Source of the DNA: Halorussus vallis
GTDB lineage: Archaea > Halobacteriota > Halobacteria > Halobacteriales > Haladaptataceae
Direction: 5' to 3'
Length of the DNA: 64,000 nt
Assembly (NCBI RefSeq): GCF_024138165.1
Contig: NZ_CP100000.1
Location: 186,001 to 250,000 of the forward strand
Shown: piece after piece, positions 1 to 64,000 of the stretch
Position numbering within the stretch: the stretch's first letter is position 1
How the letters are laid out: each line of letters opens with the position of its first letter
The notes under the pieces: generated by a model
What the model was told of the DNA's origin: nothing
Seen by the model: the letters and a program-made list of their open reading frames with translations, nothing else
Database searches by the model: none
Position numbers and translations under genes: made by a program

Positions 1-376
1 TCATCGCGGCGGTCTCCTCGACCCGGTCGCGGATTTCGGCGTCGGCCATGTCGGTCGACTCCTCCAGTCCGAAGCTCATGTTCTCCCGCACCGTCATGTG
101 GGGGTAGAGCGCGTAGGACTGGAACACCATCGCGATGTCCCGGGTCGTCGGGGGTTCGTCGCGAATCGAGTGTTCGCCCAGGCGGATGTCGCCCCGCGAG
201 ACGGTTTCGAGGCCCGCGATCATCCGGAGCGTGGTGGACTTCCCGCAACCGGACGGACCGACCAGCACGAGGAACTCCCCGTCGTCGATTTCGACGTTGG
301 CGTCGTCGACCGCGACGATGCGGTCACCGTCGTCGTCGAACCACTTGGTGACCCCGTCGAGCGTCAGTTCGGCCAT
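1..376 (-). CDS. Sugar ABC transporter ATP-binding protein (MalK/UgpC type), N-terminal part
   Basis: This is the nucleotide-binding subunit of the carbohydrate importer whose other parts follow at 420-3819; it hydrolyses ATP on the cytoplasmic face. About 125 residues are visible before the window edge cuts the gene. Residues 40-48 read GPSGCGKST (Walker A), and a Q-loop in [12 protein letters not shown] lies near residues 85-95; the spacing is that of MalK-like ATPases. The signature, Walker B and C-terminal regulatory domain lie outside the window. The ATG at 374-376 follows the permease gene stop by 43 nt on the same strand, so it is probably the last gene of the operon. The substrate cannot be read from this fragment. 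Confidence 0.93.
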
Positions 377-419
377 CAGCTGTACCTCCGAGTTCGAGTT
401 GCATACACTTTCCTCATGG

Positions 420-1355
420 TTACGAAGCCACTCCTTTCGCGAACTGTTCGCCGAACAGCACGTAGACGATCAGCGTCGGCAGCGCCGCGACGAACGCGCC
501 CGCCATCTGGGTGTTGAACGTCGTGATCATCCCGCCGGTGAGGCTGTTGAGCGCCAGCGTGATGGGGGCGGCCGCGCCGCCGCCCGACGGCAGGATGACC
601 AGCGCGAACAGCAGGTCGTTCCAGATCTGGGTGAACTGGTAGATGAGCGTCACCGCGAACATCGGCTTCGACAGCGGCAGGACGATGTTGCGGTAGATGC
701 TGAACACGCTCGCGCCGTCGAGTCGCGCGGCCTCGATCATCTCCTCGGAGAACGACTGGTAGTAGCCGCGGAACAGCAGGAACGTGATGGGAATCCCGTA
801 GGCGACGTGGGCCACGATGAGGTTGATGATGGACGCGTAGTGTTCGTGCATCAGCGGCAGGCCCCACAGGAACGACAGCAGTTCCGGGGTGTTGACGATG
901 GCGAACAGCCGCGAGAGGGGCACCAGCACCGCCTGGTACGGGATGAAGATGCCCGCGACGAACAGCGCGACGATGGGCATCTGGTACTTCCAGTCGATGG
1001 TCGTCAGCCCGTAGGCCGCGATGCTCCCCAGGCCGGCCGACAGTATCGTCGCCGGAATCGCCAGCAGCATGCTGTTGATGAAGCCGTTCCAGAGCGTCTC
1101 GAACGCGATTATCCACGGCTCGATGGTGAACCCGCCGGTTATCGGCGGGAGGAACGGAATCGTCCGGTTGAACGCGTCGGTCGTCTTGAAGGCCGTCATC
1201 AGTCCGGCCTCCAGCGGCGCGAGGTAGAACGCGACCAGACCGGCGAGGACGGCGTACAGCGCCACTCGACTGCGGTCTGCGTTCACCACGGCGTAGCGGA
1301 ACCGCTCGCGCCGCGACTGCTGTTCGGGGGTCGGATTCGCCGGCGGACTGCTCAT
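420..1355 (-). CDS. Carbohydrate ABC transporter permease (MalG-like)
   Basis: This 311-aa inner-membrane permease has about six hydrophobic segments, beginning near residue 30 and ending near 300. The EAA loop that contacts the ATPase is clear around residues 204-230 ([20 protein letters not shown]), followed by the usual LPLSKP. Length and loop position fit the MalG/UgpE half of a heterodimeric sugar importer. Its start overlaps the stop of the upstream permease by 4 nt, which implies translational coupling. Family membership is strong; the actual sugar is unknown. Confidence 0.92.
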
Positions 1356-2419
1356 AGTTCACCTCGTCTGTATTCGCTGTAGAGGTACGGCGCGACCACC
1401 GCGAGCGCCATCCCGAAGAGGACGATGGCGATGGCCGACCCGTACGCCCAGTTGTTCGACCCGAACGCCTCGCGGAACATCATGGTCGCGAGGATGTCGG
1501 CCGCCGGGCCGGGGTTGTTGCCGAACATCACGTAGAGGAAGTCGAACGCCTTGAGCGCGAACACCATCAGCACCACCGCCGCGCCCATCGTCGACGCCCG
1601 GAGTTGGGGCAGGATGACCCGCCAGTACATTTTCAGCGTGCTCGCGCCGTCGACCCGGGCAGCCTCGTAGTGTTCGGTCGGAATCGCGCGCAGTCCCGCG
1701 AGGTAGACGACCATCGCGTATCCCGAGAACTGCCAGATGAGCGCGAAGATGACCGCCGCCAGTTTCGTCTGAGGGTTCGAAATCCACTGGGTCGTCAGGA
1801 AGTCGAGTCCTAACTGGCGGAGCGTGACGTTGACGATGCCGTACTGGGCGTTGTACATCCACGCCCAGAACTTCGCGGTCACCACGAACGAGAGGCTCAT
1901 CGGGAGCAGGTAGATGGTTCGGAAGGTGTTCTCGAACCGGATGTCCTGGTCGACCAGGATGGCGAGCAGGAGCCCGAACACCAGACAGATTCCCGTGAAC
2001 GCCACGAGCAACACGAAGGTGTTTCGCGCGGCCGTCCAGAACGAGGGGTCGCCGAACGCCTGTCGGTACATCTCGAAGTCGAACGCCGATAGCTTGTACT
2101 CCGGCAGGAGCAGGCCCTCGAAGTCGGTCAACGAGATGACGAAGTTCCACCCGATGGCCCCGTAGACGAAAAAGCCCATCAGCAGGAACGGCGGGAGCCA
2201 AAACGGGAGGCTCTGGACGAAGTCGCTCGAGAGGAGCGACCCGCGGGTGCCCGTCTCGGATTCGGCGCGTTCTCCCGTCACCGTCGCGCCGCCGTCGGTG
2301 CGGGCCTCGCCGTCCGCACGATTCTCGTCGCGGACTTCGCCGCCGTCGGCGCGGAGTCCCCTCCCGGGTTCGCGTTCGCCGGGTCGTATCCGTCGAAGTA
2401 CGTCTTTGAGTCGTTGCAT
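1352..2419 (-). CDS. Carbohydrate ABC transporter permease (MalF/UgpA-like)
   Basis: This 355-aa partner permease carries an acidic, low-complexity N-terminal extension of about 60 residues before the first membrane helix (SLPFWLPPFLLMGFFVYGAI). An EAA loop, EHYEAARVDGASTLKMYWRV, sits in the C-terminal half and is followed by ILPQLR. About six transmembrane segments are visible. The order binding protein, permease 1, permease 2, ATPase on one strand is the classic CUT1 sugar-uptake operon. The charged N-terminal extension is longer than in bacterial homologues but is common in haloarchaea. Confidence 0.92.
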   Translation of the reverse strand: MQRLKDVLRRIRPGEREPGRGLRADGGEVRDENRADGEARTDGGATVTGERAESETGTRGSLLSSDFVQSLPFWLPPFLLMGFFVYGAIGWNFVISLTDFEGLLLPEYKLSAFDFEMYRQAFGDPSFWTAARNTFVLLVAFTGICLVFGLLLAILVDQDIRFENTFRTIYLLPMSLSFVVTAKFWAWMYNAQYGIVNVTLRQLGLDFLTTQWISNPQTKLAAVIFALIWQFSGYAMVVYLAGLRAIPTEHYEAARVDGASTLKMYWRVILPQLRASTMGAAVVLMVFALKAFDFLYVMFGNNPGPAADILATMMFREAFGSNNWAYGSAIAIVLFGMALAVVAPYLYSEYRRGEL

Positions 2420-2445
2420 GTCGAAAAGGAACGTGGGGAACTGCT

Positions 2446-3819
2446 TCAGTTGAACGCCTGTTCGAGCTGCGAGTAGGTGTCGTCGACGTTCCAGTTCGAG
2501 ATGAAACTGGACATCGCGTCACTCACCGCAGTCTTCTGCTCCGGCGGAATCGCCAGTCCGTGTTCGATGGACTGGACCTGCGACTTCGAGTTCTTGAAGT
2601 CGTCCATCTGCCGGCTGAGGAACGGCCCGAAGTTCTCCTTCGAGACGTCGGTCCGGGGCGGAATCGACCCCTTCTTCGGGTTGAACCGCGCCTGGGCGTC
2701 CTTGCTGCCGACGTACTGCAGGAACTTCTCGGCCGCCTTCGGCGACGGGTTGTTCTTCGGCATCGGGAACGAGTCCATGTTGAGCGCGTAGACGCCCTTC
2801 GTGCCGGGGAACGGCACGTGGCCCCACTGCTTTTCGAACTCGAAGCTCTTCGCGCTGCGGTACATGCCCGCCGCCCAGTCGCCCTGGTGGAAGAACGCGG
2901 CCTTGCCGTTGATGACCTTCTTGTTGGCGTCGGTCCAGCCGAGCGAACCGGCGTCCTTGTTGAAGTGGGCCTTGTACTCCTTGACGATGCTGAGCGAGTT
3001 CTTGATGGCCTTCTTGTTCTGCGAAACCTTCCCCTGCGTGAAGGCGTCGTAGGTGCTCTTGCCGTGCTCGCCGAGCAGCACCTGCGCCCAGAGCTGGGTC
3101 GTCGACCACGCCGACTTGGTCTGCTGGGCCATGCCGACGGCGTCGGTCTTCGACTCGACCTTCTTCATCGCCGCGGTGAGGTCGCTGGGCTTCTTGATGG
3201 AGGCGGGGTCGACGCCGGCCTTCTCGACGACCTCGACGTTGTAGAAGAGGTTGTTGAGCCGGTGGATGTTCAGCGGCACCGTGACGAACTTCCCGCCGGG
3301 TTTGGCGGCGTCCTTCGGACCCTGTTTGTAGGCGTCCTTCATCCCGTTCTTGGACCAGACCGACTCGCCGATGTCCTTGAGTTTGTTCGCTTCGACGTAG
3401 GGCTGGAGGTTCGCGCCGGGCCACGCCTGCCAGGTGCTCGGCGGGTTGTTGTTCAGTACGCGCTTCTTGATGACGGTCTGGAGGTTCTGTCCCGCGCCGC
3501 CCGAGACGGGGTTCTCGTTGACCTTGATGTCGGGGTGCTTCTGCTTGAAGCCCTCGAACAGCGCCTTGATGGCGGGTCCGCCGTCGCCGCCGGTCCACCA
3601 GTGCTGGACCTCCAGCGTCTCGTAGTTGGTAGAAGAGTCGCCCGACTGAGTCGTCCCCTCGCCGCCGGACTCGGTCGTGCTGTCGCCGCCGGATTCGGTC
3701 GTCCCCTGGTCGCCGTCGTTCCCGCCCATGCACCCGGCCAGTCCGGTGATGCCGATTGTTCCTGCACCGGCCACTTTCAGATAATCGCGCCGCGAAACGT
3801 CGTCGTTAGCTCCTGTCAT
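2446..3819 (-). CDS. Extracellular solute-binding lipoprotein of the sugar ABC transporter
   Basis: The protein captures the sugar outside the cell and delivers it to the permeases encoded just downstream. I chose the internal ATG at 3817-3819 (457 aa) because it places a Tat motif, SRRDYLK, at residues 9-15 and a lipobox LAGC ending at Cys30 in the proper spacing; the longer reading frame to 3903 adds 28 residues that would bury the signal. A Ser/Thr/Gly/Glu linker of about 40 residues follows the Cys. The mature part (VQHWWTGGDGGPAIKALFEGF onward) looks like family 1 solute-binding proteins. Being first in the operon, its upstream region 3820-4118 should hold the promoter, shared divergently with fumC. 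Confidence 0.92.
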   Translation of the reverse strand: MTGANDDVSRRDYLKVAGAGTIGITGLAGCMGGNDGDQGTTESGGDSTTESGGEGTTQSGDSSTNYETLEVQHWWTGGDGGPAIKALFEGFKQKHPDIKVNENPVSGGAGQNLQTVIKKRVLNNNPPSTWQAWPGANLQPYVEANKLKDIGESVWSKNGMKDAYKQGPKDAAKPGGKFVTVPLNIHRLNNLFYNVEVVEKAGVDPASIKKPSDLTAAMKKVESKTDAVGMAQQTKSAWSTTQLWAQVLLGEHGKSTYDAFTQGKVSQNKKAIKNSLSIVKEYKAHFNKDAGSLGWTDANKKVINGKAAFFHQGDWAAGMYRSAKSFEFEKQWGHVPFPGTKGVYALNMDSFPMPKNNPSPKAAEKFLQYVGSKDAQARFNPKKGSIPPRTDVSKENFGPFLSRQMDDFKNSKSQVQSIEHGLAIPPEQKTAVSDAMSSFISNWNVDDTYSQLEQAFN

Positions 3820-4118
3820 GCTCTGTGACCTACGGTAAACCTTCTCAACTGCGCACTTAAACGTTTGTGATATTAATCCGTTACCGAGTAAAATGCTAAC
3901 CACTGTCGTAGTGGTTCGGAACCCGCATTGACCCCTCCGCCTTCCTGTGGTTTCGGCAAAACAAGTAAAAACTTCTCAGGAGTTTATTTCCGGCATTTAT
4001 ACGTCGCACCGATTCCCGCCGTCGGTCGAGTTCGGGGCGACCGACGGCGTCCGTCGGCCCGCCGGTTCCGAGGGCGTTTCGGTGGGTTTTACGCCCGGCC
4101 TCGCGAACTTCCAGGCGC

Positions 4119-5534
4119 ATGAGCGACGACGAGGACTACCGGATCGAGGAGGACAGCCTCGGAGAGATGCGGGTGCCGACCGACGCCTACTGGGGCGCCC
4201 AGACCCAGCGCGCGGTCGAGAACTTCCCCATCAGCGGCATCACGTTCGGACGTCGGTTCGTCCGAGCGCTCGGCGTCGTCAAGAAGGCGGCCGCCCAGGC
4301 CAACAAGGACCTCGGCATGATCCCCGAGGACAAGGCCGACGCCATCGTCGAGGCGGCCGACGAGGTCATCGCGGGCGAGCACGACGACCAGTTCCCCGTG
4401 GACGTGTTCCAGACCGGGTCGGGCACGTCCTCGAACATGAACGCGAACGAGGTGGTCGCCAACCGCGCGACCGAGATATACGGGGGAGAGATGGGGAGCC
4501 GCGAGATTCACCCCAACGACCACGTCAACTTCGGCCAGTCGTCCAACGACGTGATTCCGACCGCGATGCACGTCGCCAGCCTCGAAGCCGTCGAGAAGGA
4601 CCTGCTCCCGGCGCTCGACACGCTCCGGGAAGCGCTCGAAGCCAAGGAGGAGGAGTTCGACGGCGTGGTCAAGACCGGCCGGACCCACCTTCAGGACGCC
4701 ACGCCCATCCGCCTCGGCCAGGAGTTCTCGGGCTACCGCACGCAGGTCGAGAAGGGTCTGGCGCGTGTCGACCACGTCCGCGACCACCTCTCGGAACTCG
4801 CGCTCGGCGGCACCGCGGTCGGCACGGGGCTGAACACCCACCCGGAGTTCCCGGAGAAGGCGGCCGAGTACATCTCCGAGGAGACCGGCGTGTCGTTCCG
4901 CGAGGCCGACAACCACTTCGAGGCCCAGGCGGCCCACGACGCCATGTCGGAGGCCCACGGCGCGCTCCGGACCATCGCGGGGTCGCTCAACAAGATCGCC
5001 AACGACCTGCGCCTGCTGGCGTCGGGTCCCCGGAACGGCCTCGGCGAACTCGAACAGCCCGAGAACCAGCCCGGCAGTTCCATCATGCCCGGCAAGATCA
5101 ACCCGGTGGTCGCCGAGGCGGTCAACCAGGTCCACAAGCAGGTCGTCGGTAACGACGCCGCCGTGAGCGCGGGCGCCGCCGAGGGCCAGATCGACCTCAA
5201 CCTTTACAAACCCGTCCTCGCGCACAACTTCCTCCAGTCGTCCGAACTGCTCGCGAACTCCTCGGAGGTGTTCGCCGAGAAGTTCGTCGCCAAACTCGAA
5301 GCCAACGAGGAGCACTGCGAGGAGCAGGTCGAACAGAGCATGGCGCTGGCCACCGCGCTCAACCCCCACATCGGCTACGACAAGGCGAGCAAGGCCGCCA
5401 AAGCCGCCCTCGCGGAGGGCAAGACGGTCCGGCAGGTCGTCGTCGAGAAGGGTTACCTCACCGAGGAGGAGGCCGACGAGGTCATCGACCCCGAGGCGAT
5501 GACCCACCGCGGCATCCTGGGCGACGACGAGTAA
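4119..5534 (+). CDS. fumC: Class II fumarate hydratase
   Basis: Fumarase interconverts fumarate and malate in the citric acid cycle. The 471-aa length matches class II enzymes. The substrate-site motif TGRTHLQDATP and the superfamily signature GSSIMPGKINPV (about residues 318-329, carrying the flexible catalytic Ser loop) are intact, as is the helix-rich start VPTDAYWGAQTQRAVENF. Aspartate ammonia-lyase and argininosuccinate lyase share the fold, but GRTHLQDATPIRLGQEFSGY fits fumarase best. It is a single gene, divergent from the sugar operon, with 298 nt between the two starts. Confidence 0.93.
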   Translation: MSDDEDYRIEEDSLGEMRVPTDAYWGAQTQRAVENFPISGITFGRRFVRALGVVKKAAAQANKDLGMIPEDKADAIVEAADEVIAGEHDDQFPVDVFQTGSGTSSNMNANEVVANRATEIYGGEMGSREIHPNDHVNFGQSSNDVIPTAMHVASLEAVEKDLLPALDTLREALEAKEEEFDGVVKTGRTHLQDATPIRLGQEFSGYRTQVEKGLARVDHVRDHLSELALGGTAVGTGLNTHPEFPEKAAEYISEETGVSFREADNHFEAQAAHDAMSEAHGALRTIAGSLNKIANDLRLLASGPRNGLGELEQPENQPGSSIMPGKINPVVAEAVNQVHKQVVGNDAAVSAGAAEGQIDLNLYKPVLAHNFLQSSELLANSSEVFAEKFVAKLEANEEHCEEQVEQSMALATALNPHIGYDKASKAAKAALAEGKTVRQVVVEKGYLTEEEADEVIDPEAMTHRGILGDDE

Positions 5535-5598
5535 GCCGACTCGGATTCTACCTTCTTCTCTCGATGTACGCAGACGCCGGCCTGCCGCCAAGCCGGCG

Positions 5599-5675
5599 GG
5601 AGCGCTCGGTGATACAGACCACCTAAAACGGCCGGCGAACCCAGCTACCGCAAACGCTCGGCGAACCAACCGCTG
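5599..5675. repeat. Three degenerate 26-bp tandem units, intergenic
   Basis: Three head-to-tail units of 26, 25 and 26 bp start at 5599, 5625 and 5650. The clearest core is CAAACGCTCGGCGAACC in the third unit. The same unit and period recur at 43469-43586. The array lies 65 bp after the fumC stop and does not encode a plausible protein in any frame. Its role is unknown. Confidence 0.6.
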
Positions 5676-5947
5676 GGTGGGACTGAAAGGGGCCGCCCGC
5701 TCGCGGGCCGGAGGCCCATGGTCGTCTGGGCGGGCTACTATTCGGGGAGGGCCGCAGGCCCGACCCGGATATCCCGGCCAGCGACCGCGAGCGGGCGGGG
5801 GCTTTCGAGAACACGTCGTTCGATGTGGTCGTCGGTGCCACGTTCGTAGTTTCTGATGAGCGGACAACCGCTTCCAAAGCGATTCCAGCACCTAGTTCGC
5901 CCATCACACGTTTCAGGCGGGCGACCGTAATCGTTCGGCGAAGGACC
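5676..5947. other. Noncoding region with a GC-rich hairpin-forming stretch
   Basis: After the 26-bp array comes GGTGGGACTGAAAGGGGC, a string I recall from intergenic DNA of other haloarchaea, although I cannot verify that here. Short self-complementary blocks follow (CCCGCTCGCGGGC; GGGCCGGAGGCCC; a later GCGAGCGGGCGG). No open frame here looks like a real protein. The last 100 bp before 5948 should hold the promoter of the next gene. Confidence 0.4.
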
Positions 5948-6352
5948 ATGGACGACCGAGACACCGATGCGAGCGACACCGCGACGTTCGACCTGTCGAG
6001 AGCCGAGGCGCGCGAGGTCATCGCCGCGCTCTCGGACGCCGAGATGACGGCGTCCGGCGACCGAGAACGCCACTACCGCAACGTGGCGAGCCACCTCGCC
6101 GCCGAGTTCGACTTCGACGAATACCGCGGCCCCGAGAAGGGCGAGATGGCCGCCGGCGACGACGAGGGGTGGATAGACAACGACGCCATCTTCGGGAGCG
6201 ACGACGAGGACGACGAGGAGACCATAGAGCTCTCTCGGCGCGAGGCCGACGAGGTGACCGACGCGCTCGCCCACCACGAACCGGGGGCCGACGAGAACGC
6301 CGGACAGGTCGAGGACGTGCGCCGGCGAATCGAGGACGCGTTCGGCGACTGA
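5948..6352 (+). CDS. Acidic haloarchaeal protein with two internal repeats, function unknown
   Basis: This 134-aa, very acidic protein has no signal peptide and no membrane segment. It contains two copies of one module: DLSRAEAREVIAALSDAE at about residues 17-34 and ELSRREADEVTDALAHHE near residue 95, each followed by a short amphipathic helix (RHYRNVASHLAAEF and QVEDVRRRIEDAF). A DDEDDEE run joins them. The ATG at 5948 is preferred over the longer frame from 5825 because the extra 41 residues are basic and unlike the rest. I do not recognise a function; a small helical, possibly dimer-like soluble protein is inferred. Confidence 0.75.
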   Translation: MDDRDTDASDTATFDLSRAEAREVIAALSDAEMTASGDRERHYRNVASHLAAEFDFDEYRGPEKGEMAAGDDEGWIDNDAIFGSDDEDDEETIELSRREADEVTDALAHHEPGADENAGQVEDVRRRIEDAFGD

Positions 6353-6454
6353 GGCGGCGACGCGGTGGGCGGTCCTGCCCGCTCCGGGCGCACTGCGGCA
6401 ACGGCCGCGACCGAACCGCCCGAACTTTTCGGGTTGCGGATAGTTCACCCGCAC

Positions 6455-6919
6455 ATGGAGACACTGAACCCGCGAGTTCGACTCGTCTGGGCGGTCAGTT
6501 CGGTGGTCGTCGCCGTCCTGCTGGGCGTCGGCGCGGCCGTCGCCGACCGCTTCGCGCTCGGCGTCGGCGTCTGGGTCGCGGTCGGCGTCGCGGCGCTCGC
6601 GTTCGCGCTCGGCGTCGGCTACGTCGCGCTCAAGTACCGGGTCTGGCGGTTCGAGGTCCGCGACGACGACCTCTACCTCGAACGGGGCGTCCTCACCCGG
6701 GTCAAGACCGTCGTGCCGTTCGTCCGGGTCCAGCACGTCGACACCCAGCGCGGACCGGTCGAGCGCGCGGTCGGACTGGCGAGCGTCGTCGTCTACACCG
6801 CCGGGTCGCGGGGCGCCGACGTGACGATTCCGGGCCTCACCCCCGAGCGGGCCGACGCACTCCAGGAGCGCCTGCGCCGCCTCGCCATCGAGAGCGAGAG
6901 CGAGCACGACGCGGTATGA
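6455..6919 (+). CDS. bPH2 (YdbS-like) membrane protein
   Basis: This 154-aa protein has two transmembrane helices in its first 65 residues (AVSSVVVAVLLGVGAAVA and VAVGVAALAFALGVGYVALK), followed by a bacterial PH-like domain with the typical pattern DDLYLERGVLTRVKTVVPF, VRVQHVDTQRGPVERAVGLA and VVVYTAGS. YdbS/YdbT pairs are thought to act at the membrane, possibly in export or stress resistance, but their biochemistry is not settled. I start at ATG 6455, just before the hydrophobic segment. Its stop overlaps the next start by 4 nt (ATGA), the same pairing as in Bacillus ydbS-ydbT. Confidence 0.85.
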   Translation: METLNPRVRLVWAVSSVVVAVLLGVGAAVADRFALGVGVWVAVGVAALAFALGVGYVALKYRVWRFEVRDDDLYLERGVLTRVKTVVPFVRVQHVDTQRGPVERAVGLASVVVYTAGSRGADVTIPGLTPERADALQERLRRLAIESESEHDAV

Positions 6920-8472
6920 GACTTCACCCGCTCTCTGTTCCCTATCGGGCGGCGGCCCGCGGCCTGAGCCTCGGGACCACGCTGTTATTCCTCGGCCTGA
7001 CGCTGGCCGGCACCGAGGCGCTCCCGATTCCGCTGACCCGACCGGTCCTCGTCGCGGCCGCCCTCGCCGGGTTCTTGCTGGCGGCGCTCTGGCAGGTCGC
7101 CTACTACCGGCGGTTCGACTACGGACTCTCGGACGACGGCCTCGAAATCGCCTCGGGGGTAATCTCGCGGCGTCACCGCGAGATTCCGCTCCGGCGGGTC
7201 CAGAACGTCGACATCTCGCGAAACGTAATCCAGCGCGCGCTGGGGCTGGCGGCGCTCGACCTCGAAACCGCCGGCGGGGGCGGTACCGAGGCGAGTCTTC
7301 GGTACGTCTCCTACGAGGAGGCCAAGCGCCTCCAGCGCGAGATACAGCGCCGAAAGCGCGGCGCGGCCACCGAGTTCAGGGGCGCCGAAGGGGTCGGGGA
7401 ACGCGACACCGACGCGGAGGGCGAGCGACCCGCCGGCGGCGGGTCGCTCGCCGACGAGGGAATCGCGGAGCGCGGGGAGGAACTGTTCGCGCTCTCGGCC
7501 GGCGAACTCGCGCTGGTGAGCGTGCTGTCCTTCGACCTGCGGTACTTCTCGCTGCTGGCGTTCGGGCCGGCGCTGTTCCCGTTCGTCCCCGGCGTCGCCG
7601 AACTCGCGGTGTTCGGCGGCGTGGTGCTGGCCGCCATGCTGGGCGTCGGCCTCTGGGCGCTGAGCGCCGCGGTGACGTTCGCCCGGTACTACGGCTTCCG
7701 ACTCGCGCAGGTCGGCGACGAACTCCGCTACGAGCGGGGCCTGCTCGAACGCTACGACGGGTCGATTCCGATGGCGAAGGTCCAGACGCTCTCGATGGGC
7801 GAGAACGTCCTGATGCGGCGATTCGGCTACGCCACGCTCGCGGTCGAAACCGCGGGCTACGGTCCGGGCCAGTCGCCCTCCCAGGGGTCGGAGGCGGCGG
7901 TTCCGCTGGCGGCGCGCGAGCGCGTCGTCTCGCTCGCGCGCGAGATAGAACCGTTCGACGGGGCCGAGTTCTCCCGACCGCCGAAGCGCGCGCGGACGCG
8001 GTACGCCTTCCGGTACGTCGGCGGGTCGGCGCTGCTCGTCGCAGTACTGTACATCGCCTGGTCGCTCGCCGGCCGACCCCTCGTCTGGTACGCGCCGTTC
8101 GCTCCGCTGGCGTTCGTCGCCGTGGCGCCGCTGGCGGCCCACCTAAAGTGGGCCAACCGCGGGTACGCGACCGGAGAGAACCACGTCTTCACCCGCAACG
8201 GGTTCTGGAATCGGACGACGAAGGTCGTCCCCTACTACCGGGTCCAGAACGTCATCGAGACCCAGACCGTCTTCCAGCGCCGCCGGCGACTCGCCAGCGT
8301 GCTGGTCGACACCGCGAGTTCGGCCGGCATCGGCGGGCGGGTCGCGGCGGCGGTCGACCTGGACGCCGAGGACGCCGCGGAATTGCGGGAGTTGGTGGGC
8401 GAGAAGTTGCAGGCGAGTCTGGCGGCGCGGCGGCCCGACGACGGCAGTCGGCGACCCGACTCGGCGAGTTGA
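6916..8472 (+). CDS. YdbT-like protein with repeated bPH2 domains
   Basis: This 518-aa partner of the preceding gene shows repeated units of paired transmembrane helices followed by a PH-like domain: DYGLSDDGLEIASGVISRRH and RVQNVDISRNVIQRALGLAAL in the first; ERGLLERYDGSIPMAKVQTL and RRFGYATLAVETAG in the second; VFTRNGFWNRTTKVVPYYRV and RVQNVIETQTVFQRRRRLA in the third. Start ATG 6916 overlaps the upstream stop by 4 nt, so translation is coupled. A charged low-complexity linker near residues 150-185 separates modules one and two. The role is inferred only from the family. Confidence 0.85.
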   Translation: MRLHPLSVPYRAAARGLSLGTTLLFLGLTLAGTEALPIPLTRPVLVAAALAGFLLAALWQVAYYRRFDYGLSDDGLEIASGVISRRHREIPLRRVQNVDISRNVIQRALGLAALDLETAGGGGTEASLRYVSYEEAKRLQREIQRRKRGAATEFRGAEGVGERDTDAEGERPAGGGSLADEGIAERGEELFALSAGELALVSVLSFDLRYFSLLAFGPALFPFVPGVAELAVFGGVVLAAMLGVGLWALSAAVTFARYYGFRLAQVGDELRYERGLLERYDGSIPMAKVQTLSMGENVLMRRFGYATLAVETAGYGPGQSPSQGSEAAVPLAARERVVSLAREIEPFDGAEFSRPPKRARTRYAFRYVGGSALLVAVLYIAWSLAGRPLVWYAPFAPLAFVAVAPLAAHLKWANRGYATGENHVFTRNGFWNRTTKVVPYYRVQNVIETQTVFQRRRRLASVLVDTASSAGIGGRVAAAVDLDAEDAAELRELVGEKLQASLAARRPDDGSRRPDSAS

Positions 8473-8492
8473 TGGCGGAAGTCGGAGAAGTC

Positions 8493-8527
8493 GGGAGTTC
8501 CCGAGCGCCGGGCGCTCGGGAACTCCC
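8493..8527. repeat. Perfect 17-bp inverted repeat with a 1-nt centre
   Basis: The arms GGGAGTTCCCGAGCGCC (8493-8509) and GGCGCTCGGGAACTCCC (8511-8527) are exactly complementary around G8510, 20 bp after the ydbT-like stop. RNA from either strand would form a strong stem-loop. There is no T-run directly after it, so it is not a textbook intrinsic terminator; it could mark the operon end or block read-through into gatE. Confidence 0.8.
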
Positions 8528-8553
8528 AACCTCGCCGCCGAGGCCAGACTGAA

Positions 8554-8562
8554 CGGTTTTTT
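8554..8562 (+). promoter_or_regulatory. Putative TATA-like box / T-run before gatE
   Basis: GGTTTTTTACC lies about 31 nt before the gatE ATG at 8589. That spacing would give a transcript with almost no leader, as is common in haloarchaea. The same T-run could also end transcripts from the bPH2 operon. Confidence 0.4.
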
Positions 8563-8588
8563 ACCCTTCGCGGTCTGACCTTCGAGCA

Positions 8589-10457
8589 ATGACCGACCAC
8601 GATTACGAGGAACTCGGCCTCGTCGCGGGGCTGGAGATTCACCAGCAACTCGACACCGAGTCCAAGTTGTTCTGCGCCTGTCCAACCGAGTTGCGGGAAC
8701 CCGAGGACGCCGACCGGCGGTTCACGCGCTACCTCCACCCGACCAAGAGTGAACTCGGCGAGATAGACGAGGCGGCCCTCGAAGAGAGCCAGGTCGAACG
8801 CGAGTTCGAGTACCTCGCCTACGACACCACCTGCCTGGTCGAGGAGGACGACGAACCGCCCCACCGACTCGACGACGAGGCCCAGGAGGTTGCGCTCGAA
8901 ATCGCCCAGTTGCTCGACATGGACCCCGTCGACCAGGCCCACGTCATGCGCAAGATCGTCGTCGACGGCTCGAACACCTCGGGCTTCCAGCGCTCCATCC
9001 TGTTCGCCAACGACGGCGAGATAGACACCGGCGAAGGGTCGGTCGGCATCGAGGACCTGATGCTCGAAGAGGAGAGCGCCCAGCGCATCGAGGAGCGAGA
9101 GGAGGGCGTCCTCTACAGCCTCGACCGCCTGGGCATCCCGCTGGTCGAGATCGGCACCAAGCCCGACATCCGCTCGCCCGCCCAGGCCCGCGAGGCCGCA
9201 GAGACCATCGGGATGCTCCTGCGCTCGACGGGCAAGGTCAAACGAGGCCTCGGCACCATCCGTCAGGACGTCAACATCTCCATCGAGGAGGGCGCCCGGG
9301 TCGAGGTCAAGGGCGTCCAGAGCCTCGACGACATCGACGACCTGGTGCGAAACGAGGTCCACCGGCAGGTCCGCCTGCTCGAACTCCGAGACGAACTCCG
9401 CGAGCGCGGCGCCGAGGTCGGCGACGTGCTGGACGCGACCGAGGTGTTCGCCGACACCGACTCGGGGGTCATCCGCGGCGCGCTCGATTCGGGCGGGAAG
9501 GTCACGGCGGTCCCGCTCTACGGCTTCGACGGCCTCGTCGGCGCCGAAATCCAGCCCGACCGCCGCCTCGGCACCGAACTCTCCGACCACGCCAAGCGAC
9601 ACGGCGCGGGCGGCATCTTCCACACCGACGAACTCCCCGCCTACGGCGTCACCGAGGACGAGGTCGCCGCGCTCCGCGACGCCGCGGGCGCGGGCGACGA
9701 CGACGCGGTCGCCATCGTCGCCGCGAGTCCGGAGGTCGCCGACGGCGCCATCGAGGCCGCCGCCGAGCGCGCCCGAACCGCCCTCGAAGGGGCCCCCGAG
9801 GAGACTCGCGGCGCGAACGAGGAGGGGACCACGCGCTACCTCCGACCGCTGCCCGGCGCGGCCCGGATGTACCCCGAAACCGACGTGCCCCCGGTCGACC
9901 CCGACCCGAGCGAGGTCGAGATACCCGAACTGCTCACCGAGAAGGTCGAGCGCTACCAGTCGGAGTTCGGCCTCGATTCGGGACTGGCCGAGCAGGTCGC
10001 CTACGGCCAGCGGTGGGACGTGTTCGAGGAGGCGGTCGACTCGGGCGTCGACGCCACGCTCGCGGCCCAGACCGTCGAGAGCACCGTCACGGAACTCCGC
10101 CGGGACGACGTGCCGGTCGAGAACCTGACCGACGAGCACTTCCTGCAGACGCTCGACCGAGTCACCGAGGGCGAGACGGCGAAGGGCAACGTCGGCGAAC
10201 TCCTGACCGCGCTCGCCGAGCACCCCGACTGGACCGCCGCGGAGGCCATCGAGCGCGAGGACCTCGGCAGCGCGGGCGAAGACGAAGTCCGCGACGCCAT
10301 CGTCGAAGTCGTCGAGCGCAACGAGGCTCAGGTTCAGGAAGAGGGGATGCAGGCGTTCTCCGGGTTGATGGGCGAGGCCATGGGCGCGCTCGGTGGGAAG
10401 GCCGACGGCGACCAGGTGAGCCAACTGCTCCGCGAGGAGATTCAGAAGCGAGCGTAG
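8589..10457 (+). CDS. gatE: Glu-tRNA(Gln) amidotransferase subunit E
   Basis: GatE is the archaeal subunit that binds misacylated Glu-tRNA(Gln) and, with the GatD amidase, converts it to Gln-tRNA(Gln). The 622-aa length fits. The GatB/GatE catalytic-cradle start GLVAGLEIHQQLDTESKLFC is present, as are later family blocks such as DPVDQAHVMRKIVVDGSNTS, GTIRQDVNISIEEGARVEVK and GLMGEAMGALGGKADGDQVS; an AspRS-like insertion, which separates GatE from GatB, occupies the middle. The C-terminal YqeY-like tail is complete. gatD is not in the window. The flanking gene is convergent, so gatE appears to be transcribed alone. Confidence 0.95.
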   Translation: MTDHDYEELGLVAGLEIHQQLDTESKLFCACPTELREPEDADRRFTRYLHPTKSELGEIDEAALEESQVEREFEYLAYDTTCLVEEDDEPPHRLDDEAQEVALEIAQLLDMDPVDQAHVMRKIVVDGSNTSGFQRSILFANDGEIDTGEGSVGIEDLMLEEESAQRIEEREEGVLYSLDRLGIPLVEIGTKPDIRSPAQAREAAETIGMLLRSTGKVKRGLGTIRQDVNISIEEGARVEVKGVQSLDDIDDLVRNEVHRQVRLLELRDELRERGAEVGDVLDATEVFADTDSGVIRGALDSGGKVTAVPLYGFDGLVGAEIQPDRRLGTELSDHAKRHGAGGIFHTDELPAYGVTEDEVAALRDAAGAGDDDAVAIVAASPEVADGAIEAAAERARTALEGAPEETRGANEEGTTRYLRPLPGAARMYPETDVPPVDPDPSEVEIPELLTEKVERYQSEFGLDSGLAEQVAYGQRWDVFEEAVDSGVDATLAAQTVESTVTELRRDDVPVENLTDEHFLQTLDRVTEGETAKGNVGELLTALAEHPDWTAAEAIEREDLGSAGEDEVRDAIVEVVERNEAQVQEEGMQAFSGLMGEAMGALGGKADGDQVSQLLREEIQKRA

Positions 10458-10485
10458 ACCGTCTCGGACGAGCGCCCTCCTCGAA

Positions 10486-11736
10486 CTAGTCGTCCTCGGT
10501 TATGTGGAAGTTTGGGGACTCCGACCGCGGGGCCGCCACTTCGAGGAACCGCACCGACGGACTCGCACCGAACGCGACGAGCGCCGCGAGGAACACGGGG
10601 GTGATGCTCGCCCCGTCGGTGAGCGCGATGGCGATGAGCGCGGAGGAGAGCGGCGTCCCGGTCACCACCGAATTGAAGGCGGCCATCCCGGCGATCATCG
10701 CCAGCGCGGGCGGAAGGCCCGGAACGACCAGCGCCGTCAGTTGGCCGACCACTGCGCCCATGAACATGTGCGGGACGATGAGACCGCCGATCCAGTTGCC
10801 GTGAATCGTGAACGCGGCGGCGACCATGACCGCCCCGAGGGTCACCAACAGCGTCTCCAGCGAGAAACTCCCCGCCAGCAGGACGCTCATCTTCGCCCCG
10901 CCGTAGAAGTACGACAGCGGGACCAGCCACCCGAGAACCCCGATGACGGCGCCGGCGACGGTCGTTCGAACGTAGACGGCCGGCGACAGTCGGCGAAACG
11001 CCCGCCCGACGAACGAGAACGTCCGGGAGTACACGATACCGAACGGGATGCAGACGAAGCCGATGCCGACGGCCCACCCAAGTTTTCCGGGCGTCGGGGG
11101 AACGAGCGACGCCGTCTCCCAGACGGGAAACAGGCTCATGCCGCCCAACGCGACCTCGGTGAGGTAGCCGGCGAACGACGCGACGAACGTCGGCACGACG
11201 GCCTCGTAATATTCGAGTCCGCGCTCGTGGGGTAGCTCCAACCAGAGGAGCGCTCCGCCGATGGGGGCGCCCAGAATCGTCCCGAACCCGGCGCCCATGC
11301 CCGCGAGCGTCAGCAGTTTCGTGGAGTTCTCGAACTCGAACAGTTCGGAGACGTACGTCCCGAACGACCCGCCGACGATGGACATCACGCCCTCCGGACC
11401 CGCGTTCTGTCCGGCGATCAGTCCGAGCAGGCCGACCGGGACGACCGGGACGTTCTCTTCGAGTTCGACGCGTCCCTCGGCGTGGAACTGCTGGACCAGC
11501 GCCGAGAGCGCCCCGGGGTAGAACGTCGCGTAGAGGATGGCGCCGATGAGGATGCCCGCTCCGATGCTGACCGGAACCCGCCAGTACGGCGCGGCCAGCG
11601 CCTCCCACAGGTGGTGTTTGAGAAAGAGCCAGACGACTCGGAAGGCCGTGGCGACGAGGCCGACGCCGACGCCCAGGATGGCGGCGACCACCAGCATGTG
11701 GTGGAACTGCCGTTCGTTCAAACGGACGGTGTTCAT
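10486..11736 (-). CDS. ClC-family chloride channel/antiporter
   Basis: This 416-aa integral membrane protein has about ten or more helices. The selectivity-filter helices are recognisable: GLIAGQNAGPEGVMSIVGG contains the GxxxGPEGP-type loop with the gating Glu, and GNWIGGLIVPHMFMGAVVG matches the second filter motif (GxFxP-like). GAGFGTILGAPIGGALL is also typical. ClC proteins move chloride passively or in exchange for protons, and chloride control matters to halophiles. The first filter Ser of GSGIP is not obvious, so substrate preference may differ. It is the last of three same-strand membrane or stress genes (UspA, FNT, ClC) and ends tail to tail with gatE. Confidence 0.88.
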   Translation of the reverse strand: MNTVRLNERQFHHMLVVAAILGVGVGLVATAFRVVWLFLKHHLWEALAAPYWRVPVSIGAGILIGAILYATFYPGALSALVQQFHAEGRVELEENVPVVPVGLLGLIAGQNAGPEGVMSIVGGSFGTYVSELFEFENSTKLLTLAGMGAGFGTILGAPIGGALLWLELPHERGLEYYEAVVPTFVASFAGYLTEVALGGMSLFPVWETASLVPPTPGKLGWAVGIGFVCIPFGIVYSRTFSFVGRAFRRLSPAVYVRTTVAGAVIGVLGWLVPLSYFYGGAKMSVLLAGSFSLETLLVTLGAVMVAAAFTIHGNWIGGLIVPHMFMGAVVGQLTALVVPGLPPALAMIAGMAAFNSVVTGTPLSSALIAIALTDGASITPVFLAALVAFGASPSVRFLEVAAPRSESPNFHITEDD

Positions 11737-11865
11737 CAGGTAGAGGTATGGGTGAGAGCGGGACGTGATTTACGTTCCTCCTGTCGCGTCGTCCGTTCGG
11801 AAGGCGTTATACTGGACTCGTCCGAGACGTTCGGACTCGAAACGGGTCATGTTCGGCGTCCGAAC

Positions 11866-12711
11866 TCACTCGCTGGAGTTCTCTGTTTCGAACTCGACGT
11901 CGTGTTCTTCCCCCGCCAGCGCGACGTGACCGTAGTTCAGCAGGGCGACGAACACGCTCCCGCCGAGGACGTTCCCCAGCGTCGTCCACGCGATGAAGTG
12001 GCCGTAGTCGCCGAACGTGACTCCCTGCCCCAGGAGCATCGCCGAGAGTAGCTCCGTCGTGCCGAGGATGCTGTGATGGAACGGTCCACTACCGATGACC
12101 GCCGTCACGAGGACGACGAAGAAGATTCGGCTGACCGTGTCGCGGCTGGCGGCCGAAAGCCACGTCACCAGTCCCATCAACCAGCCGGCGACCACGCCGC
12201 TGAGGAGTATCAGCCACCACCGAAAGGGGATCAGCGCGGAGGCCAACACCCCGAACGCGTCCGGGTCGACGATTCCCATCGGCGGACCGATGGCAACGAT
12301 GAGGCCGGCGAACAGCGCACAGCCGAGCAGATTCGAGACGTACGTCACTCCCCACACGCGGGCGAGGTCGCCCACCGACGCGCGCCCGTCGAGAACGGGG
12401 AGGACCGCCATCGTCGAGTGGGCGGTGAACAGTTCCGTCTGGCCGATGACCACCAGCAGGAACGCGATGGAGGAGACGCCGCCGAGCAACGCCTGCTGGA
12501 CGAGCTTCGACTCGAATCCGCCGGAGAAGGTCAACACCATCGCCATGAGCAACGCGCCGTAACTCAGATTGAGGCCCGCCGTCAGTCCCGAGAGGAACAC
12601 GCCCTTCGGCGGTCGGTGGATCTCCTTCAACGCGTTCTCTATCTCGCGCTCCAGGATGCGCCGGTAAGAGAGCGACGCGCCGGACGGCTCGGTTCTCGAC
12701 TCGGAACTCAT
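11866..12711 (-). CDS. Formate/nitrite transporter family protein (FNT)
   Basis: This 281-aa protein has six hydrophobic segments, the pattern of the pentameric FocA/NirC channels for small monovalent anions. The family region around GSGPFHHSILGTTELLSAMLL carries the conserved His stretch that lines the pore. The N-terminal 30 residues are charged and cytoplasmic. A second, diverged paralogue is at 51611-52420 in the accessory region. It sits between a UspA gene and a ClC channel. The physiological anion (formate, nitrite, acetate or another) cannot be told from the sequence. Confidence 0.85.
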   Translation of the reverse strand: MSSESRTEPSGASLSYRRILEREIENALKEIHRPPKGVFLSGLTAGLNLSYGALLMAMVLTFSGGFESKLVQQALLGGVSSIAFLLVVIGQTELFTAHSTMAVLPVLDGRASVGDLARVWGVTYVSNLLGCALFAGLIVAIGPPMGIVDPDAFGVLASALIPFRWWLILLSGVVAGWLMGLVTWLSAASRDTVSRIFFVVLVTAVIGSGPFHHSILGTTELLSAMLLGQGVTFGDYGHFIAWTTLGNVLGGSVFVALLNYGHVALAGEEHDVEFETENSSE

Positions 12712-12805
12712 GTTCTATCTTCATCGTCTCGTCGCCTGAACGTTAACTCCGGTGGGCGAACGGTGCGACGACGGACCGAAAGCAAAGTCCTCCGGAGAAG
12801 TCGAT

Positions 12806-13228
12806 TCACCGCTGGACCGCGAGCACGGGGATGTCCCCGTCGCGGATGACCTTCTCGGTCACGCTTCCCATCAGGAACCGCCCGACGCCCGACCGACCGT
12901 GGGTACTCATCACGATGACGTCGATATCGTGGTCGGCGGCGTACCGGAGTATCGTCCGGTCCGGATTTCCGACCTCGACCGCTCCAACCGCGTCGACGTC
13001 CCGGGCCAGCGCTTCGTCGACGATGCGCCGCGTCGATTCGGTCCCCTCCTCGCGGAGCGTCCCGAGTTTCTCCTCGCCCTGCCCGACGATGGAGGCGCTC
13101 TCGCTCTTCTCGACGACCGACAGGACGTGAACGGTGGCCTCGTACCGCTCTCCGAGGCTGTAGGCGTGTTTCGCCGCGTCGGTCGCGGCCTCGCTGCCGT
13201 CGGTCGGAATGAGGATTCGGTCGTACAT
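12806..13228 (-). CDS. Universal stress protein (UspA family)
   Basis: This single-domain 140-aa protein begins MYDRILIPTDGSEAATDAAKH, the first strand and ATP-contacting Asp of Usp folds, and ends with HGRSGVGRFLMGSVTEKVI, the G-2x-G-9x-G-S nucleotide-binding signature. Such proteins usually bind ATP and modulate stress responses or neighbouring transporters. It lies 94 nt upstream of the FNT gene on the same strand, so it may be co-transcribed with FNT and ClC. Confidence 0.93.
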   Translation of the reverse strand: MYDRILIPTDGSEAATDAAKHAYSLGERYEATVHVLSVVEKSESASIVGQGEEKLGTLREEGTESTRRIVDEALARDVDAVGAVEVGNPDRTILRYAADHDIDVIVMSTHGRSGVGRFLMGSVTEKVIRDGDIPVLAVQR

Positions 13229-13390
13229 CGTCTACCTGGAATCGTTCACCGACGACTATGCTATCAGTCCTCATGTAATTTCGCCCCGCGCTCGCTAGTG
13301 GGGGACGGTGTCGTCCGGCAGGGCGGCCGCGGTGGGCGGTCGTAGCGGGCGGTGAAGGAGAGGGCAGTTCGGGGGACCGAAGCGCCGACG

Positions 13391-14224
13391 TCACCGACTC
13401 GCGTACCGGCGGACGCCCGAGCGCACGCCCGACAGCAGTTCGCGCGAGACGACCGACCAGCGGGGTTCGCTGACCCGTCGCGAGAGGTGGTAGGCGAGTC
13501 CGACCAGCAGGACCGCGAACACGGCGTCGGTCATCCAGTGGACGCCGAGGTAGAGCGTCGAGAGGACGATGGCGACCGCGAGCGCCCCGACGGTGTAGGA
13601 GTAGCGCGTGTCGGCCTTCCGGGCGTAGAGCGCCGCCAGCACCGACAGACCGGTGTGGAGACTCGGGAACGCCTTGACGAGCGTGTCGGTCGAGTAGATG
13701 CCGTAGTGGATGGCCGGACTGAGGTTGTACATCAGCCCCTCGACGCTGGAGAGGTACAGCGACGACACCTTCACCGGGAAGAGGACGAAGAACGGCACCG
13801 CGAACACGACCAGGCAGATGTACGCCAGTGCGTAGCGGTGGGCCTCCTCCTCGTCGTGGGCCTTCAGCTTGAAGTAGGTGAACAGCACCACGAACGGGAA
13901 TCCGACGAGGTAGACGCCGGTCGCGAGCAGGGTCAGCGGCGTGGCCACGACTGCCTGGAACACCGCGACTGTCGCGCCCTCGATGGCGTAGATGGCGTCG
14001 GTGAACGTCCGGGAGGCGTGGAAGTGGAAGGCGAGTTTGTTCACGATTTCGGTGACGACCCAGGCGACGCCGAGGTACTTCCAGTCGGTCCGCAGGAAGT
14101 CCTTGAACAGCGTTCGGAACCGCTCGTCGGGGATGAACAGCCGCTTGCCGACGAGTAGGGCCGCGATGCTCGGAATCGCTACGAGGAGGGTAAACTGCGT
14201 ACCCAGAGGGAGGGAGGGGAACAT
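13391..14224 (-). CDS. PAP2-family membrane phosphatase / phosphotransferase
   Basis: This 277-aa polytopic protein has six or seven helices. The PAP2 active site is split as usual: motif 2 in AFPSLHTGLSVL (the SxH pair) and motif 3 in LGVHWMTDAVFAVLL (HxxxD). The long N-terminal membrane part and the overall form resemble Aur1/Ipt1-like inositol-phosphate transferases as well as lipid phosphatases, so the enzyme probably acts on a phospholipid or polyprenyl phosphate. An AT-rich stretch containing TTAATAAG on the minus strand just upstream is the likely TATA box. Confidence 0.85.
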   Translation of the reverse strand: MFPSLPLGTQFTLLVAIPSIAALLVGKRLFIPDERFRTLFKDFLRTDWKYLGVAWVVTEIVNKLAFHFHASRTFTDAIYAIEGATVAVFQAVVATPLTLLATGVYLVGFPFVVLFTYFKLKAHDEEEAHRYALAYICLVVFAVPFFVLFPVKVSSLYLSSVEGLMYNLSPAIHYGIYSTDTLVKAFPSLHTGLSVLAALYARKADTRYSYTVGALAVAIVLSTLYLGVHWMTDAVFAVLLVGLAYHLSRRVSEPRWSVVSRELLSGVRSGVRRYASR

Positions 14225-14693
14225 AGGCGTACGTTGTTGTCCGTTACGGGCTCATCTTATTAACTATTTGACTATCGGTTCGCGCTGTGCCACTGAAACG
14301 CACGACCGGTGCGGTGGCGAAGGCGTTCGACACGCTTCTGGACACCCCGTTCGTCACGTCGCGCCGGAAGCCGACCGACGGGCCGCACCCATGGCCCGCC
14401 CGTCCGGTCCGCGACGTGTTCGCTTCGTGCGAAACACTTCCCCGGCGTTCCGTAAAACGGTTCCGGCGGCCAGCGGTTTCGTCACTTCGAGGAGCGGTCG
14501 GCCGTCGCCTCTCGCCCCGCGCTACTCGCGGGTCGTGTTTCGCTTCGCCCGCCCGCTTTCGCGGAATCCGCGAACGCTTCCACTTACTCCTGCGGAATTC
14601 GCCGAGTCGCCGATGGCAACTCGGCGAGTCCCGTTGCTCGCGGCTTCGCCGTTCGCGTCAGAGGGTCGCTCGGCTTGCGCCTCACGACCCTCG
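14225..14693. other. 469-bp noncoding region with short inverted repeats
   Basis: No frame here reads like a haloarchaeal protein; the longest, on the plus strand, is Arg/Ser/Pro-rich. Several short dyads are present, the clearest being CGCCGAGT (14600-14607) and ACTCGGCG (14619-14626), which would form a hairpin 68-94 bp past the trmJ stop and may mark its transcript end. The 5' end holds the PAP2 promoter. Confidence 0.5.
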
Positions 14694-15452
14694 CTATTCG
14701 CGGCTCCCGCCGCCCGTATTCCGCGGTTCCTCCGGGGTTTCGTTGGCGTGATAGCTGGCCCGCCGAAGCACGCCCCGGAGCGTCCGGACCTCCCGCACCG
14801 TCGGGTGCGCACGGCCGACCAGTCGACGCATCAGTCGGACCGTCTTGTCGCGCTTCTCGACGGGATGGTCGATGTCGCCCAGGAACTCCGCGAAGTGGTC
14901 GTAGAAGCCCTCGATTTCGGACTCGGCGGCGCGCTCGCGCTCGACGTCCGGGTGCTGGGTTTCCTCGAGGGTGAGTTCCCGGAGTTCGTAGAGCGTGACG
15001 GTGGCGGCCTGCCCGAGGTTCAGTGAGGAGTACTCGGCGCTGGCGGGGATGGAACACACCTCGTCGACGCGGGCCATCTCGTCGTTGGTCAGGCCATTGT
15101 CCTCGCGACCGAATATCAGGCAGGTGTCGGCCTCGACGTCCCGGAGGCTGTCGGCCAGTTCCACGGGCGTCTTGAACGGGAACCGGCGGTGTTTCCGGGC
15201 GTCCTCGTTCGTCGTCGCGGTGCAGCCGACAGTGTGGTAGTTCGCGACGAGTTCGTCGAAGGTCACTTCGTCGGCGTTGGGCAGTACGTCCTCGCGGGCC
15301 TGGCCGGCGAAGCCGTAGGCCTCGCTGTCCCGGCCGAACTCGGGCGGGTCGACCAGTTTCAGGTCGTCCATGCCGAAGTTCTTCATCGCCCGCGCGATGG
15401 TTCCGATGTTGCCCGGCGTCTTCGGTTCGACGACGGCGACGGCGGGCTTCAT
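14694..15452 (-). CDS. trmJ: SPOUT-family RNA methyltransferase (TrmJ-like)
   Basis: This 252-aa enzyme probably adds a 2'-O-methyl group to tRNA (position 32 in known TrmJ). The SpoU motifs are in order: [19 protein letters not shown] with the catalytic Arg/Asn region near residues 9-27, [15 protein letters not shown] near 111-125, and [19 protein letters not shown] near 135-155, forming the AdoMet trefoil knot. A charged C-terminal extension matches the archaeal/bacterial TrmJ tail. The ATG at 15450-15452 overlaps the upstream gene stop by 4 nt, so the two are translated together. Confidence 0.88.
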
Positions 15453-16057
15453 TTCGAGGGGTAGTCCCGGCTCAGGTCGAGGTCGGGGTCGTCGGCCGCC
15501 TCGTCCGACTCCTCGCGCCGGCGGTCGGCCTCGGCGACCTCCTCGCCCTCCTGAATCTCCATGTTCCGGAGGTCGATGCGCTTTCGCTCCTCCTCGGGCA
15601 CCTCGACGTCCAGCGCGTACTGGTCCGGTTCCGGCGGTTCCGGCAGGTCGTCGGGGTCGGTGTCGACGTGTTCGAGGCCGCCGTAGCCGTCGGGGGCGCG
15701 CCCGCCGTCGGCGAACCACTCGTGGAACTCGTCCTGGAGTCGGTCCTGGCCCTTGAACCGGTCGCCGCCCGCCTCGGCGAACCAGTAGAGGAAGTCGGCC
15801 TCGTGTTCCCGGCAGAGGCCGACCTCCGCGAGCGGTTCGCCGTAGACGACCTCCGAGACGTTGCACGCCGGCAGGTCGTCGTCGCCGTGAATCAACCAGC
15901 AGGCGTCGCAGGGTGACCCGACGAGCGCCGACAGACGGACGAGTCGATTGCGCGTGTCGGCGGGCATCTCGTCCATCGGTCGGAAGTCGCCGTCCTCGGT
16001 GAACACTTCCTCCTCGTCGAAGCGCCAGCCGCGAAGCCCGATGCTGACCTTTCCCAT
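15449..16057 (-). CDS. Conserved haloarchaeal protein with Cys cluster, cotranscribed with trmJ
   Basis: This 202-aa soluble acidic protein has a probable metal-binding cluster in its first half: [10 protein letters not shown], then [10 protein letters not shown] and [11 protein letters not shown], giving CxxC, C and C/H ligands. The second half is Pro/Asp/Glu-rich and ends in a charged tail. The 4-nt overlap with trmJ suggests a role in tRNA modification or RNA handling, but that is inference from context. I do not recognise the family. Confidence 0.8.
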
Positions 16058-16265
16058 ATCTGTCGGGTGTAGTCGTTCGGGAGTGAAAAAGAGCGCGTTC
16101 CGGGGTTCGGTGTTCGGAGTTCCCGATGCGCCGACGCGTTTCGGTCGGAGGTGGCGAACGACGCCACCTCCATCCGGAGCAAAGACGGACGGACAAGGAC
16201 TCCCGTAAGAGGGCGAGTAGCAGCATGAAAGCTTATTACCGATTTAGCACATCCGAATACTACGA

Positions 16266-16775
16266 ATGAACCGTAGGAAATATTTGGCGTGTCTCGGGGG
16301 AGGACTCTCGCTGAGCGGCTGTCTCGGGTTCGGCGGTGCCCTCGGTACGGGAGGCGGTGCGCGAGTGGAGCGGAGATACACGTTCGTCTCCGCGAAGTCG
16401 TTCATCGCAGAACAGCCCTCCTTGGATAGTCCGATCGGCACGACGTACGGCGCAGTCGCAACGACCACGGAGGAGGCCGAGCGCCTCTTCGATTGGAAGC
16501 GATGGAACGATTCCGGCCACTCGAAACCCTATCGGATTCTCGAAGAAGGCGAAGCGTGTCTGTGTACGCTCGTGGTGGTCGTCCATCCGGAGGAGCGGCT
16601 CGCGACCGAGGAGTCTGCCATCGAAAACGGAAGCGCGGAGTACACCGTCAAAATCGAACGGAAAGACCAGACGCCCGACCCTGACCTCCCCGACCCGGTC
16701 TTCTCCTACGCGCTCGACAAGTGGGAACTGAACGGAGCGAAGCCGCCGAGCGACGTGTCCATCACGACCGAGTGA
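16266..16775 (+). CDS. Small putative lipoprotein, function unknown
   Basis: This 169-aa protein starts MNRRKYLACLGGGLSLSGC: a twin-Arg start and a lipobox LSGC at residue 19, so it is predicted to be exported (Tat type) and lipid-anchored. The mature domain is mostly beta-rich by inspection, with CLCTLVVVVHPEE and TVKIERKDQ strands and a Cys pair (CLC). No family is recognised. It stands alone, with AT-rich sequence (AAAGCTTATTACC) upstream as a probable promoter. Confidence 0.7.
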   Translation: MNRRKYLACLGGGLSLSGCLGFGGALGTGGGARVERRYTFVSAKSFIAEQPSLDSPIGTTYGAVATTTEEAERLFDWKRWNDSGHSKPYRILEEGEACLCTLVVVVHPEERLATEESAIENGSAEYTVKIERKDQTPDPDLPDPVFSYALDKWELNGAKPPSDVSITTE

Positions 16776-16904
16776 ACCGGCGTGCAACCACCGCTACCGT
16801 AGCGGTTTCCGTCCGCCCACTGAACCTATCGGGCGTCCCGAAGTGCAATCGTCGGGCGACGACCAAACCTTGATTACGTGCGGCCGTCCCGTCCCACACG
16901 GTAC

Positions 16905-18044
16905 ATGTCGAACGGTTTCGGGGCGGGCGGCGACGAGGACCTTCCGCGAGCGCTCGCCGGCGCCGACCCCCGTCGGGGCGTCGCGGTCCTCGTCGGAACG
17001 GCCGTGGCGCTGGTTGCGACCACGGCGTGGGCGATTCCCGGCTACTCCGCGACGGCCCTGGTGGTGGCGCTCTGGCTACTCGGCCCGGCGGCGGTCGTCG
17101 CGACGACTGCCGCCGTCCTCGTCTGGACGTTCGGGAACGAGCGGGTCGCCGCGCACGTGCTTCACGTCTCGGAGTGGTCGGTCGCGGGCACGATAATCCT
17201 CGGACTCTCCGGCGGACTCGCGATGTACGTCCAGCACCTCAGCGGACTCCTCCTGCGGTTCACCTTGATAGAGCCCATCGAGTGGGCGTGCGGCGGGTTC
17301 GTCATCGGCTCGCTCGTCGGCGTCTACAGCGCTGGGCGCCGAGTGCAGGAACGGCGTCTCGGCGACGCGCGTCGAGAGGCCGAGAACCTCGCCGAGACGC
17401 TGAGCGTCCTGAACCGCGTCCTCCGTCACGACATCCGGAACGACGTGAACGTCATCGAGGGGTACGTCGACCTCATCGCGGCCGACGCCGACGGCGACGC
17501 CGACGAGCACGTCGAGGTGGTCCGCGACCACACCTCGCGAATCGTCCAACTCGCCGACTACGCCCGTGATACCGAACGACTGGTCGCGGAGGGCGGCTCG
17601 AACGTTGAGCGGATGGACGTCGTCGAGCGACTCGACGCCGTTTGCCGCGACGTTCGGGCGGCGTTTCCGGACGCGACCGTCGTCACCGACTTCCCCGACC
17701 GCGCGGAGGTGCGGGCCAACCGACTCGTCGGCTCGGCCTTCGAGAACCTCGTCGAGAACGCGATAGAACACCACCCCGACCCCGACCCGCGCGTACGGGT
17801 TTCGGTCGACCCCGGAGAGGACGCGACGGCGGTCGTCGTCGCCGACGACGGGCCAGGCATCCCCGACGACGAGGTGGCCGTGCTCGAATCGGGAGCCGAG
17901 TCGGCGCTCGACCACAGCGACGGGATGGGGCTGTGGCTGGTCAACTGGATCGTCACCTACTCCGGGGGCGACGTCGAGTTCGCCGAGAATGACCCGACGG
18001 GGAGCGAGATCACGGTCCGACTCCCCGCCGCGGCCGACGAGTGA
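16905..18044 (+). CDS. Membrane sensor histidine kinase
   Basis: This 379-aa kinase has about four hydrophobic segments in residues 25-142, a short helical linker, then an H-box LNRVLRHDIRNDVNVIEGY with phospho-acceptor His175. The ATPase half shows an N-box ENLVENAIEHH, G1 DDGPGIPDDE and a G2-like DGMGLWLVNWIV. No extracytoplasmic sensor domain or PAS domain is evident, so the membrane part itself may sense. No response regulator gene is adjacent, which is common for haloarchaeal kinases. Start ATG 16905 was chosen over 16878, which adds nine basic residues. Confidence 0.92.
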   Translation: MSNGFGAGGDEDLPRALAGADPRRGVAVLVGTAVALVATTAWAIPGYSATALVVALWLLGPAAVVATTAAVLVWTFGNERVAAHVLHVSEWSVAGTIILGLSGGLAMYVQHLSGLLLRFTLIEPIEWACGGFVIGSLVGVYSAGRRVQERRLGDARREAENLAETLSVLNRVLRHDIRNDVNVIEGYVDLIAADADGDADEHVEVVRDHTSRIVQLADYARDTERLVAEGGSNVERMDVVERLDAVCRDVRAAFPDATVVTDFPDRAEVRANRLVGSAFENLVENAIEHHPDPDPRVRVSVDPGEDATAVVVADDGPGIPDDEVAVLESGAESALDHSDGMGLWLVNWIVTYSGGDVEFAENDPTGSEITVRLPAAADE

Positions 18045-18252
18045 ACTCGGTCGTTTCCTTGGTCTTCGTTCTCCCCCTTCCCCGTCGTCCTCTCCCTTCG
18101 TTCTCCTTCTCCCTCGACTTTCGCACTCTTCCCGCCTTCGCGCGGCTCTCGGCCGACGTTTCGTCGCCCCGTCGCGACTCGGGGGAGCCGCTCCGCCCAA
18201 CCTACTTATGAGTTAAAGCTATAGCATTTGAATGTGAGCGGGCGTCCGTACC

Positions 18253-18972
18253 ATGGATACGGCACGCGACGCGCGGACGCTGGCGGTTCTCGGACTCCTC
18301 GCAATCCTGACGGTCGCCGCGGTGGCCCCGACTGCCGGGACGGCGAGCGACGGAGCAAACCCGAAATCGAGTTTGGCCGGGTCGGCGGGACCGGCGACCA
18401 CCTGGGTCCCGTCCGGTCCGACGACGACCGCCGACTGGACTACCATCGAGACGGCGACGGGGTGGACGACGACCCGAACGACCGCCGTCCGAACGACCGA
18501 CGAAACGACGGCATGGGAGACGACCGAATGGACGACTGCGGAGTGGACGACCGCAGAATGGACGGCGGCGACGGCGACCGCGACGACTGCGCCGTCGCGG
18601 TCGCAGTCGCCGGGCGAGGCGGCGTCCCCGTCCGAAGGCTCCTCGGCGACGACGGTTCGTCCCGCGACCACCGCTCGACCGGTCGACGACTCCGACGACG
18701 CGACGACGCGGGCCGGAGCGCTTCCGGCGACCGGAACGCCGTCCGAGTCGACGGCGACCGCCGAAGCCACTGCGACCCGAACGGCCGGCGGCGAAACCGC
18801 CGACGAGTCTGCCAGGGCGGCACAGTCGACCGCCGAGAGCGAGAACGGAACCGCGGACTCGCGCACCGACGGCTCGGAGCGTCGAAACGACGCGTCCCAA
18901 CCGGGGTTCACCGCGTTCGCTGCGGTCCTCGCACTCTTGCTCGCGCTGGTCGCAGGACGGCGTCGGGCCTGA
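18253..18972 (+). CDS. Thr-rich surface protein with PGF-CTERM anchor
   Basis: This 239-aa protein has a hydrophobic signal (TLAVLGLLAILTVAAVAPTAG), a long Thr/Ala/Ser-rich middle with WTTAEWTTAEWT-type repeats, and a C-terminus SQPGFTAFAAVLALLLALV followed by GRRRA. The PGF motif, a hydrophobic helix and an Arg cluster form the PGF-CTERM signal recognised by archaeosortase A, so the mature protein is expected to be cleaved and lipid-anchored at the S-layer surface. The Thr-rich stretch is likely O-glycosylated and extended, like a mucin stalk; no catalytic domain is present. Confidence 0.8.
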   Translation: MDTARDARTLAVLGLLAILTVAAVAPTAGTASDGANPKSSLAGSAGPATTWVPSGPTTTADWTTIETATGWTTTRTTAVRTTDETTAWETTEWTTAEWTTAEWTAATATATTAPSRSQSPGEAASPSEGSSATTVRPATTARPVDDSDDATTRAGALPATGTPSESTATAEATATRTAGGETADESARAAQSTAESENGTADSRTDGSERRNDASQPGFTAFAAVLALLLALVAGRRRA

Positions 18973-19040
18973 GGCTGGCGACCGAGTGGGTGCGACCCTC
19001 GCTCGACGAACCTTTTGGTTGAGGGAACCGTAGCTCGGGT

Positions 19041-19520
19041 ATGGCCGACCGCGGACGCGCCGACCCGGTCTCCGTCGAGAGCGAGGTCGACCCGCCGACC
19101 GGAACCGAGTATCTCCCCCGCGATCACGCCGTCCGATACGTCGCGGTCCGAGCCGCCGGCGATTCGGACCCGCCGGAGCGCGAGTCGGCGTACGACACGG
19201 TCGCGTTCGAAGACTGGGCGCGGGGCAAGTGCGGTAAAGCGGCGACCCGCCGCGTCCGGGAGGTACTCGGCGAGCGACTGGGCGAGGAGCACACCCCCGG
19301 AACCGCCTGGAGTCGGCGAGACGACGGTTTCGCGGTCGAGGTGTCGTTGACGACGACGTACGACCGAGACGGAAACCGCCTCTCGGAACCGACGGTCGAG
19401 TACGAGGAGGTTCTCGACGCCGCGCCGAGCGAAGTGACGGCGACCGTGCGATACGCCGGACAGGAACATTCGGAGACGTTTCCCGTGTGTGTAGACACGA
19501 GGGAGAGCCACCTGCTGTGA
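19041..19520 (+). CDS. Hypothetical haloarchaeal protein
   Basis: This 159-aa acidic, soluble protein has no signal peptide or membrane segment. The C-terminal half alternates charged and hydrophobic residues as a beta-sheet would (FAVEVSLTTTYDRDGN, SEVTATVRYAGQEH). Two Cys (GKCGKAA and PVCVDT) are far apart. Codon use and acidity match neighbouring core genes, so it is likely real. No family is recognised. Confidence 0.65.
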   Translation: MADRGRADPVSVESEVDPPTGTEYLPRDHAVRYVAVRAAGDSDPPERESAYDTVAFEDWARGKCGKAATRRVREVLGERLGEEHTPGTAWSRRDDGFAVEVSLTTTYDRDGNRLSEPTVEYEEVLDAAPSEVTATVRYAGQEHSETFPVCVDTRESHLL

Positions 19521-19632
19521 GCGCCGGTCCGGCCGACGAACTCGCCGAGAGCGGTCGGCCGCGACGGAGTGTGGAAGCCGGACCTATCGCCAATCGACCC
19601 CATTTTTATCCCTCGGGCACCGGCGTCCGAAC

Positions 19633-20808
19633 ATGCAGAACGTCACCGCCGCGGGGTTGGGCATCGGCGACGACTACCCGCCGCGAATCATGGGGGTGTT
19701 GAACGTCAGCGAGGAGTCCCCCTACGACCCGAGCGTCTACGACGACCCGGGCGAGGCGGCCGAGTACGTCGACTCGGCGCTCGTCTCCGAGGGCGCCGAC
19801 ATCGTGGACGTGGGTCTGGAGTCCGCGAACAAGCGCTTCGAAGTTCTCTCCGCCGAGCAGGAACTCGACCGCCTCGACACCGCCGTCGAGGCCATCGAGA
19901 GCGTCTCGGGCGACGCCGTCTTCTCCATCGAGACGCGCTACGCCGAGGTGGCGGACGAGGCGCTCTCGCGCGGGTTCGACATGGTCAACGACATCTGCGG
20001 GTTCGCCGACCCCGAGATGCCCGCGGTCTGCCGGGACCACGACGCCGCGGTGGTGAAGATGGCGAGTCCGCCCGACCTGAACCGGCCGGGCGCAGTCGAG
20101 GACGTCGACGACATCTACGAGGCGCTGAAACGCGAGGGCCTGACCGACAAGACCATCGTCGACCCCGCGTTCGGCGGGTGGTCCGAGGCCAAGACCCTCG
20201 ACGACGACCGCGAGACGTTCCGGCGCCTCCGGGAGTTCCGCGGCCTCGACCGGCCGATTCTGGTCTCCATCAACCGCAAGAACTTCCTCCGGGACCTCGC
20301 GGGCCGGTCGACCGAGGAGGCCCTGCCGGTTTCGCTGGCGGCGACCTCGATGGCGGTCGAACGCGGCGCGCACGTGATTCGAACCCACGACGTGGCCGAG
20401 ACGAAGGACGCCGCGACCGTCGGCGCGGCGTTCGCCCGCGAGCGGGTTCGCGACGCCGACCTCGGCGTCGAGGAACTCGACGTGACGACCCCCCGCGAGG
20501 CGGCCCGGCACCTCGACCGAATCGACGCGGCGGCCGCCGACCGCGAGCGCGACGCGCTGGCGGCACGGACGACGACCCGGACCTTCGAACTCTCCGGACT
20601 GACCGCCGCCGAGCGCGACGCGCTGGCGGCCGCCGCGGCCGACGCCGCTGTCGTCTTCGCCGCCGGGCGCGACGCCGCGCTCCTCTCTGGGTCGCCGGCC
20701 GCGCTCGCCCGACTCCGGGACGTCGTGGCGGGCGGTTCGAAGGCAGAATCGGGCGAACTCGACCGCCTCGCGGCCGTCTGCCGGAAGCTGTCTCCGGACG
20801 AGGAGTAA
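19633..20808 (+). CDS. Dihydropteroate synthase-like TIM-barrel protein
   Basis: This 391-aa protein resembles dihydropteroate synthase: RIMGVLNVSEESPYDPSV corresponds to the pterin-loop start (GILNVTPDSF in bacteria), GADIVDVGLES to the Gly-rich second strand, and VNDICGFADPEM to the third. VDPAFGGW resembles the later DPG region. Several canonical residues are altered and a C-terminal Ala-rich extension of about 110 residues is present, so it may make a tetrahydropterin or folate variant other than folate itself. The MptE-like gene follows after 107 nt, supporting a pterin pathway role. Confidence 0.8.
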   Translation: MQNVTAAGLGIGDDYPPRIMGVLNVSEESPYDPSVYDDPGEAAEYVDSALVSEGADIVDVGLESANKRFEVLSAEQELDRLDTAVEAIESVSGDAVFSIETRYAEVADEALSRGFDMVNDICGFADPEMPAVCRDHDAAVVKMASPPDLNRPGAVEDVDDIYEALKREGLTDKTIVDPAFGGWSEAKTLDDDRETFRRLREFRGLDRPILVSINRKNFLRDLAGRSTEEALPVSLAATSMAVERGAHVIRTHDVAETKDAATVGAAFARERVRDADLGVEELDVTTPREAARHLDRIDAAAADRERDALAARTTTRTFELSGLTAAERDALAAAAADAAVVFAAGRDAALLSGSPAALARLRDVVAGGSKAESGELDRLAAVCRKLSPDEE

Positions 20809-20915
20809 GAGAAAGCTTATGCCGGGTGAGCGATAAATCGGTCCTGGGAAGCCGGGAGGGCGCCACGCCGGGTAGGGGTACTTGGCGGCGTACTTCCGGC
20901 TCGAACGGTTCTTAT

Positions 20916-21647
20916 ATGAACTACGAAACGTGGAGTCCCGTCTATCGGGCGATACTTCGAGACTTCGGCTTCGACCGCGCCGCCGACGAACGAGCGCGGG
21001 ACGTCCTCGCCGACCTCGCGGGGTCCGACGAGGAGACGCCGGCGTTCGACTCAGACCGCCTGGACGTCTCGGGCGAGACGGTCGCCGTCGCGGGCGCCGG
21101 GCCGTCGCTCGTGGGGGAGAGCGACCCGGACGCCCGGTCGGCGGCCCTCGCCGCGGCGAGGGCCGCCGACGGCGTGTTCGCGGCCTCGACCGCCGCCGAC
21201 GCCCTCCGGGAGGCGGGCGTCGAGGTAGACTGCATGGTAACCGACCTCGACAAGAATCCCGGGACCGCCAGGGAACTCACCCGCGAGGGGACGCCGGTCG
21301 CGGCCCACGCCCACGGCGACAACGTGGCGGCGGTCCGGGAGTGGATTCCGCGGTTCGACCTCGAACATATGCTCCCGACAACCCAGGCCGAACCGGTCGC
21401 CCGCGTCCGGAACTTCGGCGGGTTCACCGACGGCGACCGGGCGGCGTTCCTCGCCGACCACTTCGGGGCCGACGAACTGGTGTTCGTCGGCTGGGACTTC
21501 GACGACCCGAGCGTCGACGCGATGAAGGCGAAGAAGCTCCGGTGGGCCGAGCGCCTGCTCCGCTGGCTGGAGGTTCGTCGGGGTGAACGGTTCCCGGTAC
21601 TCGACGGACGGCGCGAGTCGCTCGACGTGGACGCGTTTCCCGAGTGA
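20916..21647 (+). CDS. mptE: 6-hydroxymethyl-7,8-dihydropterin pyrophosphokinase (MptE-like)
   Basis: MptE activates 6-hydroxymethyldihydropterin with ATP ahead of dihydropteroate or methanopterin-type synthesis; the archaeal enzyme (DUF115 family) replaces bacterial FolK. The 243-aa protein shows the family pattern: VAVAGAGPSLVGE near residue 55, CMVTDLDKNPGT near 108, AAHAHGDN near 129 and ELVFVGWDFDD near 187. The ATG at 20916 lies in an AT-rich promoter-like context (TTCTTATATG) and starts MNYETWSPVYR. Its position next to a DHPS-like gene is mutually supporting. Confidence 0.88.
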   Translation: MNYETWSPVYRAILRDFGFDRAADERARDVLADLAGSDEETPAFDSDRLDVSGETVAVAGAGPSLVGESDPDARSAALAAARAADGVFAASTAADALREAGVEVDCMVTDLDKNPGTARELTREGTPVAAHAHGDNVAAVREWIPRFDLEHMLPTTQAEPVARVRNFGGFTDGDRAAFLADHFGADELVFVGWDFDDPSVDAMKAKKLRWAERLLRWLEVRRGERFPVLDGRRESLDVDAFPE

Positions 21648-21728
21648 GAATTTTTCCGGCGAGCAGAGTCTCGACGACGCCTCCGGACGCCGAGCAACGT
21701 TAAGGAACGGCGGAACGTAGCGGGTGCG

Positions 21729-22586
21729 ATGGGACGCCTCCTCGAACTGCCGCCGCCGGACGGCGACGTCGACCTCGCGAGCGGGTCGATATTCTTCGTC
21801 GGGAACGCCACCGTGATACTCCGCTACGCCGGATTCACGGTTCTGACCGACCCCAACTTCCTCCACGCCGGCGACCACGCCCACCTGGGATACGGCATCA
21901 CGACCGAACGGCTGACCGACCCGGCCATCGACGTCGAGGACCTGCCGCCGGTCGACTTCGTGGTGCTGTCGCACTACCACGGCGACCACTTCGACCACGT
22001 CGTCGAGGAGAAACTCGACAGAGACCTCCCCGTCGTGACGACGCGGCACGCCGCCGAGAAACTCGCCGAGAAGGGGTTCCGCAGGACCTACCCGCTGGAG
22101 ACGTGGGACGAGATTCGAATCCGCAAGGGCGACGCCGAACTCGCCGTCACCGCGACGCCGGGGACCCACGCGCCGGGCGTCCTCTCGAAGGCGCTCCCGC
22201 CGGTGATGGGGAGCGTTCTGGAGTTCCGTCGGGGGGACGCACGCCCGCTGGTCCGACTCTACGTGACCGGAGACACCCTACTGTTCGAGGAACTCGCGGA
22301 GATTCCGAATCGGTACCCGGACATCGACGTCGCGCTCGTCCACCTCGGCGGGACGAAACTCTTCGGCGTCCTGCTCACGATGGACGCCGAGCAGGGCGTC
22401 GAAGCCGTGAAGCTATTCGACGCCGACACCTCGATTCCAATCCACTACGACGACTACGACGTGTTCGCGTCGCCGCTGTCGGACTTCCAGCGGGCGGTCG
22501 CCGAGGCCGGCCTCGGCGACCGGGTCGCGTACCTGGACCGCGGCGACACCTACCGGTTCGAGGTGCCCGCGGAGCGCCGGCGGTAG
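21729..22586 (+). CDS. Metallo-beta-lactamase fold hydrolase (UPF0173-like)
   Basis: This 285-aa soluble hydrolase has the metal site VLSHYHGDHFDH near residue 80 (HxHxDH), later ligands in TPGTHAPG, a DTLLF Asp region, and HLGGTKLFGV. It resembles the L-ascorbate-6-phosphate/UPF0173 branch of MBL proteins, but the substrate is unknown. The gene is followed tail to tail by a quinone reductase gene only 22 bp away. Confidence is high for the fold and low for the reaction. Confidence 0.88.
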   Translation: MGRLLELPPPDGDVDLASGSIFFVGNATVILRYAGFTVLTDPNFLHAGDHAHLGYGITTERLTDPAIDVEDLPPVDFVVLSHYHGDHFDHVVEEKLDRDLPVVTTRHAAEKLAEKGFRRTYPLETWDEIRIRKGDAELAVTATPGTHAPGVLSKALPPVMGSVLEFRRGDARPLVRLYVTGDTLLFEELAEIPNRYPDIDVALVHLGGTKLFGVLLTMDAEQGVEAVKLFDADTSIPIHYDDYDVFASPLSDFQRAVAEAGLGDRVAYLDRGDTYRFEVPAERRR

Positions 22587-22608
22587 CTCGAACGCCGCCG
22601 GACGGCGT

Positions 22609-23580
22609 TCACGGCTTCAACACGACCTTGCCGACCGTCTCGCGGTTCTCGACGGCCTCGTGGGCCGCGGCGGCGTCTTCGAGCGGGAACGTCTCGCCGA
22701 CGACCACTTCGAGGTCGCCCGCCGCCAGCATCTCCTGGAGTTCGGGCACCGCGGCCATCACGCGCTCGGGGTGGCGCGCGACGGCGTTGCCGAGGTGGAA
22801 GCCGACGACCGACTTGTTCTCGAACAGCAGGCGGTCGGTGGTCGCCGTGCCGGGTTCGCCGCTGGCCGCGCCGTAGGCGACCACGCGGCCGAAGTGCGCC
22901 AGCGCGTCGACGGTCCGCGAGAACGTCTCGCCGCCGACGCCGTCGAGCGCGAGGTCGACGCCCTCCTCGGCCGTCTCGTCCGAGACGACTCCGCGGAAGT
23001 CCTGCTTCTCGTAGTTGATGGGATAGTCGCAGCCGAGTCGCTCCGCGAGGTCGAGTTTCTCCCGGGTGCTCGCCGTGCCGAACACCTCCGCGCCCGCGGC
23101 GGCGGCGAGTTGGACCGCGGCGGTGCCGACCCCGCCAGCGGCGGCGTGGACGAGCACCGACTCGCCCTCCTCCAGGCCGCCCCACTCGTGGAGCACCGAG
23201 TGGGCGGTCAGGAACTGGACCGGGAAGCCCGCCGCCTCCTCGAACGACATCGCCTCGGGCACGTCGAACAGCGACGCGGCGTCGGCGACGACGTACTCCG
23301 AGTAAGCGCCCCTCCCGGTCATCGCGACGACGCGGTCGCCCACCTCGCGGTCGACGTCCTCGCCCACGGCGTCGACGGTCCCCGCGGCCTCCATGCCGGG
23401 CACGTAGGTCGGCTGGGGGCCGCCGTGGTAGTGGCCCCGGCGCTGCATGATGTCGGCGAAGTTGAGCCCCGCGGCCTTGACCCGAATGCGGACCTGCCCC
23501 GGTCCGGGTTCCGGCGCATCCGCGTCGATGACTTCGAGCACGTCGCTGTCGCCGAATTTCTGGACTTCGATTGCTCGCAT
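22609..23580 (-). CDS. NADPH:quinone oxidoreductase-like (zinc-free MDR family)
   Basis: This 323-aa medium-chain reductase has the GroES-like N-terminal half (MRAIEVQKFGDSDVLEVID) and a nucleotide-binding motif AAAGGVGTAAVQLAAAAG in the second half, followed by FGTASTREKLDLAERLGCD. The catalytic-zinc Cys/His set of alcohol dehydrogenases is missing, which places it with quinone reductases and crotonyl-CoA reductase relatives. I use the second ATG (23578-23580), which gives the standard N-terminus. Confidence 0.9.
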   Translation of the reverse strand: MRAIEVQKFGDSDVLEVIDADAPEPGPGQVRIRVKAAGLNFADIMQRRGHYHGGPQPTYVPGMEAAGTVDAVGEDVDREVGDRVVAMTGRGAYSEYVVADAASLFDVPEAMSFEEAAGFPVQFLTAHSVLHEWGGLEEGESVLVHAAAGGVGTAAVQLAAAAGAEVFGTASTREKLDLAERLGCDYPINYEKQDFRGVVSDETAEEGVDLALDGVGGETFSRTVDALAHFGRVVAYGAASGEPGTATTDRLLFENKSVVGFHLGNAVARHPERVMAAVPELQEMLAAGDLEVVVGETFPLEDAAAAHEAVENRETVGKVVLKP

Positions 23581-23752
23581 GAGCGACCCTACGCGTCCCG
23601 GTCCCAAAAGTGGCGGTTCCTCGGCAGCCGATGCGGCGGCGCCCCGGCTCTCGGTCGCGAGGTCGCGCGGACGCCGGTTCGTGACTCGCTACCGCGACTC
23701 GACAACTTTCAAGGGCCTCCCGAAATTACCACCGTCGACTCGCGGGAGAACC

Positions 23753-23959
23753 ATGAGGGGGAACGAGGACGCACTGTTCGAACTCGGCGTACTGCTCGGT
23801 CGCGTCGGCGCCGAACTCAATGCCCAGCACGACGACACCGGCGGCCGAACACTGTTCGGAACGGCGCTGCTCGCACTCTCGGTGGCGACGCTGGCGCTGG
23901 AGTCGGCGCGGAACGGAGAGCGAGAGTCTGAGCTCTCGACGCCGATCGTCGGCCGATAG
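23753..23959 (+). CDS. Small hypothetical protein
   Basis: This 68-aa protein has an Ala/Leu-rich central helix (LFGTALLALSVATLALE) that could be a single membrane-associated helix. The ATG follows an A-rich stretch and lies 172 bp from the divergent reductase start. Codon use is typical of the genome. No family is recognised; it could be a chance frame, hence the moderate confidence. Confidence 0.45.
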   Translation: MRGNEDALFELGVLLGRVGAELNAQHDDTGGRTLFGTALLALSVATLALESARNGERESELSTPIVGR

Positions 23960-24067
23960 CTCGCCGTTTCGGCGTTCCACCGACGTGAACCTCCGGCGCG
24001 GTGAACGCGGTTCCTCGACTCCAAAGTTGACACCGGAACTATGGTGGGCGACTCCGTTGGGAGTCGC

Positions 24068-25072
24068 ATGGCCGAACGAACCGTACACCTGCCGGTCGCC
24101 GCACAGCCGAGCATCGACGACATCGTGGCGCTCGCCCAGCGGAGCGAACGACGGGGGTACCGCCGGGCGTGGCTCCCCGAGACGTGGGGACGGGACGCCA
24201 CGACGGTGCTCTCGGCCATCGCCGAGCGCACCGACGACATCGGCATCGGGCCGAGCATCTTCAACGTCTACTCGCGCTCGCCCGCGCTCGTGGGGCAGAC
24301 CGCCGCGACCCTCCAGGAGCTATCGGACGGCCGGATGCGACTCGGCCTCGGGCCGTCGGGGCCGGCCGTGATTCGGGGCTGGCACGGCCAGGACTTCGAC
24401 CGACCGCTCCGCCGAACCCGCGAGTACGTCGATATCGTCCGGAAGGTCGTCTCGGGCGAGACCGTCGACTACGACGGCGAGGTGTTCACGCTCGGGGGCT
24501 TCCGCCTGCGGAGCGACCCGCCCGAGACGCCGGTGCCCGTCGACGTCGCGGGGATGGGTCCGAAGTCGGTCGAACTCGCCGGTCGGTTCGCCGACGGCTG
24601 GCACGCACTGATGCTCACGCCCGAGGGCCTCCGCGAGCGCCTGGACGACCTGCGCCGCGGCGCGGAGTTGGGCGAGCGCGACCCCGCAGACGTGCGGGTC
24701 ACGCTCTCGCTGAACTGCTGTGCGCTCGGAGACGGCGAGCGCGCCCGCGAACTCGCCCGCGGCCACCTCGCGTTCTACGTCGGCGCGATGGGCACCTTCT
24801 ACCGGGACTCGCTGGCCCGCCAGGGCTACGAGGAAACCGCCCACAAGATAGCCTCGGCGTGGGGCAACGGCGACACAGAAGGCGCGCTCGCGGCCATCGG
24901 CGACGACCTGCTCGACGACCTCGGCGCGGCCGGCACGCCCGAGGAGGCCCGCGAGGAACTCCGGAAGTTCGAGGACATCGACGGCGTCGACCGGGTCGCG
25001 GTGTCGTTCCCACGTGGGGCCGACCGCGAGGAGATAGAGGCGACCATCGACGCGCTCGCACCCGAGTCGTGA
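24068..25072 (+). CDS. LLM-class flavin/F420-dependent oxidoreductase
   Basis: This 334-aa luciferase-like TIM barrel resembles F420-dependent reductases of archaea. The start (LPVAAQPSIDDIVALAQRSE), GIGPSIFNVYSRSPALVGQT and RLGLGPSGPAVIRGWHG blocks are typical of that class, as is GEVFTLGGFRL. Haloarchaea make coenzyme F420, so F420 is the likely hydride carrier, but this is family knowledge. The ATG at 24068 gives the standard start; the longer frame adds nine residues. Confidence 0.85.
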   Translation: MAERTVHLPVAAQPSIDDIVALAQRSERRGYRRAWLPETWGRDATTVLSAIAERTDDIGIGPSIFNVYSRSPALVGQTAATLQELSDGRMRLGLGPSGPAVIRGWHGQDFDRPLRRTREYVDIVRKVVSGETVDYDGEVFTLGGFRLRSDPPETPVPVDVAGMGPKSVELAGRFADGWHALMLTPEGLRERLDDLRRGAELGERDPADVRVTLSLNCCALGDGERARELARGHLAFYVGAMGTFYRDSLARQGYEETAHKIASAWGNGDTEGALAAIGDDLLDDLGAAGTPEEAREELRKFEDIDGVDRVAVSFPRGADREEIEATIDALAPES

Positions 25073-25146
25073 AATCTAACTCAGTCGTTCGTGGCGCTCT
25101 CCGCGAGGCCGGCAAGCAACCCGACGAAGCCGACCGGTAGTCCGAC

Positions 25147-25311
25147 TCAGACAAACTGTCCGAGACTCGAACTCCATTCGTGATCTACGACACCGCCGAA
25201 GAGGACGAGCAGGATGCCGAACTGCAGAATCGGGTACGAGTCGGTACATCCTCGCCGACAGAGGCGGTGGAAACACCGAAAGCGACCGCGGTGGGCGAGC
25301 GCCGCCGTCAT
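25147..25311 (-). CDS. Possible small one-helix membrane protein
   Basis: This 54-aa frame has a basic, Cys-containing start and one hydrophobic helix (YPILQFGILLVLFGGVV). Its ATG (25309-25311) shares a base with the stop of the gene at 25311-25478 (TGATG on the minus strand), an arrangement that suggests re-initiation. No homologue is recognised; it may be spurious. Confidence 0.3.
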   Translation of the reverse strand: MTAALAHRGRFRCFHRLCRRGCTDSYPILQFGILLVLFGGVVDHEWSSSLGQFV

Positions 25312-25478
25312 CAGGCAGAATCGAGGTGTGCTCCGACCGCCCAGAGGAACCCGAAGACGCCGAAGAACAGGCCGACCCAGACCAGTCCGCTCATCCACGC
25401 GATTTCGCTCAGGGTGCCGACCAACGCGAGCAAGATTGCGAACGACTGCATCGAAATCGCGAGCATCTCGTGAGACAT
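25311..25478 (-). CDS. Small two-helix membrane protein
   Basis: This 55-aa protein is nearly all hydrophobic helix: MSHEMLAISMQSFAILLALV then WMSGLVWVGLFFGVFGFLWA. It resembles small haloarchaeal membrane proteins of unknown role. The ATG lies at 25476-25478, and the next small frame overlaps its stop. Upstream sequence on this strand (GAAGTATTTATTTCGG) contains a good TATA-like element, supporting expression. Confidence 0.5.
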   Translation of the reverse strand: MSHEMLAISMQSFAILLALVGTLSEIAWMSGLVWVGLFFGVFGFLWAVGAHLDSA

Positions 25479-25578
25479 CTTTCTCTCGTCTGTCGTAACG
25501 GTGCCGAAATAAATACTTCGTCTCGGGCGACTCCGCCCACGCCAACAACTAACACGCTCGGCCGCACACACCGTTACC

Positions 25579-26058
25579 ATGGCCGAACTACCCGACGTTC
25601 GCGTCGACCACGTCGGCATCGCCGTCGAGTCCGTCGCCGACGCCGAACCGCTGCTCGAACTCCTCGGCGCGGAGCGACTCGTCTACGAGGACGACCCCAC
25701 CGGCGCGTTCCGGTGGGCGTACTACCTGCTTGGGGACGCCTCGCGCGTCGAACTCGTCGAACCGGTTCCGGGCGAGGAGTCGTTCCTGACCGACTTCCTC
25801 GACGCTCGCGGCCCGGGGTTGCACCACGTCACGCTCGAAGTCGCGGACATCGACGCGACCATCGAGGCGCTCGAAGCCGAGGGAATCGGGGTCGTCGACC
25901 GGACCGAGTACGACGCCTGGGTCGAGGCGTTCGTCTCGCCGCGGAACCCGACCGGCGTCCTCTTCCAGTTGATGGAGTACCGCGCACCGTTCGAAGAGGG
26001 CCGAGTCGGCCCAGAGCGACTGTACGTCGGCGGCGAGCGATTGAGCGCCGAGGAGTGA
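25579..26058 (+). CDS. VOC/glyoxalase-fold protein, methylmalonyl-CoA epimerase-like
   Basis: This 159-aa protein has two VOC half-modules: VRVDHVGIAVESVADAEPLL and GPGLHHVTLEVADIDATIEA, with metal-ligand His and Glu positions (DHVGIAV, VELVEPV, LHHVTLEV, LFQLMEY). That set matches methylmalonyl-CoA epimerase, which inverts (2R/2S)-methylmalonyl-CoA in propionate metabolism, though glyoxalase I-like enzymes are an alternative. It is about 25 residues longer than a minimal epimerase because of a C-terminal tail. No mutase gene is adjacent. Confidence 0.8.
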   Translation: MAELPDVRVDHVGIAVESVADAEPLLELLGAERLVYEDDPTGAFRWAYYLLGDASRVELVEPVPGEESFLTDFLDARGPGLHHVTLEVADIDATIEALEAEGIGVVDRTEYDAWVEAFVSPRNPTGVLFQLMEYRAPFEEGRVGPERLYVGGERLSAEE

Positions 26059-26238
26059 CCGCCGAGAAGAGACGCTAAGGAGTGACCACCAAGGGCTGAC
26101 CTCCGAGGGCTGACCCCCGAGGAGCGACGGCCGACGTCCGAGGCGAACGCGGCCGACCCGCCGCTCCGAAACGGGAGGGACGGACTGGCCGCAAAAACGG
26201 CTAAGGGTGCGGCGATGCTACGTTCTCCGGGGGCATCT

Positions 26239-26547
26239 ATGAGCGACTCGGAGGCACACAGTCGGGCGACGACCGACCACGAAACCATCCGGGAGTGGGT
26301 CGAGGACCGGGGCGGCGACCCGGCGACGGTCGCCGAGACGGCGACCGACGGCGAACCGGGCGTACTCAGACTCCAATTCCCGGACACGAAGGACGACCAC
26401 GACCGCATCGAACAAATCGACTGGGACGACTTCTTCCGGAAGTTCGAGCGCGAGCACCTCGCGTTCGTCTACCAGGAGCGGACCGAGGACGGCAACACGA
26501 GTCGCTTCTACAAGTTCGTCGACCGGACGACCGTCGGCCGCGTGTAG
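26239..26547 (+). CDS. Conserved small acidic haloarchaeal protein
   Basis: This 102-aa soluble protein has the pattern HETIREWVEDRGGDPATVAE followed by LRLQFPDTKDDHDRIEQIDW and FFRKFEREHLAFVYQERTED. Proteins of this form, about 100 aa with a conserved WDEFFxxFExxxLAFLYQ core, are common in haloarchaea without known function. I chose the ATG at 26239 because it starts the acidic part. Confidence 0.7.
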   Translation: MSDSEAHSRATTDHETIREWVEDRGGDPATVAETATDGEPGVLRLQFPDTKDDHDRIEQIDWDDFFRKFEREHLAFVYQERTEDGNTSRFYKFVDRTTVGRV

Positions 26548-26672
26548 CGGTCGAAGCGCGGGTCGTTCGTGCACCGTCCGGAACGTAACTCCTATCGGTT
26601 TCGTAATCCGCTCACATACCCGGTTTCGGTTTCTCAGTAAACCTAAGTCGGTTACCGCCGAGTTAGTCTCGT

Positions 26673-27788
26673 ATGGAGCTTCCGGTCGTCGGTGCGACGG
26701 CGCGACGGGTCAAGTTCTCCGTCGACGAGGTCACCGGCGCCGTCGGCGACTCGGTGACGGTCCTGCCGGTCGTGGTCGCCGCCTCGGCGCTCACCGACCT
26801 CCGACTGCCGGTGCTGTTGGTCTGGTTCGGCGCGTTCCAGGTCGTCTGGGGACTTCGGTAAGGCGCACCGATTTCGGTCGAACCGATGAAGGCGCTCGCC
26901 GCGCTGGTCGTCGCCGGGTCGCTGTCGGTGGCCGAACTCGCGGCGGCCGGGACGCTCGTGGGCGGGGTCCTGCTCGCGCTCGGCGCCGCGGGCGCGCTCG
27001 GCGCGCTCGCGGCGCGAATCGACGTCGCCGTCGTCCGCGGGGTCCAGTTGGCAGTAGCGCTCGTCCTCGCCCGGACCGGCCTCGAACTCGCGGCGGGCGC
27101 GCCCGGGACCGCGCTGGCGGCGGCGCTCGTCGGGGGTGTCGCCGTCGCGGTCGGGTATCGCCGCGCGAGCGCGCTGGCCGTCCTCGCCGTCGGCGTCGGA
27201 CTCGCGGCGACCGAAACCGGCGCGTCGACCGTCGCGGTGCCGGCGTTCGGGGCCGCGGTCGCGTTCGACGGCGGCCTCGCGGCGGGGTTCGCGCCGACCT
27301 CGGACGCGCTCGCCGCGGCGTGGGCGCAACTGGCGATGACGGTCGGCAACGCCGCGGTGGCGACCTCGCTGTTGCTGGACGACCTCTACGACGTCGACGC
27401 CTCGCCGGACGACCTGGCGACCAGCATGGGCACGATGAACCTCCTGGCGGTTCCGCTCGGGGCGTTCCCGATGTGTCACGGGAGCGGCGGCGTCGCGGGC
27501 AAGCACGCCTTCGGGGCGAAGACGGCGGGCGCGAATCTCGTCCTCGGGGTGCTCTACGTCGCGGCCGCGCTGTTCGGCGCGGGACTGGTCGCGGCGTTCC
27601 CGATGGCCGCGCTCGGCGTCGTGCTCGCGCTGGTCGCCGCCGAACTGGGCCGGGCCGCCCTCGACACCGACACGCTCTGGCTGACCGCGGGCGTCGGCGT
27701 CCTCGGCGTCGCGACGAACGTCGGCATCGCGTTCGCCGCGGGGGTCGTCGCGTCCGTCGCGCTGGCGCAGGTCCGCGACGCGGAGTGA
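26673..27788 (+). pseudogene. MOT1-type molybdate/sulfate transporter gene with one in-frame TAA
   Basis: One frame of 372 codons runs from ATG 26673 to stop 27788, interrupted by TAA at 26859-26861 (codon 63). The first part reads FSVDEVTGAVGDSVTVLPV and ends VWFGAFQVVWGLR; straight after the TAA, in the same frame, comes GAPISVEPMKALAALVVAG. MOT1 proteins have a continuous G-L-x-Y-G-x-P-x-x-V-x-P-M-K-A here, so a Tyr codon (TAC/TAT) has become TAA. The rest is a complete multi-helix transporter with a second MOT1 repeat around LAVPLGAFPMCHGSGGVAG. The gene is otherwise undamaged. The downstream ATG at 26886 could yield a 300-aa N-truncated product. Confidence 0.85.
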
Positions 27789-27850
27789 GACGAGTTCCCG
27801 ACCCGGATATTTCGGTAAGCTATAACGTCCCACGCCGCCACCGACGAACC

Positions 27851-29059
27851 ATGGACGACCCCTCCGAAGCCTACGGCCCGAACCGCCAGCGCGAAGTGTA
27901 CGCCTCGGGGATGCTCGCCGACCTCCGTCCGGACCTGCCGATTTCGCCCGACGAACTCCGCGAGGCGGCGATGGCGGCACTGTCAGAGGAGGCCTACGCC
28001 TACGTCGTTGGGAGCGCAGGCGGCGAGGACACCGCCGCGCGAAACCACGAGGCGTTCGGTCGCTGGCGCATCGTCCCGCGGATGCTACGGGGCGTCGCCG
28101 AGCGCGACCTCTCGGTCGAACTGCTCGGCCAGGAACTCCCGGTGCCGGTGGCCCTCGCGCCCGTCGGCGTCCAGTCCATCATCCACGAGGGCGGCGAACT
28201 CGCCTCCGCGCGCGCCGCAAAGGACCTCGAGGTCCCCTTCGTCTCCAGTTCCGCCGCTTCGGCGACGATGGAGGAGGTGGCCGAGGAACTCGGCGACGCG
28301 ACCGGCTGGTTCCAACTGTATCCGAGTAAGGACTCCGACGTGACCGCGAGCTTCCTCGACCGGGCCGAGAACGCGGGCTACGAGGCGGTGGTGATGACCC
28401 TCGATACGCCCACGATGGGATGGCGAGAACGCGACGTGCAGAACGCCTACCTCCCGTTCCTCGACGGCGAGGGCGTGGCGAACTACCTGTCGGACCCGGC
28501 GTTCCGCGACTCGCTCGACGCGCCGCCCGAGGAGGACGAACGGGGCGCACTCTGGCGGTTCGTCGAACAGTTCGGCGACCTCGGGATGGACTGGGAAACC
28601 GTCGAGTTCGTCCGGGAGCACACCGACCTCCCGGTCGTGCTGAAGGGAATCCTCCACCCCGCCGACGCCCGCGAGGCGGTCGAACGCGGTGTCGACGGAA
28701 TCGTCGTCTCGAACCACGGCGGCAGGCAGGTCGACGGGGCGATTTCGGCCATCGAGGCGCTCCCGAGAGTGGTTTCGGCCGTCGAAGACGAGACGGCGAC
28801 CGGCGACGACTTCGCCGTCCTCTTCGACAGCGGAATTCGCCGAGGTGCGGATGCGATAAAGGCGATGGCGCTCGGGGCCGACGCGGTGCTCCTCGGACGG
28901 CCGTACGTCTACGGCCTCGCCATTGACGGCGAGGACGGCGTGCGTGAGGTCGTGCAGAACTTCCTGGCCGACCTGGACCTGACGCTGGCGCTCTCTGGGC
29001 TGGATTCGGTGGCGGAGTTGGACGAGTCGGTGCTGGTCGATACCGCGGCGTCGAACTGA
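27851..29059 (+). CDS. FMN-dependent alpha-hydroxy acid oxidase (lactate 2-monooxygenase-like)
   Basis: This 402-aa (S)-2-hydroxy acid oxidising flavoprotein has a TIM-barrel with the N-terminal AYAYVVGSAGGEDTAARNHE, PVPVALAPVGVQSIIHEGGE, and the active-site block GIVVSNHGGRQVDGAISAIE, whose His removes the alpha proton. FMN phosphate binding is in FDSGIRRGADAIKAMALGA and AVLLGRPYVYGLA. The length and SAGGE start resemble lactate 2-monooxygenase more than L-lactate dehydrogenase, but the product cannot be assigned. It starts at ATG 27851, 62 bp after the broken MOT1 gene. Confidence 0.88.
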   Translation: MDDPSEAYGPNRQREVYASGMLADLRPDLPISPDELREAAMAALSEEAYAYVVGSAGGEDTAARNHEAFGRWRIVPRMLRGVAERDLSVELLGQELPVPVALAPVGVQSIIHEGGELASARAAKDLEVPFVSSSAASATMEEVAEELGDATGWFQLYPSKDSDVTASFLDRAENAGYEAVVMTLDTPTMGWRERDVQNAYLPFLDGEGVANYLSDPAFRDSLDAPPEEDERGALWRFVEQFGDLGMDWETVEFVREHTDLPVVLKGILHPADAREAVERGVDGIVVSNHGGRQVDGAISAIEALPRVVSAVEDETATGDDFAVLFDSGIRRGADAIKAMALGADAVLLGRPYVYGLAIDGEDGVREVVQNFLADLDLTLALSGLDSVAELDESVLVDTAASN

Positions 29060-29132
29060 GGGTTCGATTCGCTCGTGGCTCGGTGAGGATCGACTCCGCG
29101 CGTGACGATTCCCCGATTCCTACCGACTGTGT

Positions 29133-29447
29133 GAACTTCCACTAGCCTCGCCGGGACCTCGGGTCGCGTCCATGCTCGACGCCCTCGAATCACTTCGGAG
29201 CGATTGCTGCGAACTCGGCGGTGACCTGCTGGCGGCTTGCGGTAACCCCCGCGAGGAACTCTCCCGTATCGCCGAGGCGTTCGGTGCCAATGCAGTCCTC
29301 TTGCACCGCGACTACTCGGGTTTCGCCGCCGAACGCGAGGCGGTCGGGCCAGACGATCGGTTCGACGGTGGACCGCCCTACCGGCAGAACCCGCCGTCTC
29401 TCCGCGAACGGGCATATCGAGGTTTCGACCACTGGCTTAACGCTTAA
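29133..29447 (+). pseudogene. Remnant of deoxyribodipyrimidine photolyase N-terminal domain
   Basis: The frame from 29133 reads through GPRVASMLDALESLRSDCCE, LGGDLLAACGNPREELSRIA and LLHRDYSGFAAEREA. This follows the photolyase antenna-domain pattern P-R-V-x-F-M-L-D-A-L-x-x-L, G-x-D-L-x-x-x-x-G-D-P, W-N-x-D-Y-S-x-x-A-x-x-R-D. The first about 45 residues and everything after AEREA (the FAD-binding domain, over 350 residues) are gone, and the normally conserved Trp/Asn before DYS are lost. Photolyase directly upstream of sod is a known arrangement in Halobacterium, and sod starts 38 bp after this remnant. A chance 91-aa protein from ATG 29172 is possible but unlikely to function. Confidence 0.7.
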
Positions 29448-29485
29448 CAACGGTGGCGTTGTCGAGGGTGACGGGGGTACCAGTA

Positions 29486-30118
29486 ATGGCAACTTACGAG
29501 CTACCGGAACTACCGTACGACTACGACGCACTCGAACCGGTCATCGACCAGCGCATCATGGAACTGCACCACGACAAGCACCACCAGGGCTACGTGGACG
29601 GCGCCAACAGCGCGCTCCAGCAGTTAGAGGAGATGCGCGGTTCGGGCGACTTCGGCGACACCCGCGCGGTCAAGCGGAGTCTCGCGTTCAACCTCTCGGG
29701 CCACGTCAACCACACCGTCTTCTGGCAGAACATGCACCCGGACGGCGGCGGCGAACCCAGCGGCGACCTCGCCGACGCCCTGAGCGAGAGCTTCGGCGGG
29801 TTCGACCAGTTCAAGCAGGACTTCTCGCAGGCCGCCAAGAACGTCGAGGGCTCCGGGTGGGGGATGCTGGTCTACGACCACATCTCCGACCAGCCCATCG
29901 TCGCGGCCGCCGAGAACCACCAGAACCAGCACCCGCAGGGCGCCACGCCGCTGCTCGTACTCGACGTGTGGGAGCACGCCTACTACCTGCAGTACGAGAA
30001 CAACCGCGGCGACTACGTCGACAGCTTCTGGGACGTCGTCAACTGGGACGACGTCGAACAGCGCTACCAGCAGGCCCAGCAGGCCGACACCATCCCGAAG
30101 GACACGGGAACGCACTGA
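29486..30118 (+). CDS. sod: Superoxide dismutase (Mn/Fe type)
   Basis: This 210-aa cytoplasmic enzyme dismutates superoxide. The metal ligands are in place: His in MELHHDKHHQGYVDG, His in SGHVNHTVFWQNM, and Asp/His in LLVLDVWEHAYYLQY. The GGGEPSGDLADAL insert matches haloarchaeal enzymes, which are usually Mn-dependent. The start is ATG 29486 (MATYELPELPYDYDALEPV); an upstream in-frame ATG at 29453 adds 11 unrelated residues. It follows the decayed photolyase gene and precedes a second sod by 283 bp. Confidence 0.95.
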   Translation: MATYELPELPYDYDALEPVIDQRIMELHHDKHHQGYVDGANSALQQLEEMRGSGDFGDTRAVKRSLAFNLSGHVNHTVFWQNMHPDGGGEPSGDLADALSESFGGFDQFKQDFSQAAKNVEGSGWGMLVYDHISDQPIVAAAENHQNQHPQGATPLLVLDVWEHAYYLQYENNRGDYVDSFWDVVNWDDVEQRYQQAQQADTIPKDTGTH

Positions 30119-30401
30119 CGGGACTCTGACTGGCCGGAACCGTTCGTGCACGCACGAGCGGCGCGTCGAACGAGCGACGAGCGACCGACGCGACGCGACT
30201 CCGCGCTCGCACCGCCGGAGGCGACGAAGCCCGAACTTAACACTTTCCTTACTGTAAAAAATTTCACCGACGGGTTTCCGAAGCCTGCGCGGAGACGGTC
30301 GGAGAAGGGCGTTTTCCGGCCCACCCTAGAGCCGTGCTACCGAACGACTTCTCAAACTTTAACACCGATTAGTGACACGTGTTAGACGGAGGAACCTACC
30401 A

Positions 30402-31013
30402 ATGCCCGAGCGATCCAACCCCGAACTGCCACCGCTTCCGTACGATTACGACGCACTCGAGCCCCACATCAGCGAACAGGTGCTGACCTGGCACCACGAC
30501 ACCCACCACCAGGGCTACGTCAACGGGCTCGACAGCGCCGAGGAGACGCTCGCCGAGAACCGCGAGAGCGGCGACTTCGGCAGCACCGCGGGCGCGCTCG
30601 GTAACGTGACCCACAACGGTTCGGGTCACTACCTGCACACGCTGTTCTGGGAGAACATGGACCCCAACGGCGGCGGCGAGCCGTCCGGTGACCTCGCCGA
30701 CCGCATCGAGGAGGACTTCGGCTCCTACGACGCCTGGAAGGGCGAGTTCGAGGCCGCGGCGTCGGCCGCCGGCGGCTGGGCGCTGCTGGTCTACGACTCG
30801 ACGGCGAACCAGCTCCGCAACCTCGCGGTCGACAAGCACGACCAGGGCGCGCTCTGGGGCAGTCACCCCATCCTCGCGCTCGACGTCTGGGAGCACTCGT
30901 ACTACTACGACTACGGCCCGGACCGCGGCGACTTCGTCAGCAACTTCTTCGAGGTCGTCGACTGGGACGCCGCGGCCGCCCAGTACGAAGACACCGTGTC
31001 GACGTTCGAGTAA
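30402..31013 (+). CDS. Second superoxide dismutase (Mn/Fe type)
   Basis: This 203-aa paralogue of the preceding gene keeps all ligands: LTWHHDTHHQGYVNG, SGHYLHTLFWENMDP, ALDVWEHSYYYDYG. The two proteins diverge in the middle (SSDRIEEDFGSYDAWKG-type region against SESFGGFDQFKQDF), so the duplication is not recent. The sequence before the start contains a T-rich AT stretch (AAACTTTAACACCG, 30353-30366) suited to its own promoter. Two sod genes in tandem would allow separate regulation. Confidence 0.93.
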   Translation: MPERSNPELPPLPYDYDALEPHISEQVLTWHHDTHHQGYVNGLDSAEETLAENRESGDFGSTAGALGNVTHNGSGHYLHTLFWENMDPNGGGEPSGDLADRIEEDFGSYDAWKGEFEAAASAAGGWALLVYDSTANQLRNLAVDKHDQGALWGSHPILALDVWEHSYYYDYGPDRGDFVSNFFEVVDWDAAAAQYEDTVSTFE

Positions 31014-31189
31014 GTCGGCTCCCGCGCCGTTCGACGTCGTTTCGGAATCACTCTTCTTTGGACGTTCGGCCGGTAGCGACGGCCGTGTCTCTCGTCCATC
31101 TCCGTGCTGATATGTCGGGGTCAGAGCAGTACGGTCGTCAATGGTTACCAAAGCGTACCGAATCCCTGCCAACGTGTCCCAATCGAGAG

Positions 31190-31235
31190 CACTATATAGA
31201 AAATAGAATAATATATATTTTCTTCGACACCTTTA
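31190..31235 (+). promoter_or_regulatory. AT-rich promoter region of the pstS-like gene
   Basis: A 40-bp stretch around 31190-31225 (CTATATAGAAAATAG then AATATATATTTTC) is far more AT-rich than any other promoter nearby. It lies 30-70 bp before the pstS-like start and contains several candidate TATA boxes. Phosphate-dependent control, as known for haloarchaeal pst genes, is inferred. Confidence 0.55.
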
Positions 31236-31262
31236 TGAGCAGGTCGCGGGTTCGTTCAGGTG

Positions 31263-32396
31263 ATGGCACAGAAATCGACGCGCCGGAAGTTCCTGACCGC
31301 TGCGGGTGCGAGCGGAGCACTCGCGCTCGCCGGTTGTACGGGTGGCAACGACGGGCAAGAGACGACCGAGGGCGGCGGTGGCGCCGGCACCACCGAGAAG
31401 GACATGCAGGAGACGACCGGGACGAAAACCGAGAGCGGGAGCCAGTCCCAGAGCTCCGGTCCCCTGAAGGGCGGCGGTTCCTCGACCGTCTACCCCATCG
31501 CCAGCACGGCCGCGTCCGTCTGGTCGTCGAACCCGCCCGCCGACGACAAGGAGTACTGGGGTCCGGGCCAGTACGGCATCGACACGAGCAAGGCGCTCGC
31601 CGACTACTGGGCCGGCCTCTACGGCTTCGAGAGCGGCCAGGGCGGCGACCCGCCGTTTCGCGTCTCCATCGGTCTGAGTCACTCGGGGACCGGCCTGGAG
31701 AAGCTCAAGAAGGGCCTGCTCGACATGGGCAACGCTAGCGCGCCCGTCGATGCCGAACTCCCCGACGCGAGCCAGTCGGAACTGAACAAGTTCAAGGACC
31801 ACGTCGTGGGCGTCGACGCCCAACCCATCGTCGTCAGCAAGGAGATCTACGAGGCGGGCGTGAAGAAACTCACCGCCGACCAAGTCCGGAAAATCTATAC
31901 GGGCAAGATCAAGAACTGGTCCGAGATCAGCTCCTACAGCGGCGAGGAAAAGGAGATTCAGGCGGTCGGTCGCGCCCAGGGTTCGGGTACCGACACCGCG
32001 TTCAGGCTCAACATGCTCGGGTCGGCCGACGCGAAGATGCCGGGCGTCGACGTCCGGAAGGGCCAGAACCAGCAGGTCAAGACGCTGGTCAGCAAGTCCA
32101 ACAACGCCATCGCCTACATGGCCCTCGCATTCGTGACCGGCGATGTGCCGGCCATCAAACTCGAGTTCGACGGCAAGACATACGCGCCCGGCAAGAACCT
32201 CGCCGACGAGAACTATCCGCTGTCGCGCGACCTCCACATGTACACCTACGAGGGCACCTCGAAGAAGGAGGCCGCCTTCCTCCGGATGGTCGTCAGCAAG
32301 TTCGGCCAGGAGAACTACGTCAAGACCCAGGGCTACGCCGCGCTCACCAAGGCGCGCCGCCAGGAAGAACTGAACAAACTGCCGAGCACGAATTGA
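31263..32396 (+). CDS. Phosphate-binding lipoprotein (PstS-like), orphan
   Basis: This 377-aa protein has a Tat motif STRRKFLTAAGASGA and lipobox LALAGC (Cys near residue 24), then a Thr/Gly/Ser linker. GGGSSTVYPIASTAASVW is the phosphate-loop region of PstS proteins; RAQGSGTDTAFRL and the later ISKSNNAIAYM-type block also fit. It binds phosphate outside the cell for an ABC importer. The pstC, pstA and pstB genes that normally follow are absent here: the next gene is convergent. It may serve a pst operon elsewhere. I use ATG 31263; GTG 31260 is an alternative. Confidence 0.85.
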   Translation: MAQKSTRRKFLTAAGASGALALAGCTGGNDGQETTEGGGGAGTTEKDMQETTGTKTESGSQSQSSGPLKGGGSSTVYPIASTAASVWSSNPPADDKEYWGPGQYGIDTSKALADYWAGLYGFESGQGGDPPFRVSIGLSHSGTGLEKLKKGLLDMGNASAPVDAELPDASQSELNKFKDHVVGVDAQPIVVSKEIYEAGVKKLTADQVRKIYTGKIKNWSEISSYSGEEKEIQAVGRAQGSGTDTAFRLNMLGSADAKMPGVDVRKGQNQQVKTLVSKSNNAIAYMALAFVTGDVPAIKLEFDGKTYAPGKNLADENYPLSRDLHMYTYEGTSKKEAAFLRMVVSKFGQENYVKTQGYAALTKARRQEELNKLPSTN

Positions 32397-32546
32397 GTCG
32401 CCGGTCGCGCCCCGGCACCACTGTCATCCGACCTCGCCCTCGTTTTCGTCGGCTCCGCCCGCGTTCTACCGACTTTCCCGTCGATTTCGACCGCGTTGAG
32501 TAACACAGACACTGCCGCGGTCAGTTCGGCGTTGGCCCGGCCGGAT

Positions 32547-33008
32547 TCACTCGCCGTCCGGCGCGAACGCCGCGTCCGGATGGTCGGCGACGACGGTTTC
32601 GACGTCGGCGTAGAGCCTCGCGAAGTCGTAGCCGCCGTCTCGTCGGTCGAAACTGGCGAACACGCCGACCTTGCGGTCGTCCTCCGCGAGGAACGTTCGG
32701 AACTGTTCGTAGCCGTCGAACCCCCGGACGGTGTACTCGTAGGACGTGTAGTAGAGGTCGCCGTAGGTCTGGCGGGTGACGTAGCCGTACCGCTCGTTGT
32801 CGACGAACCGCTCGACGTCGAGGTCGGCCACCTTCTCGGCCACGTCGTCCCGGAGGTACATCGACTCGTGGTCGTCCCGGTCGAACAGCCACACGTCGCG
32901 CAGCGCCTCGCCCCCGAACGTCGAAAACGCCTCGACGAGGGCCGCCTTCGCACCCCGTCGGGACTCCTCGGTAGCGTCACCCATGAGATACGGTAGCTCC
33001 GGAGCCAT
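32547..33008 (-). CDS. Conserved haloarchaeal protein (DUF7522-like), function unknown
   Basis: This 153-aa soluble protein contains LRDVWLFDRDDHESMYLRDD, DLYYTSYEYTVRGFDGYEQF and KVGVFASFDRRDGGYDFARL. The FDR and YT-YT blocks recall haloarchaeal proteins of unknown function; the DUF number is from memory. Start may be ATG 33008 or, nine residues later, MGDATEES at 32984. Context gives no clue; it ends convergently with pstS. Confidence 0.65.
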   Translation of the reverse strand: MAPELPYLMGDATEESRRGAKAALVEAFSTFGGEALRDVWLFDRDDHESMYLRDDVAEKVADLDVERFVDNERYGYVTRQTYGDLYYTSYEYTVRGFDGYEQFRTFLAEDDRKVGVFASFDRRDGGYDFARLYADVETVVADHPDAAFAPDGE

Positions 33009-33176
33009 ATCACATAAAAATTAGGACTCGTTTCGCGGGGAACGTCCGGGACGCGCGGCATCACGAGCGGGCGTCCGACCCGCGCCTCGGCCATCGCCGC
33101 CGACTCGCCTTCGTCCGACCGGGACCGACGCGGCCGAGACGAACGATTTACCCCGCGGTCCCGCGTAGTTCAGCGC

Positions 33177-33449
33177 ATGCCCCGACCGAAGGAAACCTTC
33201 GAACAGCTCTACCCCTGCGACTTCTACGAACCCGACGAACTGCTCGACCCCGAGGAGATGTACACCGTCTACGAGATCGCGCGACTCCTCCAGGGGCTCG
33301 ACCCCGACGAGGAGATAGACGTCGAAACCGAGGAGATCCTGCTCGATTGGGCCATCCCGTGGGTCATCGTCAACGCCGAGGACCTCGTCGTGGGCGAACC
33401 GGAGAGCGACGACGAACCGGGCTACTACGGACTGAAGACCGACGAATGA
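33177..33449 (+). CDS. Small conserved haloarchaeal protein (DUF5827-like)
   Basis: This 90-aa very acidic protein, PKETFEQLYPCDFYEPDELL with DPEEMYTVYEIARLLQGL following, matches a small family kept across haloarchaea without known function. Its stop overlaps the next start by 4 nt (ATGA), so it is coupled to the P-loop protein after it. The conserved pairing suggests a shared role, but I cannot name it. Confidence 0.75.
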   Translation: MPRPKETFEQLYPCDFYEPDELLDPEEMYTVYEIARLLQGLDPDEEIDVETEEILLDWAIPWVIVNAEDLVVGEPESDDEPGYYGLKTDE

Positions 33450-34243
33450 CGCTGCTGGTCGCCGGCGGCGACCGGGTCGACGCCGGAAAGACGACGTTCA
33501 CCACGGGACTGCTGGCGCGCCTCGGCGGCGTCGGCTTCAAGCCGCGGGCGGGCAACGACTACTGGTTCGACCACGACGACTACCGCCGGGCGGTCGACGC
33601 GGGGAGACTGTACGGGAAGGACGCGATGCGCCTCGCGGCCGCGAGCGCTGGCGACCTCTCGCCCGAGGAGATAAACTCCGTCCACCGACTCTGGCGGCCC
33701 TCGCCCGGTCCCGACGCCGGTCTGGTCGGCCAGAGTCGCCGGGAGTTCGTCTGCGACCGCGTCGGCGAGGCGTTCGTGGTGAACGCCCGGGCCGACGTGC
33801 CAGCCTCGGCCCGCGAGAACCTCCCGCTGGACGACGCCGACCGCGTCCGGACCGTCGACGAACTCGACGAGGCGACCCGACGGCTCCACCTGCCGGCGTT
33901 CGAGCGACTCGGCGAGCGAATCGAGGCCGCCGACGCGGCGGTCGTGGAGTCCTACGGCGACGTCGCGGTGCCGATTCGCGGCGTCGAGTTCGACGCCGTG
34001 GCGGTCGTCGAACCCGGTCGGATGCGGGTCTACCGCGGCGACCGCTACTTGAAAGCCCGGAGCGTCGCCTCGGGGAGCGCCCGAGACGGCCGACTCGAAG
34101 AGCGGGTCGCCGACGTGGTCGAACTCCTCGACCCCGAGGCGACCGCCGCGCTCCCGGCGCTCGGGAGCGCGGCGCGGACCGACCCCGACGCGGTCGCCGA
34201 GGCCTACGCCGACGCCTACGACGCGCTCCTGGACGTCGCCTGA
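33446..34243 (+). CDS. P-loop ATPase of unknown role
   Basis: This 265-aa protein opens with LLVAGGDRVDAGKTTFTTGL, a dethiobiotin-synthetase-like P-loop (GxxxxxGKTT) at residues 6-17, then KPRAGNDYWFDHDDYRRA and YGKDAMRLAAASAGDLSPEE. A Walker-B-like VVESYGDVAV lies near residue 172. The pattern is of the SIMIBI type that includes BioD, CobQ and MinD relatives, but no biotin motif is seen. Overlap with the DUF5827-like gene ties the two together. Confidence 0.75.
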   Translation: MTLLVAGGDRVDAGKTTFTTGLLARLGGVGFKPRAGNDYWFDHDDYRRAVDAGRLYGKDAMRLAAASAGDLSPEEINSVHRLWRPSPGPDAGLVGQSRREFVCDRVGEAFVVNARADVPASARENLPLDDADRVRTVDELDEATRRLHLPAFERLGERIEAADAAVVESYGDVAVPIRGVEFDAVAVVEPGRMRVYRGDRYLKARSVASGSARDGRLEERVADVVELLDPEATAALPALGSAARTDPDAVAEAYADAYDALLDVA

Positions 34244-34262
34244 AACCCAGGACGACGGAGCA

Positions 34263-34847
34263 TCAACCCATCCGGGCCGCCTTGGCGGCGAGTTCGACGT
34301 CGTGGTACGGGTTCGTCTCCACGCTCGGGCCGTGGCCGGTGTGCATCGCCCGGAGGCCGTCGGCGCCGCCGACGACCTCGCGCACGCGGTCGATGCTCTC
34401 GATGAGGGTGGGCCGGTCGCCCTCTTCGAGGTCGGTCCGGCCGAAGCTTCCGTTCTGGAAGATGAGGTCGCCCGCGAACAGCACGCCCGCGTCCGACGAG
34501 TAGAAGCAGAGGTGGTCGTCCTTGTGGCCGGGCGTGTGGAGCGCGACGTACTCGTGGTCGCCCATCCGGACGGCGTCGCCGTCCGCGATGGCACGGTCGA
34601 CGCCCGGTTGGTCGGTGTCGAAACCCCACGCCTCGACGTCGAAGGCGTCCGTGACGGTCTGGAGGTTGCCGACGTGGTCGGGATGCGTGTGGGTCAGGAT
34701 GACCGCGTCGAGGTCGGCGTCCCGGTCGCGGACGGCCGACACCGCGTCGAAGTTCGACCCGGTGTCGACCAGCACGGTCCGGTCGCCCTCCACCAGGAAC
34801 GCGTTGCTCGTGAACGCTTGGACGCCGCGCGCGATGTTGAGTATCAT
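34263..34847 (-). CDS. Metallo-beta-lactamase fold hydrolase (glyoxalase II-like)
   Basis: This 194-aa enzyme has the intact HxHxDH metal site in AVILTHTHPDHVGNLQTV near residue 52, further ligands in HTPGHKDDHLCFYS and FAGDLIFQNGSFGRTD, and a final MHTGHGP. The set and size match the glyoxalase II/YcbL-like branch, which hydrolyses thioesters. It starts divergently from thyX with about 95 bp between them. Confidence 0.9.
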   Translation of the reverse strand: MILNIARGVQAFTSNAFLVEGDRTVLVDTGSNFDAVSAVRDRDADLDAVILTHTHPDHVGNLQTVTDAFDVEAWGFDTDQPGVDRAIADGDAVRMGDHEYVALHTPGHKDDHLCFYSSDAGVLFAGDLIFQNGSFGRTDLEEGDRPTLIESIDRVREVVGGADGLRAMHTGHGPSVETNPYHDVELAAKAARMG

Positions 34848-34943
34848 GACTGGGAGTACGGCCGGGGGTGGTTTGTGGGTGTCGTTGTGGGCGAATCCGG
34901 CGATGAGGACGATTTATGTAGCCGGGCGCTACTCGTCACACCA

Positions 34944-35687
34944 ATGGAAGTCGAACTACTGCGAGCGACGGAGGACCCGGAGGAGGTCATCTGCATGGGG
35001 GCCAGGAACGACTACATGAGCGACTTCGTGGGCGAGAAGTCGTTCGAAGAGATCATGGCGTCCATCGAGGGCGACACCTTGGAGGACAAGAAGCGGACGC
35101 TCATCGGCCACCTGATGAGCCACGGCCACTTCGGCCCGTTCGAGCACGTCCAGGCGACCTTCGCGGTGAAGGGCATCAGCCGTTCCTGCATGGCCCAAAT
35201 AACGCGGCACCGACACGTCAGCTTCGACGTGCAATCGATGCGCTACGTCTCCTTCGACGACGTGGACCCCGAGAGCGTCGCCGCGGGCGAACTGGTCGTC
35301 ACGCCGCCCTCCGCGAGCGACCCCGACTGGATCGGCCGGAACCAGAAGGGAGGCGCGGTCGACGAGGGGACCGTCGAGAAGCGCGAGGAGGTGTTCCGGC
35401 GCTCCGTGAAGCGGTCGGTCGAGGACTACCAGGAACTGCTCGACCTCGGCATGCCGCCCGAGGACGCCCGGTTCGTCCTCCCCATCGGCACCGGCGTCAA
35501 CATGGTGATGTCACTCAACGCCCGGATGCTGATGCACGTCGCCGACATGCGAGCGGCCGCCGACGCCCAGTGGGAGATTCGGGAGATGACCGAGGAGATT
35601 CTGGACCTGGCGGCCGAGTGGTGTCCCGTCACATTCGACTACTACGAGGAACACATGAAGAACCGGAAGAACCGCCTCGCGCCCTGA
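34944..35687 (+). CDS. thyX: Flavin-dependent thymidylate synthase
   Basis: This 247-aa enzyme makes dTMP from dUMP with methylene-tetrahydrofolate and FAD/NADPH. The diagnostic ThyX motif is residues 88-101 (RHRHVSFDVQSMRY), matching RHRxxSxxxxSxRY. Other conserved blocks include LMSHGHFGPFEHVQATFAV at about residue 57 and MVMSLNARMLMHVADMRAA at about 190. The ATG at 34944 is preceded by a strong AT-rich TATA-like stretch (GATTTATGTAG), giving a short or absent leader. The pterin genes at 19633-21647 belong to the cofactor side of the same pathway. Confidence 0.97.
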   Translation: MEVELLRATEDPEEVICMGARNDYMSDFVGEKSFEEIMASIEGDTLEDKKRTLIGHLMSHGHFGPFEHVQATFAVKGISRSCMAQITRHRHVSFDVQSMRYVSFDDVDPESVAAGELVVTPPSASDPDWIGRNQKGGAVDEGTVEKREEVFRRSVKRSVEDYQELLDLGMPPEDARFVLPIGTGVNMVMSLNARMLMHVADMRAAADAQWEIREMTEEILDLAAEWCPVTFDYYEEHMKNRKNRLAP

Positions 35688-35808
35688 CCTGTCGACCGCC
35701 GGCTCTGACCCCGTCCGACCACGACAGAACCCGCGGAAACCCGGCGTTCGCGCGGATTATTCTCCCCCTACGGGCGTTACCCTCCGTCTAGGAACGAACT
35801 TACGCCGT

Positions 35809-35849
35809 GCGAAATCGCGGTCGGCGAGTCTCGCCGACCGCGATTTCGC
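35809..35849. repeat. Perfect 19-bp inverted repeat with a 3-nt loop
   Basis: GCGAAATCGCGGTCGGCGA (35809-35827), loop GTC, then TCGCCGACCGCGATTTCGC (35831-35849), with no mismatches. It lies 122 bp after the thyX stop and 108 bp before the next start. It is one of the two longest perfect dyads I found in the window. Confidence 0.85.
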
Positions 35850-35956
35850 TTCCGCCTCGGCCTCGAAACGAGCCACCGTTTCGCATCTGCCTGCAACGGA
35901 GACAACCGTCGGGAGCGCCGGCCGCCTTTAGCACCGCTGACGTCCTCTATTCGAGT

Positions 35957-36370
35957 ATGTCCGGAATCAGCACCTCTCCGACCGACGACACGGGTCCCTC
36001 CGCTTCCGCGCTCGACTTCGAGACGCGGTTCGACCTGCTGAGCAGTTCTATCCGCCGCCGGATCGTGGTCCTGCTCGACGAGTCCGGGACGCTCGCCCGC
36101 GAGGAGTTGACGGCGAACCTCGCGCCGAGTTCCGAGGACTCGGAAACCGACGTCGGGGCGGAGAACGAAACCGCGGGGACGCGGCGGGTACGCATCTCGC
36201 TCGAGTACAACCACCTCCCGCGATTGGCCGAGGCCGGCGTCGTCGAGTACGACGACGAAACCGTGACCGCCACGCCTCAGCTCGCGTCGCTCGCCGAGGC
36301 GCTGAAGGGCACCGCGACGGCCGGCGCGAACGCCGGCGTCGAACCGGCCGGCAAATCGGCCGACGACTGA
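35957..36370 (+). CDS. DUF7344-like winged-helix protein
   Basis: This 137-aa protein has a winged-helix core: FDLLSSSIRRRIVVLLDESG, AREELTANLAP, and VRISLEYNHLPRLAEAGVVE with YDDETVTATPQ following. The H-x-L-P-x-L-x-E-A-G-x-V-x-Y-D ending is typical of a haloarchaeal HTH family I know as DUF7344. It probably binds DNA. The upstream frame adds 50 residues that derive from the 19-bp dyad region, so I use ATG 35957, preceded by CTCTATTCG. Confidence 0.75.
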   Translation: MSGISTSPTDDTGPSASALDFETRFDLLSSSIRRRIVVLLDESGTLAREELTANLAPSSEDSETDVGAENETAGTRRVRISLEYNHLPRLAEAGVVEYDDETVTATPQLASLAEALKGTATAGANAGVEPAGKSADD

Positions 36371-36372
36371 CC

Positions 36373-36519
36373 GTGGTGTACCACTCGCTGCGGTGCGCCA
36401 AGTGCGGCGAGAAGCGGGTCGGGCGGGACACCGCCGACGGCCTCGAACCGATTCGGCGGTCGTGTCAGGACTGCGGGGAGACGGAGTTCGTTCGACCGTC
36501 GGCCGTATCCGCCGATTGA
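36373..36519 (+). CDS. Small zinc-ribbon protein (GTG start)
   Basis: This 48-aa frame begins with GTG GTG right after the previous stop (2-nt gap) and encodes two CxxC pairs: SLRCAKCGEKRVG and RRSCQDCGETEFV, spaced 22 residues apart. That is a complete zinc ribbon. Coupling to the winged-helix gene is likely. It is too short to be listed by usual gene callers and has no ATG, so the start is uncertain (36373 or 36376). Confidence 0.6.
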   Translation: MVYHSLRCAKCGEKRVGRDTADGLEPIRRSCQDCGETEFVRPSAVSAD

Positions 36520-36687
36520 GCGCCGCCTGACGTGTCTATCGCCGTATCTGTCGGTTTCGAAAAGCACAAAGTACTCAAGGCGGCCGCCGAGCGAAAGCAG
36601 TATGGTCCCGGCCGACGCTCGTGCTTCGACTCCTCACTCGTCCCGAACGCCTCGAACCGCTCGACTCCGCCGACGGAGGACGTCACC

Positions 36688-36906
36688 GTGAACTTCGACC
36701 GCGGGATGCTCCACCAGTTGGGCGGGGTGACCGGCCTCGGATGGACGACGTCGATGCTGGGCTACGCGAGCGCGGTGCTCGGCGTCGGCGGCGGCTACCT
36801 CGCGCGGTTCTCGACCGACCCCCAGTCGTTCCTCTACGCCGGCGGCGTCCTCTTTCTGGCGACGCTGGGCCTCGACAGACTCGCCCGGTCGGCGTCGGAC
36901 GACTGA
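36688..36906 (+). CDS. Small two-helix membrane protein
   Basis: The frame 36532-36906 is open, but only its last 72 residues look like a protein: NFDRGMLHQLGGVTGLGWTT, then two hydrophobic helices (MLGYASAVLGVGGGYLA and FLYAGGVLFLATLGL). I place the start at GTG 36688; ATG 36706 is also possible. Function unknown. Confidence 0.5.
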   Translation: MNFDRGMLHQLGGVTGLGWTTSMLGYASAVLGVGGGYLARFSTDPQSFLYAGGVLFLATLGLDRLARSASDD

Positions 36907-36954
36907 CCGCCGGACACTGAAAGTTTAACTGTGTCGCCCGCGGCATTCGACGTA

Positions 36955-37668
36955 GTGCCGACTGCATCAGGCGACTTCGAAACCGACTCGGTCGTCGAGG
37001 TCGAATTTCAGGTCGAAGACCGGCGCTACCCGCTGGTTTCGATTCCCGCTCGCGCGGGATGCCGGACGCAGGTCGAGCAGATAGTTCCCCAGAGCGACGA
37101 CACCTACACGATATTCCACCGCTTCACCGGCGCCGACCCCGAGCGCGTCCGCTCGCTGGTGAACGAGTACGACGGCCTCCACGCCGAGTTGCTCGCGACC
37201 GACGACGACGGCGGGACCGCGAAAGTCCACGTCTCGAACCCGCGGGACCACTTCGTGGTGACGCTCACCGACGCGGGCGCCATCCCGCGCCACCTCTGGA
37301 GCGAGGACGGAACCGCACACATCACCGCGGAGGTTCCGGGGACGTACTCGGTCGGGGCCGTCGTCGCGCGGTTCCACGAAACTCACCCGTCGGCCACGGT
37401 CGCCGCGAAGCGACAGCGCGACCACGAGGTGCCGCTGTTCACCCGCCGCGAGTTCCAGGACGCCATCGAGGCCCTGCTCACGTGCCGCCAGCGCGAGGTG
37501 CTCGCGACGGCGTACACCGCGGGCTACTACGCCTCGCCGCGCGAGGCCACCGGCGAGCAGGTCGCGGCCGACCTCGACATCTCGCCCGCGACGTTCTCTC
37601 AGCACCTCCGCCGGGCGGAGTACAAGATCCTCTCGGTCCTGTTCGACGACCGACTCCTGGACCCGTAG
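36955..37668 (+). CDS. HTH-10 transcriptional regulator (bacterio-opsin activator type)
   Basis: The C-terminal 60 residues are an HTH-10 domain: LLTCRQREVLATAYTAGYYA, GEQVAADLDISPATFSQHLR, RAEYKILSVL. The N-terminal 170 residues form a beta-rich sensor-like module seen in haloarchaeal Bat relatives (VVEVEFQVEDRRYPLVSIPA, YTIFHRFTGADPERVRSLV). I prefer GTG 36955 (237 aa) because TTTAAC at 36924-36929 is a TATA-like box about 27 bp before it, giving a leaderless mRNA; the earlier GTG at 36931 would lie upstream of that transcription start. Confidence 0.85.
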   Translation: MPTASGDFETDSVVEVEFQVEDRRYPLVSIPARAGCRTQVEQIVPQSDDTYTIFHRFTGADPERVRSLVNEYDGLHAELLATDDDGGTAKVHVSNPRDHFVVTLTDAGAIPRHLWSEDGTAHITAEVPGTYSVGAVVARFHETHPSATVAAKRQRDHEVPLFTRREFQDAIEALLTCRQREVLATAYTAGYYASPREATGEQVAADLDISPATFSQHLRRAEYKILSVLFDDRLLDP

Positions 37669-37678
37669 CGGCGTCGGC

Positions 37679-38164
37679 TCACTCGTCGACCAGTTCTTCG
37701 ACGAGCGTCTCTAAACTGTAACTCTCCAGCGGTCGGACCGCGTCCCGGAGCGTCGAGATGACGAACGTCGAGTTGGTGCGCTCGACCTCGTCGATGGCCT
37801 CGAACTCGCTGATGAGTCGCTCGACCGCGTCGCTATCGGGGAGTCGCGCGACGACGATGAAGTCGGTTTCGCCCATCGTGAAGTGCGCCTGGGTGACCCC
37901 CTCGATGTCCAGCAGTTTCTCGCCGAAGTCCTCGTAGGACCCGCTGTAGTCGACGAGGACCTCGACCAGCACCGTGACGCCCAGGCCCGCCTTCTCCAGG
38001 TCGACGTCGTAGAGGTCGTTCTCGATGATGCCCTCCTCGCGGAGGTTGTTGAGTCGGTAGTGGATGGTCGAAACCGGGATGCCGGTTTCCTCGCTCAGTT
38101 TCTCGGGGCTCCCGGTCGCGAGGTCCGAGATGGCCTTCAGGATGGTCACGTCGCGCTCGTCCAT
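37679..38164 (-). CDS. Lrp/AsnC-family transcriptional regulator
   Basis: This 161-aa protein has an N-terminal wHTH (DVTILKAISDLATGSPEKLS, GIPVSTIHYRLNNLREEGII) and a C-terminal ligand-binding RAM domain (TVLVEVLVDYSGSYEDFGEK, VARLPDSDAVERLI). Such regulators commonly sense amino acids and act as dimers or octamers. It is divergent from the EamA exporter gene, with 287 bp between starts; local Lrp genes often control an adjacent exporter, so control of 38452-39435 is a reasonable guess. Confidence 0.93.
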   Translation of the reverse strand: MDERDVTILKAISDLATGSPEKLSEETGIPVSTIHYRLNNLREEGIIENDLYDVDLEKAGLGVTVLVEVLVDYSGSYEDFGEKLLDIEGVTQAHFTMGETDFIVVARLPDSDAVERLISEFEAIDEVERTNSTFVISTLRDAVRPLESYSLETLVEELVDE

Positions 38165-38451
38165 TTCCGCGTACGTTCGGCGGTCGCACTAATTAATCTC
38201 GGTGACTGGCGCGTCGCCAGGCGACGCTGGCCTCGCCGACCGACCCCGCGTCGACCGACGCGGGCGTGGAGGACCACTCGCGGCACCGGTTCCGACCGCC
38301 GCCGGACTCTCGTTCGGACTTCATCCGGACACGTCTCGTGACAAACAGACACAAACGGGAAATTGGGAAAATCCTGCAACCATTTCCACTCAACACCGAG
38401 TAGTTAGAGAAACCTTTAACACACCGTCGGCCACTCGTTTGAAACAGAATC

Positions 38452-39435
38452 ATGATTCCGTCTCTAATCCGGAGTTATCTCTCACGGACTTCGGTACTGT
38501 TCGTTCTATTAGCAACGTTCTGGGGTGGGTCGTTCGTCGCCATCGAAGTCGGCCTCCACCACTTCCCACCGCTGTACTTCGCGGGGATACGCTACGCGGT
38601 CGCCGGCGCGGTGGTGCTCGGCTACGCCGCGGTCACGACCGACCGGTGGCGACCGGCCCACCGCGAAGACTGGCTCTCGGTGACCGTCGTCGGCGCGCTC
38701 ATCATCGCGGCGTACCACGGCCTCCTCTACGTCGGCGAACTGCACGTCTCGGGCACCGTCGCCGCAGTCGTCGTCAGCCTCTCGCCGGTGTTGACCGCGG
38801 CGTTCGCGGCGGCGCTGCTCGACGAACGACTCACGCTCGTGAAGGTCGCCGGGTTCGGCCTCGGCGTCGCGGGCGTCGCGGTGGTGGCGGGCTTCTCGCC
38901 GTCCAACCTGCTCGCGACCGACGCCGTCGGCGTCGGCCTCGTCTTCCTCGGCGGCGCGTGCTTCGCGCTCGGCGCGGTCCTGATTCGGCCGCTCCGGACC
39001 GACTTCTCGCTGGCCGCGATGGAAGGGTGGGGGATGGTCGGCGGCGCCGCCGCGCTGCTGGTCGGGGGCGCGTTCCGCGGCGAGTCGCTGGCGGCCATCG
39101 ACCCGACGCCGACCGCGCTGGCGTCGCTGGCTTACCTCACGCTGGTTTCGGGCGTCGTGGCGTTCCTCGTCTACTTCGCGCTGTTGGACCGCGTGGGCGC
39201 GACCCAGATCAACCTCGTCGGCTACGCCGAACCCGTGGTGGCGACCCTGGTCAGTTGGGCCCTGCTGGGGCAGTTCGTCGGCGCACGGACCGCCGCGGGC
39301 TTCCTCGTCATCTTCGCCGGGTTCGCGCTGGTCGAGGGCGACGCGCTCGCCGGCCTCGTCCGGTCGGCGCTCCCAATCGGCGACGCCGAGGACTCCGCGG
39401 CGTGGTCGGGCGACGCCGGGCCGGCCGACGACTGA
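38452..39435 (+). CDS. EamA/DMT-family transporter
   Basis: This 327-aa protein has ten helices in two EamA repeats: FVLLATFWGGSFVAIEVGLH opens the first, and LVFLGGACFALGAVLIRPL opens the second, with the end LVGYAEPVVATLVSWALLGQ typical of the family. Members export amino acids or metabolites. The C-terminal 30 residues are acidic. The upstream sequence has GAAACCTTTAACAC (38411-38424), a TATA-like element. Confidence 0.93.
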   Translation: MIPSLIRSYLSRTSVLFVLLATFWGGSFVAIEVGLHHFPPLYFAGIRYAVAGAVVLGYAAVTTDRWRPAHREDWLSVTVVGALIIAAYHGLLYVGELHVSGTVAAVVVSLSPVLTAAFAAALLDERLTLVKVAGFGLGVAGVAVVAGFSPSNLLATDAVGVGLVFLGGACFALGAVLIRPLRTDFSLAAMEGWGMVGGAAALLVGGAFRGESLAAIDPTPTALASLAYLTLVSGVVAFLVYFALLDRVGATQINLVGYAEPVVATLVSWALLGQFVGARTAAGFLVIFAGFALVEGDALAGLVRSALPIGDAEDSAAWSGDAGPADD

Positions 39436-39567
39436 CGGCGAACCGTCTCTTCTCTTCGGCTCCGTCGAAACCTTCGGGCCTGACAGTAGCCGATTTTCGC
39501 TTCACCCGCGTTTCCGAGGCACGTAAATTTATAATCACGTTCACCCTCGTCGAAGACGAGAGCATCG

Positions 39568-40326
39568 ATGGCGAGAGACCGATTTCACATCTGGGACTCC
39601 GAGTGCGATACGTCGTTCGACGACGACTTCTCGGACTTCCTCCACCTCCTCAACGAACTGAAAGCCATCGGCTGTAACATCCTGGTGGTCGGCGAGGCGC
39701 CCCGGTGCGTGTTCACGCGCGCGAGCGCCCACCTCCTCGGCGGGCCGGAGACGGTCCGCCACCACCTCCTGGCCGTGACCGACGTGGCCGCCCGGAGCGT
39801 CGCCGACCGACTCCCCGACCCCGAGTCGACGCCGCGACCGCTCGGCGAGACGACCCACGTCGTCAACTACGCCGCCTCGGTCCGGTCGGTCACGTCACCG
39901 ACCGACCCCGCGACCCCGCCGGAGGTCGCGGGCGTCCCCGAGACGCGAATCGAGGAGTCGGACCTCGAACGCCTCGAAGCGACGCTCGTCGAGTCGATAG
40001 ACGAGTTTACCGCCCGCGCGGTGAGTCCCCGCTCGGCGGAACTCCGGGTGGCCGTCGACTCGCTCGAACCGCTGGTGGCCCGACACGGCGAGGCGGCGGT
40101 CGGGCGTCTCCTCCGAGCGGTCGGCGCGTCGGTCTGCGAGGCGAACGCGATGGCCCACTACGTCCTCCCCGAACCGTACGACAGCGAAACCGTCCGAGCG
40201 CTGGCCGAGGAGGTCGACGCCGTCGCCGAACTCCGCGCGGTCGACCCCGCCGAGTACGGCCACGACGCCCAAGAGCGGTGGCACGTCCCGGGTCGAGACC
40301 TCACGATGGACTGGACGCCGCTCTGA
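39568..40326 (+). CDS. DUF7504-like protein, degenerate P-loop; partner of the CHAT protein
   Basis: This 252-aa soluble protein begins with a Rossmann-like strand and loop, IGCNILVVGEAPRCVFTRAS, then AHLLGGPETVRHHLLAVTD. This resembles a RecA/KaiC-like nucleotide fold in which the Lys of the P-loop is missing, a pattern I associate with DUF7504 proteins of haloarchaea (name from memory). The second half is helical. A 110-bp gap on the same strand leads to the CHAT gene, so they are likely one transcript. ATP binding is doubtful; a protein-protein or redox-sensing role is possible but not shown. Confidence 0.6.
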   Translation: MARDRFHIWDSECDTSFDDDFSDFLHLLNELKAIGCNILVVGEAPRCVFTRASAHLLGGPETVRHHLLAVTDVAARSVADRLPDPESTPRPLGETTHVVNYAASVRSVTSPTDPATPPEVAGVPETRIEESDLERLEATLVESIDEFTARAVSPRSAELRVAVDSLEPLVARHGEAAVGRLLRAVGASVCEANAMAHYVLPEPYDSETVRALAEEVDAVAELRAVDPAEYGHDAQERWHVPGRDLTMDWTPL

Positions 40327-40436
40327 AACCTGGACAGAGTTATGTTCCGGAAGAGACAACCCGACGGACGAACCGTGCGAGGAATCCGCGACCGACCCTC
40401 GTCGGCGACGACTCTGTCGACCGGCGGCGTGACACC

Positions 40437-42611
40437 ATGAACCCCGCGTTCCGTCCGCTGCCGGACGACTCCGGCCTCGAAGTGGTCGACCCCATCGAGA
40501 CTCGACGAGTCGCGATGGTCACCGACGACCCCGTGACGCCGACGCCGACGTCCGCCGAGGCGTTCCCGGCGCCGGTCGACGCCGCCTGTCGAATCAGCAC
40601 CGACGGGTTCGCGATCTCCGGCGGCATCCGGGTCGACGTTCGCAGGCCCGACTTCGCACACCGGGACACCCTCATCTCGTGCGGAACTCGGACGTTCCCG
40701 GCGGCCGAGCACGTCGTCGAACTCCACCTGCCCGTCAAAGTGTACCTGCGGGTCGACGGTCGGCTGACGGTGGAGTCGAGGACGAGCTCGGTTCGGTTAG
40801 ACTTCGGGGCGCCGACCGACGTGCGGGTCGGCGCCCGGTCGTACCACAGTTCGCCCGCCGGAACCGTCACGGTCCCCGACGACCCGGAGGCGGTCATGCG
40901 GGCGGTTTCGACGTTCTCCTCGGCACTGAAGACCACCTCGCCGGAGCGGTCGTGGGCGACGTTGCGGGGCCATCCGCCCAGGGTCGAGCGGGGGGACTCC
41001 CTCCGCGTTCCGGACGGCCTCGAACCGCCCGAAACCGGCGTCACGATTCGCGTGCCGCCGGACTACGGCTCGATTTACGCGGTGACGCCGCTGTCGTACT
41101 ACCTCGGCGCGGCGGTCCGTCCGGGCGAAACGGCGGCCGTGACCGCCGACGCCGGCGTCGAGTTCCGTCTCGGCGACGACCCGACCGAGGTGGCCGACGC
41201 CGCGAGACGACTCCTCGAACGCGCGTTCGTCCTCGACTGCGTGACGCGAACCGAAGGACTGTACCCTGACAACTTCCACGAGCGCGAGGTGCTCGAACGG
41301 TACGTCGACCTCGACTTCGCGGCGCTGTACGACGCGTCGCTCGCCGAGCGACTCGCCGCGTACCTGTCGGTGCCCGACGAGGCGGTCGACGCCGTCAGGC
41401 CGACGTGGCACCGGGTCACCTACGTCCGGCCCGACCCGCAGGCGGTCGAACTCCTCCCCTACGCCGTCGACGCCCTCTCGCACGTCCTGGTGAAAGACAC
41501 GAGCGAGACGACGTGGTCGGCCACGGAGAGCCAGGTTCGCACCGAGAACCTCCTCGGCGAATTCAAGCGCGACCCCGAATCGGTCGACGACGGAGACGCC
41601 GACTCGAACGGGGCGTCGATTCGGTTGAAGTCGGGCGCCGAATCGTCGGAGCGGGGGACCCGCGACGACGCCGCGTTCGTCCCGCTCCCCGACGAGGACG
41701 CGCTGGTCGGCGCGTGGATCGGCGACGAGACGCCGCTGAACGGCGCGAAACTGCTTCCGGCCGCGTTCGAGCGCGACGCGACGCCCTCGACCGACGGCGT
41801 CGTCGACATCGCGGTGGTCTGCAACGACACCGAGATGCGCGAAGAGTGGGCGGCCGTCACGGAGATATACCAGAGCCGCGACGACGTCCGGGTGAACGTG
41901 GACTGCGAGTTCGACGTCTCGCGCGACCGCCTGCGCGACGTCCTCGGTCGGGAAACCGACCTCCTCCACTTCGTCGGGCACATCGACGGTCGGGGGCTGA
42001 AGTGCGACGACGGCGTGCTCGACGCCGAGACGCTGGACGACGTCGGCGCGACGACCGTCCTGTTGAACGGCTGTCGCTCGCACGACCAGGGGGTCGCGCT
42101 CGTCGAGGCCGGCACGAACGCCGCCGTCGTGAGCCTCGCCGACCTCTGGAACGCCGGCGCGGTCGAGGTCGGTGAGACGTTCGCGCGCCTCCTCCGCTTC
42201 GGCTTCGACGTGGGGAGCGCGATGGCGGTCGTCCGCGAGTACACGTCGCTCGGCCGCGACTACGTGGTCGTCGGCGACCCCGGCGTCATGGTCGCCCAGT
42301 CCCGGTCCGGCGTCGTCACCGTCGTTCACCTGCTCGACGCTTCGGACTGCGGTGGCGAGTCGTGGGACGGCACGTCGTTGGAGGGCGAGGTGACCATCGA
42401 GTTGTGCGCCTACCCGACGAGCCAAATGGGACTCGGCGGGACCAGCCGCCCGAACGTGCCGGAGGCCACCGCCCAGCACCTCAGCGTCGGGCGGTGCGGT
42501 CGGACCACCACGACCGCGGCGTCGCTCCGCGAGGCGGTCGCCGACGACCCGACGCCGATGGTCGTCGACGGCGAGTTGGTGTGGAGCGACGAGTGGTTCG
42601 CCGACGGGTGA
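40437..42611 (+). CDS. CHAT-domain (caspase-like protease) protein
   Basis: This 724-aa protein has a C-terminal CHAT peptidase fold. VDIAVVCNDTEMREE starts the sheet (about residue 456), TDLLHFVGHIDGRGLKCDD gives the catalytic His (H515 in GHID), and TTVLLNGCRSHDQGVAL gives the catalytic Cys (C546 in NGCRSH). YVVVGDPGVMVAQ closes the fold near residue 610. The first 430 residues form an unrecognised, largely beta module with an acidic linker near 375-410, and 100 residues follow the CHAT part. CHAT proteases often act in signalling or antiviral suicide systems after activation by a sensor. The DUF7504-like gene upstream would be the natural partner. No signal peptide is visible; it acts in the cytoplasm. 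Confidence 0.8.
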   Translation: MNPAFRPLPDDSGLEVVDPIETRRVAMVTDDPVTPTPTSAEAFPAPVDAACRISTDGFAISGGIRVDVRRPDFAHRDTLISCGTRTFPAAEHVVELHLPVKVYLRVDGRLTVESRTSSVRLDFGAPTDVRVGARSYHSSPAGTVTVPDDPEAVMRAVSTFSSALKTTSPERSWATLRGHPPRVERGDSLRVPDGLEPPETGVTIRVPPDYGSIYAVTPLSYYLGAAVRPGETAAVTADAGVEFRLGDDPTEVADAARRLLERAFVLDCVTRTEGLYPDNFHEREVLERYVDLDFAALYDASLAERLAAYLSVPDEAVDAVRPTWHRVTYVRPDPQAVELLPYAVDALSHVLVKDTSETTWSATESQVRTENLLGEFKRDPESVDDGDADSNGASIRLKSGAESSERGTRDDAAFVPLPDEDALVGAWIGDETPLNGAKLLPAAFERDATPSTDGVVDIAVVCNDTEMREEWAAVTEIYQSRDDVRVNVDCEFDVSRDRLRDVLGRETDLLHFVGHIDGRGLKCDDGVLDAETLDDVGATTVLLNGCRSHDQGVALVEAGTNAAVVSLADLWNAGAVEVGETFARLLRFGFDVGSAMAVVREYTSLGRDYVVVGDPGVMVAQSRSGVVTVVHLLDASDCGGESWDGTSLEGEVTIELCAYPTSQMGLGGTSRPNVPEATAQHLSVGRCGRTTTTAASLREAVADDPTPMVVDGELVWSDEWFADG

Positions 42612-42612
42612 C

Positions 42613-43353
42613 TCAGAAGCCGCTGAACTTGTCGCGCCGGTAGATGTCGAGTTCGCTCACGGTCGAGTTCGTCTGGCGGGCCGCGAACGCGACCGCATCG
42701 GCGACCTCCTCGGGTTCGGTGACTTCGCCCTCCTCGAACCGCTCGGCGAAGGACTCGCCGTCGGCCGACCCGAACTCGCTCCGGACCTCGCTGGGGTTGA
42801 CGACGGTGACCGCCACGCCGTCGGACCCGACGTTGCCCTCGACGCTGTGGGCGAACCCCCGGAGCCACCACTTGGTGGCGGCGTAGACCGGGTTGAACGG
42901 TCGGGGGAACTTCCCGGCGAAGCTTCCGACGAAGACGAGGTTGCCCTCGGCTTCTCGGAGGTGCGGGAGGGCGGCCCGGGTCGCGTAGAAGACGCCGTCG
43001 ACGTTCGTCTCCATCATCGTCCGGTACTGCTCGGTCGACAGTCCTTCGACCGACTCGCCGCGGGCGAGTCCCGCGTTGTTGACCAGCGCGTCCAGGCCGC
43101 CGAATTCCGAGACGACCGCGTCGACGGCCTCCTCGACCGAGTCTTCGTCGCGCACGTTCGTCGGGACGACCAGCGTCTCGGCGTCCCACTCGCTCTCGAC
43201 CTTCGTCGCCACGTCGTTCAACACCTTCTCGCGCCGGGCCGCGAGCGCGACGGCCGCGCCGTCGCGCGCCAGCGCGTGTGCGGTGGCCTCGCCGATACCC
43301 GAACTCGCGCCCGTGACGAGCGCGACCTTCCCGTCGAGCGGAGTGTCTTCCAT
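42613..43353 (-). CDS. Short-chain dehydrogenase/reductase
   Basis: This 246-aa classical SDR has GASSGIGEATAHALARDG (cofactor loop), a NNAGLARGE motif, catalytic Ser in LVFVGSFAGKF and the catalytic YxxxK in PVYAATKWWLRGF. The basic ARREK after strand 2 favours NADP(H). The substrate is unknown. It ends 1 bp after the CHAT gene stop, tail to tail. Confidence 0.93.
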   Translation of the reverse strand: MEDTPLDGKVALVTGASSGIGEATAHALARDGAAVALAARREKVLNDVATKVESEWDAETLVVPTNVRDEDSVEEAVDAVVSEFGGLDALVNNAGLARGESVEGLSTEQYRTMMETNVDGVFYATRAALPHLREAEGNLVFVGSFAGKFPRPFNPVYAATKWWLRGFAHSVEGNVGSDGVAVTVVNPSEVRSEFGSADGESFAERFEEGEVTEPEEVADAVAFAARQTNSTVSELDIYRRDKFSGF

Positions 43354-44008
43354 GTCCTCGTCCGCGACGGGAATCGGGATGGTTCTTTCGCCGGGTCGCG
43401 GGCGAAACCGAGTGCGGAGCGATGGCCGACGGCCATCGCTCTGCGGGCGCTCAGTGACGCCGATTGGTGGAAACGCTCGGCGAACCGTATCATCGGAAGC
43501 GCCTGGCGGACCGTACCACCGGAAACGCTCGACCGACCCGCCGACGATAACGCCCGGCGAACCGACCGACGGGAGCGCCTGTCGATACGTGGGCAGTCGC
43601 GCGAGCGTAGCGACCGGGAGTTTTCGAGACGTGTTGCTCCCCGTCGTCGAGGTTCCGGCGAGAGAGGGACTCCGAGGTGGCCGCAGTCGTATCTCTCCGA
43701 CGAGCGTCGTACCGACACGCGACCGGTCCCACCGACGGAACCCCGAAACTTAGGACCTGGACCGTGAAGAGATACCGATGCACGTACAGCGACGCGGGAC
43801 GGTGACCGGCGGAGACGGTTCACGTAAGTCGAATTCGGGGAGAGCGTCTGTCGGGTTCAGGGCCGGCCGCCTCGTTCCGGACGCGAACCCGCTCGGAACC
43901 GTTCGAGCGTGTCATTCGCCAGCACGGGTCGTGCCTACTGGGACCGTGACCCGGTGACAAAGCCACGTCAAAAGGACTTTTATACCGGACAATGGAGGAA
44001 TAACGTAC
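43354..44008. other. 655-bp noncoding region holding a 26-bp repeat array
   Basis: No convincing protein is encoded on either strand. Its main feature is the 26-bp-period array at 43469-43586 (listed separately). TTTTATACC at 43978-43986 is a good TATA box about 26 bp before the ATG at 44009, predicting a leaderless transcript for the next gene. Confidence 0.55.
43469..43586. repeat. Tandem repeat, about 4.5 units of 26 bp
   Basis: Units start at 43469, 43495, 43521, 43547 and 43572 (partial). Each opens GGAAACGCTCGGCGAACC or a close variant (GGAAGCGCCTGGCGGACC, GGAAACGCTCGACCGACC, ATAACGCCCGGCGAACC) followed by an 8-bp ATC/ACC-rich tail. The same unit and period occur at 5599-5675. It is not a CRISPR: there are no unique spacers. 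Confidence 0.7.
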
Positions 44009-45196
44009 ATGAGACGGCTGCTGGCAGTCGGTCTGGTGGTCGCCTTGCTCGTCGGTACGGTGCCCGTAACGTCTGTTTCCGGGACACCGACGGCGCGCGA
44101 CGCGACCGCGGCGCCGAAGACACTGGGTGCCGCCGAGGACTTCGACAGCGTCGAGTTCCACGTCACGGTCTACGAGAACGGGACCGCCGAGTGGACGTTT
44201 ATGTACCAGCGGACGCTGAACAACGAGTCCGAACGCCAGCAGTTCCATCGGTTCGCCAACGAGTTCAACAACAACTCGACGAAGCTCTACACGCAGTTCA
44301 AAGCGCAGGCTCAGCGACTGACGAGCGCCGGCCAGAACGTCACCGGACGCGCGATGAAGGCCGAGAGCTTCTCGAAGAACGCCGAGGTCGGCGGACTGGT
44401 CAACAACAACCGCGGCATCGTGCAGATGTCGTTCCAGTGGACCGGGTTCGCCAGCGCCGACGGCGACACCCTCGTCATCGGCGACGTGTTCGAGGGCGGC
44501 CTCTACATCGGCCCGAACCAGTCGATGGTCGTCCACTCCGGCCCGCAACTGCGGTTCCAGTCGGTTTCCCCGAACGTCTCGTCGATGGCCGGCGACGACC
44601 TGGCTTCGAGCGAGTCGGTCACGTGGCAGGGCGAGCGCGACTTCACCGACCGCCGGCCGCGCGTGAAGTTCGAACCCGTCAAGACGACCCCCACCGTGAC
44701 GACCGAGACGGGGGACGCGAACGAGACGACGCCGGGCAACGCGTCCCAACCGCCGGCCAACGGCGGGTCGCCGCTGTTCCTGTTCGTCGCCGCCGTCGTC
44801 GTCCTTCTGGGACTGGCGGCGGCGTTCGCGTGGCGGCAGGGCGACTTCGGCTCGCTCGGCGGGACGAGCGACAACCCCGGAAGCGGCGGGGCGGGCGGCG
44901 CCGGCGCAGCCGCGGTCCAACAGCGAGACGACCCCGCACCGGAACCGTCGGTCAGCGACGAGGAACTGCTGACCGACGAGGCCCGGGTGAAGAAGCTACT
45001 AGACGAGAATGGCGGCCGGATGAAGCAGGTCAACATCGTCGACGAAACCGGCTGGTCGAAGTCGAAGGTGAGTATGCTCCTCTCGGAGATGGAGGAGGAA
45101 GGCGACATCAGCAAGCTCCGGGTCGGCCGCGAGAACATCATCAGCCTCGAAGGTCACGAACCCGACGCCGCCGGGTCGCCGCTTGAAGGCGAGTGA
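44009..45196 (+). CDS. Membrane-anchored protein: exported N-domain, helix, cytoplasmic winged helix
   Basis: This 395-aa protein has a cleavable-type signal (LLAVGLVVALLVGTVPVTSV), an extracytoplasmic domain to about residue 240 rich in N-x-S/T sites, a Thr-rich stalk, one transmembrane helix (PLFLFVAAVVVLLGLAAAFA), a Gly/Ala linker, and a cytoplasmic winged helix at about 325-380 (EARVKKLLDENGGRMKQVNI, VDETGWSKSKVSMLLSEMEE, EGDISKLRVGRENIISL). The form fits haloarchaeal one-protein signalling regulators that link outside events to DNA. TATA TTTTATACC is 26 bp upstream, so the mRNA is probably leaderless. Whether the HTH binds DNA at the membrane or after cleavage is unknown. Confidence 0.85.
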   Translation: MRRLLAVGLVVALLVGTVPVTSVSGTPTARDATAAPKTLGAAEDFDSVEFHVTVYENGTAEWTFMYQRTLNNESERQQFHRFANEFNNNSTKLYTQFKAQAQRLTSAGQNVTGRAMKAESFSKNAEVGGLVNNNRGIVQMSFQWTGFASADGDTLVIGDVFEGGLYIGPNQSMVVHSGPQLRFQSVSPNVSSMAGDDLASSESVTWQGERDFTDRRPRVKFEPVKTTPTVTTETGDANETTPGNASQPPANGGSPLFLFVAAVVVLLGLAAAFAWRQGDFGSLGGTSDNPGSGGAGGAGAAAVQQRDDPAPEPSVSDEELLTDEARVKKLLDENGGRMKQVNIVDETGWSKSKVSMLLSEMEEEGDISKLRVGRENIISLEGHEPDAAGSPLEGE

Positions 45197-45380
45197 CGGT
45201 TCCGTAAACTATCGGTTTTCTTTTACGTAACTCGCTCTATCGCGTTCTAGAACGGTGGAAAGGCCGTCTTTCCGTCGTGTGAACCGTTCATGTGATAGTT
45301 CGTGAACGTGATACCGGTCGGCACGGAGGCTTTGAAACGCAATCCTTAAACGGTGCCTGGCACTACGAATGAGTGCAGGC

Positions 45381-45455
45381 GCTCCGTTGGTGTAGTCCGG
45401 CCAATCATCTTGCCCTCTCACGGCAAGGACCAGGGTTCGAATCCCTGACGGAGCA
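45381..45455 (+). tRNA. tRNA-Glu (anticodon CTC)
   Basis: The 75-nt gene folds as a cloverleaf: acceptor arms GCTCCGT (45381-45387) and ACGGAGC (45448-45454), discriminator A45455, anticodon stem TTGCC/GGCAA (45410-45414 and 45422-45426) with loop CTCTCAC, so the anticodon CTC reads GAG (Glu). The T-arm GGTTCGAATCC is intact. No intron and no encoded CCA. The 3' end is followed at once by lower-GC accessory DNA, so this may be an integration site. Confidence 0.96.
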
Positions 45456-45807
45456 TTTTCACATTCTCAAGCCTTCTACCGGCGATTTTCTCACCTCAAA
45501 ATCCACTATCTTTGCCCTCCTGAGCAACGGGACTCGTTCCTATTCATTGGGTTCTCCAAGCCACGAAATCGGATTCAATCACTATAGGGATTAGCAGAAG
45601 TTCCTATACATTCGATCGACATACTTCCCTGTGACTGATCGGTGGGTCGTCCTGAATACAGGGCGTGTATCGGGCATGGACACTATCCTAGCCTGTACCG
45701 CCAGAATCGACACGAACAAATGATGAAACGCGACCAAACGAGAACACCCAGTTCATGTACGTTGCAGTGTCTTCATGAACGCGGCCACGTTAGAAGGCTC
45801 ACAGTTT
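45456..45807. other. 352-bp AT-richer spacer at the start of the accessory region
   Basis: No gene is visible. The base composition drops sharply from the upstream chromosome. A dyad motif GAATACAGGGCGTGTATC lies at 45654-45671, related to motifs at 58043, 59936 and 61471. I looked for a second copy of the tRNA 3' end as an attachment site and saw none in the window. Confidence 0.5.
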
Positions 45808-46512
45808 ATGACTGAACAGAAAGTCGCAGTCGTTACCGCTGCGGGAAGCGGTATCGGGGAAGCCTGTGCGCGGCGATTACACGAAGATGGATACACGCCG
45901 GTTCTGTTATCACGGTCAGGGAGCGCTGTTGAGGTTGCGAAGGAACTCGGCGGAGACGGGTTCGAAGGGTCAGTGACGAATCCCGATGACTTGGCGGCGC
46001 TCGTCGAGACGACATACGATCGCTACGGGCGTATCGACGCGGTGGTGAACAACACGGGCCACCCGGCGTCCGGCGGCCTGCTCGAAATTTCGGACGAGGA
46101 GTGGCACGAGGGAATAGACCTCGTGCTTTTGAATACGGTTCGGATGGCGCGACTCATCACGCCTCTCATGGACGAACAGGGTGGCGGGGCGTTCGTGAAC
46201 ATCTCCACGTTCTCGGCGTTTGAGCCGTCGGCTGAGTTCCCGGTGTCGTCAGTGCTTCGGGCCGGACTTGGGAGTTTCACCAAACTCTACGCCGACCAGT
46301 ACGCCGCCAGCGGCATCCGGATGAATACAGTGCAGCCGGGATTCGTCGATAGTTACGAGGTAGACGAGGAGACACGATCGCAAATCCCAATGGGACGACC
46401 GGCACAAACCGAGGAGATCGCGGACGCAGTTGCGTACCTGCTCTCCCCCAAGTCAAGTTACATCACTGGACAGAACATCCGTGTCGATGGCGGTCTTACA
46501 GAGTCCATCTAG
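45808..46512 (+). CDS. Atypical short-chain dehydrogenase/reductase
   Basis: This 234-aa Rossmann protein has TAAGSGIGEACARRLHEDG and a NNTGHPASGG in place of NNAG. The position of the usual catalytic YxxxK reads FPVSSVLRAGLGSFTK, so Tyr is Ser and Lys is Arg; the preceding Ser is kept (NISTFSA). The C-terminus SSYITGQNIRVDGG is normal. Catalysis may be altered or lost. Start is ATG 45808; the frame to 45775 adds 11 residues. Codon use is less GC-biased than in core SDR genes such as 42613-43353. Confidence 0.88.
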   Translation: MTEQKVAVVTAAGSGIGEACARRLHEDGYTPVLLSRSGSAVEVAKELGGDGFEGSVTNPDDLAALVETTYDRYGRIDAVVNNTGHPASGGLLEISDEEWHEGIDLVLLNTVRMARLITPLMDEQGGGAFVNISTFSAFEPSAEFPVSSVLRAGLGSFTKLYADQYAASGIRMNTVQPGFVDSYEVDEETRSQIPMGRPAQTEEIADAVAYLLSPKSSYITGQNIRVDGGLTESI

Positions 46513-46684
46513 CCAGTAGAGGCACTTTTTATGTCCTATTTGTCGGTGAGATTCCCCCTGCTGTACTCACCCTCTGTATCTGGCACGACGATTTGACCAG
46601 TTCGGCCATCCGTGATATTGGTGAGTACGAAGACTTTCACTGATCTCTATATTTGACCGTCCCCCGGACTAGGAAATCTTGTTC

Positions 46685-46723
46685 AGGTCTCAAACTGACG
46701 TAACAGATTTCGTCCACTTTGCC
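46685..46723. repeat. Direct repeat, copy 1, upstream of the DUF2332 gene
   Basis: The run AGGTCTCAAACTGACG continues as TAACAGATTTCGTCCACT and TTGCCG. A near-identical copy is at 47882-47920, after the DUF2332 gene. Minus-strand translation of this copy is open (GKVDEICYVSLRPEQDF), and the second copy has an indel, so these may be ends of a lost gene. The rest of 46513-46813 holds no gene. Confidence 0.6.
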
Positions 46724-46813
46724 GCTTCTGGAGATTCCTGCCACCTTTTTCGATTCAATAGCAAATGAACATCGGAACCATAATCGTGCCCCCGAGAGGA
46801 CTATCTCTAGTTG

Positions 46814-47842
46814 ATGGCTGGTTACAAAAATACGTTCGACAAGTTCGCCGATGTCGAAGCTCGCGGTTCCTCTCCTCTCTACGAATCGCTCTCACACGGT
46901 ATTGCTGACGACGAAGAACTCCTCACCCTTGCTGAGGAAGTTCCCGATGACCAGCCTGCACCGAATCTACTCTTCGCCGCAGTACAGTACCTCCTCTTTG
47001 AACGCCCTGATGAGGTTCTTGCAGACTACTTCTCAAGCATTACTGCATCCCCGAAATCCGCGAGAGAAGGAGCGTATGGAGCGTTTCGGAGATTCTGTCT
47101 CTCCAATCGAGATGACATCATTTCCCTCCTACAGTCGCGGCGTGTCCAAACGAACGTGATTAGACGGAGTTCCATTTTACTCCCCATATTTGAGTACCTC
47201 TCCCGCCGATGCAATCGGATTCCTCTCGGGGTCGTCGAAATCGGCCCGAGTGCAGGTCTGAATCTCCTGTTGGACAAGTATGGCTATCAGTACGGACAAT
47301 ACGGGCAGTACGGCGACTCGAAGTCCCCTGTACAACTCTCGTCTGAAATTCGTGGTGATGAGGAACCACCACTACCGGAAGAACTACCGCCAGTAGGAAA
47401 GCGACTCGGAATCGACCTCACCATACTTGACGTTCGGAATGAAGACGATGTTCGCTGGCTTCGCGCTCTCATCTGGCCCGAACACGAAGAGCGACGGAGT
47501 CTCATCGAAGGTGCCGTTTCTGTGGCGCGTGAGTCACCGCCAGAACTCATCGAAGGAAATGCGCTGACTGACCTAGAGAACGTTTGTAGCGAAGTTCCCG
47601 AGAAGGAACAGCTGTTCATCTTCAACACGCACGTTCTCTATCAATTTACAGTCGAACAGCAAGAGGAGTTCGCGGAGTTAGTTGACGGAATCGGACAGTC
47701 TCGTGACCTGTTCTGGGCGAACTGTGAGTGGCATGGAGACGAACCAGAGGTGCGACTCGTGGAGTACAAAGATGGAGTCAAATCAACCGATACGGTCGCG
47801 CTGTACGACTCACACGGACAGTGGATAGAGTGGTGTCAGTAG
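46814..47842 (+). CDS. DUF2332 family protein (SAM-methyltransferase-like)
   Basis: This 342-aa soluble protein matches DUF2332, whose fold is related to AdoMet methyltransferases. LGVVEIGPSAGLNLLLDKYG looks like the cofactor-binding Gly loop near residue 139, RNEDDVRWLRALIWPEHEER is characteristic, and QLFIFNTHVLYQFTVEQQEE is near the end. Enzymatic function has not been defined for the family. The QYGQYGQYG tract is a short repeat. It lies between two direct-repeat copies. Confidence 0.8.
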   Translation: MAGYKNTFDKFADVEARGSSPLYESLSHGIADDEELLTLAEEVPDDQPAPNLLFAAVQYLLFERPDEVLADYFSSITASPKSAREGAYGAFRRFCLSNRDDIISLLQSRRVQTNVIRRSSILLPIFEYLSRRCNRIPLGVVEIGPSAGLNLLLDKYGYQYGQYGQYGDSKSPVQLSSEIRGDEEPPLPEELPPVGKRLGIDLTILDVRNEDDVRWLRALIWPEHEERRSLIEGAVSVARESPPELIEGNALTDLENVCSEVPEKEQLFIFNTHVLYQFTVEQQEEFAELVDGIGQSRDLFWANCEWHGDEPEVRLVEYKDGVKSTDTVALYDSHGQWIEWCQ

Positions 47843-47881
47843 TAGTCGACTATAATATGAGGATTTCCAGCTAGATTGTTA

Positions 47882-47920
47882 AGGTTTCAAACTGACTAAC
47901 AGATTTCGTCTACTTTGCCG
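47882..47920. repeat. Direct repeat, copy 2, downstream of the DUF2332 gene
   Basis: AGGTTTCAAACTGACTAACA followed by GATTTCGTCTACTTTGCCG, differing from copy 1 at few positions and by a 1-bp indel. It lies 40 bp after the DUF2332 stop. Confidence 0.6.
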
Positions 47921-47979
47921 GTTTGTTTGTCGCCCACCGGTGAGAGACTGGTCGGCGGGGCGATTTAAAGATGAAACCT

Positions 47980-48513
47980 CTACGCGCCCGTCCGCCACTC
48001 GTCTTCCAAGACGCTCATCTGAACCAGCGTCCAGTACTCGTCTTCGTACCGTCGTGCCTCCCGGAGTGTACCCTCACGGGTGAAACCGACCTTCTCATAA
48101 CACGTAATTGCAGACTCGTTGAAGTCGAAGACACGTAGTTCGATACGGTGGAGACCAAGTTCCTCGAAGCCGATTTCGAGCAGACGGTGGAGCATCGACG
48201 TTCCGTGACCGCGCCCGCGTTCAACCGGGCTCACGATGACCCGAGAGACGCTCGCTGAGAGATTTCGTCGGTCAATCGTGTTCAGTTCGACGTACCCGAC
48301 CATCTGTTCCGTCGAATCGACGGCTTTGAACGCCAGTCGACTTGGTTCAGGGTCGTTCGTAGCTTCGAGATGTTCTCGGAGTTGCGACTCGTCGAGCGGA
48401 TACGAAAATATCGGGCCCGCCCACTGGAGGAGAAACGACGGAGAGTCCACCCAATCGATTAGCTTGTCGAAGTAGTCTTCAGTGAAGGGACGAAGAGTGA
48501 TGTCGGCAGTCAC
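47980..48513 (-). CDS. GNAT-family N-acetyltransferase (RimJ/RimL-like)
   Basis: This 177-aa enzyme has LRPFTEDYFDKLIDWVDSPS at the start, motif A in SRVIVSPVERGRGHGTSMLH (the acetyl-CoA pyrophosphate loop) at about residues 90-108, and motif B in YEKVGFTREGTLREARRYED near 140. This arrangement is typical of the RimJ/RimL group that acetylates protein N-termini or small molecules. Location in the accessory region makes a housekeeping role less certain. Confidence 0.9.
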   Translation of the reverse strand: MTADITLRPFTEDYFDKLIDWVDSPSFLLQWAGPIFSYPLDESQLREHLEATNDPEPSRLAFKAVDSTEQMVGYVELNTIDRRNLSASVSRVIVSPVERGRGHGTSMLHRLLEIGFEELGLHRIELRVFDFNESAITCYEKVGFTREGTLREARRYEDEYWTLVQMSVLEDEWRTGA

Positions 48514-48824
48514 GTCCCGAAGGAGAAAGCGTCGGAGAATAGCTCTTCTGAAGTTCCTTCCAAGAACAGTTCGCTCACCTTTTGTTTGAAGCGCGACGGA
48601 ATGCCGATTTCACCGACTCTCCCGTTTCTCAACCTTCTTCAGTGTGGGAGCTGCGAAATCGCTGCGGGTGCTAGAGCCTCTACTGCCGGATTTGCCTTTA
48701 CACGGCCCATTGAGAAACATAAAATACCCGAAAATATCAGTAGGGTGCTGAGGTTTAAGTCAGCCCGTTCAACAACCAAACTTGCCGGTCGGCAACACAA
48801 GAACGCGCCGACCGTCGAGAATAC
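48514..48824. other. 311-bp noncoding spacer
   Basis: No convincing gene. A low-quality 80-residue plus-strand frame (48586-48828) contains NLLQCGSCEIAAGARASTAG but lacks coherent structure. The AT-rich stretch AACATAAAATACCCG (48716-48730) could be a promoter for the integrase-like pair. Confidence 0.4.
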
Positions 48825-49337
48825 ATGAAGGACCACGACAAACCAGTCATCATCACAGAACCGGCTGCAAAACTCTTGAACTCCCGCGAACAGAGCCTCT
48901 ACCATACCCACCGTGAAGACATGGCCGAATGGCTCCGCAGTCGCGGAAAATACCCGGATAACTACGAGGGGTACAGCTCTCGCACGGTCAAACAGACCCT
49001 CTACCGCCTCGACCACTTCTACCGTTGGGTGTGGCAAAACCTGACCAACGGATACACCACTCACATCACTCACGATCACGCGGATGCTTTCGTGGATTTC
49101 CTCAAACGGGACGATGATCGCGGTAACGCGGACAAAAAGAAGCACGTCATGGTCCTCAAACGCCTGTTCAAATGGCGGAACCATGAACACGACTTCGATC
49201 TGTGGGACACGGACGCCACCTTCAGAACTCCCACGTCGAACCCGCAAGACAAACTTGACGAAGAAGAACGGCGTAAAAGTTGGTGGGTGAATCAAAACGG
49301 AGAACCAGCATACAGTTTGGAGGTCGGCAATGAGTGA
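48825..49337 (+). CDS. Integrase-like protein with SAM-like DNA-binding domain only
   Basis: This 170-aa protein corresponds to the N-terminal core-binding domain of haloarchaeal tyrosine recombinases: ITEPAAKLLNSREQSLYHTH, RLDHFYRWVWQNLTNGYTTH, ADKKKHVMVLKRLFKWRNHE. The catalytic half (R...HxxR...Y) is absent; after LDEEERRK the protein departs into SWWVNQNGEPAYSLEVGNE. It overlaps the next, homologous gene by 8 nt. It could be a decayed recombinase, or a DNA-binding protein that modulates an active one. Confidence 0.7.
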   Translation: MKDHDKPVIITEPAAKLLNSREQSLYHTHREDMAEWLRSRGKYPDNYEGYSSRTVKQTLYRLDHFYRWVWQNLTNGYTTHITHDHADAFVDFLKRDDDRGNADKKKHVMVLKRLFKWRNHEHDFDLWDTDATFRTPTSNPQDKLDEEERRKSWWVNQNGEPAYSLEVGNE

Positions 49338-49821
49338 GTTGGACGATTTGACGCTCATGACCGAACCGGCAAAGGAACAACTGAATCAGCGCCAACTTGT
49401 CGACTACGAGTCCCAGCGGACCGACTGTTTACAGTGGCTGTTGCACTTCGGAAAGAACCCAGACAAGGTAGAGGGATACGCGTTCGAGACAGTCCGAGCA
49501 CGGGCAAGCCGCATGGATATGTTCTATCGCTGGGTGTGGGACCAAGAGGAGCGGTACGTCGCGGATGTAACGCACGACCAAGCTAACGAGTACATGAAGT
49601 ATTTGGCGTATCGCGACACGAGTAACGTCGACAAGGCCAATCACCAGAAGGCAGTAAAGATGCTGTTCAAGTGGCGGGAACACGAACACGGGTTGGACCC
49701 GTGGTCCCCGTCAATCACCTTTTCGACTGACAACGGAGCGAGCCAGCCGCGTGACTTCTTTACCCTTCCAGAACGCCGGAAGCTCCGCGAAGCAGCATTG
49801 GAATACGGCAGTATTGGGTGA
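49330..49821 (+). CDS. Integrase-like protein, truncated before the catalytic domain
   Basis: This 163-aa homologue of the preceding gene is closer to functional integrases: LTLMTEPAKEQLNQRQLVDY, ASRMDMFYRWVWDQEERYVA, LPERRKLREAALEYGSI. In full-length relatives ALEYGSI is followed by P-S-Y-N and the catalytic half; here it ends with Gly and a stop. A Shine-Dalgarno GGAGGT (49319-49324), five bases before the ATG, supports this start and shows the pair forms an operon. The cut coincides with the cut end of the opposite-strand HTH gene, marking a rearrangement junction. Confidence 0.75.
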   Translation: MSELDDLTLMTEPAKEQLNQRQLVDYESQRTDCLQWLLHFGKNPDKVEGYAFETVRARASRMDMFYRWVWDQEERYVADVTHDQANEYMKYLAYRDTSNVDKANHQKAVKMLFKWREHEHGLDPWSPSITFSTDNGASQPRDFFTLPERRKLREAALEYGSIG

Positions 49822-50059
49822 GATTTGAATAGACCGACCTGTACTCCTCGTTTGGGACTTCCGCCACAGGTACACCCTCTTCCTCTGCGACAATCTGTTT
49901 AGCCAGCTCCCGAGCAGTGACGGTTTCATTGAAGTCCACTTGGGACATACACCTGATGACCTGCTGCCGCCGTTTAGAGCTAAGTAGGTGAAACTCCTCG
50001 GCGAGATTGCCGTTGTGAACACTTTCCTCGTCCACATTCGGTGAGACGGACACAGTCAC
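49760..50059 (-). pseudogene. DUF7344-like winged-helix gene, 3' end lost
   Basis: This 99-aa frame begins as a normal family member (EEFHLLSSKRRQQVIRCMSQ, VTARELAKQIVAEEEGVPVA, NEEYRSVYSNLTQ) and should continue with T-H-L-P-K-L-x-E-A-G. Instead it runs into the reverse complement of the integrase-like gene (YCRIPMLLRGASGVLEG), so the last 22 residues are foreign. The junction is at 49813-49818. The wing and C-terminal helix are gone; DNA binding is doubtful. Confidence 0.7.
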
Positions 50060-50339
50060 CCCTTCTCACCTCCAAGTATGATGCCACAGCGTTCAATACA
50101 GGTGCGTGCGTTTTCTTTCATGGGTTGATCAGGTATTGCTGAGAAACCCAGGGCAGGTGCTGGCATACCTGTCCATCCTTCGAATGGTAGTTCTGGGCTT
50201 CTACAGGTCAAGCGACTCAGCCTTCGGATATAAAACTAAAGACCAGAACAGTGAATAGAGACGTTGTTCTCTGAGGTTCAAAATTGAACCATAGTCTCAG
50301 GTCTGAGAAAGCGGTGTCAGTGGAGTGTGAATTAGACCG

Positions 50340-50585
50340 TTAGAGCTGTGCAGACTGGTGTCCGAGTGAGAACGACAGGATGGCGATTGTGCCGATGCAT
50401 ACGGTGAGGAGGGTGCTGCGGGTGGTGAGTGAGTCGGTAAGTCCCATGTATCCGATGGCGATCATGGTGGCGCTGAGGATGAGTAGACCGAATTGACGGA
50501 CCCCGAGAGCTTTATTCATGGTCGATTCTTTCCCCAGGTTTTCATCTTTCGGTGGAGGAACCGGGACAGGGATGGTGCCTTCCAT
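50340..50585 (-). CDS. Small membrane protein
   Basis: An 81-aa frame with two helices: FGLLILSATMIAIGYMGL and LLTVCIGTIAILSFSLG. A shorter version from ATG 50519 (MNKALGVRQFG) would be 59 aa and puts the helix at the N-terminus; GGGGAAAG just before it could be a ribosome site. No family is recognised. The 280 bp on its left (50060-50339) hold no gene. Confidence 0.5.
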   Translation of the reverse strand: MEGTIPVPVPPPKDENLGKESTMNKALGVRQFGLLILSATMIAIGYMGLTDSLTTRSTLLTVCIGTIAILSFSLGHQSAQL

Positions 50586-51065
50586 TTCTGGACAGTATTT
50601 GACCGGATATGGGCGTCTTTAGTCGTTGGAGTCGGTGTGTCGCTGTCATCCATAGATATGGTATTGTCTGGCAATGTCAATAAGAGTGTGTGCAGGACTG
50701 CCTGGAATCGGTGAACTTGCTTCCACTATGATCATAACGGTGGGTAATCTAAGTTGCCGTCCCAATTGATTGCACCCCACCGATAGGTGCATTCACCTTC
50801 GCTGATGGCTACCTGGAAGAGGTAGTCGGTAGAGCATCTTCCGTCTGATTATCCATATTGTTCAGGTAGCTGAAATCCGTAACACATCTTCGGGATACAA
50901 ACTCATTCTTGAGGACTCAGACCCCCGAAAACAACCGATATAGGCACTCATCTGCCCCCGCATATAAGGGACTGAGTGAGTATACTGATGGTTTCTGGTC
51001 AGGGAGTTTCCACCATCCGTCGGTGTTGTCCGAACGTTGATTGACCTGGCCGCCTTCCTCGAAGC
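50586..51065. other. 480-bp spacer with a possible gene remnant
   Basis: No complete gene. On the minus strand at about 50749-50860 one frame reads STDYLFQVAISEGECTYRWG and AINWDGNLDYPPL to a stop, protein-like but without a start and with a TAA just upstream; VTDFSYLNNMDNQTED in a shifted frame may be its other part. An AT-rich CATATAAGGG (50960-50969) could be a promoter. Confidence 0.35.
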
Positions 51066-51494
51066 ATGGCCGAACTTCCTGACGAACGCCACCTCGTCGT
51101 ACGGGCGCGTTCCCAGTTGGACGACTGGACGAGAAGTGCCCGGACAGAGGCGTACACTGAACTGTTTGAGGGTGCCGATTCGATCCTCTCCCCCGAGGAG
51201 GTGCGACTCCTCGATGCACTTGACTCCGAACTAGAGCGACAGGGCGGCGATGGGGTCTGGGGGACGGACCAGTACGGCATCCACACTGCCGGGGCTACGA
51301 GTGCAGACACTTCACTCGGAGTCGTCTGCGTGTATCACCCACAGATTACCACCGACTCCGTGCTTCGAGGGGCCGACGATTTAGACGACGAGACCGAGGA
51401 GCGACTCAACGCGGCACTCTGGCAATACAGCGAGCGTGTCGCAACCCTCGTCGAAGCAAAACTCGATGAGTTCGTCCGCCAGACGCAGGACTAA
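51066..51494 (+). CDS. Conserved small acidic protein, function unknown
   Basis: This 142-aa soluble acidic protein is mostly helical: HLVVRARSQLDDWTRSART, EEVRLLDALDSELERQGGDG, DDETEERLNAALWQYSERVA. A central strand region (TSLGVVCVYHPQITTD) separates the helices. I associate this with a haloarchaeal family of unknown function but cannot name it with confidence. GC content is nearer to core genes than its neighbours. Confidence 0.6.
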   Translation: MAELPDERHLVVRARSQLDDWTRSARTEAYTELFEGADSILSPEEVRLLDALDSELERQGGDGVWGTDQYGIHTAGATSADTSLGVVCVYHPQITTDSVLRGADDLDDETEERLNAALWQYSERVATLVEAKLDEFVRQTQD

Positions 51495-51610
51495 CCGCTC
51501 ATTCACGTGCACTGAACGGATGTTTCACAAGGAATTATCTGAACGCTACCTCTTTACAAGGCCAGCGGGTTCTGAGTCCACCAGACGGTGTTTCTTTGGC
51601 AACGTCTCCA

Positions 51611-52420
51611 CTAATCCCCACCACGGACGACGTGGCCGTACTTCAACAGCGAAACGAACACGACTCCACCGACTGCATTTCCCATCGTCGCCAGTGTGAT
51701 GAACGTTACGTAGTCCAATACTGACACCATGGGCGAGAGAAAGACGCCGAACAGTACCTCAACGTTACCCGCGATCGAGTGCGGGAGGTGGAGGATACCG
51801 ATTGCAGCCGTGACGATCCAGATGATAAGCAGACGGCTTGTCGTCTCCTGCGCAGCGGTAACCAGCCACGCGAGTAGTCCCATCAACCAGCCCGCAAGCA
51901 CGCCAGCGACGAACAGCCACGTGAGATCGTGGTCAACTAGTGAGAGGGCGATAGTTTCGAACGCTTCCGGTGAAGCAACGCCCAAATCGGGCAGCAGCGT
52001 GACCACGAGCGCGGCGAACGTCGCACCGCCGACGATGTTACTGGCGTAGACCAGGCCCCAAAGACGGGCTAGTTCCCCGAGTGACGCCTGTCTATCGAGA
52101 ACAGGCATCACAGCTATGGTCGTATGTTCAGTGAACAGCTCTAATCGCCCCAAGATGACGAACATGAACCCGACGGAGTAGGTACTTGCGAGCAGCAACT
52201 CTGTCCCCAGATCGCCGTAACCACCCGGTGAGAGGGTGAGCATCACTGCCATCAATAACGGTCCGAACCCAATATCGAGACCGGCTGAGAATCCAGAAAG
52301 TAACAATCCGTTCGTCTCGCGGTTGATTTCGTGGAGCCCGCCTTCGATCAACGAATTGAGGACATCCGTTGCTCTCATCGGGTCAACCGTGTTCGCACTC
52401 TCCGATCCTGATTCGTTCAC
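51611..52420 (-). CDS. Formate/nitrite transporter family protein (FNT), second copy
   Basis: Paralogue of the FNT at 11866-12711, with six helices and the pore region ILHLPHSIAGNVEVLFGVFL. I start at GTG 52420: GGGAGGT ends three bases before it, and from there the N-terminal tail (NESGSESANTVDPMRATDVL) has the same length as in the first copy. The ATG at 52456 is an alternative. The two copies share blocks such as ELFTxHxTIAVMPVLD and GWLMGLxxWL but differ widely, so the second was probably acquired rather than recently duplicated. Confidence 0.82.
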   Translation of the reverse strand: MNESGSESANTVDPMRATDVLNSLIEGGLHEINRETNGLLLSGFSAGLDIGFGPLLMAVMLTLSPGGYGDLGTELLLASTYSVGFMFVILGRLELFTEHTTIAVMPVLDRQASLGELARLWGLVYASNIVGGATFAALVVTLLPDLGVASPEAFETIALSLVDHDLTWLFVAGVLAGWLMGLLAWLVTAAQETTSRLLIIWIVTAAIGILHLPHSIAGNVEVLFGVFLSPMVSVLDYVTFITLATMGNAVGGVVFVSLLKYGHVVRGGD

Positions 52421-52797
52421 GTTACCTCCCCTATGTATCCGTCGCTCCAAAGGCATGTTGACAGAGGCCAACCAGACACGGCCAAGACTCACGCGCGACG
52501 ATGCGGTATTGCCAGCACAGTGGAGAGGAATTCCTGCCGCGCAAGGAATGGTGACGTACCGCATCCCCAAAGAGCCCCGGTTTCACATCCGCCGTTCATA
52601 CCCGACTAACTGCGAGTACAGGAAAAAGACACCGCTGACGGACCGAACCATTCATTTCGCATTATATGTATGTTCTATTATGTTTAGGGTGGCCCTCATT
52701 GGCGGAGTCAGATATACCGTTATCAGATGGGACGAGGACGTACTCGACGGATTTTGAATCGTCTGTAAATTCGGCCTACGGGAGCAGGATACGATTG

Positions 52798-52944
52798 TCA
52801 GTCATCGTGTGGAACGCTGGTGTTTCTTAGTGCCCCACCACACTTGGGACACGCACTCGTATTTTCGGGATTCTCGACACCCTGTCCACATTCTCGGCAC
52901 GCGTATACGGTCGCGTCAGCGCTATCCGGGGCTGGTTCAACCAT
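52798..52944 (-). CDS. Small zinc-ribbon (rubrerythrin-like domain) protein
   Basis: A 48-aa frame from ATG 52944: ATVYACRECGQGVENPENTS then ACPKCGGALRN. Two CxxC-G pairs 17 residues apart form a rubredoxin/zinc-ribbon knuckle. Short rubrerythrin-like domain proteins of this size are frequent in haloarchaea, often near stress genes. Too short for a standard ORF cut-off, yet well formed. Confidence 0.7.
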   Translation of the reverse strand: MVEPAPDSADATVYACRECGQGVENPENTSACPKCGGALRNTSVPHDD

Positions 52945-53062
52945 TTACAATCATTAAGGACGGGGAGGGATAAGGTACGTGGCCGCTGCCATCACTACGG
53001 CCACCGCAGAAACCTAGCTACGCTCCGACCGTAACATCGTGTCGAACGTGACCTACGCCTAA

Positions 53063-53215
53063 CGATCGCAGGAGGCAAAGCCACCGGAGAGAATAGGTCC
53101 GGGTTGGGTCACAGCAGACGGTGACAAGGTTCGCCACTGGTTAGGCCGACTGTGCAGCGAGGACCGTCGACAAACGATCTACGAACGAGACTATCGATAC
53201 GGAGTAAGTCAGTAA
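53063..53215 (+). pseudogene. Possible C-terminal gene remnant without a start
   Basis: Between a TAA at 53060 and stop 53215 an open frame encodes IGPGWVTADGDKVRHWLGRL and CSEDRRQTIYERDYRYGVSQ. The residue mix looks like real protein (W, Y, charged pairs), but there is no ATG, GTG or TTG start suited to it. The 312-bp gap 52945-53256 otherwise holds no gene. The parent family is unknown. Confidence 0.35.
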
Positions 53216-53256
53216 GCGTATACGGGGTTATATGAACGAGGGGCGTAGACACCGGC

Positions 53257-53979
53257 ATGACCGACTCGGACAGCGATGAGTTCGATTCGACAGCACGTGA
53301 ACAGCGCGAAATCGGGCGCGAGATGGTCGACCAGAGTACGGGTCTCGGCTCGGTGATGGCCCACGCCTACCGGGGCGAGATGGACGAGGCAACCACGTGG
53401 CGGCAACGTCTCGATCAGGCGACCACGTGGGCGGTGACGGTCATCGCAGCAATTCTCACGTGGGCGTTCTCGAATGCGGACAACCCGCATTACATTCTGC
53501 TTATCGGGATCGTGATTGTCACTATCTTCCTGGGCATCGAAGCCCGACGGTACCGGAATTACGACGTCTATCGATCGCGCGTTCGATTGCTCCAGCAGAA
53601 CCTGTTCGCAAACGCCCTCGATCCATCACAGGGCGTCGAACATCCCAACTGGCGAGCGGAACTCAGCAAGGACTACCGGACGCCGACGCTGAAAGTCACC
53701 TTCGGCGAGGCACTGGCAAACCGACTTCGACGCATCTACCTCGCCTTGCTCGGGGTGCTCCTCGCCGCCTGGACCTTCCGGATTACGGCATTCACGCCTC
53801 GGCAAGACTGGCTTGCGACTGCTGGAATCGCTGCCGTTCCCGGTCCCGTTGTGGTCGGCGCTGTCGCGACGTTCACCGTGGCCGCATTCGGAATCGCGTT
53901 CTGGCCCCGGGAACGACATGCAAAGGGAGAGTTTCGTGAAGGTGACCCGGAGACGTGGAAGGATTCCGAGAGCGAATAG
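53257..53979 (+). CDS. DUF2270 membrane protein
   Basis: This 240-aa protein has a soluble start with REIGREMVDQSTGLGSVMAH and AYRGEMDEATTWRQRLDQAT, then two helices (AVTVIAAILTWAFSNADN and YILLIGIVIVTIFLGIEARR), a cytoplasmic loop RYRNYDVYRSRVRLLQQNLF, and two more helices. This is the DUF2270 pattern, common in haloarchaea with no known function. GGGGTTATATGAACG (53224-53238) gives a TATA box about 25 bp upstream. Confidence 0.85.
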   Translation: MTDSDSDEFDSTAREQREIGREMVDQSTGLGSVMAHAYRGEMDEATTWRQRLDQATTWAVTVIAAILTWAFSNADNPHYILLIGIVIVTIFLGIEARRYRNYDVYRSRVRLLQQNLFANALDPSQGVEHPNWRAELSKDYRTPTLKVTFGEALANRLRRIYLALLGVLLAAWTFRITAFTPRQDWLATAGIAAVPGPVVVGAVATFTVAAFGIAFWPRERHAKGEFREGDPETWKDSESE

Positions 53980-54309
53980 TTTCGTTCGCGTGAGATGCCT
54001 AGAAATGACGGCGCGCATCGATGAGCTCGTTGAGTTGGTCGCCCCATATGTGATTGACTTCGGCGGTGGTGACACCATCTGTCCACACATCGGTCGTTCA
54101 GCTCGATAACTCACGTAATACGAGTTCGTGCATTTTTCGCTTCCTCTCTGAGTCTGTGACAATTATCTTGCGGAAGACGTGTACGGTTTCGTTCTCGGTT
54201 ACCATATCGTTCAGAACGATTCCCTGTCACCGGCAAGGTCCACTCTCCAGTTGGGGAGACGAGGTTCGGCAGCGACTGACTCAAAGGGCTGGACGACTAG
54301 TCGGTGTCT
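53980..54309. other. 330-bp spacer with short protein-like frames
   Basis: No complete gene. On the minus strand at about 54008-54095 a 29-codon frame reads TTAEVNHIWGDQLNELIDA then RRHF, which looks like the end of a protein; the plus-strand reading MTARIDELVELVAPYVIDFG is the overlapping alternative (34 aa). I cannot tell which, if either, is expressed. Confidence 0.35.
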
Positions 54310-54960
54310 ATGGCCATCGAAGCCTCCTTCACTATCGATGAGGCCGATTTCCCGCTAAGCGCCGTTTTTGCCCAATTGACTGACGCCACCATCGACCTCG
54401 ACCGAATCGTCCCCACGAGTAAGGCCGTCATCCCCTACTTCTGGATTTACGCCGATGACACCGCCAACCTCACCACCGACTTGAGCGACGATATCGGGAT
54501 TGATCAGGTGTCGGTAATCGACGAAGTAGAGGGACAAATGTTCGTTCGTGTCGATTGGAACCTCGACCACGAGAGCGTTCTCACAGCAATCGTCAACACC
54601 GATGTCACGCTCCTCTCCGGGATGGGAAATCAGGAACAGTGGACATTCGAAGTGCGCGCGAACGAACAACAGGAACTCTCCGAGTTCCAAACGTACTGCC
54701 AAGACCACGACATTCCGATCGAACTCACCCAGCTTCACGCGATTTCGTCACTCAAATCGGATCGGGAGTACGACCTAACGGAGGGCCAACGTAAAGCGTT
54801 AGTCCTGGCGTATTCCAAAGGCTACTTCGACGCGCCGCGCACCGCCTCTCAAGATGATCTTGCAGACGAACTGGGAATCACCCGGCAGGCGGTCTCCTCA
54901 CGGTTACAGCGCGGCCTTCGACGACTCGTGGCAAGTACACTCATTACCCCACAGGAGTGA
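54310..54960 (+). CDS. HTH-10 regulator, copy A of a local family
   Basis: This 216-aa regulator has a beta-rich sensor-like N-part (FTIDEADFPLSAVFAQLTDA, VIPYFWIYADD, MFVRVDWNLDHESVLTAIV) and a C-terminal HTH-10: LTEGQRKALVLAYSKGYFDA, SQDDLADELGITRQAVSSRL, QRGLRRLVASTL. It is closely related to 55875-56531. I use ATG 54310; GTG 54304 would add two residues. It is the first of a regulator array reaching to 57836. Confidence 0.88.
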   Translation: MAIEASFTIDEADFPLSAVFAQLTDATIDLDRIVPTSKAVIPYFWIYADDTANLTTDLSDDIGIDQVSVIDEVEGQMFVRVDWNLDHESVLTAIVNTDVTLLSGMGNQEQWTFEVRANEQQELSEFQTYCQDHDIPIELTQLHAISSLKSDREYDLTEGQRKALVLAYSKGYFDAPRTASQDDLADELGITRQAVSSRLQRGLRRLVASTLITPQE

Positions 54961-55085
54961 CCACTTAAACGCTGCATAAAGGAATGTTGCGCACGCAATA
55001 GCCACCCTCAACCAGTTGTGAGCCCTGTACTAGGGTAATGAGATCACCTCAAGATACACGCGGATGTCTCGAAATCGTAGACTCA

Positions 55086-55379
55086 ATGTCGACCGTTGAA
55101 TTCGATGTGGATCGAGAACTGTTCCAGGCTGAGTACGACAGACATCAAGATCCAGTAAGTCTAGCAGTGGTTGCACTGGTAGCGACCGTCCTCGACAAAG
55201 AACCGGACCATCTGGCTCCACTGTATTCCTCAATTGATGTAGATGAATTTGAGGGACTATCCCAAGAGACAACCAACACTCGGCGGGGACAGGGACACAT
55301 TTCATTCAACTATGAGGGGTTCGAGGTGACCGTGTTCGGTGACGGAAAGATGGAGGCTGACCCACTGGAGACCACGTAG
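55086..55379 (+). CDS. HalOD1 output-domain protein
   Basis: This 97-aa single-domain protein matches HalOD1: DPVSLAVVALVATVLDKEPD, LAPLYSSIDVDEFEGL, and HISFNYEGFEVTVFGDGKME. HalOD1 is often the output part of haloarchaeal two-component systems, and it also occurs alone as here. The ATG at 55086 is used; an in-frame ATG at 55038 adds 16 residues. It sits between two HTH-10 paralogues. Confidence 0.8.
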   Translation: MSTVEFDVDRELFQAEYDRHQDPVSLAVVALVATVLDKEPDHLAPLYSSIDVDEFEGLSQETTNTRRGQGHISFNYEGFEVTVFGDGKMEADPLETT

Positions 55380-55701
55380 GTGGCATCGATGGAGAGAATG
55401 AGGAAGACTGAGCGGGAAACAACGAGTGACGGAGACTTCGAGATGGCTCTCCAAGAACAACAACAACGAGTGTTAGCTGGGTTGGACAAGGAGAAGACGC
55501 TGGACGCGACACCAATCGTCCGGCGATGAGAGCCTGAGTTGCGAGGAGTAGCTCACTCTTGTCTACGAACTCCACCATGTCCATCTTCCCGAGCTACAAT
55601 CAAATGGGCTTGGTTGAGTTTGACCGACAAGAGGACGAGGTGACACGAGGCGCCAAATTCAAGAAAAAACGCCTATCCCTCAAATCTGGGGTCAAAAGAT
55701 G
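55380..55701 (+). pseudogene. Decayed DUF7344-like winged-helix gene
   Basis: Three frames together give a broken family member. MALQEQQQRVLAGLDKEKTL then a stop; LVYELHHVHLPELQSNG in a second frame; and GLVEFDRQEDEVTRGAKFKK in a third. The last switch is caused by one extra G in the GGG run near 55606: AATGGCTTG would keep S-N-G-L-V-E-F-D in frame. The HxxHLPEL-NGLVEFDR string is the family hallmark, also seen intact at 57447-57836. Confidence 0.7.
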
Positions 55702-55874
55702 AAAAGGAATCCGATCTGGATGTCGGGACGCAAGAGGTCTACTCACTCGATCTATCAGTACAGATCGTATAGTTATCATCCCAGGTGATAGTCACGTATC
55801 CATCTCTGGGATTTCACTCTTGGCTTGTCTGTACGGACGCCAGCCCTTTACTGACGGAGCGAGACAGACCGACA

Positions 55875-56531
55875 ATGGCTGCCGAAGCGACGTTTACGGT
55901 CCCGTCCGACCAGTTCCCCCTCGGTACCGTGTTCGAACAATTACCGGGCGTGACAGTTGAACTCGAACGAATCATCCCGGCCCAAGACGTTGTGATTCCT
56001 TATTTCTGGGTGCACGGGACCGAAGTCGACGACATCGAGGGTGCGTTTCTGGACCATCCGGGCGTGGCGACCATCCAGTTTGTCGATTCCGTCGAAGACG
56101 AGTACCTGTTGCGCGTTGAGTGGACACTGGAGTATGACGGCGTACTGAGCACGCTCATGGAAACGCAGGTGCCTCTCATTGAGGCCGTCGGCACGAACGA
56201 ACAGTGGACGTTCGATATTCGGGGCGACGACCGACGCGACATCGCGGCGTTTCAAGACCGCTGTCGGGAGTTAGATATCCCGATTACGCTCACCAAATTG
56301 CACGCGCTCACACCCATCGAGTCGGAGGCCCAAGCTGAACTCACCGACACCCAACAGGAGGCACTGGTACTCGCCTACGAGCGGGGCTACTTCAATACCC
56401 CACGCGACGTGACGATGGCCGACCTCGGCGACGAACTCGGCATCTCACAGCAGGCGGTCGCATCCCGACTTCGACGCGGAATCAGTTCGATTCTCGGCAA
56501 TACATTGGCCGAACTCCGCCCAACAGAGTGA
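55875..56531 (+). CDS. HTH-10 regulator, copy B of a local family
   Basis: This 218-aa paralogue of copy A has the same layout: FTVPSDQFPLGTVFEQLPGV, VIPYFWVHGTEVDDIEGAFL, and an HTH-10 with LTDTQQEALVLAYERGYFNT, MADLGDELGISQQAVASRLR, RGISSILGNTLAELRP. A third, partial copy lies at 57166-57408. ATG 55875 is used because the earlier frame adds 30 unrelated residues. It is followed by a DUF7344-like gene start, an order repeated further on. Confidence 0.88.
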   Translation: MAAEATFTVPSDQFPLGTVFEQLPGVTVELERIIPAQDVVIPYFWVHGTEVDDIEGAFLDHPGVATIQFVDSVEDEYLLRVEWTLEYDGVLSTLMETQVPLIEAVGTNEQWTFDIRGDDRRDIAAFQDRCRELDIPITLTKLHALTPIESEAQAELTDTQQEALVLAYERGYFNTPRDVTMADLGDELGISQQAVASRLRRGISSILGNTLAELRPTE

Positions 56532-56569
56532 ACACTCCTTAAAAACGGGTTGTCTACCCAAAAGCAGCG

Positions 56570-56683
56570 GTGAACCATGTAGGCAGATTCTAGAAGCGTA
56601 TGGGTGGGACACCTGAACTCGACACGGCTCTTGACGTCTGTGAACACAAGCTCGAAACTGAACTTGAGGGTGCTTGCTCATGA
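56570..56683 (+). pseudogene. 5' remnant of a DUF7344-like gene
   Basis: From GTG 56570 the frame matches the first 30 codons of the intact gene at 57447 (VNHVGRF-stop-KRMGGTPELDT then ALDVCEHKLETE), with one TAG in place of CAG and a diverged end at ACS-stop. The upstream TTAAAAACGGG is the equivalent of the TATA of the intact gene. The stop overlaps the next ATG (ATGA at 56680-56683). Confidence 0.65.
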
Positions 56684-56934
56684 CGACTAACGAGGAACGT
56701 GAGGTGGTTAAGCAGGTAGAGCAGGTGATTATTACGACGGAGGCAAAACACGGTGACGACAGCTATTACCACCTCCTGAACGAGGGGGAGACTGGGAGTA
56801 TCTGTGGGGCGGTCAAAACGGAGAGTCTGTTCAGCGGAAACGACCATGCGAACGAGATTCTCTCACGAGCCGAGGCCGAACAGCGCAGTCTCCAATCGTG
56901 TGAGCACTGCATGACCTACACTGGCGAGCGATAA
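56680..56934 (+). CDS. Small Cys-containing protein, function unknown
   Basis: This 84-aa protein is soluble and polar: EVVKQVEQVIITTEAKHGDD, YYHLLNEGETGSICGAVKTE, and a C-terminal SLQSCEHCMTYTGER. The late CEHC pair with the earlier Cys could bind zinc. It occupies the place where the duplicated DUF7344-like gene lost its 3' part, with an ATGA overlap. No family is recognised. Confidence 0.6.
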   Translation: MTTNEEREVVKQVEQVIITTEAKHGDDSYYHLLNEGETGSICGAVKTESLFSGNDHANEILSRAEAEQRSLQSCEHCMTYTGER

Positions 56935-56947
56935 GGAGTACGGAACG

Positions 56948-57154
56948 ATGGCCCAAAGACACGCAGTTCAGTGTATCGAGTGTAAGCACGTGTACGCGGC
57001 GAAAGTCTCCGAGGAGGCAATTCTTCTCCCAACGGATACTGGGGCGTGCCCCTGTGGAACAGCTCAGTTCTGGGATTTAACCACGGAGACGCATATTGAG
57101 TCCAGAGAGTCGGCCACTGTCGCTGAACGGGGAAAGAGCAGACAGACCCAGTAA
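56948..57154 (+). CDS. Small zinc-ribbon-like protein, function unknown
   Basis: This 68-aa protein has AVQCIECKHVYAAKVSEEAI and DTGACPCGTAQFWDL: a CxxC and a CxC pair 23 residues apart, like a treble-clef or ribbon. It starts 13 bp after the preceding stop on the same strand, suggesting a two-gene unit inserted between the halves of a duplicated regulator block. Confidence 0.6.
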   Translation: MAQRHAVQCIECKHVYAAKVSEEAILLPTDTGACPCGTAQFWDLTTETHIESRESATVAERGKSRQTQ

Positions 57155-57165
57155 GGTCGTTCAAT

Positions 57166-57408
57166 TCGCTCACCAAATTGCACGCGTCCATACCCATCGA
57201 GTCAGAGTCCGAGATTGCACTCACCGACGCCCAACAGGAGGCACTGGTACTCGCCTACGAGCAGGGCTACTTCTACACCCCACACGTGACGATGGCCGAC
57301 CTCGGCGACGAACTCGGCATCTCACAGCAAGCGGTCGCATCCCGGCTCCGACCCGGGATTAGTTTGATTCTCGGTAGTACGCTGGCCGAACTTCAGCCAC
57401 TAGAGTGA
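57166..57408 (+). pseudogene. C-terminal fragment of a third HTH-10 regulator
   Basis: From about 57166 the sequence matches the end of copy B (56287-56531): LTKLHASIPIESESEIALTD, QQEALVLAYEQGYFYTPHVT, LGDELGISQQAVASRLRPGI, and ends TLAELQPLE. The whole N-terminal sensor part is missing, one Arg of GRxDVT is lost, and the second Arg of RLRRG is Pro. A 76-aa product from ATG 57178 is conceivable. Confidence 0.7.
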
Positions 57409-57410
57409 GA

Positions 57411-57421
57411 GCCGCTTATAA
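57411..57421 (+). promoter_or_regulatory. TATA box of the intact DUF7344-like gene
   Basis: GCTTATAAACG lies about 29 bp before GTG 57447, so the transcript would start at or very near that GTG. The corresponding CCTTAAAAACG precedes the remnant at 56570, and the spacing to its GTG is the same. Confidence 0.6.
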
Positions 57422-57446
57422 ACGGCTTGTACACCCAAAAGTAGGG

Positions 57447-57836
57447 GTGAACCGCTTAGGCAATTTACAGAAGCATATGGTTGGGACACCCGAGCTGGAC
57501 ACGGTTCTTGACGTCTGTGAACACGAGCATCGTCGCATCGTCCTCGCGGCACTCGCAAATCAGCACCAGTCGCTCTCGATAGATGACCTTACAAACGCAA
57601 TCGTCAAACACAATCACCACACGCCACCGGCAGAGGCCAGTGACGAGACAGTCACACAGATTCAGACCGGCCTGCATCAGGTCCATCTTCCGAAGTTAGC
57701 CGAGGCCGGACTTATCCAATACGACTCCGAGCGACAGTTGGTGGAGCCAACAGCCCAGCTTGGTCAAGCAGAGTCCCACCTGTCGGCGATTCTCGCTGTC
57801 GATTCCGAGCTTCCAACACCACTTGAAGGACGCTAA
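57447..57836 (+). CDS. DUF7344-like winged-helix protein, intact copy
   Basis: This 129-aa putative DNA-binding protein contains VGTPELDTVLDVCEHEHRRI, VLAALANQHQSLSIDDLTNA, TGLHQVHLPKLAEAGLIQYD. The GTG start at 57447 is favoured by the TATA box 29 bp upstream and by conservation of this GTG in the broken copy at 56570. A Met start at 57477 (MVGTPELD) is the alternative. It follows the broken HTH-10 fragment by 38 bp, the same order as copy B and its remnant. Confidence 0.8.
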   Translation: MNRLGNLQKHMVGTPELDTVLDVCEHEHRRIVLAALANQHQSLSIDDLTNAIVKHNHHTPPAEASDETVTQIQTGLHQVHLPKLAEAGLIQYDSERQLVEPTAQLGQAESHLSAILAVDSELPTPLEGR

Positions 57837-57846
57837 CCAGCACACG

Positions 57847-58005
57847 ATGTCGACCAACGACCCCACACGCGTCGATGGCACGCACGTAATCGAACAGAAA
57901 CGAGCGGTCGAAGCACTCACCAAGGCACTCGAAACCGAAGATCTGGGCGAAAAGGACTACCAGATTCGAGAAGCACTCCAGCTACTCGCATTGAAGAAAG
58001 AGTAG
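57847..58005 (+). CDS. Small helical protein, twin A
   Basis: This 52-aa protein ends with two short helices: AVEALTKALETEDLGEKDYQ then IREALQLLALKKE. A paralogue lies at 58128-58262. The ATG is 10 bp after the preceding regulator stop, so it may be co-expressed. Function unknown; the size and helix pair suggest a small protein-binding module or regulator. Confidence 0.6.
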   Translation: MSTNDPTRVDGTHVIEQKRAVEALTKALETEDLGEKDYQIREALQLLALKKE

Positions 58006-58127
58006 AGTAGTATCGGTGATAGATCCGCATCATGTACCCTGCGATTCAGAGCGTATATTGCAAAAGGGTTGTTCCTTCTGTAGTCTCGAATTAGTTCAGT
58101 AGCATCGAGAACCAACCATCGATTGCA

Positions 58128-58262
58128 ATGATCGAATCGAGTAAAAAATCACGGGAGGAACAAGGAGCAATTCAACATCTCGAAGAGGGATTGAAAGCAG
58201 AGGAACTGGACGAGGTTCACTATCATATTTGTCAGACGCTCCAGCTCCTTGGTGTAGAATAA
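58128..58262 (+). CDS. Small helical protein, twin B
   Basis: This 44-aa paralogue of twin A reads REEQGAIQHLEEGLKAEELD then EVHYHICQTLQLLGVE, aligning with A-x-x-x-L-x-x-x-L-x-x-E-x-L and Y-x-I-x-x-x-L-Q-L-L of twin A. It starts 122 bp after twin A. The motif GATTCAGAGCGTATATTG (58043-58060) lies in between and could control it. Confidence 0.55.
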   Translation: MIESSKKSREEQGAIQHLEEGLKAEELDEVHYHICQTLQLLGVE

Positions 58263-58446
58263 ACACCACGTACTGAGCGATGTAGAGGAACTATCTAACG
58301 GACTCAACGGTCGGACTCAGATTTCACCATTGGTGGAGTTCCAGTCCCATCTTTTCGTCATTTCTTCTGGTCTGAGACAGACGTCATACCTAGCGGCGTG
58401 CCAAAATGGCCCCCAGACAGGCCGTTGATTACTCCGCTCACAACTG

Positions 58447-59034
58447 CTACCCGGGAAGAAAGATGCTAATGACCGCAACGACGATACCAGCAAGTCCCAT
58501 TCGGATTCCAGCAATGTACCACCGTTGGCGCGAAATTGACGCCATATACGCACCGAAGGCGAACAGCACGCCGACCGCGACGGCGACCGACAGGATGGTG
58601 GCCTGAAACAGCGAAAGTAGCCCACCCTCAAAGAGAAACGGCACGAGTGGTAACACGAGCCCGAACAGAGGCCCAAGCCCGCTCATAAGTGCGTTCACGA
58701 CCTGTGTACTGGTTTTCTCACGCTCAACCTGGGTCCCACTCAAGTCGGTGAGCATTGTATCCTCAATCTCGTGCAGTTCGGCCTGCATCTCGGCGCGTTC
58801 GATCTCCCAGACACTCCACACGCCGGAAGTCGTGAGGCCAACAGCACCCCCGAGACCGATCTTGATGACGGTGAGCCCGTCCGGTACCCCAGACAGGTAC
58901 GCACCGACGGTGATTCCGACACCGGTGAGAGCACCGTCGAACCCGTTCGAGACGAAGTACCGCCGTGCAATCGGCCCAATTTTGTCAACCCCGATTCGCT
59001 CGAGAATCGATTCCGAGTCAGATTTCGCTCCCAT
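58447..59034 (-). CDS. VIT1/CCC1-family transporter
   Basis: This 195-aa protein has about five helices and the family start RRYFVSNGFDGALTGVGITV, where VIT proteins have a conserved F-x-D-G-x-x-S/T region, followed by GLTTSGVWSVWEIERAEMQA, a metal-binding helix with charged residues, and three C-terminal helices. VIT/CCC1 proteins move Fe2+ or Mn2+ out of the cytoplasm. The start codon shares bases with the DUF211 stop (TGATG), so the pair is coupled. Confidence 0.82.
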   Translation of the reverse strand: MGAKSDSESILERIGVDKIGPIARRYFVSNGFDGALTGVGITVGAYLSGVPDGLTVIKIGLGGAVGLTTSGVWSVWEIERAEMQAELHEIEDTMLTDLSGTQVEREKTSTQVVNALMSGLGPLFGLVLPLVPFLFEGGLLSLFQATILSVAVAVGVLFAFGAYMASISRQRWYIAGIRMGLAGIVVAVISIFLPG

Positions 59035-59321
59035 CAGTCCTGTGGGGTTGGTGCATCCTCAACGATGTATTCGCCACACGCAACCTGGTCGACTGAGTGA
59101 ATCGTTCCGCCTGCATCCTGTATAATCGCCTCTACGGCATCGTAGTCGATCGATTCGCCTTCGAGAGTGAGCTTCACGTTCTGAACCTCTTTATCCAGTT
59201 CGATGAGCGTCGCGTTGATTCCGGCGACGCTTTCAGCTTCCGCCACCTGTTGAGTGAAGGTCAGCGTGGTTGGTTCGTGGGGTTTCAACACGTCGACAAC
59301 CAAACGTCGTATCTGGGCCAT
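59034..59321 (-). CDS. DUF211 family protein
   Basis: This 95-aa ferredoxin-like small protein has IRRLVVDVLKPHEPTTLTFT, GINATLIELDKEVQNVKLTL and EAIIQDAGGTIHSVDQVACG, the DUF211 pattern known across archaea. I start at ATG 59321 (MAQIRRLVV); the longer frame has 50 extra residues unlike the family. Overlap with the VIT gene suggests a small regulatory or adaptor role for metal transport, as inference. Confidence 0.82.
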   Translation of the reverse strand: MAQIRRLVVDVLKPHEPTTLTFTQQVAEAESVAGINATLIELDKEVQNVKLTLEGESIDYDAVEAIIQDAGGTIHSVDQVACGEYIVEDAPTPQD

Positions 59322-59525
59322 AGGTCTGTCTACTCTTGGTTGCTCCAAAGTAGTGATGGTAGGACTCACAGAGGGGAGCGCCGACGATACCTGACCGATA
59401 GATTCGCACCACGAATTGAGTGCTGGTAATCCTCTCAACCGACCAAACTTCTCAGGAATTGAGGCGGTCAATGCAGAGCGTCAATTGAGCGATAGACCGA
59501 TTTTCGTTGCGCTGGTAGTGAGGAT

Positions 59526-59849
59526 ATGGTTGACAGGCAACTCGCATTCAGCATCCTGCAATTAGTGGCGCTCTCACTCCCTGCGTTCGCCATCCTCCTA
59601 CAGATAGTGGTAGAAACGGAGATGGCATATACGCACTGGGCAGTTCCGATAACGACCGCCGGACTGGGGCTAGTTCTCATCAGCGGTGCTGTCGTTATCG
59701 GGGAACTCATACTTGCCACGACGACAACCACCATGATGATTGCATTGGGGTTCCTCTTCCTTGGGGTACTCAGTATGCTTATCGGAGCCAGTCTTATCGG
59801 TTTGCAAACCGGAGCGAAACAACGCCGGCTTCGAGACGGTGAGGACTGA
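59526..59849 (+). CDS. Small three-helix membrane protein
   Basis: This 107-aa protein has three clear helices: AFSILQLVALSLPAFAILLQ, WAVPITTAGLGLVLISGAVV and MIALGFLFLGVLSMLIGASL, with short loops and an Arg/Asp-rich C-terminal tail. No family is recognised. The start at 59526 follows GATATGG; divergent from the DUF211 gene. Confidence 0.65.
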   Translation: MVDRQLAFSILQLVALSLPAFAILLQIVVETEMAYTHWAVPITTAGLGLVLISGAVVIGELILATTTTTMMIALGFLFLGVLSMLIGASLIGLQTGAKQRRLRDGED

Positions 59850-59873
59850 CCGAAGGAGTTCACTGAGCAATTT

Positions 59874-59953
59874 GCACCACGCATCTATTACGCCCAGCAG
59901 TGCCGCAGAAGTACCTATTTGGAAAATGACTGTTCGATACAGAGCGTATATTG
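59874..59953. repeat. Direct repeat copy A, upstream of the DUF4177/membrane pair
   Basis: Begins GCACCACGCATCTATTACGC and ends with the dyad-like GATACAGAGCGTATATTG (59936-59953). It matches 61408-61488 at roughly 85-90% with one indel. It lies 79 bp before the DUF4177 start. Confidence 0.75.
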
Positions 59954-60031
59954 CTCGGAAGTCACTACCATGAGTTTGCGGTGGTACCCTGCCACCATAC
60001 TTAGCTAGTCGAGACTGGTACCCTGTTGGGT

Positions 60032-60250
60032 ATGGCTTCCAACGAGCCGCCCGGCTGGGAGTATCGCGTCGTCGAACCGCCACGCGAACCCTCGCAGAAA
60101 GAAGCGCGTGACCCGACGAGTCTGCTCGACGAGGTTGCCGACGACGGCTGGGAACTCGACGAGACCATCGACTACGTCGGCGGTGGGACCAAGTTCCTCG
60201 TCTTCAGGCGACCCACTGCCGAGGCCGACACGGAGGGCTACCATGAGTGA
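60032..60250 (+). CDS. DUF4177-like small protein
   Basis: This 72-aa protein reads GWEYRVVEPPREPSQKEARD, LLDEVADDGWELDETIDYVG and GTKFLVFRRP, matching the DUF4177 form (WEY-V ... L-n-e-x-a-x-e-G-W-E-L ... F-K-R). These small proteins are often encoded beside membrane proteins. It overlaps the next gene by 8 nt. It starts at ATG 60032; 60026 is an in-frame GTG-type alternative adding two residues. Confidence 0.75.
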   Translation: MASNEPPGWEYRVVEPPREPSQKEARDPTSLLDEVADDGWELDETIDYVGGGTKFLVFRRPTAEADTEGYHE

Positions 60251-61274
60251 TTCCGGCGGGTCGAACGAGGTTCGGACCGCGAACACGCTTCGGGAACGCA
60301 TCGAGTTGAATCGGCCATATAGCTGGTTCCTGTTCGGCGGCCATCGGCTAGTCGTCGCCAGCCTCGTCGCAGTGAGCGTCTTCGTCGCCTTCATTCTCAT
60401 TAGCATCGTCACCTTCCCCTCGTTTCGGGTCCTGCTTCGGTCGGCAGACACCATCGAAACCATGTTCGCAGCCACGATCGGCACCATCGTCACCGGGACG
60501 ACCCTCGTGGTCACGATCAGCCAGCTCGTCATCTCGCAAGAGAACGGACCGTTGGGCGACCAGCGCCAGCGGATGAGCGACGCGATGGATTTCCGGACCT
60601 ACGCCGCCAACCTCTTCGAGGACCCGCCCGAAGCCAACCCGGCGCAGTTCCTCGGGCAACTCCTCGAAGCGACCGAGCGTCGGGCCGACGCCCTCGAAGC
60701 TCAACTTGCCGACAACGACGACGAGGACCTCCGCCAGCAGGTCGCGGAGTTCCTCGACAGCCTCCGGAACAACGTGGACACAGTCGTGGACGAACTCGAC
60801 GAGGCGCAGTTCGGCACGTTCGACGTGGTGGCGTCGGCGCTCGACTTTAACTACGACTGGAAGCTCTACCAGATCGAACGCCTCACCGACGAGTTCGCCG
60901 ACAGCCTCGATGGGGACGACCAGGAGGCGTTCCACAACCTGGAGACGGCGCTGACCATGTTCGGGCCAGCCCGCGAGCAGATCAAGACGTTGTACTTTCA
61001 GTGGGAGTTGATCGACCTCTCGCGGTACATCCTCTACGCGGCGGTCCCGGCGCTGGTCGTGGCCGGGTCGATGACCGCGTTCGTCGGCGGCGAAACGGTT
61101 CCGGGTGTGACGCTCGGTGTCCCGAATATTACATGGGTGGTTGGAGCGGCCTTTACCATCACGCTCGTGCCCTTCTTTACGTTCCTCTCGTACATTCTCC
61201 GCATCGTGTTCGTCGCCAAGCACACGCTTGCGGTCGGCCCGTTTGTCCTCAGGCAATCGTATACGAGCGATTGA
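60243..61274 (+). CDS. Polytopic membrane protein with cytoplasmic helical insert
   Basis: This 343-aa protein has two N-terminal helices (LVVASLVAVSVFVAFILISI and ATIGTIVTGTTLVVTISQLV), a highly acidic, helix-rich central part of about 140 residues (QLLEATERRADALEAQLADN and following), and two C-terminal helices (YILYAAVPALVVAGSMTAFV, VVGAAFTITLVPFFTFLSYI). I do not recognise a family; it is not a transporter by any visible motif. It forms an operon with the DUF4177-like gene, the pair lying between direct repeats. Confidence 0.7.
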   Translation: MSDSGGSNEVRTANTLRERIELNRPYSWFLFGGHRLVVASLVAVSVFVAFILISIVTFPSFRVLLRSADTIETMFAATIGTIVTGTTLVVTISQLVISQENGPLGDQRQRMSDAMDFRTYAANLFEDPPEANPAQFLGQLLEATERRADALEAQLADNDDEDLRQQVAEFLDSLRNNVDTVVDELDEAQFGTFDVVASALDFNYDWKLYQIERLTDEFADSLDGDDQEAFHNLETALTMFGPAREQIKTLYFQWELIDLSRYILYAAVPALVVAGSMTAFVGGETVPGVTLGVPNITWVVGAAFTITLVPFFTFLSYILRIVFVAKHTLAVGPFVLRQSYTSD

Positions 61275-61407
61275 GGAATCGACGCCGGAAGTAACAGATT
61301 TCAACGGTTCAAAAGACGGCGAAATCGAGGGGATACTGTCGTCCCATCACCACTCACAGGTCAGTTAGTCTTGGACAACCGTTTTCGCATTCTATTACGC
61401 ATAATAC

Positions 61408-61488
61408 GCACCACGCATCTATTACGCCCAACAGTGTCGCAGAAGGACCCTGTTTGAGAACCGACTGTTCGATACAGAGCGTGTATAT
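61408..61488. repeat. Direct repeat copy B, downstream of the DUF4177/membrane pair
   Basis: Begins GCACCACGCATCTATTACGC exactly as copy A and ends GATACAGAGCGTGTATAT (61471-61488). It starts 134 bp after the membrane gene stop. The rest of 61275-61579 contains no gene. Confidence 0.75.
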
Positions 61489-61579
61489 CTCATTGCCACC
61501 GACGACTTAACCTACAGCTATCAGAAGTGACGTGCTGGATAGAAAGCGCGCATCTTGCAGGAATGATGCTGCGCCCGTT

Positions 61580-61885
61580 TTACTCTCCGTCAACTGCTGA
61601 GCCCCCGGAGCGGTCCGAGACTGTTACCCAGCCGTCCGCCCCGACGCTTATTTTGTAGTCGTTGTACCGAAACTCGACCGTCGAGTTCGTGCCGTTTCGG
61701 TTGGCCTCTGGCCGGTCGAACAAGGTGTCGTCGATGCCTGCAATGTCTATCACGTCAGTATACCCCATATCTGTAAGGAAGTTTTCTGCAGATGGCGTCG
61801 CCTGAAACGTGACGAACGACCCGTCAATATTGCTCTTCAAATAGATCCCTGAGCCATCTGCGTAATCGTGTACAACGGGCATCAT
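61580..61885 (-). CDS. Small hypothetical protein
   Basis: This 101-aa acidic protein is beta-rich: GIYLKSNIDGSFVTFQATPS, then a C-terminal STVEFRYNDYKISVGADGWV. The end resembles the last strands of HalOD1 (F-x-Y-x-x-Y-x-V-x-V-x-x-D-G-x-V), but the first half does not, so I leave the family open. Starts ATG 61885 or 61882; a GTG precedes them. Confidence 0.5.
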   Translation of the reverse strand: MMPVVHDYADGSGIYLKSNIDGSFVTFQATPSAENFLTDMGYTDVIDIAGIDDTLFDRPEANRNGTNSTVEFRYNDYKISVGADGWVTVSDRSGGSAVDGE

Positions 61886-62154
61886 CACTCGGATGCTAAG
61901 GAAATCCTATAATTGTTTCTAAGAACATGTGTCGTTCTAGCGGTCTTACTTGGTGAAGCCGGTTAGACAGACCAAACAACACTACTCAGATGAGCGGCGA
62001 TAAACTGTCTGTCACTCGGTGAAACCCTCTCCAAGGACTCTCCTCGCACTCCAGGCTAACCCTGCGCCGAATATGAACGGAGCAATCGCTATTGGCGAGC
62101 AAGTAAGAATACGAAGGAATTCCGTCTATCGAGGTATCTCCCCCGGCGATTCAG

Positions 62155-63859
62155 TTAAAGGCCCGCAAGCAACGAGTCGCTCTCAACCTCGGCCGTCGAC
62201 CGATTGGTTGCCGTGTCTTGCTCGACTGCTATGCGCTCGTCCGCAGAGTCCACGATCTCGCGCGAGTGACTGACGACAATTTGTCTGATCGACACCGAGT
62301 TCGCGCATCCGCTGTGCGAGGTCGCTGATGCGGCCAACATGGGTTTCATCGAGATGGACGGTCGGCTCGTCAAGGATGAGTGGCGGGAGTGGCGCCTCCC
62401 CGTCGATGCCCTCCGCGAGAAGCTGGTAGATCGCACAGCGGAGGGCGAGATTGAACAGCGCCTGTTCACCACCGGAAAGTTCGTCCGGGTCAAGGGTCTC
62501 ACCGCTTTTCTCGTGGATGGTCACCGCATAGTTGCGGTCGAGTTCGATGCGGGCATACGAGTCGTTCTCGTAGACGAGGCTGAAAACATCGTTCACAAGC
62601 TGCTCTAAGTGGACGACGTTCGCCTCGCGCAGGCTGGCACGCAACCCACCGTACATCTGTTCGACCGCCTCGCATTGCTCGACGGCAGTCATGAGCTGCT
62701 TTCCCTCTGCCTCGAGAGTCTCCTGCTCCTCACGGAGTACCTCAAGTCGCTCGAGGTCGCCCTCGATCTGGCCCTTCATCCGCTGTTGCTTGTTGCGCTC
62801 AGTTTCAAGCTCGGCCTTTTCGGACTCTATATCTTCCACTTCGTTCTGTGCCTTGTCACGCTGCTGTTCGAGGTCGCTAATCCGCTCTTCATCGATAGCG
62901 TCCTCGAGCTGCGCCTGCTCGTCGATGAGGCGATCAACACGTGATTTGCGGTCCTCCTTTAGCGCCTCAGCCGGGCTGAGGTTGGACTCTGTCTGGGCCA
63001 GGGTCTGGTGTGCATCACTGAGATCGTCAGTCGCCTCGCCAACGGCTTCGAGGTCGGCGATTGTTTGCTCGCTAGCCTCAAGTGTCGCATTTCCTCGTTC
63101 GACAGCGAGATGGCAGTCCCGGCAGAGACAGACGAGATTCTCGAGTGTGTGGGCGTCACGTGGATCCTCGAACGTCCGGACTGGCCGGATGTGATGGACG
63201 TCGGGATTCTGGCTGAGCGTATCTCGGTCAGCACCACATTGCTGGCAGGCGTGTCCATCCCGTTCAAGTGTTCGACGTCGTGCTCGTGGCCAGCCGTCGC
63301 CGTAGAACTCCTCACTGTCCACACCGCCGTTCCAGTTGGGGTTGTCTGAGCCACACCATTTGTCGTCTGCTCGTTGCATAGCCGAGAGCCAAGCACGGTA
63401 ACAGGTGCGGTCACAGAAGTGGTCCGTCTGCGCATCGGCTTCGGAGGCGAACACGTGCTGGGACTCCCCGCAGCGCGAGCAGGAGACGGTCACCTGCTTC
63501 GTCGAGTTGAGATGGACGGTGCACGAGATCGCTTCGTCAGCGACGCAGTCGGGACAGTAGTGGCCGGCCTTCTCCGAGGCGTAGTATGTGAACGTGGCAT
63601 CGTAAATGAGACAGACACTGGTGGTATTTCCGCGCGTTGAATCGCGGGGACTACTCCACTGTGGACGATTACAGTCGTCACAGCGAGTTCGGTCTTGGTA
63701 CGGTGCATAAAACGGAATCTCGCAGACTGCACACTGCTTGTTCGGAAGTCGTTCATCGTGAACGGTCGTGTGGTGGACGCGCATCCCTCGTGGAGAAGCG
63801 AATTCCCGGTTACAGGTTGGACAGACGTTACTCTCGGGGAGTAGTTCCGTAGTGGACAT
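62155..63859 (-). CDS. HNH endonuclease fused to the C-terminal half of Rad50; 3' frameshift
   Basis: Residues 1-160 contain a C2H2 finger (CPTCNREFASPRGMRVH) and at least three further zinc knuckles (C43-C63, C83-C105, C127-C153). At about 170-260 is an HNH nuclease: GWPRARRRTLERDGHACQQC, PDVHHIRPVRTF, NLVCLCRDCH. From about 290 to the end the protein is Rad50-like: ALKEDRKSRVDRLIDEQAQL, a coiled coil to about 400, DVFSLVYENDSYARIELDRN, signature DELSGGEQALFNLALRC (459-475), Walker B PLILDEPTVHLDE (493-505). The frame as read ends at 62183 (558 aa) in LGVDQTNCRQ; removing one A of the AAA run (TTT on the plus strand, 62280-62282) restores T-I-V-V-S-H-S-R-E-I and a normal Rad50 tail to stop 62155 (567 aa). 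Rad50 Walker A and the zinc hook are absent. Confidence 0.8.
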
Positions 63860-63880
63860 GGCCCTCGCCCGTCAGGGCCA
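63859..63880. promoter_or_regulatory. Hairpin touching the start codon of the HNH-Rad50 gene
   Basis: TGGCCCT (63859-63865) and AGGGCCA (63874-63880) are complementary around an 8-nt loop. On the minus-strand mRNA the stem ends at the A of the ATG and covers the place of any ribosome-binding site, with a U-run (UUUUUUCU) just before it. It could reduce translation of the gene or mark the end of the upstream transcript. Confidence 0.5.
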
Positions 63881-63898
63881 GAAAAAACGGCAAGCTGA

Positions 63899-64000
63899 TT
63901 ACACTCCTGTATCCACCGCCGATGCTGACGAATCGAAGTCGTCGGTGTTCCTCGGCGAATCAATTCGAGGTCCGTCAAGCGTCAGCTCAATCCTCGATGG
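63899..64000 (-). CDS. C-terminal end of an unidentified upstream gene
   Basis: The last 33 codons of a gene cut by the window edge: IELTLDGPRIDSPRNTDDFD and a Ser/Ala/Asp tail to TAA at 63899-63901. It lies 39 bp before the HNH-Rad50 start on the same strand, so the two may be one operon. The visible part is too short to identify; if the rest carried a Rad50 or SMC-type Walker A, or an Mre11-like nuclease, it would explain the neighbour. Confidence 0.6.
   Translation of the reverse strand, partial: PSRIELTLDGPRIDSPRNTDDFDSSASAVDTGV

Follow-up and report, generated by a model that had tools for sequence, protein, structure and literature searches.

The 64-kb window, by which we mean the whole stretch of Halorussus vallis DNA analyzed here, carries two adjacent forward-strand genes separated by 110 bases; the first encodes a DUF7504 protein and the second a candidate CHAT-type protease (Table 1). 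Both open reading frames, reported in an earlier note on this DNA, were recovered at the same positions. Farther along the window, a gene at 44009-45196 encodes a DUF7345 and DUF7343 protein with an apparently exported N-terminal domain, a membrane span, and a winged helix, which would make it a membrane-bound regulator.

Table 1. Features of the DUF7504-CHAT locus, in window coordinates.
Feature	Position	Strand	Basis
252-aa DUF7504 protein with a predicted, degenerate KaiC/RecA-like domain	39568..40326	+	PF24336, 141 bits; AF2 and Foldseek
Degenerate P-loop of DUF7504, GCNILVVGEAPRCVF, Walker-A Lys absent	39670..39714	+	Sequence; CHAT-linked relatives likewise
Candidate CHAT-type caspase-like cysteine protease, 724 aa	40437..42611	+	PF12770, E 1.2e-4; family alignments
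N-terminal region of CHAT protein, ~residues 1-430, without known domain, family-conserved	40437..41726	+	Alignments
Putative CHAT catalytic domain, ~residues 440-625	41754..42311	+	PF12770 at 466-597; predicted strand/helix order
Putative catalytic His515 codon (cac)	41979..41981	+	Invariant in 69/69
Putative catalytic Cys546 codon (tgt)	42072..42074	+	Invariant in 69/69
SDR dehydrogenase gene, outside the module, marks DUF7503 loss	42613..43353	-	PF00106

The match of the 724-aa protein to the Pfam CHAT model is marginal (22.0 bits against a cut-off of 24, and 24.1 bits in the genome-level search), and no other Pfam family matched it. The same model detects 9 of 17 family members at E<=0.1. 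The His/Cys dyad that the earlier note had proposed, H515 and C546, is confirmed at the codon level. Both residues are invariant when 69 distinct homologues are aligned, as are H511, C523, G526, N544, and S548. A profile built from the 17 members places the LHFIGH and LNxC motifs in register with those of a solved CHAT protein, 8tl0, in a match that is weak overall (E 0.077). AF2 modeling with six sequences gave a poor model (mean pLDDT 52, pTM 0.29), in which the predicted order of strand 509-512, His 515, strand 540-543, and Cys 546 fits what a caspase-like fold would need. A structure search of the PDB with this low-confidence model returned only meaningless matches, a direct PDB sequence search with the 724-aa protein found nothing, and NCBIfam gave no usable match. 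Overall, the conserved residues suggest that the CHAT family is likely to be an active cysteine protease. The idea that residues 1-430 form an independent, swappable sensor is not supported, since this region is co-conserved with the CHAT part along the whole length (its invariant residues include P46, G132, R134, H179-P181, and D267) and was poorly modeled with the rest.

The 252-aa protein is an exact family match to Pfam DUF7504 (E 5.7e-41; cut-off 27 bits), to which Pfam assigns no function. Its AF2 model (pLDDT 80, pTM 0.80) matched the KaiC CI domain in Foldseek with probability 1.00 (E 5.9e-7), and RecA was also matched. Where a Walker A motif (GxxxxGK[ST]) would be expected the protein reads GEAPRCVF, and GK[ST] is likewise absent from the CHAT-linked relatives with a readable loop. 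The earlier description of a RecA-like but Lys-less loop is thus borne out by the modeled fold and the missing lysine. Because that lysine is absent, DUF7504 probably hydrolyzes no ATP, and its natural reading would be that of a non-hydrolyzing switch or adaptor. It resembles KaiC CI, RecA, and ArlH/FlaH in its predicted fold but differs from the KaiC/RecA ATPases in being a single small domain without the Walker-A lysine.

Of the 69 distinct CHAT genes, 46 have a DUF7504 gene no farther than 1.5 kb away (immediately upstream and co-oriented in 32, downstream and co-oriented in 8, divergent in 5, and otherwise placed in 1), against a chance expectation of about 1% given 16 DUF7504 genes in 5.05 Mb. 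The pairing, which the earlier note held would fail if the two genes rarely adjoined elsewhere, is therefore recurrent; 23 of the 69 have no DUF7504 nearby. CHAT and DUF7504 distances are correlated (Mantel r 0.81, p 2e-4), a value to which shared species history contributes. In Haladaptatus, RefSeq annotates the upstream partner gene as a HalOD1 output domain protein. DUF7504 also occurs with an extra, HalOD1-looking N-terminal domain at L065, L078 (two copies), L087, L088, L092, and L093, where the HalOD1 name derives from the RefSeq annotation of the neighboring case. Five loci with CHAT and no DUF7504 (L029, L066, L067, L089, and L090) have in common a different same-strand upstream gene of ~230 aa with the pattern MPLK...RWDGGVGWxAHP.

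The H. vallis genome (5.05 Mb, 5 contigs) encodes seven CHAT genes of this family, an eighth match being the second half of one frame, together with 16 DUF7504 domains; the six other CHAT paralogues are 35-50% identical to the window copy. A contig scan with a single protein as query recovered only five close loci, and the named relatives are mostly Halorussus. At the level of the order, the family is present in 173 of 195 genomes and 57 of 66 genera. Beyond the order, matches in the phylum sample are confined to four genomes of one family (f25) and are distant, with neither DUF7503 nor DUF7504 as neighbors. These relatives (L105-L108) align over the whole CHAT protein, with LCTDSS in place of the LNAC motif in L106. 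No family member was found in the phage collection or among viral contigs, a mobile or viral origin was rejected on those searches, and PADLOC assigned no family to either the DUF7504 or the CHAT protein. With this spread and the negative phage and viral searches, the CHAT family is cellular, vertically widespread, and paralogue-rich, as the earlier note had supposed in favoring a cellular over a mobile function. One locus, L110 (2572-9806, genome G072), carries three CHAT genes in direct tandem, with DUF7503 and DUF7504 not detected in the 15-kb stretch.

Clustering of the neighbors of CHAT genes revealed, immediately past the CHAT stop codon, a very small gene that runs in the opposite direction. 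It is tail-to-tail with CHAT in 59 of the 69 distinct genes, in a count that permits overlap of stop codons, and the gap is mostly -4 to +10 nt, reaching 253 nt. The gene is an exact match to PF24335 (Pfam's DUF7503; best E 1e-21), a family whose number adjoins that of DUF7504 and which is likewise without an assigned function; RefSeq lists it as hypothetical or leaves it unannotated (e.g., L145, ORF 6260-6425). The linkage also holds in reverse. All 31 above-cut-off DUF7503 loci that were read have CHAT tail-to-tail, while two sub-cut-off loci do not. Across the same 195 genomes, DUF7503 scores above cut-off in 163, every one of them CHAT-positive, and ten CHAT-positive genomes are without it. 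As it accompanies 59 of 69 CHAT genes and DUF7504 is missing near 23, DUF7503 rather than DUF7504 is the more constant CHAT partner. The two genes first observed are both real, but the pair is incomplete as a description, for the most constant neighbor of CHAT is one that the window does not contain. Other neighbors, including UspA, SDR, and ferritin-like genes, were rejected as module parts for being lineage-specific.

Two multi-copy arrangements were also observed. In H. vallis itself (L030, 3934-11670; contig C1, 896-904 kb), a head-to-head cluster holds CHAT and DUF7504 in two copies each, along with a pair of DUF7503-type micropeptides whose tails differ (GVAVIFGP and SHDTHPGP). At L138 (1337-1626, genome G056), one CHAT gene is preceded by a DUF7503 tandem in which both copies encode the same tail, SNTSSISGP, in the manner of duplicated pheromone propeptides.

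DUF7503 peptides are about 44 aa long, with a consensus of roughly MSDxxLxxYLAxNPRMxGVLFTxxLLLSQAGxAAA followed by 6-8 variable residues and a Gly-Pro end. Among 59 peptides, Pro18 is conserved in 58, R/K19 in 55, Leu34 and Gly38 in 54, and the terminal GP in 52; a (-3,-1) small-residue, signal-peptidase-like pattern precedes the variable part in 56, and a charged residue falls within 16 positions past P-[RK] in only eight. Tails are distinct in 58 of the 59, and the six tails of the H. vallis genome all differ. The codon positions differ at rates of 0.31/0.26/0.53, which indicates that the frame is translated and under protein-level constraint. For 37 close pairs, the tail has a pN/pS of 0.42 and the leader one of 0.14, a contrast that is exaggerated by choosing pairs on leader identity; with values below 1, these pairs give no sign of positive selection on the tail. 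Upstream of DUF7503, the region from -60 to -26 is ~75% AT and contains TATA-like words, so the gene probably has its own promoter. A processed peptide signal or a paralogue-specific substrate would be expected to show this combination of conserved leader, short diversified cargo, and fixed end. The signal-peptide-like leader may also simply anchor the peptide in the membrane, and the conservation of its N-terminal part exceeds the need of a signal peptide.

No DUF7503-like reading frame is present in the 64-kb window. The SDR gene ends two bases past the CHAT stop and occupies the usual place of the peptide, and the H. vallis genome holds no unpaired DUF7503, either in the profile search or among two more divergent copies from the neighbor test. 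On the CHAT tree the peptide occurs nearly throughout; the 10 of 69 genes without it are the window copy, a seven-member clade, L091, and L094. A GP-ending frame at L094 was rejected as a peptide. The seven-member Halorussus clade (L009, L010, L042, and L044-L047) retains DUF7504, and a conserved, convergent thioredoxin-like gene stands in the peptide's place, followed in several members by a cysteine-synthase-like gene. When the CHAT proteins without peptide were searched for candidate recognition residues, no position changed consistently across several independent losses. Because the peptide is found over nearly the whole tree and has been lost here, the window pair is an orphaned derivative of a larger module; it would be a poor first choice for experiments.

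Starting from the observed arrangement (the genes, their linkage and conservation, the leader and tail anatomy, and the loss in the window), we infer proteolytic activity, export or processing of DUF7503, recognition of its tail, and the existence of a ligand, a substrate, and an output. The family would seem to be a so far undescribed signaling module of archaea, and no paper naming DUF7503 or DUF7504 was found among the open-access papers searched. We tentatively propose, with somewhat less than even confidence, a three-part, peptide-coupled, caspase-like signaling protease with a KaiC-like regulator. Its first part would be a cytosolic CHAT-type caspase-like cysteine protease, which a degenerate and probably non-hydrolyzing KaiC-like DUF7504 protein would bind or gate. 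The DUF7503 micropeptide, encoded tail-to-tail from its own promoter, would be the cognate peptide of the protease, delivered by its conserved membrane- or signal-peptide-like leader and probably cut after the AxA motif. The variable tail with its Gly-Pro end would then be the specificity part, either as a ligand sensed by the protease module or as a paralogue-specific pro-substrate, and differing tails among the paralogues of one genome would keep the channels apart. The ten CHAT genes that lack the peptide, the window copy included, count against this proposal and imply that the protease can function in its absence; the orphan in the window may be constitutive, may answer the peptide of another paralogue, or may be driven by DUF7504 alone. 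A more specific version, possible but doubtful, casts the caspase-type protease as a cytosolic receptor or effector, with exported DUF7503 trimmed to Gly-Pro pheromones of 6-10 residues, one channel per paralogue pair, and a dead KaiC-like gate.

Several other explanations can be set against the three-part module. Conservation in the N-terminal part and the membrane span, the near-constant P-[RK], and a tail pN/pS below 1 would all suit a peptide that anchors CHAT in the membrane, inhibits it, or serves as its housekeeping substrate, with the cytosolic N-terminal helix of the peptide (NPR/HPK) being bound or cut and the tail unconstrained. Cleavage after Arg or Lys is common to many clan CD peptidases. 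An unconstrained tail is harder to reconcile with constant length, with a Gly-Pro end after a variable stretch, and with the distinctness of almost every tail, and we regard this explanation as rather doubtful, though possible. Alternatively, DUF7503 could be a membrane-active effector, a micro-pore or holin-like killer that CHAT activates or restrains within a cell-death or defense module, much as some bacterial proteases activate gasdermins. A caspase-type protease does adjoin a hydrophobic single-span peptide that seldom carries charge past P-[RK]. A pore, however, needs no hypervariable short tail with a constant Gly-Pro end, a single genome can harbor several intact copies that differ in their tails, the distribution is near-universal, chromosomal, and vertical, and the PADLOC, phage, and viral contig searches were all negative, so that this account seems quite unlikely.

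The earlier note had envisaged a two-gene protease switch, in which DUF7504 is the regulator, residues 1-430 are a built-in sensor, and no peptide takes part. The recurrent DUF7504-CHAT association stands, and such a switch would describe the window copy and the seven-member clade, both of which keep DUF7504 without the peptide. As an account of the family it leaves out the near-constant DUF7503 partner, which spans nearly the whole tree, whereas DUF7504 is missing from the vicinity of a third of the genes, and we regard it as improbable. Finally, a catalytically dead CHAT scaffold would explain the marginal PF12770 score and the disturbed Cys motif of one methanogen relative (L106), but both H515 and C546 are invariant in all 69 haloarchaeal homologues, which makes this reading very improbable.

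The proposed three-part module has partial likenesses among described systems. In Craspase, Csx29, with a dyad at H615/C658, cuts Csx30 (PMC10028731). The haloarchaeal protein resembles Csx29 in having a CHAT-type His/Cys dyad in its second half and a dedicated protein partner; it differs in having no CRISPR, no recognized TPR, and another N-terminal region, and in being paired with a ~44-aa membrane or leader peptide rather than a 565-aa protein. Profiles for TPR-CHAT/Craspase (TPR, Cas7-11) found nothing in the CHAT protein or in the named neighbors scanned. Similarly, HetF of filamentous cyanobacteria is a CHAT-domain putative protease in a differentiation pathway that requires its active site (PMC8406250), and this pathway uses the short peptide morphogens PatS and PatX (PMC9410556). 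The comparison here is at the level of the CHAT domain and of the use of short peptides; the peptide genes of the HetF pathway do not lie tail-to-tail with hetF. In gene layout, a likeness is seen in Rgg/SHP group III, where the peptide gene is convergent with and overlaps the end of the receptor gene (PMC13361665). As in Rgg/SHP and other RRNPP systems, a tiny gene for a hydrophobic precursor peptide lies beside its putative receptor gene, and the DUF7503-CHAT layout is convergent and overlapping too. DUF7503 anatomy, read as that of a putatively exported precursor with a variable mature end, would fit an RRNPP-like logic. RRNPP receptors, in contrast, are TPR/HTH regulators of Firmicutes, and here the neighbor is an archaeal CHAT protease in which no TPR or HTH profile of Pfam matched, which sets it apart from that class. 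The parallels with Rgg/SHP group III and Craspase are best taken as analogies and not as membership.

Haloferax volcanii has a very high, stress-tied caspase-like activity for which no gene is known (PMC3615174). In the portion drawn on here, a 2025 study of density signaling in this species names no such peptide or protease (PMC12240190). Among our control genomes, H. volcanii matches both the DUF7503 and DUF7504 profiles and has no match to the CHAT model PF12770. Because the same model barely detects the window protein, a CHAT gene of H. volcanii may have escaped notice, and since every DUF7503 locus read above cut-off carries CHAT tail-to-tail, we infer that H. volcanii holds a CHAT partner beside its DUF7503, one that would be a testable candidate for the orphan caspase-like activity.

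If the proposed function is true, the presence of a diversified micropeptide coupled to a caspase-type protease across almost all haloarchaeal genomes would have implications for how caspase signaling arose, and the module would offer a small, definable gene set for asking about caspase-like activity and micropeptide control. Should the pheromone version also prove true, it would provide an archaeal peptide communication system together with genes for the orphan archaeal caspase-like activity.
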